This document shows positions 1 to 35,692 of a DNA stretch of 35,692 nt, piece by piece. Within the stretch, counting starts at the first letter, position 1; each line of letters starts with the position of its first letter. The stretch is from Bacteroidales bacterium. GTDB lineage: Bacteria; Bacteroidota; Bacteroidia; Bacteroidales; UBA1402. The stretch is from assembly GCA_017958305.1 (NCBI GenBank), contig JAGDCW010000028.1, positions 1 through 35,692 on the forward strand. Direction: 5' to 3'. Below the pieces are notes generated by a model. The model was given only the letters and a program-made list of their open reading frames with translations. It was not told the origin of the DNA and did no database searches. A program made the position numbers and the translations under genes.

Positions 1-2
1 AA

Positions 3-968
3 TCCTGGTGGACATTGCTGGCCGGACTGCTGGCCGGGCTGGCGGCCTGCACCAAACAATACGGCATCGGATTTGCGCCTGTGTGCCTGCTGTGGATTGC
101 CCTGCTTGGCACCGGCAGTTGGAAAAACCGCCTGCAAGGCGGCCTGCTTTTCGTACTGGGGATGGGTCTCTGCCTTGCCACGGTGGGGCTGGTCTTTCCG
201 GAGACCCTGTCGCTGTTCCAGTTGCACGACGCCTACGGCACCGACCAGAAAGCCGCCGTCCTCTATCGCAAAATGGGCGGGCTGCGTTTCATCCCCAAAC
301 GGCTCGGCTACCTGACCTTCCGCTGCATGCCGCTGCTGCTGTGCCTGATACCGCCTCTCGGCCGGATATCGCGGACCCGGCTGCGCCTGCTGCTGCCGCT
401 GGCATGCGGTTTCTTCGGTTTCACAGGCCAGTTCTATTTCAGCAACGGCTGGCACTACCTGCTGTACATCTTTCCGTTTGCCGCCCTGCTGTCGGCCCTG
501 GCCCTGCAGGATTTCGCCGAGCGCGGCCCTTGGACCCGGCTGCTGCTGACGGCCGTGCTGCTGTTTAGCGTAGGCTCGCTCAGCGCGCAGGCCCTCGACC
601 CGGGCGCTTTTCGCAAAAAGAAAAAACAATACCGCATTGAGCGGCATGTGGCCAAAATGCTGCAACAAGTTCCACCAGAGGCCGTACTGCTCCCCTACAA
701 CGCCGAGCTGTACGGGCAATACTGGATCAGCGGCCTGCAACCGCCCAAGGTGAACGGGCAATACTGCCTGTCGTTCGGCCCGCTGGCCCTGAACGAGTCG
801 CTGATGAACCAAAAAATCGCACACAGCCAGTACCTGGTCAAGTACAAGCGCTCGAGCCATTGGGAATACAAGCCCCACGCCTCGACCGAAGCCTTGCTGC
901 AAGCCTGCGACACGGTGAGCCACGACGCCGGGTTCTGTTTGCTTTGCAATCCGAATTTTACCGAATAA
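3..968 (+). CDS. Polytopic membrane glycosyltransferase-like protein, 3' part (5' end outside window)
   Basis: The frame is open to the left edge of the window, so only the C-terminal part of about 321 residues is present; the TTG at 15 is an internal codon rather than a convincing start. The visible protein begins with a hydrophobic stretch ending in CTKQYGIG, followed by about six or seven further Leu/Ala-rich membrane segments and a soluble tail of roughly 110 residues that contains PYNAELYGQYWISGLQPP. A membrane helix followed by T-K-Q-x-G is typical of the central region of GT39/ArnT-like lipid-linked sugar transferases, whose catalytic acidic residues lie in the N-terminal periplasmic loop, here missing. 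Activity, donor and acceptor therefore cannot be read. The next gene starts 13 nt downstream on the same strand, so the two are probably co-transcribed. Confident that it is a real membrane protein gene; the glycosyltransferase assignment is tentative. Confidence 0.6.
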   Translation, partial: SWWTLLAGLLAGLAACTKQYGIGFAPVCLLWIALLGTGSWKNRLQGGLLFVLGMGLCLATVGLVFPETLSLFQLHDAYGTDQKAAVLYRKMGGLRFIPKRLGYLTFRCMPLLLCLIPPLGRISRTRLRLLLPLACGFFGFTGQFYFSNGWHYLLYIFPFAALLSALALQDFAERGPWTRLLLTAVLLFSVGSLSAQALDPGAFRKKKKQYRIERHVAKMLQQVPPEAVLLPYNAELYGQYWISGLQPPKVNGQYCLSFGPLALNESLMNQKIAHSQYLVKYKRSSHWEYKPHASTEALLQACDTVSHDAGFCLLCNPNFTE

Positions 969-981
969 ACCCTACCGCTAT

Positions 982-3696
982 ATGAAAAAAACATTTGTCA
1001 TCGGAATTTGCCTGTTGGCTGCCGCCATTACGATCTGGGGCTTCATTTCGCTACGCAATGCCGCCCTGTCGGAAGAAACCGACCTGTACACCGCCCTGCC
1101 GCAAAAACCCGACCTGCTGTTTGAAATCCAGCGTGCCGGAGACTTGTCGCAGTCGATGTTGTACAACAACGGATACTGGCAGTACTGGAAAGAGAACCCC
1201 GAGCTGCAACTGCTCAGCCTGATTTTGTCGGAGACCGACACCCTGCGCGAGTCGCAGTCGGGCATCGCCACCGACCGTCCGATGCAACTGGCGGTGTATT
1301 TCCGCGACGGCGCGTCCGCTTCGCTGCTCAGCACCCGCGTGTCGGCCGACGAATGGCGTTATTGGAACAAACGCCTGGCACATTATCCGCATTTGCACCG
1401 CCAATACCACAAAGGCGTGATGTCCGTTTCGGCCGACAGCAGCCTGCTGGCCCGCTCGGCCGAAGCCCTGGACAAGCGCGAGTCGGTCATGGAGGGCGAC
1501 ACCGCGTTTCAAACGCTCAGCCACACGGTTGGCAGCCAGGTGCCGATGAGCGTTTACCTCTGCCACGAAAGCCTCAACCGGCTGCTGGCGGCAGCATCCG
1601 ATTCGCCCTGCCCCGAACTGGCCTCGCTGATGAGAAAGGGAATCGGATGGTCGGTGCTGGATTTTGAAATCCGCGAACGCCAACTGGTGCTCAGCGGATT
1701 CGCCCTGCCCGACTCCAAGACTTCGGTACTGGAGCGCATGCGTGTGCAAACTCCCGCCACCAACCGGATTGAAAGCGCCCTGCCGGCCGGCACGGTCTAT
1801 TATTGCCACCAAAACATCGACGATTTGGAAGCGTACCGAACCGCCAACGGAAAGTTGTCGGCCATCGAAGATTCGATGTGGCGCTGCGCCGACGGCAGCA
1901 GCACACTGGCCTTTTTCCGCCAGTACTTCGACGGCGAGTGGGCGCACGGCTTCGGCTCCGACGGTCCGTTCGTGGTGGTACGGCTCAACGATTCGGAAAA
2001 TGCGGCCCGCGACCTCCAACATCTGGCCGAAGGCCTGCATGCCGGACACGAACAAGGCGCCTACCGGTTCGGCCTTTGCGGATTTGCCGCATCGGTACTG
2101 GGCCCCGACGCGCTGCTCCAACGCGAGTTTGTCAGCATTCAAGGACAAAATCTTTGGATCACCACCCAGGCCGGAACGGCCGCAGCCATCGCCAACGCCC
2201 CGAAACTGACCGACGACGCCCGCTACAAAGCAGCGCGGGCATCGATGCAGACCGAATCGTCCGAAACCCGTTTCTACCGGTTGTCGGGACTGCTTCCGCT
2301 CATCGACCGCCAGGTGTCGGAAGCTTGGGCGGAACACCATATCGGCTGGTTGGAACTGCTCTGTCCGTTCGGGTGCCTCACCGCCCAATCCGAATACAGT
2401 TCGGGCAATCTGACGTACCGCAACCTGACCCTTAGCCAGGCAGACCGCTACTTGAGCCTCAGCCACCGGGCACAAAAGGCCCCCTCCGACTACACTGCCA
2501 CCCCCGAACCCATGGCCGAGGAGCCTGCCGACAGCCCGGCCGAAACCGTAGCGACCGAGCCGGAAACCGCACCGGCAGCCGAAACGCCGGTCGCCATCGC
2601 CGACATTCCTACGCCGGCAAGCGCCGCCTCTGCAACGGTACAGGCCGACAAACTGGCAGAAGTCATGCTCGACGCCCCGGCGGCCATGCGTCCGCAAGTG
2701 TTCAAGAACCACCTCAACGGCGAAAACGAAATCATCGTTCAGGATACCAAAAAGCAGTTGTATCTGATTTCGGCTTCGGGAAACATTGTCTGGAAAATCC
2801 AATTGTCGGAATTCATCCTGGGCGACGTGTTTGCCGTCGATATGCTGGGCAACAAGAAGTGGCAGATGACGTTTGTCACCCCCTCGAAATGGTTTGTCAT
2901 CGACCGTAAGGGCAACAACCTGGCCGGATTCCCCATCGCGCTCAACCCGCAGGCATCGGCCGGGCTGCAAGTGGTCGATTACGAGAACAAGGCCGACTAC
3001 CGGTTCTTCATTCCCCGAAAGGGAGGCAAGGTGAACCTGCTCAAGAAAGACGGCCGCCAACCGCAGGACTGGAGCTACAAGTCTTCGGGCAAAGACGTCG
3101 AACAGGCGGTTCAGCACTTCAGCGCCGGCGGCAAGGACTACCTGGTGTGCACCGGTTCGCAGTGCTCGCAGGTGGTTGACCGGAGAGGGCGCACCCGCAT
3201 TGCCACCGAGGGCATTGGCGGATGGTCGAAGAACCCGCTGATAGCCGACGGCTCCGGCAGTTCGATGCGCATGGTGGGCACCGCCCCCGACGGCGACTTG
3301 CAGTTTGTCTATGCCGATGGACGGGCCATCTCCACGCCCATCGAATCGGGCATGAGTGCCGGCCACAGTTTTGGCATGCTGTCGGACGGCACCGAAAAAC
3401 ACTACCTCTTGGGCGACGAAAAGGGGCTGAAGGTGTTCAATGAAGATTTCGAACTGCTGGTTAAGGACGCCTCCCTGTCGGTCGGCGGAAGGATTCAGTA
3501 TTTCGGAGAAAAGGCCTTTTTCCACAACTCGACCGACAAGACACTCTGGCTGTACGACCGCACCAAACGGCAGTGCTCCGGCAGCGGTATCGGCTGCGAC
3601 AGCCCGCATTTCACCATCACCACGCTCAAGCCCCACACCGGCACCTGCCTGCTCACCACCTCCGACAACAAAGTGATGATTTACCGACTAAAATAG
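982..3696 (+). CDS. Envelope-anchored protein of unknown function, DUF3352-like N-terminal region and propeller-like C-terminal region
   Basis: A 904-residue protein. Residues 1-25 form one hydrophobic segment after MKK, best read as a signal anchor or uncleaved signal. Residues about 30-500 form a long alpha/beta region dealing in short blocks such as LPQKPDLLFEIQ near the start; this resembles the DUF3352-type proteins annotated in Bacteroidota, an assignment from memory. Residues about 504-558 are a Pro/Ala/Glu/Thr-rich flexible linker. Residues about 560-904 contain repeated strand units with turns such as DTKKQLYLISASGNIVWKI, VIDRKGNNLAGFPI and LLGDEKGLKVFNEDFELL, typical of PQQ- or WD40-like propellers. 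The likely location is the periplasmic side of the inner membrane. It follows the membrane glycosyltransferase-like gene by 13 nt. No catalytic motif is visible and I give no function. The long open frame on the opposite strand here is a composition artefact. Confidence 0.85.
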   Translation: MKKTFVIGICLLAAAITIWGFISLRNAALSEETDLYTALPQKPDLLFEIQRAGDLSQSMLYNNGYWQYWKENPELQLLSLILSETDTLRESQSGIATDRPMQLAVYFRDGASASLLSTRVSADEWRYWNKRLAHYPHLHRQYHKGVMSVSADSSLLARSAEALDKRESVMEGDTAFQTLSHTVGSQVPMSVYLCHESLNRLLAAASDSPCPELASLMRKGIGWSVLDFEIRERQLVLSGFALPDSKTSVLERMRVQTPATNRIESALPAGTVYYCHQNIDDLEAYRTANGKLSAIEDSMWRCADGSSTLAFFRQYFDGEWAHGFGSDGPFVVVRLNDSENAARDLQHLAEGLHAGHEQGAYRFGLCGFAASVLGPDALLQREFVSIQGQNLWITTQAGTAAAIANAPKLTDDARYKAARASMQTESSETRFYRLSGLLPLIDRQVSEAWAEHHIGWLELLCPFGCLTAQSEYSSGNLTYRNLTLSQADRYLSLSHRAQKAPSDYTATPEPMAEEPADSPAETVATEPETAPAAETPVAIADIPTPASAASATVQADKLAEVMLDAPAAMRPQVFKNHLNGENEIIVQDTKKQLYLISASGNIVWKIQLSEFILGDVFAVDMLGNKKWQMTFVTPSKWFVIDRKGNNLAGFPIALNPQASAGLQVVDYENKADYRFFIPRKGGKVNLLKKDGRQPQDWSYKSSGKDVEQAVQHFSAGGKDYLVCTGSQCSQVVDRRGRTRIATEGIGGWSKNPLIADGSGSSMRMVGTAPDGDLQFVYADGRAISTPIESGMSAGHSFGMLSDGTEKHYLLGDEKGLKVFNEDFELLVKDASLSVGGRIQYFGEKAFFHNSTDKTLWLYDRTKRQCSGSGIGCDSPHFTITTLKPHTGTCLLTTSDNKVMIYRLK

Positions 3697-3743
3697 GACG
3701 GGCCGCCATTGTCAATAACTTGGCACGAAAGCAAGACCGAAAA

Positions 3744-3766
3744 TTGGCAAACTTTAACTAACTTTG
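3744..3766 (+). promoter_or_regulatory. Candidate purL promoter, Bacteroidota type
   Basis: TAACTTTG at 3759-3766 matches the Bacteroidota -7 element TAnnTTTG. A TTGG lies upstream at 3744 but with only 12 nt between, shorter than the usual 19-21, so the -33 element is uncertain. The predicted start site leaves an untranslated leader of about 15-20 nt before the ATG at 3791, too short for a riboswitch. Confidence 0.45.
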
Positions 3767-3790
3767 CCGCGTAAAATTTCTAAGGAAGTC

Positions 3791-6700
3791 ATGATATCAT
3801 TTTTCCAAACCAAAGAAAACAGCATTTATGCCGTTGAGTCGGAGCAAAACCTGGGCAAAGCCGAGGTGGAGAAACTGACTTGGCTGTTCGAAGGCGCCAC
3901 GCTGCTCGACGCCCAACAGTTGACGGGAGACTATGTGGGCCCCCGCCGCGAAATGATCACCCCGTGGAGTACCAATGCCGTCGAAATCACCCAAAACATG
4001 GGAATCCAAGGATTGAAACGCATTGAGGAATACCTGCCGGTGTCGGGAGTGAAAGAAGTTGACCCGATGTTGCAACGCAACTACAAGGGACTGGACCAAC
4101 AGATCTTTACGATCGAAAAGCAGCCCGACCCGATTGTCTATATCGAAGACCTCGAAGCATACAACCAGCAGGAAGGCCTGGCCCTGAGTGCCGCCGAAAT
4201 CGACTACCTCAACGGCATCGCCGCCAAAATCGGCCGGAAACTGACCGACAGCGAAGTGTTCGGTTTTTCACAAGTGAACTCGGAGCACTGCCGCCACAAA
4301 ATCTTCAACGGCACCTACATCATCGATGGTGAGGAAAAAGAACTGTCCCTCTTCAAACTCATCAAGAAAACTTCGGAATACAACCCCAACCAACTGGTAT
4401 CGGCCTACAAAGACAACGTCGCTTTCAACGCCGGCCCCAAAATCCAACAGTTTGCCCCAGCTTCCGGCGACAAACCCGACTTCTTCGAAATCAAGGAAAT
4501 CGACTCGGTCATTTCGCTCAAGGCCGAGACGCACAACTTCCCCACCACCGTCGAACCCTTCAACGGCGCAGCCACCGGTACCGGCGGCGAAATCCGCGAC
4601 CGTCTGGGAGGCGGCAAGGCCAGTCTGCCCATTGCAGGCACGGCCGTTTACATGACTTCTTACCCGCGCAACGAACAACGTCCCTGGGCCGAAGCCATTG
4701 CCGAGCGCAACTGGCTGTACCAGACCCCGGAACAAATTCTCATCAAAGCCTCGAACGGCGCCTCCGACTTCGGTAACAAGTTCGGACAACCGCTCATCTG
4801 CGGTTCGCTGCTGACCTTCGAGCACGAGGAAAACCAAAAGACCTACGGATTCGACAAGGTGATCATGCTGGCCGGCGGTGTCGGCTACAGCTCGATGCGC
4901 GACGCGCTGAAGGGCGAACCCGAAGTGGGCGAAAAAGTGGTGGTGATGGGTGGCGACAACTACCGTATCGGCATGGGCGGCGGCGCCGTATCGTCGGTCG
5001 AAACCGGCCAATATGCCGGAGCCCTCGAACTCAACGCCGTGCAACGCGCCAACCCCGAAATGCAGAAACGCGTGGCCAACGTCATCCGCAGCCTGCAGGA
5101 AAGTGACCACAACCCCATCGTATCGATTCACGACCACGGTGCCGGCGGCCACCTCAACTGCCTGTCGGAACTGGTGGAAGGCATCGGCGGCAAAATCGAC
5201 ATGGACGCACTGCCCATTGGTGACAAAACCCTTTCGGCCAAAGAAATCATCGGCAACGAAAGCCAGGAACGCATGGGATTCCTCATGCAGGAAAAGGACC
5301 TCGACCGCGTACGCCGGATGGCCGAACGCGAACGCGCTCCCATGTATGTGGTCGGCGAAACGACCGGCGACATGAACTTCGTCTTCGAACAAAAAGACGG
5401 CGAAAAGCCCATTGACCTGCGTCTCGAATACATGATCGGCAAACCGCCACGCACCATTATCAAAGACAACAGCATCGACGAAACCTTCAGCGACGCCCAA
5501 CCCAAGGCATCGGAACTCGAGAGCCGTCTGAAAGACGTATTGTCGCTCGAATCGGTGGCCTGCAAAGACTGGCTGACCAACAAGGTGGACCGTTCGGTAA
5601 CCGGCAAAATCGCCCGTCAGCAATGCGCCGGCGAACTGCAACTGCCGCTCAACGACTGCGGCGTGGTTGCCCTCGACTATACGGGCACCTCGGGTATCGC
5701 CACCTCCATCGGTCATGCACCGGTAGCCGCATTGGCCGACCCCGAAGCCGGATCGGTGCTCTCCATCGCCGAAGCGCTCACCAACATCGTATGGGCACCG
5801 CTCAAAGAGGGTTTGTCGAGCGTTTCGCTCTCGGCCAACTGGATGTGGCCGTGTAAAAACCCGGGCGAAGACGCCCGTCTGTACAAGGCGGTTCAGGCCT
5901 GCAGTGACTTTGCATGCACCTTGGGCATCAACATCCCGACCGGCAAAGACAGTTTGTCGATGACCCAAAAATACGGTCAGAAGAAGGTCTTCTCGCCGGG
6001 TACGGTCATTATCTCGGCCGGTGCCGAAGTCAGCAACATCCGCAAAGTGGTCGGCCCGGTACTGCGCCAGGCAGCCGGTTCGGCTCTCTACCACATCGAC
6101 TTCTCGTTCGATGCCCTGAAACTCGGCGGATCGTCGCTCTACCAAACGATGAACAAAGTCGGCAGCCAAGTGCCTACGGTTGCCAACCCCGAGTATTTTG
6201 CAGCCGCCTTCGAAGCAATCCAAGACCTGATTTCCAAAGGGCTGGTTCTGGCCGGACACGACATTTCGGCCGGCGGTCTGATCACCTGTCTGCTCGAAAT
6301 GTGCTTTGCCAACGTCAAAGGTGGCCTAAAAGTGGATTTGACCGAGTGGACGGAAAAAGACCCCTACAAACTCCTCTTTGCCGAAAACCCGGGCGTGGTT
6401 ATCCAAGTGTCGGACACCGCAACGGTGGAGAAACTGCTCACCAACGCCGGCATCGGCTTTGCCAAAATCGCCGAATGCACCGGCGACCGCCAGCTGTCTG
6501 TTCGCTGGAACGGTGGCAGCCAAAGCTTCGACATCGACCAGATGCGCGATGTCTGGTACCGTCCGTCGTACCTGCTCGACCGCAAGCAAAGCGGCGAGGC
6601 ATGCGCCCGCGAACGCTTCGAAAACTACAAGCACCAGGCACTCGAATTCCGCTTCGCTAACAGCTTTAAAGGCACGTTGGATCAATTCGCGCTCAAAACG

Positions 6701-7465
6701 CCCCACGCCAAAACCGGTGTCAAGGCCGCCATCATCCGCGAAAAGGGTACCAATGGCGAACGCGAAATGGCCTACTCGCTCTATTTGGCCGGATTTGACG
6801 TCAAAGACGTGCACATGACCGACCTCGCCTCAGGACGCGAAACCCTCGAGGACGTACAGATGATTGTGTTCTGCGGCGGTTTCTCCAACTCCGACGTACT
6901 GGGCAGCGCCAAAGGCTGGGCCGGAGGTTTCCGTTACAACGAAAAGGCCAAAAAGGCCCTCGAAAACTTCTACGCCCGCAAAAACACCTTGAGTTTGGGT
7001 ATCTGCAACGGCTGCCAGCTGATGGTCGAACTGAACCTGGTCAATCCGGAACATGCGCAACGCGCCCGAATGCTGCACAACAACTCGCACAAGTTCGAGT
7101 CGAATTTCGTCGGCCTGACCATTCCCGAAAACCACTCGGTGATGTTCTCGTCGCTGGCCGGCAGCAAACTGGGCCTGTGGATCGCCCACGGCGAAGGCAA
7201 GTTCCACCTGCCGATGCCCGAAAAGGACTACCACATCGTGGCCAAATACCTGCACGAAGGGTATCCCGCCAACCCGAACGGTTCGGACTACAACGTAGCC
7301 GGTATCTGCTCGGCCGACGGACGCCACCTGGCCATGATGCCGCACCTCGAACGTGCGATATTCCCCTGGCAGTGGGCCTGCTACCCCGAAGGGCGCACCG
7401 ACGAAATCACCCCCTGGGTCGAGGCCTTCGTCAACGCCCGCAAGTGGTGCGAATCTCACAAGTAA
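3791..7465 (+). CDS. purL: Phosphoribosylformylglycinamidine synthase (FGAM synthase), long single-chain form
   Basis: This enzyme carries out the fourth step of de novo purine synthesis: FGAR, glutamine and ATP give FGAM. The 1224-residue chain has the long-form order: N-terminal PurS-like region, linker with VNSEHCRHKIFNG, two AIRS-like ATP-binding halves (KAETHNFPTTVEPFNGAATG and the GKDSLSM region in the second half) and a C-terminal class I glutaminase domain. The triad is visible: Cys1072 in LGICNGCQ, and His1185 with Glu1187 in MMPHLERA. The length fits the family (about 1200-1300). I chose ATG 3791 (MISFFQTKENSIYAVE) rather than an in-frame TTG at 3764, because that TTG lies inside the -7 promoter element. 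It is cytoplasmic, transcribed alone, and unrelated in function to its neighbours. The identification is secure. Confidence 0.97.
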   Translation: MISFFQTKENSIYAVESEQNLGKAEVEKLTWLFEGATLLDAQQLTGDYVGPRREMITPWSTNAVEITQNMGIQGLKRIEEYLPVSGVKEVDPMLQRNYKGLDQQIFTIEKQPDPIVYIEDLEAYNQQEGLALSAAEIDYLNGIAAKIGRKLTDSEVFGFSQVNSEHCRHKIFNGTYIIDGEEKELSLFKLIKKTSEYNPNQLVSAYKDNVAFNAGPKIQQFAPASGDKPDFFEIKEIDSVISLKAETHNFPTTVEPFNGAATGTGGEIRDRLGGGKASLPIAGTAVYMTSYPRNEQRPWAEAIAERNWLYQTPEQILIKASNGASDFGNKFGQPLICGSLLTFEHEENQKTYGFDKVIMLAGGVGYSSMRDALKGEPEVGEKVVVMGGDNYRIGMGGGAVSSVETGQYAGALELNAVQRANPEMQKRVANVIRSLQESDHNPIVSIHDHGAGGHLNCLSELVEGIGGKIDMDALPIGDKTLSAKEIIGNESQERMGFLMQEKDLDRVRRMAERERAPMYVVGETTGDMNFVFEQKDGEKPIDLRLEYMIGKPPRTIIKDNSIDETFSDAQPKASELESRLKDVLSLESVACKDWLTNKVDRSVTGKIARQQCAGELQLPLNDCGVVALDYTGTSGIATSIGHAPVAALADPEAGSVLSIAEALTNIVWAPLKEGLSSVSLSANWMWPCKNPGEDARLYKAVQACSDFACTLGINIPTGKDSLSMTQKYGQKKVFSPGTVIISAGAEVSNIRKVVGPVLRQAAGSALYHIDFSFDALKLGGSSLYQTMNKVGSQVPTVANPEYFAAAFEAIQDLISKGLVLAGHDISAGGLITCLLEMCFANVKGGLKVDLTEWTEKDPYKLLFAENPGVVIQVSDTATVEKLLTNAGIGFAKIAECTGDRQLSVRWNGGSQSFDIDQMRDVWYRPSYLLDRKQSGEACARERFENYKHQALEFRFANSFKGTLDQFALKTPHAKTGVKAAIIREKGTNGEREMAYSLYLAGFDVKDVHMTDLASGRETLEDVQMIVFCGGFSNSDVLGSAKGWAGGFRYNEKAKKALENFYARKNTLSLGICNGCQLMVELNLVNPEHAQRARMLHNNSHKFESNFVGLTIPENHSVMFSSLAGSKLGLWIAHGEGKFHLPMPEKDYHIVAKYLHEGYPANPNGSDYNVAGICSADGRHLAMMPHLERAIFPWQWACYPEGRTDEITPWVEAFVNARKWCESHK

Positions 7466-7501
7466 AAAAATGACCAAACCCCTCCATTCCGAGGGGTTTG
7501 G
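7464..7501 (-). terminator. Perfect 11-bp hairpin with T-tract on the minus strand
   Basis: CCAAACCCCTC at 7474-7484 pairs with GAGGGGTTTGG at 7491-7501 across a 6-nt loop. The A7 run at 7464-7470 gives a U-tract only for minus-strand transcripts; on the plus strand the hairpin is followed by CGCTATAAAAC with no T-run. It starts 8 nt after the purL stop and ends 18 nt before the next start codon. It could weakly end purL transcription, but its orientation favours ending leftward transcripts. Confidence 0.65.
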
Positions 7502-7519
7502 CGCTATAAAACAAGTCGG

Positions 7520-8059
7520 ATGCTCCTGTTCAAACTTTTCGCTTCGTTTTTCAAGCTCGGCTGCTTCACCTTTGGAGGCGGCAACGCCATGATTCCTGTC
7601 ATTGAGCACGAGGTGGTCGAACAAAAAAGCTGGATGACCCACGACGACTTTGCCGAAATGATTGCGGTTGCCCAAAGCCTGCCCGGGCCGATTTCGCTCA
7701 ACTCCGCCCTCTACACCGGTTACCGCAAGGCCGGATTGGCGGGAGGCATCGCCACCGCGCTCGGCATCATCCTGCCTTCGTTTATCATCATTCTGCTCAT
7801 CGCCATAGTATTTGGCGAGTACCAGCACCAGCCCGTCGTCGAAAAAGCGTTCAAAGGCATCCGCCCCGTGGTGGTGGCCATCATTGCCGGCCCGCTGGTA
7901 CGCATGGCCAAACTGATGCATTTGAGTTGGAAGATGGCCTGGCTGCCCGTGGTGACGGTGGCATTGGTCTGCTTCTGCCGGCTGTCGCCCGTATGGGTAC
8001 TGCTGGCGGCTGCCGTCGGCGGCATTGTCTGGCAATTTTATCGGGAGGAGAAACGATGA
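7520..8059 (+). CDS. CHR-family (chromate transporter type) membrane protein, first half
   Basis: A 179-residue single CHR-domain protein. The family signature is near the N-terminus: FKLGCFTFGGGNAMIPVIE, then the conserved QSLPGPISLNSALYTGYRK segment, followed by four or five hydrophobic helices. CHR proteins export chromate or related oxyanions across the inner membrane. In many bacteria the two homologous halves are one long ChrA chain; in Bacteroidales they are commonly two short adjacent genes that are thought to act as a heteromer. The stop codon overlaps the start of the second half (ATGA at 8056-8059), consistent with coupled translation. Substrate is not proven by sequence; many CHR proteins have no tested chromate activity. 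The start at 7520 places the family's usual N-terminus correctly; no promoter fits between it and the hairpin upstream. Confidence 0.88.
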   Translation: MLLFKLFASFFKLGCFTFGGGNAMIPVIEHEVVEQKSWMTHDDFAEMIAVAQSLPGPISLNSALYTGYRKAGLAGGIATALGIILPSFIIILLIAIVFGEYQHQPVVEKAFKGIRPVVVAIIAGPLVRMAKLMHLSWKMAWLPVVTVALVCFCRLSPVWVLLAAAVGGIVWQFYREEKR

Positions 8060-8580
8060 GCCTGTATTTCTGGATTTTCGCCGTATTCTTCAAAATCGGT
8101 CTCTTCGGATTCGGAGGCGGATATGCCATCGCCTCGCTGATTGAGCACGAAACGGTGGACCTGCACCATTGGCTGACCACCGCCCAATTCACCGACATCA
8201 TGGCCATTTCGCAGGCCACGCCGGGCCCCATCGCCATCAACTGCGCCACCTACGTCGGCTATACCGCCACAGGCTCGATTTGGGGAGCCGCACTGGCCAC
8301 TTTTGCCGTGTCGCTTCCGTCATTGATTTTGGTTGGACTGGTGATATTTGTTTTGGCGCGTTTCCGCGAAAACCCGTATGTGCAAGCCGCCATGCAGGTC
8401 ATCAAGCCGTGCACCCTGGGGCTGATTGCCGCCGCAGCCGTGCTGTTGGCCACCCCCGAAAACTTTATTGACGGATACAGCTACGGGCTGTTCGGAGCGG
8501 CGCTGATTGCCTCCGTGCTGCGTATCAATCCCTTGTATCTCTTGGTTTTAGGCGGCCTGGCCGGAATTTTCCTTTACTGA
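8056..8580 (+). CDS. CHR-family (chromate transporter type) membrane protein, second half
   Basis: A 174-residue partner of the preceding gene. MSLYFWIFAVFFKIGLFGFG begins at 8056, overlapping the upstream stop by four bases; an in-frame ATG further upstream (7927) lies inside the first gene and is rejected. The CHR hallmarks FGFGGGYAIASLIEHE and SQATPGPIAINCATYVGYT are present, followed by hydrophobic helices. GGGAGGAG at 8043-8050 resembles a Shine-Dalgarno site, unusual in this phylum. Its oppositely oriented neighbour ApbE overlaps its last seven bases, so the two transcripts are convergent. The likely role is to form, with the first half, an inner-membrane oxyanion exporter; the true substrate is unknown. 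Confidence 0.88.
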   Translation: MSLYFWIFAVFFKIGLFGFGGGYAIASLIEHETVDLHHWLTTAQFTDIMAISQATPGPIAINCATYVGYTATGSIWGAALATFAVSLPSLILVGLVIFVLARFRENPYVQAAMQVIKPCTLGLIAAAAVLLATPENFIDGYSYGLFGAALIASVLRINPLYLLVLGGLAGIFLY

Positions 8581-9557
8581 AACACCGGGCCGTAGCTCCA
8601 TTCGCAATGGCGGCCGCAACTGTCGGCATAGATGGCGAACACCTGCAAGCCGGCCTTCTCGGCAAACGACCGGATTTGCGCCGTATCCCCCACCACCATG
8701 CAGGCCGTGGCGTAGGCGTCGGCCGTCATGCAGTCGGGAGCCACCACCGTGGCGCTCAAGAGCCGGTGTTGGGTCGGGTAGCCGGTGCGCGGATCGATGG
8801 TATGCGAAATGCGCCGGTCGCCCTCGACGTAAAACTGGCGGTAGTTGCCCGATGTGGCCACGCCGCAGTCGGTAAGGCTCAGGGTGCGCTGCAAGTTGCG
8901 GTTGGTTTGCGCCGAGTCATCGATGGCCTGGTTCACCCCGATGCGCCAAACCTTTTGTTGCGAATTGGTGCCCGACAGGCGCAACTCGCCGCCCATGTCT
9001 ATCATATAATCACGAATTCCGCGCGCCTCCAACACCTCGGCCACACGGTCGCAGGCATAGCCTTTGGCAATGGCGCTGCAATCGAGCTTGGTGCGGGCGT
9101 CGTCCTTGCAAAGGCGCTGGTCGTCGAGCCGGACCTTGCCATACCCGACAAAAGCGCGGATGCTGTCGATGACACCCGGATCGTGCTGGCGGCTGGGGTC
9201 GTAACCGAACCCCCAGGCATTGACCAGCGGCGCCACCGTAATGTCGAAGGCGCCTTGGGTCAGTTGCGACACCTCGCAGGCCTTGGTATAGACCACCCGG
9301 AAGAGCGAATCGGTTTCAAAACAGCCCGCACCGCGATTGATGTGCGAAATGACCGACGAGCTGTCGAAGGTCGAAAGCGACGCGTTGATTTCGGCGAAAG
9401 CCGCCTCTATCTCGGCATGATACGACTCAGAGGCGCCATACTGCACCGCGTAATAGGTTCCGAACACCAGTCCCTGCTCGGTTTGCCACGGACGGCTGCA
9501 AGCCGTCAGGACGGATACGGCGGCGATGACCCCAAGATATTTTGCGGAATTTTTCAT
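8574..9557 (-). CDS. apbE: FAD:protein FMN transferase, ApbE family lipoprotein
   Basis: ApbE enzymes transfer FMN from FAD onto a threonine of target flavoproteins, classically the Nqr/Rnf subunits, outside the inner membrane. The 327-residue protein begins with a lipoprotein signal: hydrophobic residues 8-19 and lipobox VLTAC with Cys20. Family motifs follow in order: GTYYAVQY, the NASLSTFDSSSVISHINR segment, FDITVAPLVNAWGFG, the AIAKGYACDRVAEVLE helix, MIDMGGELRLSG, GVATSGNYRQFY, HTIDPRTGYP and the metal-binding CMTADAYATA. Length and motif set are complete, so it should be active. No flavoprotein target (nqr, rnf) is in the window, so its substrate is elsewhere. It faces the antiporter gene across a 107-nt divergent promoter region and overlaps the 3' end of the CHR gene. 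Confidence 0.95.
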   Translation of the reverse strand: MKNSAKYLGVIAAVSVLTACSRPWQTEQGLVFGTYYAVQYGASESYHAEIEAAFAEINASLSTFDSSSVISHINRGAGCFETDSLFRVVYTKACEVSQLTQGAFDITVAPLVNAWGFGYDPSRQHDPGVIDSIRAFVGYGKVRLDDQRLCKDDARTKLDCSAIAKGYACDRVAEVLEARGIRDYMIDMGGELRLSGTNSQQKVWRIGVNQAIDDSAQTNRNLQRTLSLTDCGVATSGNYRQFYVEGDRRISHTIDPRTGYPTQHRLLSATVVAPDCMTADAYATACMVVGDTAQIRSFAEKAGLQVFAIYADSCGRHCEWSYGPVFQ

Positions 9558-9600
9558 TTTTTCACTTAATTTGGCTTATACAAGCAATTTATTCGCACTG

Positions 9601-9608
9601 CAAAAATA
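9601..9608 (-). promoter_or_regulatory. -7 element for apbE
   Basis: On the minus strand the sequence reads TATTTTTG, a match to TAnnTTTG, placed about 45 nt before the apbE start codon. No clear TTTG is visible at the -33 position. Confidence 0.5.
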
Positions 9609-9630
9609 CGCATTATCCCATAGAATTTCG

Positions 9631-9638
9631 TATATTTG
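9631..9638 (+). promoter_or_regulatory. -7 element for the antiporter operon
   Basis: TATATTTG at 9631-9638 matches TAnnTTTG and lies 26 nt before the start codon at 9665. The expected -33 position falls on the -7 element of the divergent apbE promoter, so the two promoters occupy the same stretch of DNA. Confidence 0.55.
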
Positions 9639-9664
9639 CACCAACATTTGCACTCAAAAAGACT

Positions 9665-10648
9665 ATGATTGAAACCTTAGAACTCCTGGGCGGCCTTTTA
9701 CTCCTGCTTATCGGCGGTGAGTTCATTGTCAGAGGCAGCGTTTCCATTGCCAACCGGTTTAAAATCCCCTCACTGATTATCGGCATGACCATTGTGGCCC
9801 TCGGCACCAGCCTGCCCGAATTTTTGGTCAGCATGCTGTCCGCCATCAAAGGACACCCCGAAATAGCGTTGGGCAACGTCATCGGCTCCAACATCTGCAA
9901 CATCGGCCTGATTCTCGGCCTGACCGCACTGATTCTGCCCGTCACCGTCAACAAAGTGACCGTCAAGCGCGACATGCCCTTTTTGATTTTTGTCAGTGCC
10001 ATTCTGATTTTGTCGATGCTCGACAACTACATCGGACTGCTGGACGGCGCGGCCCTCATCGCCCTGCTCATCTTCTTTATCGCCTACACCATTTTGCGGG
10101 TAAAGAAATATCCGGTCAGTTCCGAAACCGAAGGCCTGAAAGTGGCCTGGCCCCTGCCCGTGGCGCTCGTTGTGGTAGTCGCCGCCGGTTTTGCCCTGGC
10201 CTACGGCAGCGACCTGCTCGTCAGCGGCGCCAGTGAGATCGCCGCCGACCTCGGGTTTTCGGAGCGCGTCATCGCCATCACCATGGTCGCCCTCGGCACC
10301 AGTTTGCCGGAGCTGGCCACCTCGCTGATTGCCGCCATCCGCAAAGAGGCCGACATCGCCTTGGGCAACATCGTCGGCTCCAATATCCTCAACATCCTGA
10401 TGGTCATCGGCGGTTCGAGCCTGATTCATCCGATCGAGACCTTCGAATTCGACATGTTTGCCAGCGACCTGATTTGGATGATCGCCCTCAGCCTAATCCT
10501 GTGGATCAGCATCAGTCCCTTGCGCCAGCGCATCCGCCGCCGTCCGCCTTCGGACGACCATTACGCCAAGCTCGGACGCCTGGGAGGCGGATTCCTGCTG
10601 GCCTGCTACATCTGCTATATGGTCTTCTTATTTGTTTTTAAGGGATGA
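9665..10648 (+). CDS. Calcium/sodium antiporter, CaCA family (YrbG-like)
   Basis: A 327-residue inner-membrane cation exchanger. It has the two inverted alpha-repeats of the CaCA superfamily: ALGTSLPEFLVSMLSA with ALGNVIGSNICNIGLILG in the first half, and ALGTSLPELATSLIAA with ALGNIVGSNILNILMVIG in the second. Each repeat carries the ion-binding Glu in LPE and the Asn in GSN. About ten hydrophobic helices are visible, with a charged cytoplasmic loop near residues 140-155. I chose ATG 9665, giving MIETLELLGGLLLL; a longer in-frame frame upstream crosses the promoter. It is the first gene of a plus-strand set and its stop overlaps the next start (ATGA at 10645-10648). A second, divergent paralog lies at 21790. 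The exact ions exchanged are inferred from the family. Confidence 0.93.
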   Translation: MIETLELLGGLLLLLIGGEFIVRGSVSIANRFKIPSLIIGMTIVALGTSLPEFLVSMLSAIKGHPEIALGNVIGSNICNIGLILGLTALILPVTVNKVTVKRDMPFLIFVSAILILSMLDNYIGLLDGAALIALLIFFIAYTILRVKKYPVSSETEGLKVAWPLPVALVVVVAAGFALAYGSDLLVSGASEIAADLGFSERVIAITMVALGTSLPELATSLIAAIRKEADIALGNIVGSNILNILMVIGGSSLIHPIETFEFDMFASDLIWMIALSLILWISISPLRQRIRRRPPSDDHYAKLGRLGGGFLLACYICYMVFLFVFKG

Positions 10649-11070
10649 ACAAGCAAGATCAACTTGACCGGCGCTACATGCGTATGGCCTACATTTGGGG
10701 CGAAAACTCGTACTGTGTACGACGTCAGGTGGGCGCCCTGCTGGTCAAAGACAAGATGATTATCTCCGACGGCTACAACGGCACGCCCTGCGGATTTGAA
10801 AACATCTGCGAAGACGACAACGGCAAGACCAAGCCCTATGTGCTGCACGCCGAGGCCAATGCCATCACCAAGGTGGCCCGCTCGATGAGCAGCAGCGAAA
10901 ACGCCACGATGTACGTCACCACCTCCCCCTGCATCGAGTGTGCGAAACTCATTATCCAAGCCGGTATCAAACGGGTCGTTTATGCCGAAGATTACCATGT
11001 GACCGACGGCCTCGAACTGCTGCGCCGCGCCGGCATCGAAGTCTGCAAAATTAACCTGAACGATGAATAA
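10645..11070 (+). CDS. Deoxycytidylate (dCMP) deaminase, zinc-dependent
   Basis: It converts dCMP to dUMP, feeding dTMP synthesis. The 141-residue protein holds the full cytidine/deoxycytidylate deaminase zinc site: His69-Ala-Glu71 (HAEANAI), with Glu71 as proton shuttle, and Cys96/Cys99 in TSPCIECAK. The N-terminal CVRRQVGALLVKDKMIISDG and YNGTPCGFEN segments are typical of the dCMP deaminase/ComEB group rather than of cytidine or guanine deaminases. It begins inside the stop of the antiporter gene, and the following protease gene begins eight bases before its end, so the three are translated as one operon. There is no obvious biochemical link to those neighbours. Confidence 0.93.
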   Translation: MNKQDQLDRRYMRMAYIWGENSYCVRRQVGALLVKDKMIISDGYNGTPCGFENICEDDNGKTKPYVLHAEANAITKVARSMSSSENATMYVTTSPCIECAKLIIQAGIKRVVYAEDYHVTDGLELLRRAGIEVCKINLNDE

Positions 11071-12697
11071 CAAAGCGAAAAATCTACTGCCCATCGCTAT
11101 CGGGCTGTCGGTTTGTGCGGGCATTTTCCTGGGAAGATGGATGAAGCCCGACAAAATCTCCCCAGCCTCCGACAACACGTCGTCATACACCTACTCGGTC
11201 AGCCGTGCGCAAGGCTACGAAAAGATCAACTCCATCCTCGACATTGTCAACGAAATGTATGTCGATGACGTGGATCACAAGCAAATGACCGATGCGGTGA
11301 TACCGACCATCCTCAGCCAACTCGACCCGCACTCGGTCTATATTCCGGCCGAAGACGTGGAAGACGTCAACAGCGAGTTGGAGGGCAGTTTCAGCGGCAT
11401 TGGCGTCCAATTCAACATCCAGAACGACACCGTAATGATTGTCGATGTCATTGCCGGAGGCCCGTCCGAAAAGTTGGGGCTGATGCCGGGCGACCGCATC
11501 ATCGAGGTGGCCGACACCGCCTTTACCGGTCCGGAAATCAACAACAACTCGGTCATCAAAACCCTGCGCGGCCCCAAGGGCACGAAAGTATCGCTCACCG
11601 TCAAGCGGTTGGGATACGAAAAACCGCTGCACTACACCATCACGCGCGGCGACATCCCCGTCAATTCGGTCGATGTGTGGTATCCGCTCAACGAACAAGT
11701 CGGCTACATCAAGGTCAGCCGGTTCGGGGCCAACACCCACAACGAGTTTCTGACGGCGCTCACCGACCTCAACCGCAAGGGCTGCTCGGCCTACGTCATT
11801 GACTTGCGCACCAACTCGGGCGGCTACCTGACCTCGGCCATCAACATGATCAACGAGTTTTTGGACAAGGGCCAGCTCATCGTTTATACCGAAGGCGAAC
11901 GTTACCCGCGGGAAAACGCCCAGGCCAATGGACGGGGGCACTTCAAAAACGCCCCCGTATGCGTACTTATCAACGAATGGTCGGCTTCGGCCAGTGAGAT
12001 TTTTGCCGGCGCCATCCAAGACCAGGACCGCGGCTGGATCGTCGGCCGCCGCTCGTTTGGAAAGGGGCTGGTACAACAACAGATGGACTTGAGCGACGGC
12101 AGTGCCCTGCGTCTTACCGTTGCCCGCTACCACACGCCTTCGGGCCGCTGCATCCAAAAGCACTACGAGCAAGGCAAAGCCGACGAATACGAAATGGACA
12201 TCAACGAGCGCTACAACCGGGGCGAGTTCTTCAATGCCGACAGCATTATGCAAATCGACTCGCTGCGTTACAAGACCCGGCTGGGTCGCACCGTCTATGG
12301 AGGCGGCGGCATCATGCCCGACTTCTTTGTCGCCCAGGACACTTCGTTCTACAACGACTTTTACCGGGCTCTGGCCAGTCGCAGCCTGCTCTACAACTTT
12401 GCGTTTTCGTATGCCGACCGGCACCGCAACGACTGGGGCAAGTTGGGCGACTACCGCGAAGTCGTTGCCCGACTTGACAAGAGCGACTATTGGAACGAAT
12501 TTCTCAAGAAAGTCAGCAGCGAAGGGGTGGTTATAAAACCAGAAGAATTAGCCGTCGCAGAAGCGGAAATCAAGCTGACACTCAAGGCGTACATCTGCCG
12601 CGACCTGTTGGGCGACGCGGCTTTCTACCCGGTAATCAACGAAAACGACCCCACCATCGCCAAGGCGTTGGAAGTCATCTTCACTCCCCTACGTTAA
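11063..12697 (+). CDS. S41 carboxy-terminal processing protease (CtpA-like) with PDZ domain
   Basis: A 544-residue envelope protease. An N-terminal hydrophobic segment (LLPIAIGLSVCAGIFLG) anchors or exports it. A helical region leads to a PDZ domain (GSFSGIGVQFNIQND to RLGYEKP, about residues 105-195) that selects C-terminal tails, and the S41 core follows. The catalytic serine lies in NEWSASASEIF (residues 304-314) and the lysine is Lys334 in RRSFGKGLVQQ; LRTNSGGYL is the usual core motif. The C-terminal extension of about 180 residues is long but common in Bacteroidales members. Substrates are unknown. It overlaps the dCMP deaminase gene by 8 nt, and an HD-domain gene starts 1 nt after it. 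A second, clearly diverged S41 protease is at 27447. Confidence 0.94.
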   Translation: MNNKAKNLLPIAIGLSVCAGIFLGRWMKPDKISPASDNTSSYTYSVSRAQGYEKINSILDIVNEMYVDDVDHKQMTDAVIPTILSQLDPHSVYIPAEDVEDVNSELEGSFSGIGVQFNIQNDTVMIVDVIAGGPSEKLGLMPGDRIIEVADTAFTGPEINNNSVIKTLRGPKGTKVSLTVKRLGYEKPLHYTITRGDIPVNSVDVWYPLNEQVGYIKVSRFGANTHNEFLTALTDLNRKGCSAYVIDLRTNSGGYLTSAINMINEFLDKGQLIVYTEGERYPRENAQANGRGHFKNAPVCVLINEWSASASEIFAGAIQDQDRGWIVGRRSFGKGLVQQQMDLSDGSALRLTVARYHTPSGRCIQKHYEQGKADEYEMDINERYNRGEFFNADSIMQIDSLRYKTRLGRTVYGGGGIMPDFFVAQDTSFYNDFYRALASRSLLYNFAFSYADRHRNDWGKLGDYREVVARLDKSDYWNEFLKKVSSEGVVIKPEELAVAEAEIKLTLKAYICRDLLGDAAFYPVINENDPTIAKALEVIFTPLR

Positions 12698-12698
12698 T

Positions 12699-13238
12699 AT
12701 GAAGCCGATTGATTTGTTGCAACGCTATTGCCAAGGCAACGAGGCCTTGCTCGAGGTGCTGACCGTTCACTCACGCAAAGTGGCCGACAAGGCCCTGAAA
12801 CTGGCCGCCAAACACCCCGAGTTGAACTTGGACCTGAAGTTTGTCGAAGAAGCGGCCCTGCTGCACGACATCGGCATTGTACGCTGCAATGCGCCCAGCA
12901 TCCACTGCTACGGCGAGTACCCCTACGTTTGCCACGGCTATTTGGGCGCCGACATCCTGCGTAGCGAGGGCCTGCCCCAGCACGCCTTGGTGGCCGAGCG
13001 CCACACCGGAACGGGTTTGCAGCACGACTACATCGTCGAGCAAGGACTGCCCCTCCCCCTCGACCGTCTGTACGAGCCGGTCAGCCTCGAAGAGCAACTC
13101 ATCTGCTACGCCGACAAATACTACTCCAAGACCCATCTGTACGAAGAGAAAAGCCCCGAACGCGTCGAGGCGTCTCTCGAAAAATGGGGAGACGCCTCGG
13201 CAGAGCGCTTTCGCGCTTGGAGAAAAATTTTCGACTGA
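12699..13238 (+). CDS. HD-domain metal-dependent phosphohydrolase
   Basis: A 179-residue cytoplasmic protein with an HD fold: first metal ligand His24 in VHSRKVADKAL, the HD pair His56-Asp57 in ALLHDIGIV, a further histidine in YPYVCHGYLGADIL, and a late aspartate in CYADKYYSK. Such proteins hydrolyse phosphate esters or nucleotides; Bacteroidales homologs are annotated only as HD-domain proteins, and the substrate cannot be read here. Start ATG 12699 follows the protease stop by a single base, so it is the last gene of the antiporter-deaminase-protease operon. Its stop abuts the argS stop from the other strand with no spacer and no terminator between them. Confidence 0.88.
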   Translation: MKPIDLLQRYCQGNEALLEVLTVHSRKVADKALKLAAKHPELNLDLKFVEEAALLHDIGIVRCNAPSIHCYGEYPYVCHGYLGADILRSEGLPQHALVAERHTGTGLQHDYIVEQGLPLPLDRLYEPVSLEEQLICYADKYYSKTHLYEEKSPERVEASLEKWGDASAERFRAWRKIFD

Positions 13239-15059
13239 TTACATTTTGTCGGGGACTTGGATGCCCAGCAGACTCATCGCCAGGCGAACCACTTTGCCCA
13301 CATTGCGCGACAGCACCAGACGCAAGGCACGCAACGCTTCGTCCTCTTCCTTGAGAATCGAACAGTCGTGGTAGAACTGGTTGTACTGTTTCACCAGTTC
13401 GTAGGTATAGTTGGCAATGACCGAAGGACTATATTCCTGACCAGCCTGCTTCACCACGGCAGCAAACTTGCTGAGATGCTGGATGAGCGCCACCTCTTTT
13501 TCGTTCAGCCCGACAGCCGTTTGCGGCATGTCCATGGCCAAACCCTGCTCCTTCGCTTTGCGCAAAACCGAACAGATACGCGCGTGGGTGTATTGGATGA
13601 ACGAGCCGGTATTGCCGTTGAAATCGATCGACTCTTTGGGGTTGAACAACATGTTCTTGCGCGGATCCACTTTGAGGATGAAATACTTGAGGCCGCCCAA
13701 GCCGATCATTTCGCTCACTTTGCGCTGTTCTTCGGCGCTGAGGTCGTCCAACTTGCCCAGTTCCTTCGAAATGTCGGAGGCCGTCTGCACCATTTCGTCC
13801 ATCAGATCGTCGGCATCGACCACCGTTCCTTCGCGGCTCTTCATCTTGCCTTCGGGCAGTTCGACCATGCCGTAGGAGAAATGGACCAGGTCCTTGCCCC
13901 AGGCAAAGCCCAGGCGGTCGAGCAGGATGGAAAGCACCTTGAAGTGGTAGTTCTGCTCATTGCCCACCACATAGATCATTTTGTCGATGGGATATTCCTG
14001 GAAACGCACGTTGGCCGTACCGATGTCCTGGGTCATATAGACAGAGGTGCCGTCACTGCGCAACAGCACTTTCTGATCCAAGCCGTTTTCCGTCAGGTCG
14101 GCCCAGACCGAACCATCCTCTTTTCTGAAGAAGAGACCTTTTTCCAGTCCTTCGAGCACTTTGTCCTTGCCCAACAGGTAGGTGTTCGACTCGTAATAGA
14201 TTTTGTCGAAACCGACACCCAAGGCCCGGTAGGTTTCGTCGAAGCCGGCATATACCCATCCGTTCATCATTTTCCATAAATCGCGGACTTCCTTGTCGCC
14301 GGCCTCCCAGGCACGTAGCATGGCGTGGGCCTCGGCCATCAGGGGAGAGGCAGCCTCGGCTTTGGCCTTGGCCTCCTCTTGGGCCTTTTCGTCCAGGCTG
14401 TCGTAATCGGCAGGCAACAGGCTCTTGACTTCGGCCTTGTAGTGCTTGTCGAAAGCCACATAGCAGTCGCCCACCAGGTGGTCGCCCTTCTTGCCGCTGC
14501 TTTCGGGGGTGGCTCCGTCAAACCACTTTTTCCAGGCCAGCATGGACTTGCAGATGTGGATGCCACGGTCGTTGACGATGTTGGTTTTGACCACCTTGTT
14601 GCCGTTGGCCTCCAGGATACGGCTCAAACTGAATCCCAGCAGGTTGTTGCGCACGTGACCCAGATGGAGCGGCTTGTTGGTATTGGGGGAAGAGTATTCG
14701 ACCATGACCAGAGGCGAATGCCCGTCGGCCTTCTTCAGACCGAAATCAGGGTCGGCACCGACGGCTTCGAGGCATTCCAGCCAATAGGCCGGGGAGATGC
14801 TCATGTTCAGGAAACCCTGGATCACATTGTAGCGGTTGATTTCAGGGGTGTGTGCCAACATCCATCGTCCGATTTCGTCGGCCACATCGGCCGGTTTCTT
14901 GCGGGCTGCCTTGACAAAGGGGAATACCACCAGCGTGAGATCTCCTTCGAATTCTTTCTTGGTTTTCTGTATCTGAAGGCTGGAAGCGTCTGCCTCGAGT
15001 TGGTAGAGTTCTTTCAGACAGGCTTGCAACTGGCCGGAGAGAATGTCAACAATATTCAT
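13239..15059 (-). CDS. argS: Arginyl-tRNA synthetase
   Basis: It charges tRNA-Arg with arginine in the cytoplasm. The 606-residue class I enzyme shows the N-terminal Add1 domain (residues 1-110), the HIGH-type motif His132-Leu-Gly-His135 within SSPNTNKPLHLGHVRNN, the KMSK-type motif in MVELPEGKMKSREGTVV, and a C-terminal helical anticodon-binding domain ending in LAMSLLGIQVPDKM. Length is normal. It has its own promoter (TTTG-N19-TACTTTTG) about 40 nt before the start, and its stop codon touches that of the HD-domain gene. A tRNA-Arg (CCT) gene is about 20 kb away in this window. Confidence 0.97.
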   Translation of the reverse strand: MNIVDILSGQLQACLKELYQLEADASSLQIQKTKKEFEGDLTLVVFPFVKAARKKPADVADEIGRWMLAHTPEINRYNVIQGFLNMSISPAYWLECLEAVGADPDFGLKKADGHSPLVMVEYSSPNTNKPLHLGHVRNNLLGFSLSRILEANGNKVVKTNIVNDRGIHICKSMLAWKKWFDGATPESSGKKGDHLVGDCYVAFDKHYKAEVKSLLPADYDSLDEKAQEEAKAKAEAASPLMAEAHAMLRAWEAGDKEVRDLWKMMNGWVYAGFDETYRALGVGFDKIYYESNTYLLGKDKVLEGLEKGLFFRKEDGSVWADLTENGLDQKVLLRSDGTSVYMTQDIGTANVRFQEYPIDKMIYVVGNEQNYHFKVLSILLDRLGFAWGKDLVHFSYGMVELPEGKMKSREGTVVDADDLMDEMVQTASDISKELGKLDDLSAEEQRKVSEMIGLGGLKYFILKVDPRKNMLFNPKESIDFNGNTGSFIQYTHARICSVLRKAKEQGLAMDMPQTAVGLNEKEVALIQHLSKFAAVVKQAGQEYSPSVIANYTYELVKQYNQFYHDCSILKEEDEALRALRLVLSRNVGKVVRLAMSLLGIQVPDKM

Positions 15060-15096
15060 AGCAAGATGGTTTTAGCACATGATCTCTTTGATGGAA

Positions 15097-15127
15097 CAAA
15101 AGTAGTGAAACCGCCCGCAACCGCAAA
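15097..15127 (-). promoter_or_regulatory. argS promoter
   Basis: Read on the minus strand: TTTG (15127-15124), 19 nt spacer, then TACTTTTG (15104-15097). Both elements and the spacing fit the Bacteroidota consensus exactly. The start codon follows about 37 nt downstream. Confidence 0.75.
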
Positions 15128-15184
15128 ATTTTTTGCCTCCTGTTTCGCCCGGCGGCCGGGGTGGGAGACCTCTGGGGCAAGGAC

Positions 15185-15215
15185 AAAAAAAAGAGAACCT
15201 CGAAGGGTTCTCTTT
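15185..15215 (-). terminator. Rho-independent terminator of the HU gene
   Basis: AAAGAGAACC (15190-15199) and GGTTCTCTTT (15206-15215) form a 10-bp stem with a 6-nt loop; the A8 run at 15185-15192 provides the U-tract on the minus strand. It lies 22 nt after the HU stop and upstream of the argS promoter, separating the two units. Confidence 0.85.
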
Positions 15216-15237
15216 CTTAGTAAAAAGCTGATAAAGC

Positions 15238-15510
15238 TTATTTTACCTTTGCGGCCAGATCTGCACCAACTTTGAACTTGGCAACTTTCTTTGCAGGAAT
15301 CTTGATGGCTTTCTTGGTAGCGGGGTTGATACCAGTGCGAGCAGCTTTCTTGGCTACGGAGAAAGTGCCGAAACCGACCAGTGTCAGCTTGTCACCCTTA
15401 ACCAGAGTTTCCTCTACAGCGCATACGAATGCGTCCAATGCTTTTTTAGCATCTACTTTGCTCAAGCCGGCTTTTTCAGCGATGGCGGCGATCAATTCAT
15501 TTTTGTTCAT
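15238..15510 (-). CDS. HU-family DNA-binding protein
   Basis: A 90-residue histone-like protein that bends and compacts DNA as a dimer. It starts MNKNELIAAIAEKAGLSK, has the canonical GDKLTLVGFGTFSVAKKAAR beta region and the arm segment GINPATKKAIKIPAKK with the conserved Asn-Pro that intercalates into DNA, and ends FKVGADLAAKVK. I chose the ATG whose complement is at 15508-15510; an open frame running 20 codons further upstream has no family match and includes the leader. It is monocistronic with its own promoter and terminator. Codon use is biased toward fewer, A/T-richer choices than its neighbours, as expected of a highly expressed gene. Confidence 0.96.
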   Translation of the reverse strand: MNKNELIAAIAEKAGLSKVDAKKALDAFVCAVEETLVKGDKLTLVGFGTFSVAKKAARTGINPATKKAIKIPAKKVAKFKVGADLAAKVK

Positions 15511-15558
15511 AATACAGATAATAAAAGTTGATAAACAAGGATTTATTTCATTTTGAGG

Positions 15559-15590
15559 CAAAGAAAACATATAGATTTGATTTATGCAAA
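15559..15590 (-). promoter_or_regulatory. Candidate HU gene promoter
   Basis: On the minus strand TTTG (15590-15587) is followed after 20 nt by TTTCTTTG (15566-15559), one base away from TAnnTTTG. It gives a 5' leader of about 40-45 nt rich in A and T. Confidence 0.45.
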
Positions 15591-15597
15591 CAAAAAT

Positions 15598-15639
15598 GCG
15601 GAAAATTTTTTTGAACAGCGTATTTTTCTTGTTTTCCGC
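15598..15639. repeat. 8-bp inverted repeat between divergent promoters
   Basis: GCGGAAAA (15598-15605) and TTTTCCGC (15632-15639) are perfect inverted copies with 26 nt between. They lie between the HU promoter and the rhomboid operon promoter, a plausible operator position, but such a short repeat could be chance. Confidence 0.35.
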
Positions 15640-15676
15640 CCTTATAACCCTGGAATGACCTTGTCAAGCCCCTGTT

Positions 15677-15708
15677 TTTGCATTTGCCGACGGCTTGTAT
15701 TACCTTTG
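15677..15708 (+). promoter_or_regulatory. Promoter of the rhomboid-priA operon
   Basis: TTTG (15677-15680), 20 nt spacer, TACCTTTG (15701-15708): a full match to the Bacteroidota consensus. The first start codon is 19 nt downstream of the -7 element. Confidence 0.75.
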
Positions 15709-15727
15709 TACCTAATATAATAATGCA

Positions 15728-16498
15728 ATGAATTCATTCCGCAACGGCAACTCTTTTCTGTCTTCCATTCCCATGGTGACCAAAAACCTGGTCATCATCA
15801 ACTTGATTTTCTGGATTGCCTCCATCCTCTACCCTGCCATTCAGGATTTTCTGGGGCTGCATTTCTTCATGGGCGACAAATTCAAACCCCATCAGCTGCT
15901 CACCTACATGTTCATGCACGACCGCGGCAATTTCGGGCATGTGTTTTTCAACATGTTTGCGGTAGTTATGTTTGGGCGCATCCTGGAACAAGCCTGGGGG
16001 CCCAAACGCTTCCTGCTCTTCTATGTCATCACCGGGATAGGGGCGGGACTGGTGCAGCAACTCACCTGGTATATCGACCTAAGGCCCTTCCTGCAGGATG
16101 TCAACAACTATCTGGTCTCGGGCGAAATCGGTTCACTGGGCAAATATTGGCAACTCCAGGAAGGCGTCACCTACCCCGCCCAGGAAGTGCTTCGCGCCAA
16201 AGAGGCCCTGCTCGACAGTCTGCTCACCATCGGCGCTTCGGGATCGGTGTTCGGGATATTGCTGGGTTTCGGCATGCTCTTCCCCAACGCACCTATATAT
16301 ATAATGTTCATTCCCGTTCCGGTCAAGGCCAAATGGATGGTCATCGGCTACGGTGTGCTCGAACTTTTTGCCGGCGTCTCCAACTTCTCGGGCGACAACG
16401 TGGCTCATTTTGCCCACCTGGGCGGAATGCTCTTCGGTTACTTCCTGATTGTTTACTGGAAAAAGAAAGGATTAGGCAATGACATCTTTCTGGGATAA
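15728..16498 (+). CDS. Rhomboid-family intramembrane serine protease
   Basis: A 256-residue polytopic membrane protease that cleaves within or next to transmembrane segments of other proteins. The catalytic pair is Ser171 in IGASGSVFGILLGFG and His230 in AHFAHLGGMLFGY. Also visible are the loop-1 region and the HVFFNMFAVVMFGRILEQ helix, which matches the conserved H-x-x-x-N of the family, and a larger than usual loop between the second and third helices (about residues 110-155). Start MNSFRNGNSFLSSIP at 15728 is supported by the promoter just upstream. It is the first gene of a six-gene operon, and its 3' end overlaps the second rhomboid gene by 20 nt. Substrates are unknown. Confidence 0.93.
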   Translation: MNSFRNGNSFLSSIPMVTKNLVIINLIFWIASILYPAIQDFLGLHFFMGDKFKPHQLLTYMFMHDRGNFGHVFFNMFAVVMFGRILEQAWGPKRFLLFYVITGIGAGLVQQLTWYIDLRPFLQDVNNYLVSGEIGSLGKYWQLQEGVTYPAQEVLRAKEALLDSLLTIGASGSVFGILLGFGMLFPNAPIYIMFIPVPVKAKWMVIGYGVLELFAGVSNFSGDNVAHFAHLGGMLFGYFLIVYWKKKGLGNDIFLG

Positions 16499-17354
16499 TC
16501 TCCGCCGTCGCTACCTGCAAGGGACCATTGCCGTCAAACTGATCTATATCAATGTGGCGGTGTTCCTGTTGCAAGCCCTCTTTGTGACCCTGTGCCGTCT
16601 GCTGGGCCTCAATGCCGGCCTGTGGCTGCTGTGGCTGGAGTTGCCGGCCGAATGGAACAGCTTCATCGTGCGACCTTGGAGCCTGTTCACCTACATGTTC
16701 ATGCATGGCAACCTGATGCACTTGTTTTTCAACATGTTGTGGTTGTATGTGTTTGGTCGGTATTTCCTGCAGAAGTTCAATGCCCGTCAGTTCCTGGCGG
16801 TCTATCTCGGGGGAGGCTTGACAGGCGGTCTTTTCTACATGGTCGGCTACAATGTCTTCCCCTATTATGCGCCCTATGTATCGACGGCGCTGTTGTCGGG
16901 AGCTTCGGCGGCCATCCTGGCTGTCACGCTGACAGTGGCGGTCTATCGCCCCGAAGAGGAGCTCATGCTGATGATGCTGGGCCGGCTGAAAATGAAATGG
17001 CTGGCCGTCATCATGATAGTCATCGACCTGCTCAGCCTGACGGGAGGCAACGGTGGTGGCAGTCTGGCCCATCTCGGCGGCGCCGTGCTGGGAATACTGG
17101 CGGGCCTGTATTTGAAGAGCAGTTGGCAGGGACGTATGCACATTGGTCGGAAACGTTCCGCCGGGCGCCAGGCCAGGACGCGCAAATACCACCGTTCGAC
17201 CGAGGAAAGGACCGTGGATATCGACCAGGCCTACCGCGACCGTCGCCGCCGGGAAGAAGACCGTCGGGATGCCATTCTCGACAAAATCAAAGCATCGGGC
17301 TATGACAGCCTGACGGCCGAAGAAAAGAAATTCTTGTTCGATTCAGGGAAATGA
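16479..17354 (+). CDS. Rhomboid-family protease with charged C-terminal extension (DUF6576-like)
   Basis: A 291-residue second rhomboid, overlapping the first by 20 nt. Catalytic residues: Ser143 in LLSGASAAILAV and His198 in GGGSLAHLGGAVLG; the conserved HLFFNMLWLYVFGRYF helix is also present. After the last membrane helix comes an Arg/Lys-rich stretch (about residues 225-270, with RTRKYH and DRRRREEDRR) and a short folded tail, ILDKIKASGYDSLTAEEKKF, which I recognise as the Bacteroidota rhomboid tail called DUF6576. The tail is presumably cytoplasmic. Two rhomboids in a row suggest different substrates or a heteromer, which is inference. The stop overlaps the next start (ATGA at 17351). Confidence 0.92.
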   Translation: MTSFWDNLRRRYLQGTIAVKLIYINVAVFLLQALFVTLCRLLGLNAGLWLLWLELPAEWNSFIVRPWSLFTYMFMHGNLMHLFFNMLWLYVFGRYFLQKFNARQFLAVYLGGGLTGGLFYMVGYNVFPYYAPYVSTALLSGASAAILAVTLTVAVYRPEEELMLMMLGRLKMKWLAVIMIVIDLLSLTGGNGGGSLAHLGGAVLGILAGLYLKSSWQGRMHIGRKRSAGRQARTRKYHRSTEERTVDIDQAYRDRRRREEDRRDAILDKIKASGYDSLTAEEKKFLFDSGK

Positions 17355-18493
17355 GCCATAGCAAGCAAAGCACGTCTCGTGGAGCGGCCTTAGGGTTCTT
17401 CGGCAAACTCCGAAAGTTCATCATGTTGTTTCTGAACATGGTGACAGTGCTCCTGCTTTTTTTGTCGGCCAAACTTTCTTGTGTCAGTCCGGAACAATGG
17501 ATACTGTCTTCCTATCCCAATTACCTGTTCCTGATGTTTGCGCTGGTCAACCTGTGCTTCCTGGTGTACTGGATCGTCAAGAAGAATCTCTGGTTCCTGC
17601 TGTCACTGGCCTTCTTTGCCATTACCTGGCCGGAATTCCATGCCTGGCTGCCGCTGCACGCTCCCTGGACCAAGGGAAACGACGAGACGGAAATCCTGGC
17701 ACATCAAGGGATAAAGCTGCTTACCTACAACACGATGCAGTTTTCCAGCTACCAGCCGCACACGGCCCGCAGCGGCAACAGGATCATTGAATACATCCAA
17801 CAAAGCCAGGCCGACATCGTCTGTCTGCAGGAAGCCGGCTACATGAGCTCCGACAAATACCTGAACCGGGCGACCATCCTGCGCGAACTGTCGGTTTATC
17901 CCTACCAGGCCGAACTGCCCGGCAACAAACAGATGAATCTCTGGGTCTTTTCCAAATACCCCATCGTCAAGACCGAGCGCATCAATTTTGAAAGCAACTC
18001 CAACGCCTCCTACTTCTGCGATGTCAAGATAGGGGACAAGACACTACGGCTCATCAACAATCACCTGGAATCCAACAAACTGACGCGTCAGGACAAGGCC
18101 CTCTACAAAGAGATTATCGACAGTCCCGACAAGGAAAGCGTGAGCCATGTGGCCCGCGAACTGGGGCGCAAACTCACACCGGCAGCCGTCATACGTGCCC
18201 ATCAGGCCGAGGCCGTGGCCAAGGTGATCCGGGAATCTCCCTACCCGGTCATCGTGTGCGGCGACTTCAACGACATTCCCCAGTCCTATACCTATCGCAA
18301 GATAGGAAAAGGGCTGACGGATGCCTGGAAACAGAATGCCAACGGACTGGGCATCACTTTTCACGAGCACTTCTACCGTTTTCGGATCGACTACATCATG
18401 CACTCGCCCTCACTGACGTCGTATGGGACACAGATCGACCGAGTCGATTATTCCGACCACTACCCCTTGTGGACCTATTTCCGCCTGCCATGA
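17351..18493 (+). CDS. Membrane-anchored endonuclease/exonuclease/phosphatase (EEP) family protein
   Basis: A 380-residue protein. Three hydrophobic segments (about residues 22-45, 52-75 and 77-95) precede an EEP domain of the DNase I/Mg-dependent phosphodiesterase superfamily from about residue 120. Active-site motifs are in order: KLLTYNTMQF (metal-side Asn), ADIVCLQEAG (metal-binding Glu), a central LINNHLES (catalytic His), VIVCGDFNDIP (Asp/Asn), RIDYIM and DYSDHYPLW (terminal Asp-His). All catalytic positions are kept, so it should be an active phosphoesterase. The domain is probably on one face of the inner membrane, and its substrate (nucleic acid, phospholipid or inositol phosphate) cannot be told. 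The start overlaps the upstream rhomboid stop and the stop overlaps the priA start. Confidence 0.9.
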   Translation: MSHSKQSTSRGAALGFFGKLRKFIMLFLNMVTVLLLFLSAKLSCVSPEQWILSSYPNYLFLMFALVNLCFLVYWIVKKNLWFLLSLAFFAITWPEFHAWLPLHAPWTKGNDETEILAHQGIKLLTYNTMQFSSYQPHTARSGNRIIEYIQQSQADIVCLQEAGYMSSDKYLNRATILRELSVYPYQAELPGNKQMNLWVFSKYPIVKTERINFESNSNASYFCDVKIGDKTLRLINNHLESNKLTRQDKALYKEIIDSPDKESVSHVARELGRKLTPAAVIRAHQAEAVAKVIRESPYPVIVCGDFNDIPQSYTYRKIGKGLTDAWKQNANGLGITFHEHFYRFRIDYIMHSPSLTSYGTQIDRVDYSDHYPLWTYFRLP

Positions 18494-20739
18494 GCTGCTA
18501 TGCCGACATTGTCCTGCCTTTGGCCTTCGGTTCGGCGCTGACCTATCTTGTGCCGGAATGCATGGCAGCCAGCGTCCAGGTGGGATGCCGGGTCAAAGTG
18601 CCGTTGGGGCAGAACCGCCATTATGTGGGCATCGTGACCCGCATCCATGAGCAGGCCCCCAGCGGTTGTTCCTGCAAAACCATCGATGAATTGGTCGATT
18701 CCGAGCCTTTGTTGCTGGAAAAGCAGTTGGTTTTCTGGCAATGGATGGCCGATTATTATGCCTGCACGCCTGGCGAAGTGATGAAAGCCGGTCTGCCGAT
18801 AGGCTTGAAGCGTACAGAAAACTACCGGCCGAAGCGCTGTCGCTATGTCCGCCTGGCTGGTTCCCTGGCACAAACGGGCGTTTGTCCGCAGGAAATCCGC
18901 CAAAGCATGGCCCGGGCAGGCCGGCAACAGCAGGTCCTGGAGTTTATGATGGCACAGACACGGCAAGGGAGGTTCGAGTGGACGCTGCCTGCCCTCATGT
19001 CTGAGGCCGGGTGCTCGCGGGCCGTCATCGACGGCTTGGTCGGACGCGGTCTGCTGGAAGAGGTTGAAAGGGAAGTCAGCCGGCTGGAAACAGACGGTGA
19101 GACCTCTTTGGCCGGGATCCATCCGCTCAGCCGGGAACAGCAGCAGGCCTGTTCGTCCATCGTGGAGAATTGGAAACAGAAGCCGGTCTGTCTGCTGCAT
19201 GGCGTCACTTCGAGCGGCAAGACCGAAATCTATATCCATCTGATCAAAGATTGCCTGGCCCGGGGAGAGCAGGTGCTGTATCTCCTGCCCGAAATCGCGT
19301 TGACCACCCAGATCACCTCCCGCCTGAAAAAGGTGTTCGGCAACGGCATGTGCGTATATCATTCGAAAGTCTCGGAGGCCGAGCGGGTGGAAATCTGGAA
19401 CCGGCTCATCGTCCACGATGGCTGTCAACTCGTTGTCGGAGTCAGGTCGTCGGTCTTCCTTCCCTTCCGCCGGCTGGGGCTGGTCATAGTCGATGAGGAG
19501 CACGAGCCCTCCTACAAGCAGCAGGAGCCGGCGCCCCGCTACCATGCCCGCAATGCTGCACTGATGCTGGCCCGCCTGCACGGAGCCAAGGCACTGCTCG
19601 GATCGGCCACGCCTTCGATAGAGAGTTACAACCGCGCCGTGGAAGGGAAATACGGCCATGTGACGCTGTCGGTCCGTTACAATCACCTTCCCCTGCCCGA
19701 AATACTGGTCGAAGATGTCAAATCACTGCGCCGCCGCAAAGAGATGCAAGGTTCTTTCTCGCCTGTTTTGACCGATGAAATCGGCAAAGCGCTGGATTCT
19801 GGCGACCAGGTGATGCTTTTTCTCAACCGCCGGGGCTATGCTCCCCTGCTGTCGTGCCACAATTGCGGTTGGACGCCCCGCTGCCCACATTGCGACGTAA
19901 GCCTTCACTATCACAAACAAAGCGGCCGGTTGCAGTGCCACTATTGCGGCTGGTCGCAGCCCCTGCCGACTGTCTGTCCCCAGTGCGGCAGCCACGAAAT
20001 GTCCGACATGGGCATCGGTACCGAAAAAATCGAGGAAGAACTCCACGCCTTGTTCCCGTCCGCCCGCGTGGGACGCATGGATACCGACACGATGAAAAGC
20101 CGGCAACACTACGAGCGGGCGATCGTCGATTTCGAAGAACACCGTACGGATATCCTCATCGGCACGCAGATGCTGACCAAAGGGCTGGACTTCGGCCGTG
20201 TCCGGGTGGTGGGGATCCTCGATGCAGATTCCATGATGAACTTCCCCGATTTCCGGGCCCATGAAAGGGCCTTCCAACTGATGATGCAGGTCAGTGGCCG
20301 GGCCGGCCGGAAAGACTGCCGGGGCACCGTGGTCGTGCAGACCCGCGATCCCGGGCAGAGTTTGTTGCAGGCCGTCGTAAACAACGACTACCGACAGATG
20401 TATATCGAGGAGATGCAGCAACGGCATCAGTTCTCCTACCCTCCCTACAGCTACCTGATCGATGTCTGGTTCAAACACAGGGAGGCCCGGACAGTCAAAA
20501 AAGCGGCGGAATGCTATGCCAGCTGGATAGCCTCGCGGCTGCCCGACATGGTTTTCGGCCCCTTTTCTCCGGCGGTTGCACGCATCAAGGGGCTCTGTCT
20601 GCAAAAGATCAGTCTAAAATTGACCCCTTCCCTTTCCATGTCCAAGATTAAGGAGTATCTTTACAGCGCCCAGGAAACGCTGCACAAAAACCCTGATTAT
20701 CGGTCGGTTCAGCTGTTTTTTGACGTAGATCCCGTGTAA
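18490..20739 (+). CDS. priA: Primosomal protein N' (replication restart helicase PriA)
   Basis: This 3'-5' helicase reloads the replisome at stalled forks. It is 749 residues from ATG 18490; the in-frame region upstream is inside the EEP gene and is rejected. The N-terminal 3'-fork-binding domain (MSCYADIVLPLAFGSALTYL) leads to Walker A GVTSSGKTE with Lys244, and the Walker B box is DEEH at 335-338. Zinc cysteines start at Cys456: CHNCGWTPRCPHC and CHYCGWSQPLPTVCPQC. Motifs GTQMLTKGLDF and VSGRAGRKD complete the helicase. It is cytoplasmic. It sits in the middle of an operon of envelope genes, overlapping the EEP gene by 4 nt, with the next gene starting 1 nt after its stop. Confidence 0.97.
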   Translation: MSCYADIVLPLAFGSALTYLVPECMAASVQVGCRVKVPLGQNRHYVGIVTRIHEQAPSGCSCKTIDELVDSEPLLLEKQLVFWQWMADYYACTPGEVMKAGLPIGLKRTENYRPKRCRYVRLAGSLAQTGVCPQEIRQSMARAGRQQQVLEFMMAQTRQGRFEWTLPALMSEAGCSRAVIDGLVGRGLLEEVEREVSRLETDGETSLAGIHPLSREQQQACSSIVENWKQKPVCLLHGVTSSGKTEIYIHLIKDCLARGEQVLYLLPEIALTTQITSRLKKVFGNGMCVYHSKVSEAERVEIWNRLIVHDGCQLVVGVRSSVFLPFRRLGLVIVDEEHEPSYKQQEPAPRYHARNAALMLARLHGAKALLGSATPSIESYNRAVEGKYGHVTLSVRYNHLPLPEILVEDVKSLRRRKEMQGSFSPVLTDEIGKALDSGDQVMLFLNRRGYAPLLSCHNCGWTPRCPHCDVSLHYHKQSGRLQCHYCGWSQPLPTVCPQCGSHEMSDMGIGTEKIEEELHALFPSARVGRMDTDTMKSRQHYERAIVDFEEHRTDILIGTQMLTKGLDFGRVRVVGILDADSMMNFPDFRAHERAFQLMMQVSGRAGRKDCRGTVVVQTRDPGQSLLQAVVNNDYRQMYIEEMQQRHQFSYPPYSYLIDVWFKHREARTVKKAAECYASWIASRLPDMVFGPFSPAVARIKGLCLQKISLKLTPSLSMSKIKEYLYSAQETLHKNPDYRSVQLFFDVDPV

Positions 20740-20740
20740 T

Positions 20741-21793
20741 ATGAAGCGATTTTTCTTCCTTTTGATGCTGTGTCCCTCGCTGCTTGCCGCCCAGGACTTC
20801 CTCTACAAGGTAGAGTTGCTGTCCTATTTCGACAACCGTGAATATGGGGCGGACATACAACGTTCACAGACCCTGATGGGGGTGAGGGTCTCTCCCGAAA
20901 TCGGCTGGGGCTGGCAGGAAACATCCGACATCAGCCACCGTTTCATGGTGGGAATGCATTATATCCAGCCCATGGGTTCCCCCCTGGAGGAGAAAACCGT
21001 CTCGCCGACGGCCTACTACCAATACTCCGACCTGCGACACGGCCTCAGCATGAGTCTTGGCGCCGTCCCCTTCTCTTATTTGCAGTCGGATCTGCCCGGT
21101 TTCCTGATGTACGACTCCCTGACCTACATGCATCCCAATATCCAGGGCGGCTTGTTCCAGTACCGCGGAGAAAACGGCTATGCCGAGTTTTTCTGCGACT
21201 GGCGCGGACGCCAGACCGAAGAGCGTCACGAGGCTTTCCGCCTGGTCCTCGCCGGCCGCTACAACCGGGGGCTTCTTTTTGCCGGCGGCATGATGCAGCT
21301 CAATCATCTGGCCAACCGCCTGATTGTCCGTGAAGGGGTCAGCGACGACCTGGTCTTGTATCCTTATGCCGGCATCGACCTGCCACTGCTGGATTCGTGC
21401 AGCCTGCAGGCCGGATACATCGTGGAATACGAACGCAACCGCAGCGTCGATGCCCATCCAGCCTTCCCCCAGGGAACGCAAGTCTCCCTTTTTGTCCGAT
21501 GGAAACGCCTTGGACTGAGCAACACTTTCTATGCCGGCGACAATCTGTTTCCGCTGTATCCCGCAAAAGGGCGCCTGCTCAACCAGGGAGACCCCTTCTA
21601 CCAGTCGTCCCTGTACAACCGGACCGACCTCTTTGTCTATCTGATCCGCAACCGCGTCGTCAATTGTCTGTTTTCGTGGAATTTCCACTACACCCAAGAC
21701 TACGGATTGGACCATCAGCAACAATTGATAGTGAGAATCAGCACCGAAGGTCTTAAAGGGTCGAAAACGCTGAACAATCTGTTTGGAAAATGA
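20741..21793 (+). CDS. Predicted outer-membrane beta-barrel protein of unknown function
   Basis: A 350-residue protein with a clear signal peptide (MKRFFFLLMLCPSLLAAQ, cleavage likely after AAQ or SLLAA). The mature part is built of alternating polar/hydrophobic strands rich in Tyr, Gly and aromatic residues, for example YFDNREYGADIQ, VRVSPEIGWGW, RFMVGMHYIQP, YRGENGYAEFFCDW and NCLFSWNFHYTQDYG, consistent with an outer-membrane barrel of perhaps 14-18 strands. No TonB box or plug was found, so it is not a TonB-dependent receptor. I recognise no named family. It starts 1 nt after priA and its stop overlaps the next start by four bases. Confidence 0.8.
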   Translation: MKRFFFLLMLCPSLLAAQDFLYKVELLSYFDNREYGADIQRSQTLMGVRVSPEIGWGWQETSDISHRFMVGMHYIQPMGSPLEEKTVSPTAYYQYSDLRHGLSMSLGAVPFSYLQSDLPGFLMYDSLTYMHPNIQGGLFQYRGENGYAEFFCDWRGRQTEERHEAFRLVLAGRYNRGLLFAGGMMQLNHLANRLIVREGVSDDLVLYPYAGIDLPLLDSCSLQAGYIVEYERNRSVDAHPAFPQGTQVSLFVRWKRLGLSNTFYAGDNLFPLYPAKGRLLNQGDPFYQSSLYNRTDLFVYLIRNRVVNCLFSWNFHYTQDYGLDHQQQLIVRISTEGLKGSKTLNNLFGK

Positions 21794-22749
21794 GTTATCT
21801 GTTGATCGTTGCCGGATTTGTTGTCCTCACCCTGGGGGCAGACTGGTTGGTGGACGGGGCTTCGGCCATTGCCCGCCGGCTCAAGGTCTCCGATTTGCTG
21901 ATCGGCCTGACCGTGGTGGCTTTCGGCACTTCCATGCCCGAGTTGGTGGTCAATATTGTGGCCGCCGTCGAAGACAACAACGAAATCGCCCTGACCAATA
22001 TCCTGGGCAGCAACTCCATCAATGTTTTTGTCATCCTGGGACTGACGGCCCTAGTCTGCCCGCTGACCTCACAACGCTCGATGCGTCGTTTCGAACTCCC
22101 GCTGAGCGTCCTGGCCGGGGTCTTTGCCCTACTGCTGGGAATGGATTTCTTTGTCGGCGACGCACCGGGCGGCATCGGACGGACCGACGGACTGCTGTTG
22201 CTGGCGGTCTTCGCCGTGTTCATGTTTCAAACCACCCGTACGGGGATCAAAAACGGGAACGAAGCCAAAAGCTCTGATGAAAAGGGAGAAAAACCTGTCT
22301 TGCTGGCTTTGCTTCTGATAGTGGCGGGACTGGTCGGCCTGGTGGGCGGGGGAGAACTCATCGTCAAGAACGCCGTCAAGATTGCCCGCGCCTGGGGCGT
22401 CAGCGATGCCGTGATCGGCGTGACGGTGGTGGCACTGGGCACCTCGCTGCCCGAACTGGCCACATCGGTGATGGCCGCTTCCAAGAAAAACGTCGATCTG
22501 GCCATCGGCAATGTCGTCGGCTCGAACATCTTCAATGTCTTTTTCGTGCTGGGTATCAGTTCTGTCATCCGACCTTTGGATGCCTATCCCAACCTGCTCG
22601 CCGACGCCTTCATGGCTTTCCTGGGCAGCCTGCTGGTGCTACTCTTCGTACAGGGACGCCGCCACCGGGTGGAACGCTGGCAAGGCGCTTTGCTGCTGAT
22701 GGTCTATGCCCTCTACCTATGGATGCTCATCCGAGGCGTTTCGCAGTGA
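21790..22749 (+). CDS. Calcium/sodium antiporter, CaCA family (second copy)
   Basis: A 319-residue inner-membrane exchanger with both alpha-repeats: VAFGTSMPELVVNIVAAV plus LTNILGSNSINVFVILG, and VALGTSLPELATSVMAA plus AIGNVVGSNIFNVFFVLG. Ion-binding Glu (PEL) and Asn (GSN) are kept in both. The first repeat has diverged (ALTNILGSNS instead of ALGNVIGSNI), which separates it from the copy at 9665; the cytoplasmic loop near residues 150-170 is strongly charged. It is the last gene of the rhomboid-priA operon, and its final 23 nt overlap the convergent aminopeptidase gene. No terminator was seen. Confidence 0.93.
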   Translation: MSYLLIVAGFVVLTLGADWLVDGASAIARRLKVSDLLIGLTVVAFGTSMPELVVNIVAAVEDNNEIALTNILGSNSINVFVILGLTALVCPLTSQRSMRRFELPLSVLAGVFALLLGMDFFVGDAPGGIGRTDGLLLLAVFAVFMFQTTRTGIKNGNEAKSSDEKGEKPVLLALLLIVAGLVGLVGGGELIVKNAVKIARAWGVSDAVIGVTVVALGTSLPELATSVMAASKKNVDLAIGNVVGSNIFNVFFVLGISSVIRPLDAYPNLLADAFMAFLGSLLVLLFVQGRRHRVERWQGALLLMVYALYLWMLIRGVSQ

Positions 22750-24127
22750 TGGCTTCCACTTCTTCCACCGTCTTGGGCTTTTGTTTGTGTCCCAGCCGCC
22801 GCGGGCCGTCGGCAGTGACGGTGTAGTTTTCCTCGTTGCGGATACCGCCGAAATCGCGCCACTTCCCCACTTCCTTCCAGTTGATGAACTCGTCGTTGAT
22901 GTGGCGCTGCTGCCACAGATCCATCAGTTCGGGGATGAAATACAATCCCGGTTCGACGGTGAAGACGTGTCCCGGACGCAGTTTCTTGGCAAAGCGCAGC
23001 GACTTGAGGCCAAACTGCGTGCTTTTGCTCTCGCCCTCGTCATAACCAACATAGACTTCGCCCAGGTTTTCCATGTCGTGCACGTCCAAGCCCATCTGGT
23101 GTCCCAGCCCGTGGGGGAGGAACAAGGCATGGGCACCGGCTGCCACAATATCGTCGGTGGCACCTCTTAGCAGACCCAATGCCTTCATGTTGTCGGCAAT
23201 TTTGCGGCAGACAGCGAAATGCACGTCACGGTAGGCGACGCCCTCTGCCAAGTGTTCGATGGCGGTAAAGTGCGACTGCAGGGAAATCTCGTACATCATC
23301 TTCTGACGGTCGGTAAAACGGGGACTCACCGGGAAGGTGCTCGACAGGTCGCCGCAGTAGTGTGAGGGGGTCTCGGCCCCGGCATCCAGCAAAAACAGGT
23401 CGCCCGCTTTCAGAAGGTTGCCGTGATAGTGGTTGTGCAGGGTCTGCCCGTTTTTCGAAGCGATGATCGGGAAGGAGATGTCTCCGTCGGCAGCCAGGGC
23501 GATCTCATAGACCTTGGCGGCCACCTCGGCCTCATAGACTCCCGGACGGGCCGTCTGCATGGCGGCGATGTGCATATCGACCGAAATATCAACACCTTTT
23601 TCAATTTCGGCGATCTCTTCGGCCGATTTTATCTCCCGTTGGGCAATGATGGCCTTGGTCAGCGGCAAGGAGACCTTTGACTCCAGTTCGCCGGGACGGC
23701 AGCCCAGCCACTCGGCCAACTTGATTTGGACAGCATGGTGGTAAGGGAGCACAAAGTGGATCTGCCGATGCTGTTGCAACGCCTTGGCGATGCACGAGGC
23801 TATCTCCCCGGTGGGCAGCACCTGCGCCACCCCGACAGCGGCAGCCCGCTCTTCCATGGTGGGCTGGGGACCCATCCACACAATATCGTCAATGGTATAG
23901 TTGTCGCCGAAGAGTATCTCCCGGTTTTCATCGATGTCCATCAGGGCGGTGATACCCGGAAAATCGATGCCGAAATAATAAAGGAAGCTGCTGTCCTGAC
24001 GGAAACGATAGCAATTGTCGGGATAGTTCATCGGACTCTCTTCGTTGCCGGGGAACAATACCAGACCGCCGCCCAGGCGGCGGGCCAGCGTCTGGCGTCT
24101 TTGCTGATAGGTGGATGCTGCAAACAT
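22727..24127 (-). CDS. Xaa-Pro aminopeptidase family protein (M24B metallopeptidase)
   Basis: A 466-residue aminopeptidase P-type enzyme that removes N-terminal residues before proline. The N-terminal creatinase-like domain (about residues 1-165) is followed by the pita-bread catalytic domain. The five metal ligands are visible in order: Asp in FLLDAGAE, Asp in CGDLSSTFP, His in LPHGLGHQMGLDVHD, Glu in TVEPGLYFIP and Glu in GGIRNEENYTV. There is no signal peptide, so it should be cytoplasmic. A weak -7-like TACCTTTA lies 25 nt upstream (24152-24159), next to the T-tract of the ferredoxin terminator. Its 3' end overlaps the antiporter gene by 23 nt, in convergent orientation. Confidence 0.94.
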   Translation of the reverse strand: MFAASTYQQRRQTLARRLGGGLVLFPGNEESPMNYPDNCYRFRQDSSFLYYFGIDFPGITALMDIDENREILFGDNYTIDDIVWMGPQPTMEERAAAVGVAQVLPTGEIASCIAKALQQHRQIHFVLPYHHAVQIKLAEWLGCRPGELESKVSLPLTKAIIAQREIKSAEEIAEIEKGVDISVDMHIAAMQTARPGVYEAEVAAKVYEIALAADGDISFPIIASKNGQTLHNHYHGNLLKAGDLFLLDAGAETPSHYCGDLSSTFPVSPRFTDRQKMMYEISLQSHFTAIEHLAEGVAYRDVHFAVCRKIADNMKALGLLRGATDDIVAAGAHALFLPHGLGHQMGLDVHDMENLGEVYVGYDEGESKSTQFGLKSLRFAKKLRPGHVFTVEPGLYFIPELMDLWQQRHINDEFINWKEVGKWRDFGGIRNEENYTVTADGPRRLGHKQKPKTVEEVEAITAKRLG

Positions 24128-24161
24128 GGCGTTGTTGTTTTTTTGATGACGTAAAGGTATG

Positions 24162-24201
24162 AAAAAAAAGCGACCTTGCGGCCATGAGGCGCAAGATCGC
24201 T
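24162..24201 (-). terminator. Rho-independent terminator of the ferredoxin gene
   Basis: AGCGACCTTGCG (24169-24180) pairs with CGCAAGATCGCT (24190-24201) in a 12-bp stem with one G-U pair and a 9-nt loop; the A8 run at 24162-24169 is the U-tract on the minus strand. It lies 28 nt after the ferredoxin stop. Confidence 0.88.
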
Positions 24202-24229
24202 GCTTGTTTCTTCAGATAAACAGGGTCAT

Positions 24230-24397
24230 TTATCCAAGGTGGATTGCCTCAGACGGGCAAGCATCGGCGCAAGTTCCGCATTCGGTGCACATTCCCGGAT
24301 CGATCTTGTAGATGTCACCTTCAGAAATAGCGCCGACGGGGCATTCGTCAATACAGGTTCCGCAAGCAACGCAATCTTCGCTAATAACGTAAGCCAT
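24230..24397 (-). CDS. 2[4Fe-4S] bacterial-type ferredoxin
   Basis: A 55-residue electron carrier. Translation of the minus strand gives MAYVISEDCVACGTCIDECP at the N-terminus and ends SEAIHLG. Two complete cluster motifs are present: Cys9-x2-Cys12-x2-Cys15-x3-Cys19-Pro and Cys37-x2-Cys40-x2-Cys43-x3-Cys47-Pro, with no insertion between them, as in clostridial-type ferredoxins. It is a cytoplasmic partner of low-potential oxidoreductases such as pyruvate:ferredoxin oxidoreductase, in keeping with an anaerobe. It has its own promoter and terminator and is monocistronic. A GGAGG/CCTCC mini-hairpin (24417-24430) lies in its leader. A longer 81-codon frame on the same strand but in another register is spurious. 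Confidence 0.96.
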   Translation of the reverse strand: MAYVISEDCVACGTCIDECPVGAISEGDIYKIDPGMCTECGTCADACPSEAIHLG

Positions 24398-24448
24398 AGT
24401 CGTACAATAAATTTATGGAGGTTGTCCTCCGGGGTTACTAATTCACGG

Positions 24449-24456
24449 CAAAAATA
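24449..24456 (-). promoter_or_regulatory. -7 element for the ferredoxin gene
   Basis: Minus-strand TATTTTTG matches TAnnTTTG, 51 nt before the start codon. A TTG is found about 17 nt further upstream, slightly closer than usual for a -33 element. Confidence 0.55.
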
Positions 24457-24534
24457 GCAGTTTTTTCGCATACCAACACGGGGAGCTGCAATATTTCTCG
24501 AAAAAAATCGTTTTACTTGGGCTTGAACTACTGT

Positions 24535-25251
24535 ATGAAACGCCCCGACAAGACATTTTGGAGCCTTCTTTTGCTGAGCCTGGCGGTCCTTCCCTTATCG
24601 GCCCAGCATAAAAAACCGCAATATCTGCAATACGAGGATATGCGGCCCTACCACTTCGGCTTCTTCGTCGGCCTGCATACCCAGGATTTCCAGATTGCGC
24701 ACACCGGAGCGGTCGATGAAAACGGAGCCACCTGGTATGGCAGCGTCCCTTCCTATTCGCCCGGATTCAGCGTGGGCGTGCTGGGCGACTACCGCCTGCG
24801 CGACAACCTGAGCTTGCGGCTGAGTCCGACCATCCATTTCGGCTCGAAGACCATGGCGCTGGTGTCCGACCAACCCGACTGCGAGATTGTCACGACCAAC
24901 ATCCGCTCCAACTACATCATGCTGCCGCTGAACCTGCGCTACCGGGGTGCCCGCACCGACAACTACCGTCCCTATCTCCTGACCGGTGTCAGCCTGGGCA
25001 TCGATGCCGGCCGGCGCAAAAAGAAAGAGATCCAGCTCAAGGAACTGAACACCTATTGGGAAATCGGCGTGGGCTGCGATTTCTACACCCCCTATTTCCG
25101 CTTTGTGCCGGAATTGAAGCTTTGTCTGGGGTTGAGCGACATTTTCGAACACAACCGCAACGAGGAGAGCGATGCCGCCTTCGTCCACTACACCAACGCT
25201 TTCGAGAAGATATCCTCGCGCCTGATTGTGTTGAGTTTTCAGTTTGAATAA
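24535..25251 (+). CDS. porT: PorT/SprT-like outer-membrane beta-barrel protein
   Basis: A 238-residue protein with signal peptide (MKRPDKTFWSLLLLSLAVLP, then LSAQ). The mature part opens with RPYHFGFFVGLHTQDFQI and ends with YFRFVPELKLCLGLSDIF and LIVLSFQFE, the same landmarks as the PorT/SprT barrel proteins of Bacteroidota. PorT of Porphyromonas gingivalis is needed for type IX secretion; homologs also exist in species not known to use that pathway, so the role here is inferred. The start was moved from an upstream in-frame TTG (24517) to ATG 24535 because the signal peptide begins there. No clear -7 element was seen. The last 13 nt overlap rsmE on the other strand. The gene symbol is by family resemblance. 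Confidence 0.78.
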   Translation: MKRPDKTFWSLLLLSLAVLPLSAQHKKPQYLQYEDMRPYHFGFFVGLHTQDFQIAHTGAVDENGATWYGSVPSYSPGFSVGVLGDYRLRDNLSLRLSPTIHFGSKTMALVSDQPDCEIVTTNIRSNYIMLPLNLRYRGARTDNYRPYLLTGVSLGIDAGRRKKKEIQLKELNTYWEIGVGCDFYTPYFRFVPELKLCLGLSDIFEHNRNEESDAAFVHYTNAFEKISSRLIVLSFQFE

Positions 25252-25955
25252 AGCGACTTCATCTGCAGAGTCAGACCCGCCACCAGTGCGGCCGTCTCGG
25301 TGCGAAGACGCATGTCGCCCAAAGTGACGGGCGTATATCCCAAAGACTTGGCTTTCTCCACCTCTTCAAGGCTGAAATCACCCTCCGGACCTATCAGCAC
25401 CACAGCGTCGCGACCCGCTTGGCAACAGTCGTTGAGCAAAAGCCGCGGACCAGCCTCCGACTCCGGATGGCAATGACAGATGAAACGATCCGCCTCGGAA
25501 AACCGGGTGACAAAATCGTCGAAGCCGGTCAGTTCGCCCACCTGGGGCAAGGTGGCCCGCTGCGACTGCTTCATGGCCGATATCGCAATCTTGACCAACC
25601 GGTCGGTCTTCAACATACGACGTTCCGAAAAGCGGCACGAAAGGAAAAACAACCCGTCGATGCCGATTTCCGTCAACTTCTCGGTGAGCCACTCCATCCG
25701 GTCGAGGTTCTTGGTCGGCGCCACCGCCACATACAGGCGGCCCGGACGTGTCTTTTGAGGCAAGGTCTCGAGAATCTCCACACCGCAATGTCTGGGATGC
25801 GCCTCGACGATGCCGGCCGTATAGAAACAGCCCCGGCCGTCGGTCAGACGGATCCTGTCGCCGGGCTGCATACGCAGCACCCGCACACAGTGGGCCGACT
25901 CCTCCTCGGGCAAGAAGGGATTCTCCAGAATATCGGGCGTATAGAAAATATGCAT
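25239..25955 (-). CDS. rsmE: 16S rRNA (uracil-1498-N3)-methyltransferase
   Basis: It methylates U1498 of 16S rRNA in the 30S subunit. From ATG 25955 (MHIFYTPDILENPFLPEEES) it is 238 residues; an open frame continuing 19 codons upstream has no family match and covers the promoter. The N-terminal PUA-like domain (HCVRVLRMQPGDRIRLTDG) is followed by the SPOUT methyltransferase domain with YVAVAPTKNLDRMEWLTEK, SRFSERR-type loop (here SCRFSERRML), the SAM-binding knot VVLIGPEGDFSLEEVEKA and LGDMRLRTETAALVA. Everything expected of the family is present. Convergent with the PorT-like gene, overlapping it by 13 nt. Confidence 0.95.
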   Translation of the reverse strand: MHIFYTPDILENPFLPEEESAHCVRVLRMQPGDRIRLTDGRGCFYTAGIVEAHPRHCGVEILETLPQKTRPGRLYVAVAPTKNLDRMEWLTEKLTEIGIDGLFFLSCRFSERRMLKTDRLVKIAISAMKQSQRATLPQVGELTGFDDFVTRFSEADRFICHCHPESEAGPRLLLNDCCQAGRDAVVLIGPEGDFSLEEVEKAKSLGYTPVTLGDMRLRTETAALVAGLTLQMKSLYSN

Positions 25956-25976
25956 AGGCGTTTCCAGTTCCTGTGA

Positions 25977-25984
25977 CAAAATTA
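25977..25984 (-). promoter_or_regulatory. Possible -7 element for rsmE
   Basis: Minus-strand TAATTTTG fits TAnnTTTG, 21 nt before the rsmE start and 26 nt after the terminator of the upstream small transcription unit. No convincing -33 element. Confidence 0.4.
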
Positions 25985-26010
25985 TAACAAATCTCTTTTC
26001 GGGAGAAGAC

Positions 26011-26044
26011 AAAAAAAAGAGGAAGCGTTATTGGCGCTTCCTCT
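26011..26044 (-). terminator. Terminator of the candidate small RNA
   Basis: AGAGGAAGCG (26018-26027) pairs with CGCTTCCTCT (26035-26044), 10 bp, 7-nt loop, with the A8 run at 26011-26018 as minus-strand U-tract. It would also stop any read-through from rluA. Confidence 0.88.
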
Positions 26045-26108
26045 CTTAAAAAAGCTTATCTCCCGACAAACTCTCTTCATTAACCTTAAATCTAATACCA
26101 TGAAAAAC
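26011..26108 (-). ncRNA. Candidate small RNA, about 98 nt, promoter-to-terminator unit without an ORF
   Basis: Between rluA and rsmE lies a complete minus-strand transcription unit: consensus promoter at 26115-26146, predicted start near 26108, terminator ending at 26011. The predicted RNA has an unpaired 5' part containing CATGGTATTAGATTTAAGG (complement of 26083-26101), then a hairpin of about 13 pairs with a GGGA (GNRA) tetraloop at 26061-26064 (stem 26051-26077) followed by U6, then the terminator hairpin. No start codon with a plausible frame fits inside. The 5' segment resembles, from memory, a sequence recurring in intergenic regions of Bacteroidales genomes and may belong to a described Bacteroidales small RNA family (for example Bacteroidales-1 or a paralogous sRNA family); I cannot check this. 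Targets are unknown. Confidence 0.65.
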
Positions 26109-26114
26109 ACGGAA

Positions 26115-26146
26115 CAAATATATGTCCTTTTTTTATTGCCTCCAAA
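26115..26146 (-). promoter_or_regulatory. Promoter of the candidate small RNA
   Basis: On the minus strand TTTG (26146-26143), 20 nt spacer, TATATTTG (26122-26115). Both elements and the spacing match the Bacteroidota consensus. It lies about 80 nt after the rluA stop and points away from it, with no protein gene start within 150 nt. Confidence 0.75.
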
Positions 26147-26224
26147 TACTGCTTTCCGAAAAATTGGCAATTAGCACGTTTTATCTCAAATTTAACAGAT
26201 TATAAGCATTCGGGGGATGTATCT

Positions 26225-26899
26225 TTATTCATTTTGGAAACATTTCCACAGCGGCTCGTCCTCGGGGAAAGGGGCCGTGACCTCTATCAATTCTTTGCTG
26301 ACAGGATGGATAAAGGAGATTTTCCGGGCGTGCAACGAGATGCCGCCTCCCGGATTGGAACGCGGAAAACCGTATTTCAAATCGCCTTTGATGGGGCAAC
26401 CCATGGCGGCCAGCTGGCAACGGATCTGATGATGCCGACCCGTCTTGAGGTCGATTTCCAGCAGGCAGTAGCGGTCGCTCCGACCCACCAGGCGATAATG
26501 AAGTATGGCCTTCTTGGCCCCGGGGCGCATGTGGTCATAGACATACGACTTGTTCTGCTGCTCGTTGCGCACCAGATACTGCTCGAGTGTGGCTTCCGGT
26601 TGCCTGGGGACCTCCTTGACGATGGCCAGATAGGTCTTGTGCACCTCGCCGTTGCGAAACATCTCGTTGAGCCGCGCCAGGGCCTTGCTGGTACGGGCAA
26701 AGACCACCACCCCCGACACGGGCCGGTCCAGACGGTGTGCCACTCCCAGGAAGACATTGCCCGGCTTGTGGTATTTTTCCTTGATCCACTGCTTGAGGCT
26801 GTCTTCGAGCGACACATCGCCCGTCTTGTCGGACTGGACAATCTCGGAGCCCGACTTGTTGATGATGATCAGATGGTTGTCTTCGTAGAGTACCGTCAT
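26225..26899 (-). CDS. RluA-family RNA pseudouridine synthase
   Basis: A 224-residue enzyme that converts uridine to pseudouridine in rRNA or tRNA. The catalytic Asp is in GVAHRLDRPVSGVVVFA; further family motifs are LYEDNHLIIINKSG near the N-terminus, KTYLAIV, and LKTGRHHQIRCQLAAMGCPI. ATG 26899 (MTVLYEDNHL) is preferred; the open frame continues 23 codons upstream but that part overlaps the rpsT terminator. There is no S4 domain, as in short RluA-type enzymes of the YqcB/TruC or RluA group, so the target site is uncertain. It lies 74 nt after rpsT, separated by a terminator, so it depends on read-through or on a promoter I could not see. Confidence 0.93.
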   Translation of the reverse strand: MTVLYEDNHLIIINKSGSEIVQSDKTGDVSLEDSLKQWIKEKYHKPGNVFLGVAHRLDRPVSGVVVFARTSKALARLNEMFRNGEVHKTYLAIVKEVPRQPEATLEQYLVRNEQQNKSYVYDHMRPGAKKAILHYRLVGRSDRYCLLEIDLKTGRHHQIRCQLAAMGCPIKGDLKYGFPRSNPGGGISLHARKISFIHPVSKELIEVTAPFPEDEPLWKCFQNE

Positions 26900-26908
26900 G
26901 GCGATAAG

Positions 26909-26940
26909 AAAAAAAAAAGACCGTATCTGAGATACAGTCT
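26909..26940 (-). terminator. Terminator after rpsT
   Basis: AGAC-C-GTATC and GATAC-A-GTCT (26918-26940) form a nine-pair stem with one internal mismatch and a 3-nt loop. The A10 run at 26909-26918 is the minus-strand U-tract. It begins 33 nt after the rpsT stop and ends about 10 nt before the rluA start. Confidence 0.82.
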
Positions 26941-26973
26941 GACACACTTTACCGTGTGAGGGCGGCACGAGCC

Positions 26974-27228
26974 TTAGGCCAGTTTGTTGACAGCAACGGT
27001 CAAACCCGACTTCAGGTTGGCAGCCTTGTTCTTATGGATGATGCCCTTCTTGGCCAGGCGATCCAACATCGAACATACCTTGGGCAGCATAGCTTCAGCC
27101 TCAGCCTTGTCCGTGGTGGCACGAAGTTTGCGGACAGCATTGCGTGCGGTCTTGGCATAGTAACGGTTGTTCAAACGTCTGGTCTGAGTCTGACGGATTC
27201 TCTTCAATGATGATTTGTGATTAGCCAT
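26974..27228 (-). CDS. rpsT: 30S ribosomal protein S20
   Basis: An 84-residue primary-binding protein of the 30S subunit, basic and helical. It begins [20 protein letters not shown] and contains the conserved [11 protein letters not shown] and the C-terminal [20 protein letters not shown], which define S20. It starts 23 nt downstream of tRNA-Glu on the same strand, too close for a separate promoter, so both probably come from the promoter at 27370-27399 and are separated by tRNA processing. A terminator follows. Confidence 0.97.
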
Positions 27229-27251
27229 TTCAAAATTGCTTTTAAAGTTAG

Positions 27252-27323
27252 TAGCCCATAGCAGAATCGAACTGCTCTTTCAAGAATGAAAATCTTGCGT
27301 CCTAACCGATAGACGAATGGGCC
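27252..27323 (-). tRNA. tRNA-Glu (anticodon TTC)
   Basis: On the minus strand the 72-nt cloverleaf has acceptor GGCCCAT/ATGGGCT with discriminator A, D arm GTCTATCGGTTAGGAC, anticodon stem CAAGA/TCTTG around loop TTTTCAT (anticodon TTC), and T arm AGCAG-TTCGATT-CTGCT. CCA is not encoded (CTA follows), so the cell needs CCA-adding enzyme. It is followed by rpsT. Confidence 0.96.
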
Positions 27324-27369
27324 TTACCTCGCAAATCCGGTCCGCCGTTTGCGGCCATTTTTGCGGCTG

Positions 27370-27399
27370 CAAAGATAGGCTAAAAATCTATCCTGCAAA
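27370..27399 (-). promoter_or_regulatory. Promoter of tRNA-Glu and rpsT
   Basis: Minus-strand TTTG (27399-27396), 18 nt spacer, TATCTTTG (27377-27370), about 47 nt upstream of the mature tRNA 5' end. A small inverted pair GATAG/CTATC (27374-27392) overlaps the -7 element. Confidence 0.68.
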
Positions 27400-27446
27400 A
27401 GTTTTTTGAAAATTTTTTGGACGCAACTCCCGTTTTTTCCTGAAAA

Positions 27447-29108
27447 TCAATCTCCAAGATGCAGAATCGACTGGTAACGAGCGCTGTCAGAGAGTATCTT
27501 GACGGCTTCTGTAACGGCCTCGTCATCGACCAAAGAAGCCTCCAACTGACCCCTTTGGTAATAATAACGGAGTATGATCTCCTGACGAAGGAGCTTTTCT
27601 ATCTCCGGACGGAACTGATCCAGGTCATGGGCCAGGTCTTTGCCGATCTTTTTTTCCAAGGCGGCGAACTCCTCACTGGCCGTCTGCATGAATCCTTCGT
27701 ATTCGAGGACCCGTTTCAGGGTCTTCATCTCCTGGCGGCTGCGCAGGTCGTAATTGACGCCGCGCTTTATCACAAACTCCTTGAAAGAGCGATAGTCCTG
27801 TTCGCTCAGCCGGAACTCGCGGGCCGGGGCTATCGCTCCGTGTTCGCGGGCATAGAGGTTGGCGTAATCGAAAATATGGTTGTCAATGACCAACTGGACC
27901 GACAAATTGGACAATTCGGGCACCTTCACCTCGACATCGGGCAGAATGCCGCCCCCGTCGCGCACCTGACGGCCGTGCCGGGTCGAAAAGACAGTGGTCA
28001 GGCTGTCGGGAATGCGTCCCACACTGCCGTCGGCAGTGCGGTTGGCATAGTCGATGGCCTGGATGCAGCGGCCGCTGGGGATATAGTATTTGGCCGTGGT
28101 CACCTTGAGCATGCCGTTGTAGGCCACCTCGCGCGTGGTCTGCACCAGACCCTTGCCATAGGTGCGGGATCCGACGATGACAGCCCGGTCGAGGTCCTGA
28201 AGTGCGCCGGCCACGATTTCCGAAGAGGAAGCCGAACCGTTGTTGGTGAGCACCACCAAGGGCATCTGCGTGTCGAGCGGTTGGCGCATCGTCCGGTAAA
28301 TCCGGTCCCAAGTGGGCACCCGTCCGCGGGTCGAGACAATGATCTCGCCCTTGGCGACAAACAGATTGCATATGGACACCGCCTCTGTGAGCAGACCGCC
28401 GCCGTTGCCGCGCAAGTCGAGAATAAGACGGGTGGCTCCCCGTGCCTTGAGTTGTTCGGCGGCCCGGCGCACCTCTTCAGCCGCCTTGTCGGTGAAACTG
28501 TTCAGATAGATATAGCCCGTCTCGGCATCCACCATGCCGGCATACTGCACCTGGTCTATCACAATCAATTCGCGCCTGATCTTGACTTTGAGGAGTTTCT
28601 TCTGGCCCTCACGGCGCAGGAGCAGCACCAGTTCCGTGCCTGGCTGGCCGCGCAGTTTCGAACTGGCGTAGGAAACGTCCTGCCCCTCCATCTTCTCACC
28701 GTCGATTTCCACAATCTCGTCTCCGAACTGGACCCCTGCTTTCTGGGCAGGCAAGCCTTCGTAGGGTTCGGTGACATGGATCTTGTCGCCCCGACGGCCG
28801 ATCAGGGCCCCGATTCCGCCGTACTCGCCCGTGGTGATGTATTTGAAATCGGTCATTTCCTCCTCGGGGATATACTCCGTGTATGGGTCGTAGTCGGACA
28901 ACAGCCCGTCGATGGCGTTCCCGAAGGCGGCGTCCACATCGGTCGAGTCCACATAGAACTCACTGAGTTCCCTGAAAATGGAAGAAAAGATATTATAGTT
29001 GCGGCTGATTTGGAAATTGCGGTCGAGGGGCATTGCCGCCGGACTCAACATTCCAACTAATGCGATGATTATTAGGGCCGAAAATAGTATGCGCGGTTTC
29101 TTGTCCAT
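27447..29108 (-). CDS. S41 carboxy-terminal processing protease (CtpA-like), second copy
   Basis: A 553-residue envelope protease starting MDKKPRILFSALIIIALVGM, whose hydrophobic part is a signal anchor or signal peptide. The PDZ domain spans about residues 90-180 (GEYGGIGALIGRRGDK to KIRRELIV, with a GxPAxKAGV-type binding loop as GLPAQKAGVQFGD). The S41 core contains LRGNGGGLLTEA, the catalytic serine in NNGSASSSEIVAGALQD and the lysine in SRTYGKGLVQT. The C-terminal 170 residues are helical and charged. Compared with the copy at 11063 it has the more usual GSASSSE motif. It is monocistronic, divergent from tRNA-Asn, with a -7 element inside a palindrome upstream. Substrates are unknown. 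Confidence 0.94.
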   Translation of the reverse strand: MDKKPRILFSALIIIALVGMLSPAAMPLDRNFQISRNYNIFSSIFRELSEFYVDSTDVDAAFGNAIDGLLSDYDPYTEYIPEEEMTDFKYITTGEYGGIGALIGRRGDKIHVTEPYEGLPAQKAGVQFGDEIVEIDGEKMEGQDVSYASSKLRGQPGTELVLLLRREGQKKLLKVKIRRELIVIDQVQYAGMVDAETGYIYLNSFTDKAAEEVRRAAEQLKARGATRLILDLRGNGGGLLTEAVSICNLFVAKGEIIVSTRGRVPTWDRIYRTMRQPLDTQMPLVVLTNNGSASSSEIVAGALQDLDRAVIVGSRTYGKGLVQTTREVAYNGMLKVTTAKYYIPSGRCIQAIDYANRTADGSVGRIPDSLTTVFSTRHGRQVRDGGGILPDVEVKVPELSNLSVQLVIDNHIFDYANLYAREHGAIAPAREFRLSEQDYRSFKEFVIKRGVNYDLRSRQEMKTLKRVLEYEGFMQTASEEFAALEKKIGKDLAHDLDQFRPEIEKLLRQEIILRYYYQRGQLEASLVDDEAVTEAVKILSDSARYQSILHLGD

Positions 29109-29149
29109 AGCTGGTTCGCCTGTTCAAAAAATTTTTCCCGAAATTTTTC

Positions 29150-29166
29150 ATGCAAATATATTGCAT
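29150..29166. repeat. Perfect 17-bp palindrome over facing promoters
   Basis: ATGCAA (29150-29155), spacer ATATA, TTGCAT (29161-29166). It covers the -7 element of the S41 protease promoter and the -33 element of the tRNA-Asn promoter, a position expected of an operator. Confidence 0.5.
29153..29160 (-). promoter_or_regulatory. -7 element for the S41 protease gene at 27447
   Basis: Minus-strand TATATTTG, a match to TAnnTTTG, 44 nt before the start codon. No good TTTG at the -33 position. Confidence 0.55.
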
Positions 29167-29191
29167 TATTCGAAATAACACCGTACTTTTG
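29161..29191 (+). promoter_or_regulatory. tRNA-Asn promoter
   Basis: TTG (29161-29163), 20 nt spacer, TACTTTTG (29184-29191), about 30 nt before the mature tRNA 5' end. Confidence 0.72.
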
Positions 29192-29221
29192 CTCCGCTTT
29201 TCGCAAGAATTAGCAAATCTT

Positions 29222-29295
29222 CTTCAGTAGCTCAGTCGGTTAGAGCACCTGACTGTTAATCAGGGGGTCGTAGGTTCAAGTCCTACCTGAAGAGC
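29222..29295 (+). tRNA. tRNA-Asn (anticodon GTT)
   Basis: A 74-nt cloverleaf: acceptor TCTTCAG/CTGAAGA, discriminator G, D arm with AGCTCAGTCGGTTAGAGC, anticodon stem CCTGA/TCAGG around CTGTTAA (anticodon GTT), T arm GTAGG-TTCAAGT-CCTAC. CCA is not encoded (CCC follows). It has its own promoter and terminator. Confidence 0.97.
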
Positions 29296-29300
29296 CCTAA

Positions 29301-29333
29301 GCAGTTGCAACGATGTTGCAGCTGCTTTTTTTG
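29301..29333 (+). terminator. Terminator of tRNA-Asn
   Basis: AGCAGTTGCAAC (29301-29312) and GTTGCAGCTGCT (29316-29327) form a 12-bp stem with one G-U pair and a 3-nt loop, followed by T7. Confidence 0.88.
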
Positions 29334-29356
29334 TTCGTCTTCTTTGATGGTTTTTA

Positions 29357-29388
29357 TTTGGCAAAGACAGAGAAGAGAGATATTTTTG
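29357..29388 (+). promoter_or_regulatory. Promoter of the TPR/outer-membrane-barrel/recO operon
   Basis: TTTG (29357-29360), 20 nt spacer, TATTTTTG (29381-29388), both consensus. The start codon is 40 nt downstream of the -7 element. Confidence 0.75.
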
Positions 29389-29428
29389 CAGAAAATAAAA
29401 CCATGCACTCCTATTTCATAAAAGCGCT

Positions 29429-32400
29429 ATGAAAAAAATGCTGTCCATCCTCGCAGGCCTGCTCTGCCTGTCGGTCGCCCTGGCACAGGAACCGGATGCA
29501 AGAGGCAATGCCGCCCGGCTCTACCGCCTGTCGGCCCAGCAGTTCCAAGAGGAAGAATTCGCCATTTGCTACCGCAGTATAGAAACCCTGTTTTCGGATT
29601 ATTCCTCCAAGCTGCTCACAGAGGCTCTCAGCACCGACCAGCAGGAACATGCCCGCTTCATGCAGGCCGCCTCGGCTTTCCGGCTGGGCAGGATGGATGC
29701 CAGTTCGAAGTTGAAGCAGTTTCTGCTCGACTTCCCCCTGTCGGTCTATGCCCCCACCGCCTATTTCTACCTGGGCTCCTGCGCCATGAACGCCGGACAG
29801 TACCAGGATGCCCTGGAGGCCTTCCAACTGTGTCCCCGCTCCTGCCTGTCGAAAAAAGACTACGAAGACTTCCGCTTCCAACTGGCGGTGACCAACTTGC
29901 AACTGGGACGCGAAAAAGAGGCGCGCCCCTTGTTTGAGGAACTGTTGGACGAAGGCGGCCGCTATGTGGGGTCTGCCACCTATTACCTGGCCTATATAGA
30001 CTACAAGGAGGGTCGCCACGAGGAGGCCTTGGCCGGATTCCGCAAAGTCGGAGACATCGATGCCTACCGGCAGACCGTCCCCTATTTTGTCATGCAACTG
30101 CTCTTCCACCAGGGGGAATATGCCCAAGTGCTGACCATGGCCGAAAAGATGCTGCAGGAGAATCCCAGTGAGTCCCAACGCATCGAACTTTACCGGCTGT
30201 CGGGGGCATCCTATTATGAACTGGGCAATTACAGCGCCTCGCAAGACTGCTATCGGCAGTATCTTGCTTTCAAGCCCGACCTGCTGCGCTCAGACGCCTA
30301 CCGCATCGGCATGGACTATTTCCACGACAAGCGCTATGCCGAGGCGACCGACTACCTTTCCCAAGCCACGGAAGGACAGGATGCCCAGGCCCAGAATGCG
30401 GCCTATCATCTGGGGGTTTGCTACCTGCAACAACAGAAGGCCGACATGGCCCGCATGTGCTTCGAGAGAGCCTCGCTCTACGACTACGACCGCCGAGCCA
30501 AGGAAGACGCCCTTTACAACTATGCCCTGCTGTGCTACGAGACCTCCTTTTCTCCCTTCGACGAGCAGATCAAAGCCTTCGAACGGATTCTCACCGAGTT
30601 CCCCGACAGCCGGTATTCCGACCAGATATACAGCCACCTGGCCGATGCCTTCCTGAGTTCGGGCAATGAGCAGGCCGCCATCGATTTCATCGACAAAATC
30701 GATCACCCCAGCCGCAATATGCTGGAGACCAAAAGCAAACTGTTGTTCCAGCAAGGCATGGAACTGTTCAACAACGCCCGCTACGACGAGGCCTGCAAGA
30801 AGTTTTCGTCGGCCATCTCCGTAGGCAACCAGACAGGCATGTCCGTGGCCGAAGCCACCTATTGGCGCGGCGAGGCCTATTACCAGACCAATCATCTCAG
30901 CGCCTCGGCCCGCGATTTCCGCGCATTCCTCTCGGCTCCTGGAGCCCAGGGCATGAAAGCCTGGCCGGCCGCCCACTACAATCTGGCCTACTGCTATTTC
31001 AACACCAACAACTTCAACGACGCCCTCTACTGGTTCGGGAAATACACCGAAATAGGAAGTATCCGGAAGACTCCCGGCTATGCCGACGCTCTCAGCCGCA
31101 TAGGCGACTGCTACTACTACGGTCGCAACTACCAGCGGGCTGTAGAATATTACCAGGCGGCCGACCGGGAATCGGTCGCCGGCAACGACTACGCCGTCTA
31201 TCAGCAAGCCTTCTCCCTCGGACTGCTCAAAAAGAACGACGAAAAAGCCGCATTGCTGGCCCAGTTTGAAAAACGCTTCCCGAAGTCGGACTATCTGCCG
31301 CAGGCTCTCTTTGAGCAGGGGCGTGCCTATATTGCCACCAAGCGGACACCCCAGGCCATCGCCGCCTTCGAAAGGCTCATCCAAAAAAGTCCCGGCAGCG
31401 ACCTGGCCCGACAGGCAGGCATACAGACCGGTCTGCTCTACTACCAACAGGGGGATGCCGAAAAAGCCATCGCCGCCTACAAGAACGTGGTCGGCAACTA
31501 TCCCGGCAGCAGCGAGGCCCAGACGGCCGTCAACGACCTGCGATCCATCTATGTGGCCACCAATCGCGTAAGTGAGTATGCCCAATATGTGGACGCCCTG
31601 GGCGGCCGCTTCAAGATGAAGGCCGGAGAGCAGGATTCCCTGTCGTACGAGGCCGCCGAACGCCTGCTGGTCAACCGGCAGAAGACCGAGGCGCTGGCCG
31701 CCTTCCAGTCCTACCTGAAAATGTATCCCCAGGGATTTTTCAGTGCAGAGGCCAACTACTATTGCGCCAGTCTGCTCAACGAACAGCAGCGCATGGAGGA
31801 GGCTGTCCCCTATTATCAGGCCGTGACCACCCACAAAGGACATGCCTTCGTGCCCGAGGCGCTGGTACAGTTGTCCGAGTACTCCTATTCCAAGCAGCAA
31901 TATGCCCAGGCTCTCGACTACTACCGACAGCTGGATGCCGTCACTTCCGACCGGGCCCAGCGGCTCACCGCACGCACCGGCATCATGCGCTGCCTGGCGG
32001 CCCGGGAAGAAAGCCGCGAATTGCTGGACGCCGCCTCGCAATTGATGCAGGAGAGCAACCTGTCGCCCGATTTGCTGCGTGAAGCCCGCTACCACAAAGC
32101 CATGTCGCTGATCCGCCTGAACCGCACCGAAGAAGCCGTGGCCGACATGGAAACCCTGGCCAAGGAATCCAAGACCGCCTACGGCGCCGAAATCCGCTAC
32201 CGCCTGGCCCAGTACTGTTTCGACCAAGGCAACACCGACAAGGCCGACCAGCTGGCCCAGCAGTTCCTGCAGGAAGGCACACCCCACAAATATTGGATGG
32301 CCCGCTGCTTTGTCCTGCTGGCCGACATCAACATGCAACGCGGCGACGATTTCCAGGCCCGCCAGTACCTGCTGAGCCTGAAGGAGAACTATACCGTCCA

Positions 32401-32467
32401 GGACGATATCCAGGAGAAAATCTCCGAACGACTGAACAAGATTACCGAACGCAGCCACATAGAATAG
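29429..32467 (+). CDS. Large exported tetratricopeptide-repeat (TPR) protein
   Basis: A 1012-residue protein with signal peptide (MKKMLSILAGLLCLSVALAQ, cleavage at ALA-Q). Almost the whole mature chain consists of about 15 TPR-like helix pairs, for example YFYLGSCAMNAGQYQDALEA, YRLSGASYYELGNYSASQDC, YHLGVCYLQQQKADMARMCF, YNLAYCYFNTNNFNDALYWF, IGDCYYYGRNYQRAVEYYQA, FEQGRAYIATKRTPQAIAAF and TGLLYYQQGDAEKAIAAYKN. Such solenoids bind partner proteins; repeats resemble those of CpoB/BamD-type periplasmic scaffold proteins. There is no C-terminal secretion domain or lipobox visible. It sits 2 nt before an outer-membrane barrel gene under one promoter, so the two probably form one envelope complex; its role is unknown. 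The 722-codon open frame on the opposite strand is an artefact. Confidence 0.92.
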   Translation: MKKMLSILAGLLCLSVALAQEPDARGNAARLYRLSAQQFQEEEFAICYRSIETLFSDYSSKLLTEALSTDQQEHARFMQAASAFRLGRMDASSKLKQFLLDFPLSVYAPTAYFYLGSCAMNAGQYQDALEAFQLCPRSCLSKKDYEDFRFQLAVTNLQLGREKEARPLFEELLDEGGRYVGSATYYLAYIDYKEGRHEEALAGFRKVGDIDAYRQTVPYFVMQLLFHQGEYAQVLTMAEKMLQENPSESQRIELYRLSGASYYELGNYSASQDCYRQYLAFKPDLLRSDAYRIGMDYFHDKRYAEATDYLSQATEGQDAQAQNAAYHLGVCYLQQQKADMARMCFERASLYDYDRRAKEDALYNYALLCYETSFSPFDEQIKAFERILTEFPDSRYSDQIYSHLADAFLSSGNEQAAIDFIDKIDHPSRNMLETKSKLLFQQGMELFNNARYDEACKKFSSAISVGNQTGMSVAEATYWRGEAYYQTNHLSASARDFRAFLSAPGAQGMKAWPAAHYNLAYCYFNTNNFNDALYWFGKYTEIGSIRKTPGYADALSRIGDCYYYGRNYQRAVEYYQAADRESVAGNDYAVYQQAFSLGLLKKNDEKAALLAQFEKRFPKSDYLPQALFEQGRAYIATKRTPQAIAAFERLIQKSPGSDLARQAGIQTGLLYYQQGDAEKAIAAYKNVVGNYPGSSEAQTAVNDLRSIYVATNRVSEYAQYVDALGGRFKMKAGEQDSLSYEAAERLLVNRQKTEALAAFQSYLKMYPQGFFSAEANYYCASLLNEQQRMEEAVPYYQAVTTHKGHAFVPEALVQLSEYSYSKQQYAQALDYYRQLDAVTSDRAQRLTARTGIMRCLAAREESRELLDAASQLMQESNLSPDLLREARYHKAMSLIRLNRTEEAVADMETLAKESKTAYGAEIRYRLAQYCFDQGNTDKADQLAQQFLQEGTPHKYWMARCFVLLADINMQRGDDFQARQYLLSLKENYTVQDDIQEKISERLNKITERSHIE

Positions 32468-32469
32468 TC

Positions 32470-34167
32470 ATGAAAAAAGCCTCCCTATCCCTCGCTCTGG
32501 CCCTTTGCTGCAGCTTGTTGTCGGCACAGACGGCCGACTCCCTGATCAGACGGGCCATACTGTTGGAAAAAGAATACATCCCGACCATCGAAAATGCCGG
32601 AAAGATCTACCAGTCGCCCGGGCAGGAAACGGTCAAGACCAACAAGGAGAAAATCGTCTTTGCCTTGGACGGCCATCCGACCGATGCCAACAAGGAAATC
32701 GTCCCCCTCAGGGCGGCCGAGGCCCGGACCCATTTCCCCGACCAGCAAAAACGAGGTTACCTGAGAGTGGGCGGCGGCAACCATTTTGCCTTCCTGGGCG
32801 ACGGCCAGCTGAACATCCTGCGCCAAAGCCGGCAGACCCTCGACCTGAACCTTTGGCACCGTTCGCAGTCGGTGCCGGCCCAGGACAATCACTGGAACAG
32901 CGACAACCGCCTCCAACTCAACTACAAGCTGCATCTGGGCTACTCGGAACTGGAAGCCGGGATAGCGGAGCGTTTCGGCAGCTGGCACTACTATGCCGAC
33001 GCCCCCAACCCCGCTGCCGCACAGATCCCCGACAACCAATGGTCGTCCGACACCCGGGTATTTGTCTCGATGAAATCGAAACCCTGGGACAAAACCGTCG
33101 ATTACAGTGTCCAAATAGAAGAGCACCTCTTCCGCCTGGGAACTGCCACCACATTGGGACAACCCGCCGGCCCGACAGAAACGGAGACCCATGCCCAAGC
33201 CCGGATGGCCTGGCATTTCCAGGACGACTGGACCGCCGCCGTTGACGGACAAGTCCGCTATCTGGGCTACCTCAACTCTCCCTATGCCCTGGGCAACCGG
33301 CTATGGTTTGAACTGCATCCCGAAATCGAGTACCAATGGGGCTATTGGCAGATGGCCCTGGGAGCGAGAGTTTCCAACGGAGACGGTCTGAAAGCCGCAC
33401 TGACGGCCTCCGCCCAAAGGGACCTGGGCGAAAAGGCGGCTGCCGGGATTTTCGTGGACGGAGGAGAAAAGTTCTATTCCTATCGTGAAGGATTGCTCAT
33501 GAATCCCTATTTGTCGCCCGATCTGCGGCTGGAGACGCAATACTCTCCTTTCATCATACACGCCGACCTGTGGTGGCGGCCGCTCGAGAACTGCATGTTC
33601 AGTCCCCAAATGGGATTCCGTACCACCCAGGATATGCCGCTTTTCTACAACGTGAGTCCGGCCATCGGCACGAGCGGCACCAAACAGGCCTCCAAATTGT
33701 TTGGCACAGCCCCGGTCGATGCCAGCCAATGGTATGTGGCCCTGCGGGCGGATGTGGCGCTCTATCAGATGTGCCACCTCAATGCCGACATCCGCTACAA
33801 CCATTACCATGCCTACCGTACGCAGGAAAGCGACGCCCTGGCCAACCTCCTTGCAAATGCCGGCAGCCATCTTTGGTACAAGCCCAACCTGGAGGCCAAC
33901 CTGGAAATCGAGGTGAAACCTACCGAGCGCATTGCCCTGCAAGCCGAATACTATTGGGGCGGCAGCCGCTATGCCTATACCGAAAACGAGGATAGCCAGC
34001 GGCTCGACGACCTGCATCTGCTGTCGGCCACATGCTCCTACAAGGTCAACGCGCAAATAGGCGCCTTCGCCTCGGTCTGGAACCTGCTCAACCGCCGCAC
34101 GGAAGTATGGAACCGCTATGCCAGTTACGGCACGACCGGTGTGGTCGGTGTGTCTTTCTCCTTCTAG
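32470..34167 (+). CDS. Predicted outer-membrane beta-barrel protein, partner of the TPR protein
   Basis: A 565-residue protein starting at ATG 32470, 2 nt after the TPR gene; its signal peptide is MKKASLSLALALCCSLLSAQ. The N-terminal mature part carries LLEKEYIPTIENAGKIYQSP, which resembles the start of a group of Bacteroidales proteins labelled TonB-dependent receptor-like or hypothetical (from memory). No plug domain or TonB box is obvious. From about residue 95 there are many amphipathic strands (YLRVGGGNHFAFLGDGQLNI, LQLNYKLHLGYSELEAGIAE, WEFELHPEIEYQWGYWQM-like segments) and it ends VVGVSFSF, with the terminal Phe typical of barrel proteins recognised by BamA. About 22-24 strands seem possible. 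Function unknown; co-transcription with the TPR protein and recO suggests a shared unit only for the first two. Confidence 0.85.
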   Translation: MKKASLSLALALCCSLLSAQTADSLIRRAILLEKEYIPTIENAGKIYQSPGQETVKTNKEKIVFALDGHPTDANKEIVPLRAAEARTHFPDQQKRGYLRVGGGNHFAFLGDGQLNILRQSRQTLDLNLWHRSQSVPAQDNHWNSDNRLQLNYKLHLGYSELEAGIAERFGSWHYYADAPNPAAAQIPDNQWSSDTRVFVSMKSKPWDKTVDYSVQIEEHLFRLGTATTLGQPAGPTETETHAQARMAWHFQDDWTAAVDGQVRYLGYLNSPYALGNRLWFELHPEIEYQWGYWQMALGARVSNGDGLKAALTASAQRDLGEKAAAGIFVDGGEKFYSYREGLLMNPYLSPDLRLETQYSPFIIHADLWWRPLENCMFSPQMGFRTTQDMPLFYNVSPAIGTSGTKQASKLFGTAPVDASQWYVALRADVALYQMCHLNADIRYNHYHAYRTQESDALANLLANAGSHLWYKPNLEANLEIEVKPTERIALQAEYYWGGSRYAYTENEDSQRLDDLHLLSATCSYKVNAQIGAFASVWNLLNRRTEVWNRYASYGTTGVVGVSFSF

Positions 34168-34176
34168 GATTTTGCC

Positions 34177-34917
34177 ATGTTCGTCAAGACCCAGGCCATC
34201 GTGCTGCACAAGATAAAGTACAGCGACAGCGATGCCATCGTCTGTCTCTACAGCCGTGAGTTCGGGCGGATCTCCTACCTGGTGTCGAACAAGAGCAAGA
34301 AAAGCAAGCTGAGTCAGTCGCTGTTGCAGCCGCTCAGCCTGATCGAGTATGAGGGAGAGCACAAGGGCAGCCGCGAGTTGCAACGCCTGCGCGAAGCCCA
34401 TTGCTACCAACCCTTTGCCGACCTGCCGCTGAACCCCTACAAGAACGCCATTTCCCTGTTTTTATCGGAAGTTTTGTACCGCGTCCTCATGGAAGAGGAA
34501 CGCAACCTGCCGCTCTACGACTATCTGGAGCACGGCATCCAGATGCTGGACCTCAGCGAAAAGGGGACGGCCAATTTTCACTTGGCCTTCCTTATCCACC
34601 TGACCAAATTCCTGGGATTCTATCCCAACTTGGAGGAAAACCGTCCGCACTGGTATTTCGACCTGGCGGCCGGCAGCTTCTGTCCGGTCCGGCCGCCGCA
34701 CAACGCCTGGCTCAGTCCCGAAGACGCCGCCCGTTTTGCCACCCTGCTCAGGATGAACTTCGACAACCTGCACCTGTTCCGCTTCGACCGTCACCAGCGC
34801 ACCGACCTGTTGCGCCAGATCCTGGACTATTACCGTATCCACCTGACCGACTTCCCGGAGATCAAGTCGCTGACCATCCTCGAGGAAATGTTCGACGACC
34901 AAGTGCTTCCACACTGA
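34177..34917 (+). CDS. recO: DNA repair protein RecO
   Basis: A 246-residue mediator that loads RecA with RecR in the RecF pathway. The N-terminal OB fold begins MFVKTQAIVLHKIKYSDSD, the hallmark of RecO, with VCLYSREFGRISYLV next. A helical C-terminal domain follows (FLSEVLYRVLMEEERNLPLY, HLAFLIHLTKFLGFYPNLEE). The four-cysteine zinc site of some RecO proteins is absent (single cysteine in AGSFCPVRPP), as in many Bacteroidota members. It starts 9 nt after the barrel gene, so it is the third gene of that operon, and no terminator was seen after it. Confidence 0.94.
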   Translation: MFVKTQAIVLHKIKYSDSDAIVCLYSREFGRISYLVSNKSKKSKLSQSLLQPLSLIEYEGEHKGSRELQRLREAHCYQPFADLPLNPYKNAISLFLSEVLYRVLMEEERNLPLYDYLEHGIQMLDLSEKGTANFHLAFLIHLTKFLGFYPNLEENRPHWYFDLAAGSFCPVRPPHNAWLSPEDAARFATLLRMNFDNLHLFRFDRHQRTDLLRQILDYYRIHLTDFPEIKSLTILEEMFDDQVLPH

Positions 34918-34925
34918 AGGTGCAG

Positions 34926-34956
34926 TTGTCCAATTCGACAGAAAAGACTACTTTTG
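34926..34956 (+). promoter_or_regulatory. tRNA-Arg promoter
   Basis: TTG (34926-34928), 20 nt spacer, TACTTTTG (34949-34956), 37 nt before the tRNA. Starts 9 nt after the recO stop. Confidence 0.72.
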
Positions 34957-34993
34957 CGGCGTATTTTCCATTTGGGCCTTCCCGCCCGACCAT

Positions 34994-35065
34994 GGTCCTG
35001 TAGTTCAATGGATAGAATCGCGGTTTCCTAAACCGTTGATCCGGGTTCGATTCCCGGCGGGACTA
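34994..35065 (+). tRNA. tRNA-Arg (anticodon CCT)
   Basis: A 72-nt cloverleaf: acceptor GGTCCTG/CGGGACT (G-U pairs at both ends of the pairing), T8-A9, anticodon stem GCGGT/ACCGT around TTCCTAA (anticodon CCT), T arm CCGGG-TTCGATT-CCCGG, discriminator A at 35065, no encoded CCA. Its last three bases are also the stop codon of the M16 gene on the other strand. No terminator was seen. Confidence 0.94.
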
Positions 35066-35692
35066 CTGCTGGCAGCGATAGTAGAGAGTGGAGCAGTTTT
35101 CGGGGCGGAACACCTGCTCGGCCGTTTCGCGGATGGAAGCAGGCGTCACCCCAAGGGTCAACTTACAATCGTCAAGATAATTTTCGGCGCAACTCACCGT
35201 CTCGTACCAGCAGAGCTGCGTGGCCACATGCTGGCAGTTGGTGTTACGGAATAGATAGGCCGACTCATATTTGTTTTTGACTTTCTGCAGTTCCTCGGCC
35301 GACACTTCTTCCGAAACGAAGCGTGCCAACTCCTCATTGAGACCCTGCTCGGCTTCTTCAAGCGAAACGCCAACCACCGGCTTGCCGGTAAACTGGATGC
35401 TGCCGGCCGAAACCTCCGCCTCGCCGCCCACATAGATGTCCAGTCCGCTGAACAGCAGGCGTTCCTTGACCAGGCGTTGGAACAGCCTGGCCGAACGGCC
35501 GCCGGCCAGCAGGTCGGTCATCAGGTCGCATTCGCGGTAGCCCGGTTCCGACACCGAAGGGGCATGCCAGCATTTGTACAAGGCATCCAAGGGCACTGGA
35601 CGGACAACCTCCAGGGTGTGGGCTTCGTGTTGCCTGGGCACCAATGGCAGGCGGCGAGCCCTGATTCCCCGGGCGGGGATGTCTCCGAACCA
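35063..35692 (-). CDS. M16 (insulinase/pitrilysin) family zinc metallopeptidase, C-terminal part (5' end outside window)
   Basis: The frame is open to the right edge: the first visible residues are WFGDIPARGIRARRLP, a motif that joins the two halves of M16 peptidases (FGDIPA). About 209 residues follow: PLDALYKCWHAPSVSEPGY (the noncatalytic second half with its usual His-Ala-Pro), LLAGGRSARLFQRLVKERLL, the LEEAEQGLNEELARFVSEEV helix and the end CSTLYYRCQQ. The HxxEH zinc motif lies in the missing N-terminal half, so catalytic status cannot be judged. The GTG at 35644 is internal. The TAG stop at 35063-35065 coincides with the 3' end of tRNA-Arg. Confidence 0.9.
   Translation of the reverse strand, partial: WFGDIPARGIRARRLPLVPRQHEAHTLEVVRPVPLDALYKCWHAPSVSEPGYRECDLMTDLLAGGRSARLFQRLVKERLLFSGLDIYVGGEAEVSAGSIQFTGKPVVGVSLEEAEQGLNEELARFVSEEVSAEELQKVKNKYESAYLFRNTNCQHVATQLCWYETVSCAENYLDDCKLTLGVTPASIRETAEQVFRPENCSTLYYRCQQ

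Follow-up and report, generated by a model that had tools for sequence, protein, structure and literature searches.

A FopS-family small RNA gene with two 3' hairpins between rluA and rsmE in a ruminant-gut Bacteroidales lineage

The window (the whole stretch of 35,692 nucleotides analysed here) carries on its minus strand an rluA-type pseudouridine synthase gene (26225-26968; PF00849, 4.4e-33) and, downstream of it, the 16S rRNA methyltransferase gene rsmE (25239-25955, likewise minus; PF04452, 5.6e-37, and PF20260). Between the two, a cmscan search with Rfam 15 placed a match to RF04319 (BTncRNA_FopS) on the minus strand at 26110-26044, which scores 67.7 bits against a gathering threshold of 56 and is full-length, the FopS core covering model positions 1-71 of 71. 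Match and neighbours confirm the compact small RNA gene that had been predicted at this place from the raw sequence. The surmise of a known or multicopy family was also correct: FopS occurs in multiple copies in Bacteroidaceae and in several families besides, with one copy found here. The family named in the original prediction, Bacteroidales-1, was the wrong one: the window has no match to it at the gathering threshold and positions 25900-26300 have none at E<=1, and the sole likeness between the two RNAs is their occurrence in Bacteroidales. We consider it very probable that the element at 26110-26044 is a FopS sRNA gene, whose product acts in trans by seed pairing with start-codon regions. 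The present analysis shows that the gene belongs to the family, and also its promoter, structure, conservation and synteny; the FopS family itself is already known, and what is new is the single copy, the two-hairpin end and the lack of a detected partner protein.

FopS was described in Bacteroides thetaiotaomicron as a set of 14 paralogues of about 65-70 nt, which are induced by bile salts and block translation by pairing at the start codon with mRNAs for polysaccharide utilisation, susC among them; translation of susC homologues, for example BT_3983, is repressed via an extended seed, R1', and the RRM protein RbpB binds FopS and antagonises its repression (Ruttiger et al. 2025; PMC11697453). 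The evidence for this mechanism consists of EMSA, in-line probing and in-vitro translation (PMC11697453). The RNA of the window shares with FopS the family-consensus 5' seed, a single-stranded 5' end, the canonical promoter, the family 3' hairpin and the intergenic location.

The promoter is a canonical Bacteroidota (sigma-ABfr) promoter directly upstream of FopS (26115-26146, minus strand) and reads TTTG-N20-TATATTTG, with the -33 element TTTG at 26146-26143 and the -7 element at 26122-26115, a layout that is kept in all genus members. It had been called near-ideal. The window contains 4 exact matches to TTTG-N19-21-TANNTTTG, against 0.12 expected from shuffles. The 5' end is predicted at 26110, which is position 1 of the Rfam model, at the G of GUGUUUUUCAU, rather than near 26108 as first proposed. 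The other exact canonical promoters in the window lie at 15097-15127 (minus strand), 15677-15708 (plus) and 29357-29388 (plus), the last directly after a tRNA-Asn gene.

FopS promoters of other families bear a palindrome, TATGTTNTATAACATA, at about RNA position -36 to -21, where it overlaps the -33 element and the spacer. Allowing up to 3 mismatches, 17 of the 28 FopS promoters at order level contain it (shuffles: mean 0.16, maximum 2), including L032, L035, L037, L039, L043, L045 and L048 from other Bacteroidales families, as against 0 of the 16 FopS copies of the window's own family. Exact ATGTTNTATAACATAA sites number ten in five genomes, and five of these are FopS promoters. The palindrome could be an operator that underlies the reported bile-salt induction; a literature search for it gave no paper.

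The 103 nt from 26110 to 26008 fold at -31.9 kcal/mol (z -4.4), a stability that no shuffled sequence among 200 reached, and the fold contains two hairpins. Hairpin 1 (26048-26077, minus strand) is the FopS family stem, with the GGGA tetraloop and the 13 pairs that had been expected; the U6 noted after it is absorbed in its 3' arm. Hairpin 2 with its U run (26011-26047, minus strand) is a strong intrinsic terminator, as proposed, and a lineage addition to FopS: its stem (26047-26015) has 13 pairs followed by the remaining part of the U8 run, and it reaches -18.6 kcal/mol in the window and -15.4 kcal/mol in the genus genome G008. The distance of about 70 nt that had been given between promoter and hairpins is right if counted from the first base of the promoter; counted from the transcription start, it is about 33 nt to the beginning of hairpin 1. 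Covariation of the stem had been suggested as a check, and compensatory changes occur at 5 of the 7 core pairs of stem 1 across the order (0 of 500 shuffles as good). In hairpin 2 both sides change at 3 pairs among five genus sequences, a number of sequences so small that the support is modest.

Hairpin 1 had been taken for either a structured element or a first terminator. It is the terminator stem of the FopS family itself, here in a weakened form: its core has -5.5 and -5.3 kcal/mol in the window's genus versus -9.8 in the genera g2 and g3. Its U run, too, is either short or taken up into the stem by pairing. Whereas FopS as described ends in a single 3' hairpin at about 65-70 nt, the RNA of the window has this weak family stem and then a strong second terminator, which makes the predicted RNA about 100 nt long rather than 65-70 nt. 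Genus g2 combines the full family terminator with a different second hairpin (-21.9 kcal/mol), and the tandem terminator is therefore a feature of the lineage. We infer that termination has moved to hairpin 2 in the window's genus, with less confidence as to which hairpin terminates.

A predicted length between those of FopS and GibS raises the question whether the gene is a GibS orthologue, i.e. a longer RNA that carries two seeds, R1 and R2, and a terminator of its own, and not FopS. The GibS model (RF04182) aligns from the same 5' end through the second terminator with 53.7 bits, and an R1 seed at the 5' end and a strong final terminator are common to both RNAs. However, this score, the second-best in the local search, is far below the gathering threshold of 115, the alignment deletes a large part of the model's middle, which the RNA of the window lacks, the promoter is of the canonical kind reported for FopS and not PM2 (PMC11697453), and in sister genera this position is occupied by a plain FopS hairpin. 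We regard a GibS orthologue as very unlikely.

The FopS assignment agrees with the 5' seed GUGUUUUUCAUGGUAUUAGAUUUAAGGUUAA (R1/R1' of FopS; 26080-26110, minus strand), which lies single-stranded at the extreme 5' end and whose nt 1-31 match the order consensus. In the alignment of 35 copies across Bacteroidales nearly every column of the first 31 nt is invariant or at least 90% conserved, while the stem and flanks vary. The 5' stretch of 33 nt before hairpin 1, proposed as an unpaired pairing region, is indeed unpaired in the MFE structure; in the genus consensus fold part of the seed is weakly paired with nt 31-37. The complement of the seed reads ...ACCATGAAAAACAC, or in a longer reading ...TAATACCATGAAAAACAC, which is a start-codon context.

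The conserved region also contains an ATG with an open frame, and its conservation might reflect a gene for a small protein whose reading frame begins at RNA nt 10 (AUGGUAUUAGAUUUAAGG..., M-V-L-D-L-R-L). The probability of this is close to negligible: three loci (L035, L037 and L054) have ATA in place of ATG, the third codon position varies no more than the other two, a further locus (L016) has a 1-nt deletion in the frame, the end of the frame differs even within the genus, and sORFs at the B. thetaiotaomicron fopS loci were excluded by the authors (PMC11697453). The two chance ORFs that cross the region (62 aa on the minus and 47 aa on the plus strand) are not conserved in the other members of the genus, where they are broken or shifted, in line with the earlier statement that there is no ORF.

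The named relatives of the window's genome are Bacteroidales MAGs of roe deer, goat and cattle gut, with a sister set that includes UBA1402; the lineage is one of ruminant-gut Bacteroidales, whereas known FopS belongs to Bacteroidaceae. One FopS copy was found in the window's genome (1.98 Mb, 82.5% complete), compared with 12-15 copies per genome in Bacteroides. The multicopy property of Bacteroidaceae members, which is not part of the Rfam model, is not seen in the window's genus: FopS is present in five of its six genomes, in one copy each, always between rluA and rsmE and in the identical gene order rpsT-rluA-FopS-rsmE. The sixth genome (G004, 70% complete) is without FopS and without an rluA orthologue, and because the latter is missing too, the FopS locus is probably unassembled. 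Within the same family, genus g2 has one copy per genome, in the order rpsT-rluA-FopS, and genus g3 has two. Where a genome has a single copy, there is none of the redundancy that stood in the way of deleting all fopS genes in B. thetaiotaomicron.

In all five genus copies FopS immediately precedes rsmE and has its orientation, and one g3 copy (L013) also lies just before rsmE. Together with the two adjacent hairpins, this position would suit an element that acts on rsmE in cis, as a leader or attenuator composed of hairpin 1 and terminator 2, in place of a trans-acting sRNA. However, FopS sits after rluA in g2, with no rsmE match in the g2 loci examined, and there is no rsmE at the remaining g3 and order-level loci examined. 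Hairpins 1 and 2 do not compete, both being present in the MFE structure, and the conservation of the seed is independent of the downstream gene. We therefore consider a cis-acting role highly improbable.

For a trans-acting FopS RNA we propose that a housekeeping-type promoter would direct RNA polymerase to initiate at about 26110. Most transcripts would terminate at hairpin 2 (26047-26015) and some perhaps at hairpin 1, yielding an RNA of about 100 nt or about 65 nt. The free 5' seed (nt 1-31) would pair with mRNAs around their start codons, the most likely partners being susC-type glycan-transporter operons, and this pairing would block ribosome loading. Translational repression and susC targets are suggested by the work on B. 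thetaiotaomicron (PMC11697453). The window's genome has 21 matches to the SusC model, some of which are fragments or related receptors. At SusC starts of the genus the true seed pairs with a mean of -12.3 kcal/mol versus -9.6 for shuffled seeds (0 of 300 shuffles), but the excess is not specific to SusC, since genes in general show a mild one too (mean -12.6 versus -11.2; 2 of 60 shuffles). Targets were predicted among 218 crudely called genes, taken from about 0.3 Mb and from the window. The best SusC candidate (G000:C88:28963-32124; L075) ranks first among these 218 genes with 17 bp and one bulge: its start region UCUGAUGCGUAUGAAAAA, identical in L081 and L084, pairs with FopS nt 4-20, and the candidate target overlaps with the stop codon of the ORF before it. 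An equally good best match was obtained from 39 of 150 shuffled seeds, and the candidate is not significant genome-wide. Fixed-register complementarity of SusC starts gave no clear signal, and a search of the genus for the anti-seed pattern with up to 3 mismatches returned only FopS itself and two weak matches, neither at a recognisable SusC start.

Unlike B. thetaiotaomicron, in which FopS is associated with RbpB, the window's genus probably lacks this known protein partner; the association does not belong to the Rfam model. No RRM_1 (RbpB) gene was detected in six draft genomes of the genus and three of g2, including genomes that are 96% and 99% complete, and at E<=10 these yielded only one match of 23 positions (E 1.5); RRM_1 is present in 3 of 4 g3 genomes and in the Bacteroides ihuae control. 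In a sample of 198 Bacteroidales genomes, 13 of the 35 with FopS are without RRM_1, and the two show no association (RRM_1 in 22/35 versus 120/163; p 0.22, Fisher test uncorrected for relatedness). The absence of RRM_1 from FopS-positive genomes, drafts of which some are 96-99% complete, suggests that FopS is probably not obligately tied to RbpB. We are less confident that the RNA works without RbpB in the window's genus. It is a tentative and rather doubtful idea that FopS is here a single-copy, RbpB-independent repressor, and that the loss of RbpB accompanied the decay of the family hairpin and the takeover by the second terminator. With genomes in which RRM_1 was not detected, any need of FopS for RbpB becomes testable. 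A set of eleven FopS-positive genomes in which RRM_1 was not detected (G033, G037, G053, G080, G099, G120, G122, G146, G150, G162 and G184) is for the most part 98-99% complete.

The same sample, with FopS above threshold in 35 of 198 genomes and in 1 to 14 copies, extends the range of FopS beyond the published one, Bacteroidaceae. FopS is absent from the text of a preprint of 2026 about an RNA locus that responds to nitrite (PMC13370916). The exact 31-nt seed is found in none of the viral contigs; a degenerate 26-nt seed occurs in 19 of them (L155-L173, IMG/VR). A FopS-like seed is also carried by Bacteroides phage BX-TP2 (PQ571285.1, 44786-44872), in agreement with a published remark on a phage copy, and FopS-like seeds lie on Bacteroides, Phocaeicola, Parabacteroides and Prevotella records of a plasmid collection.
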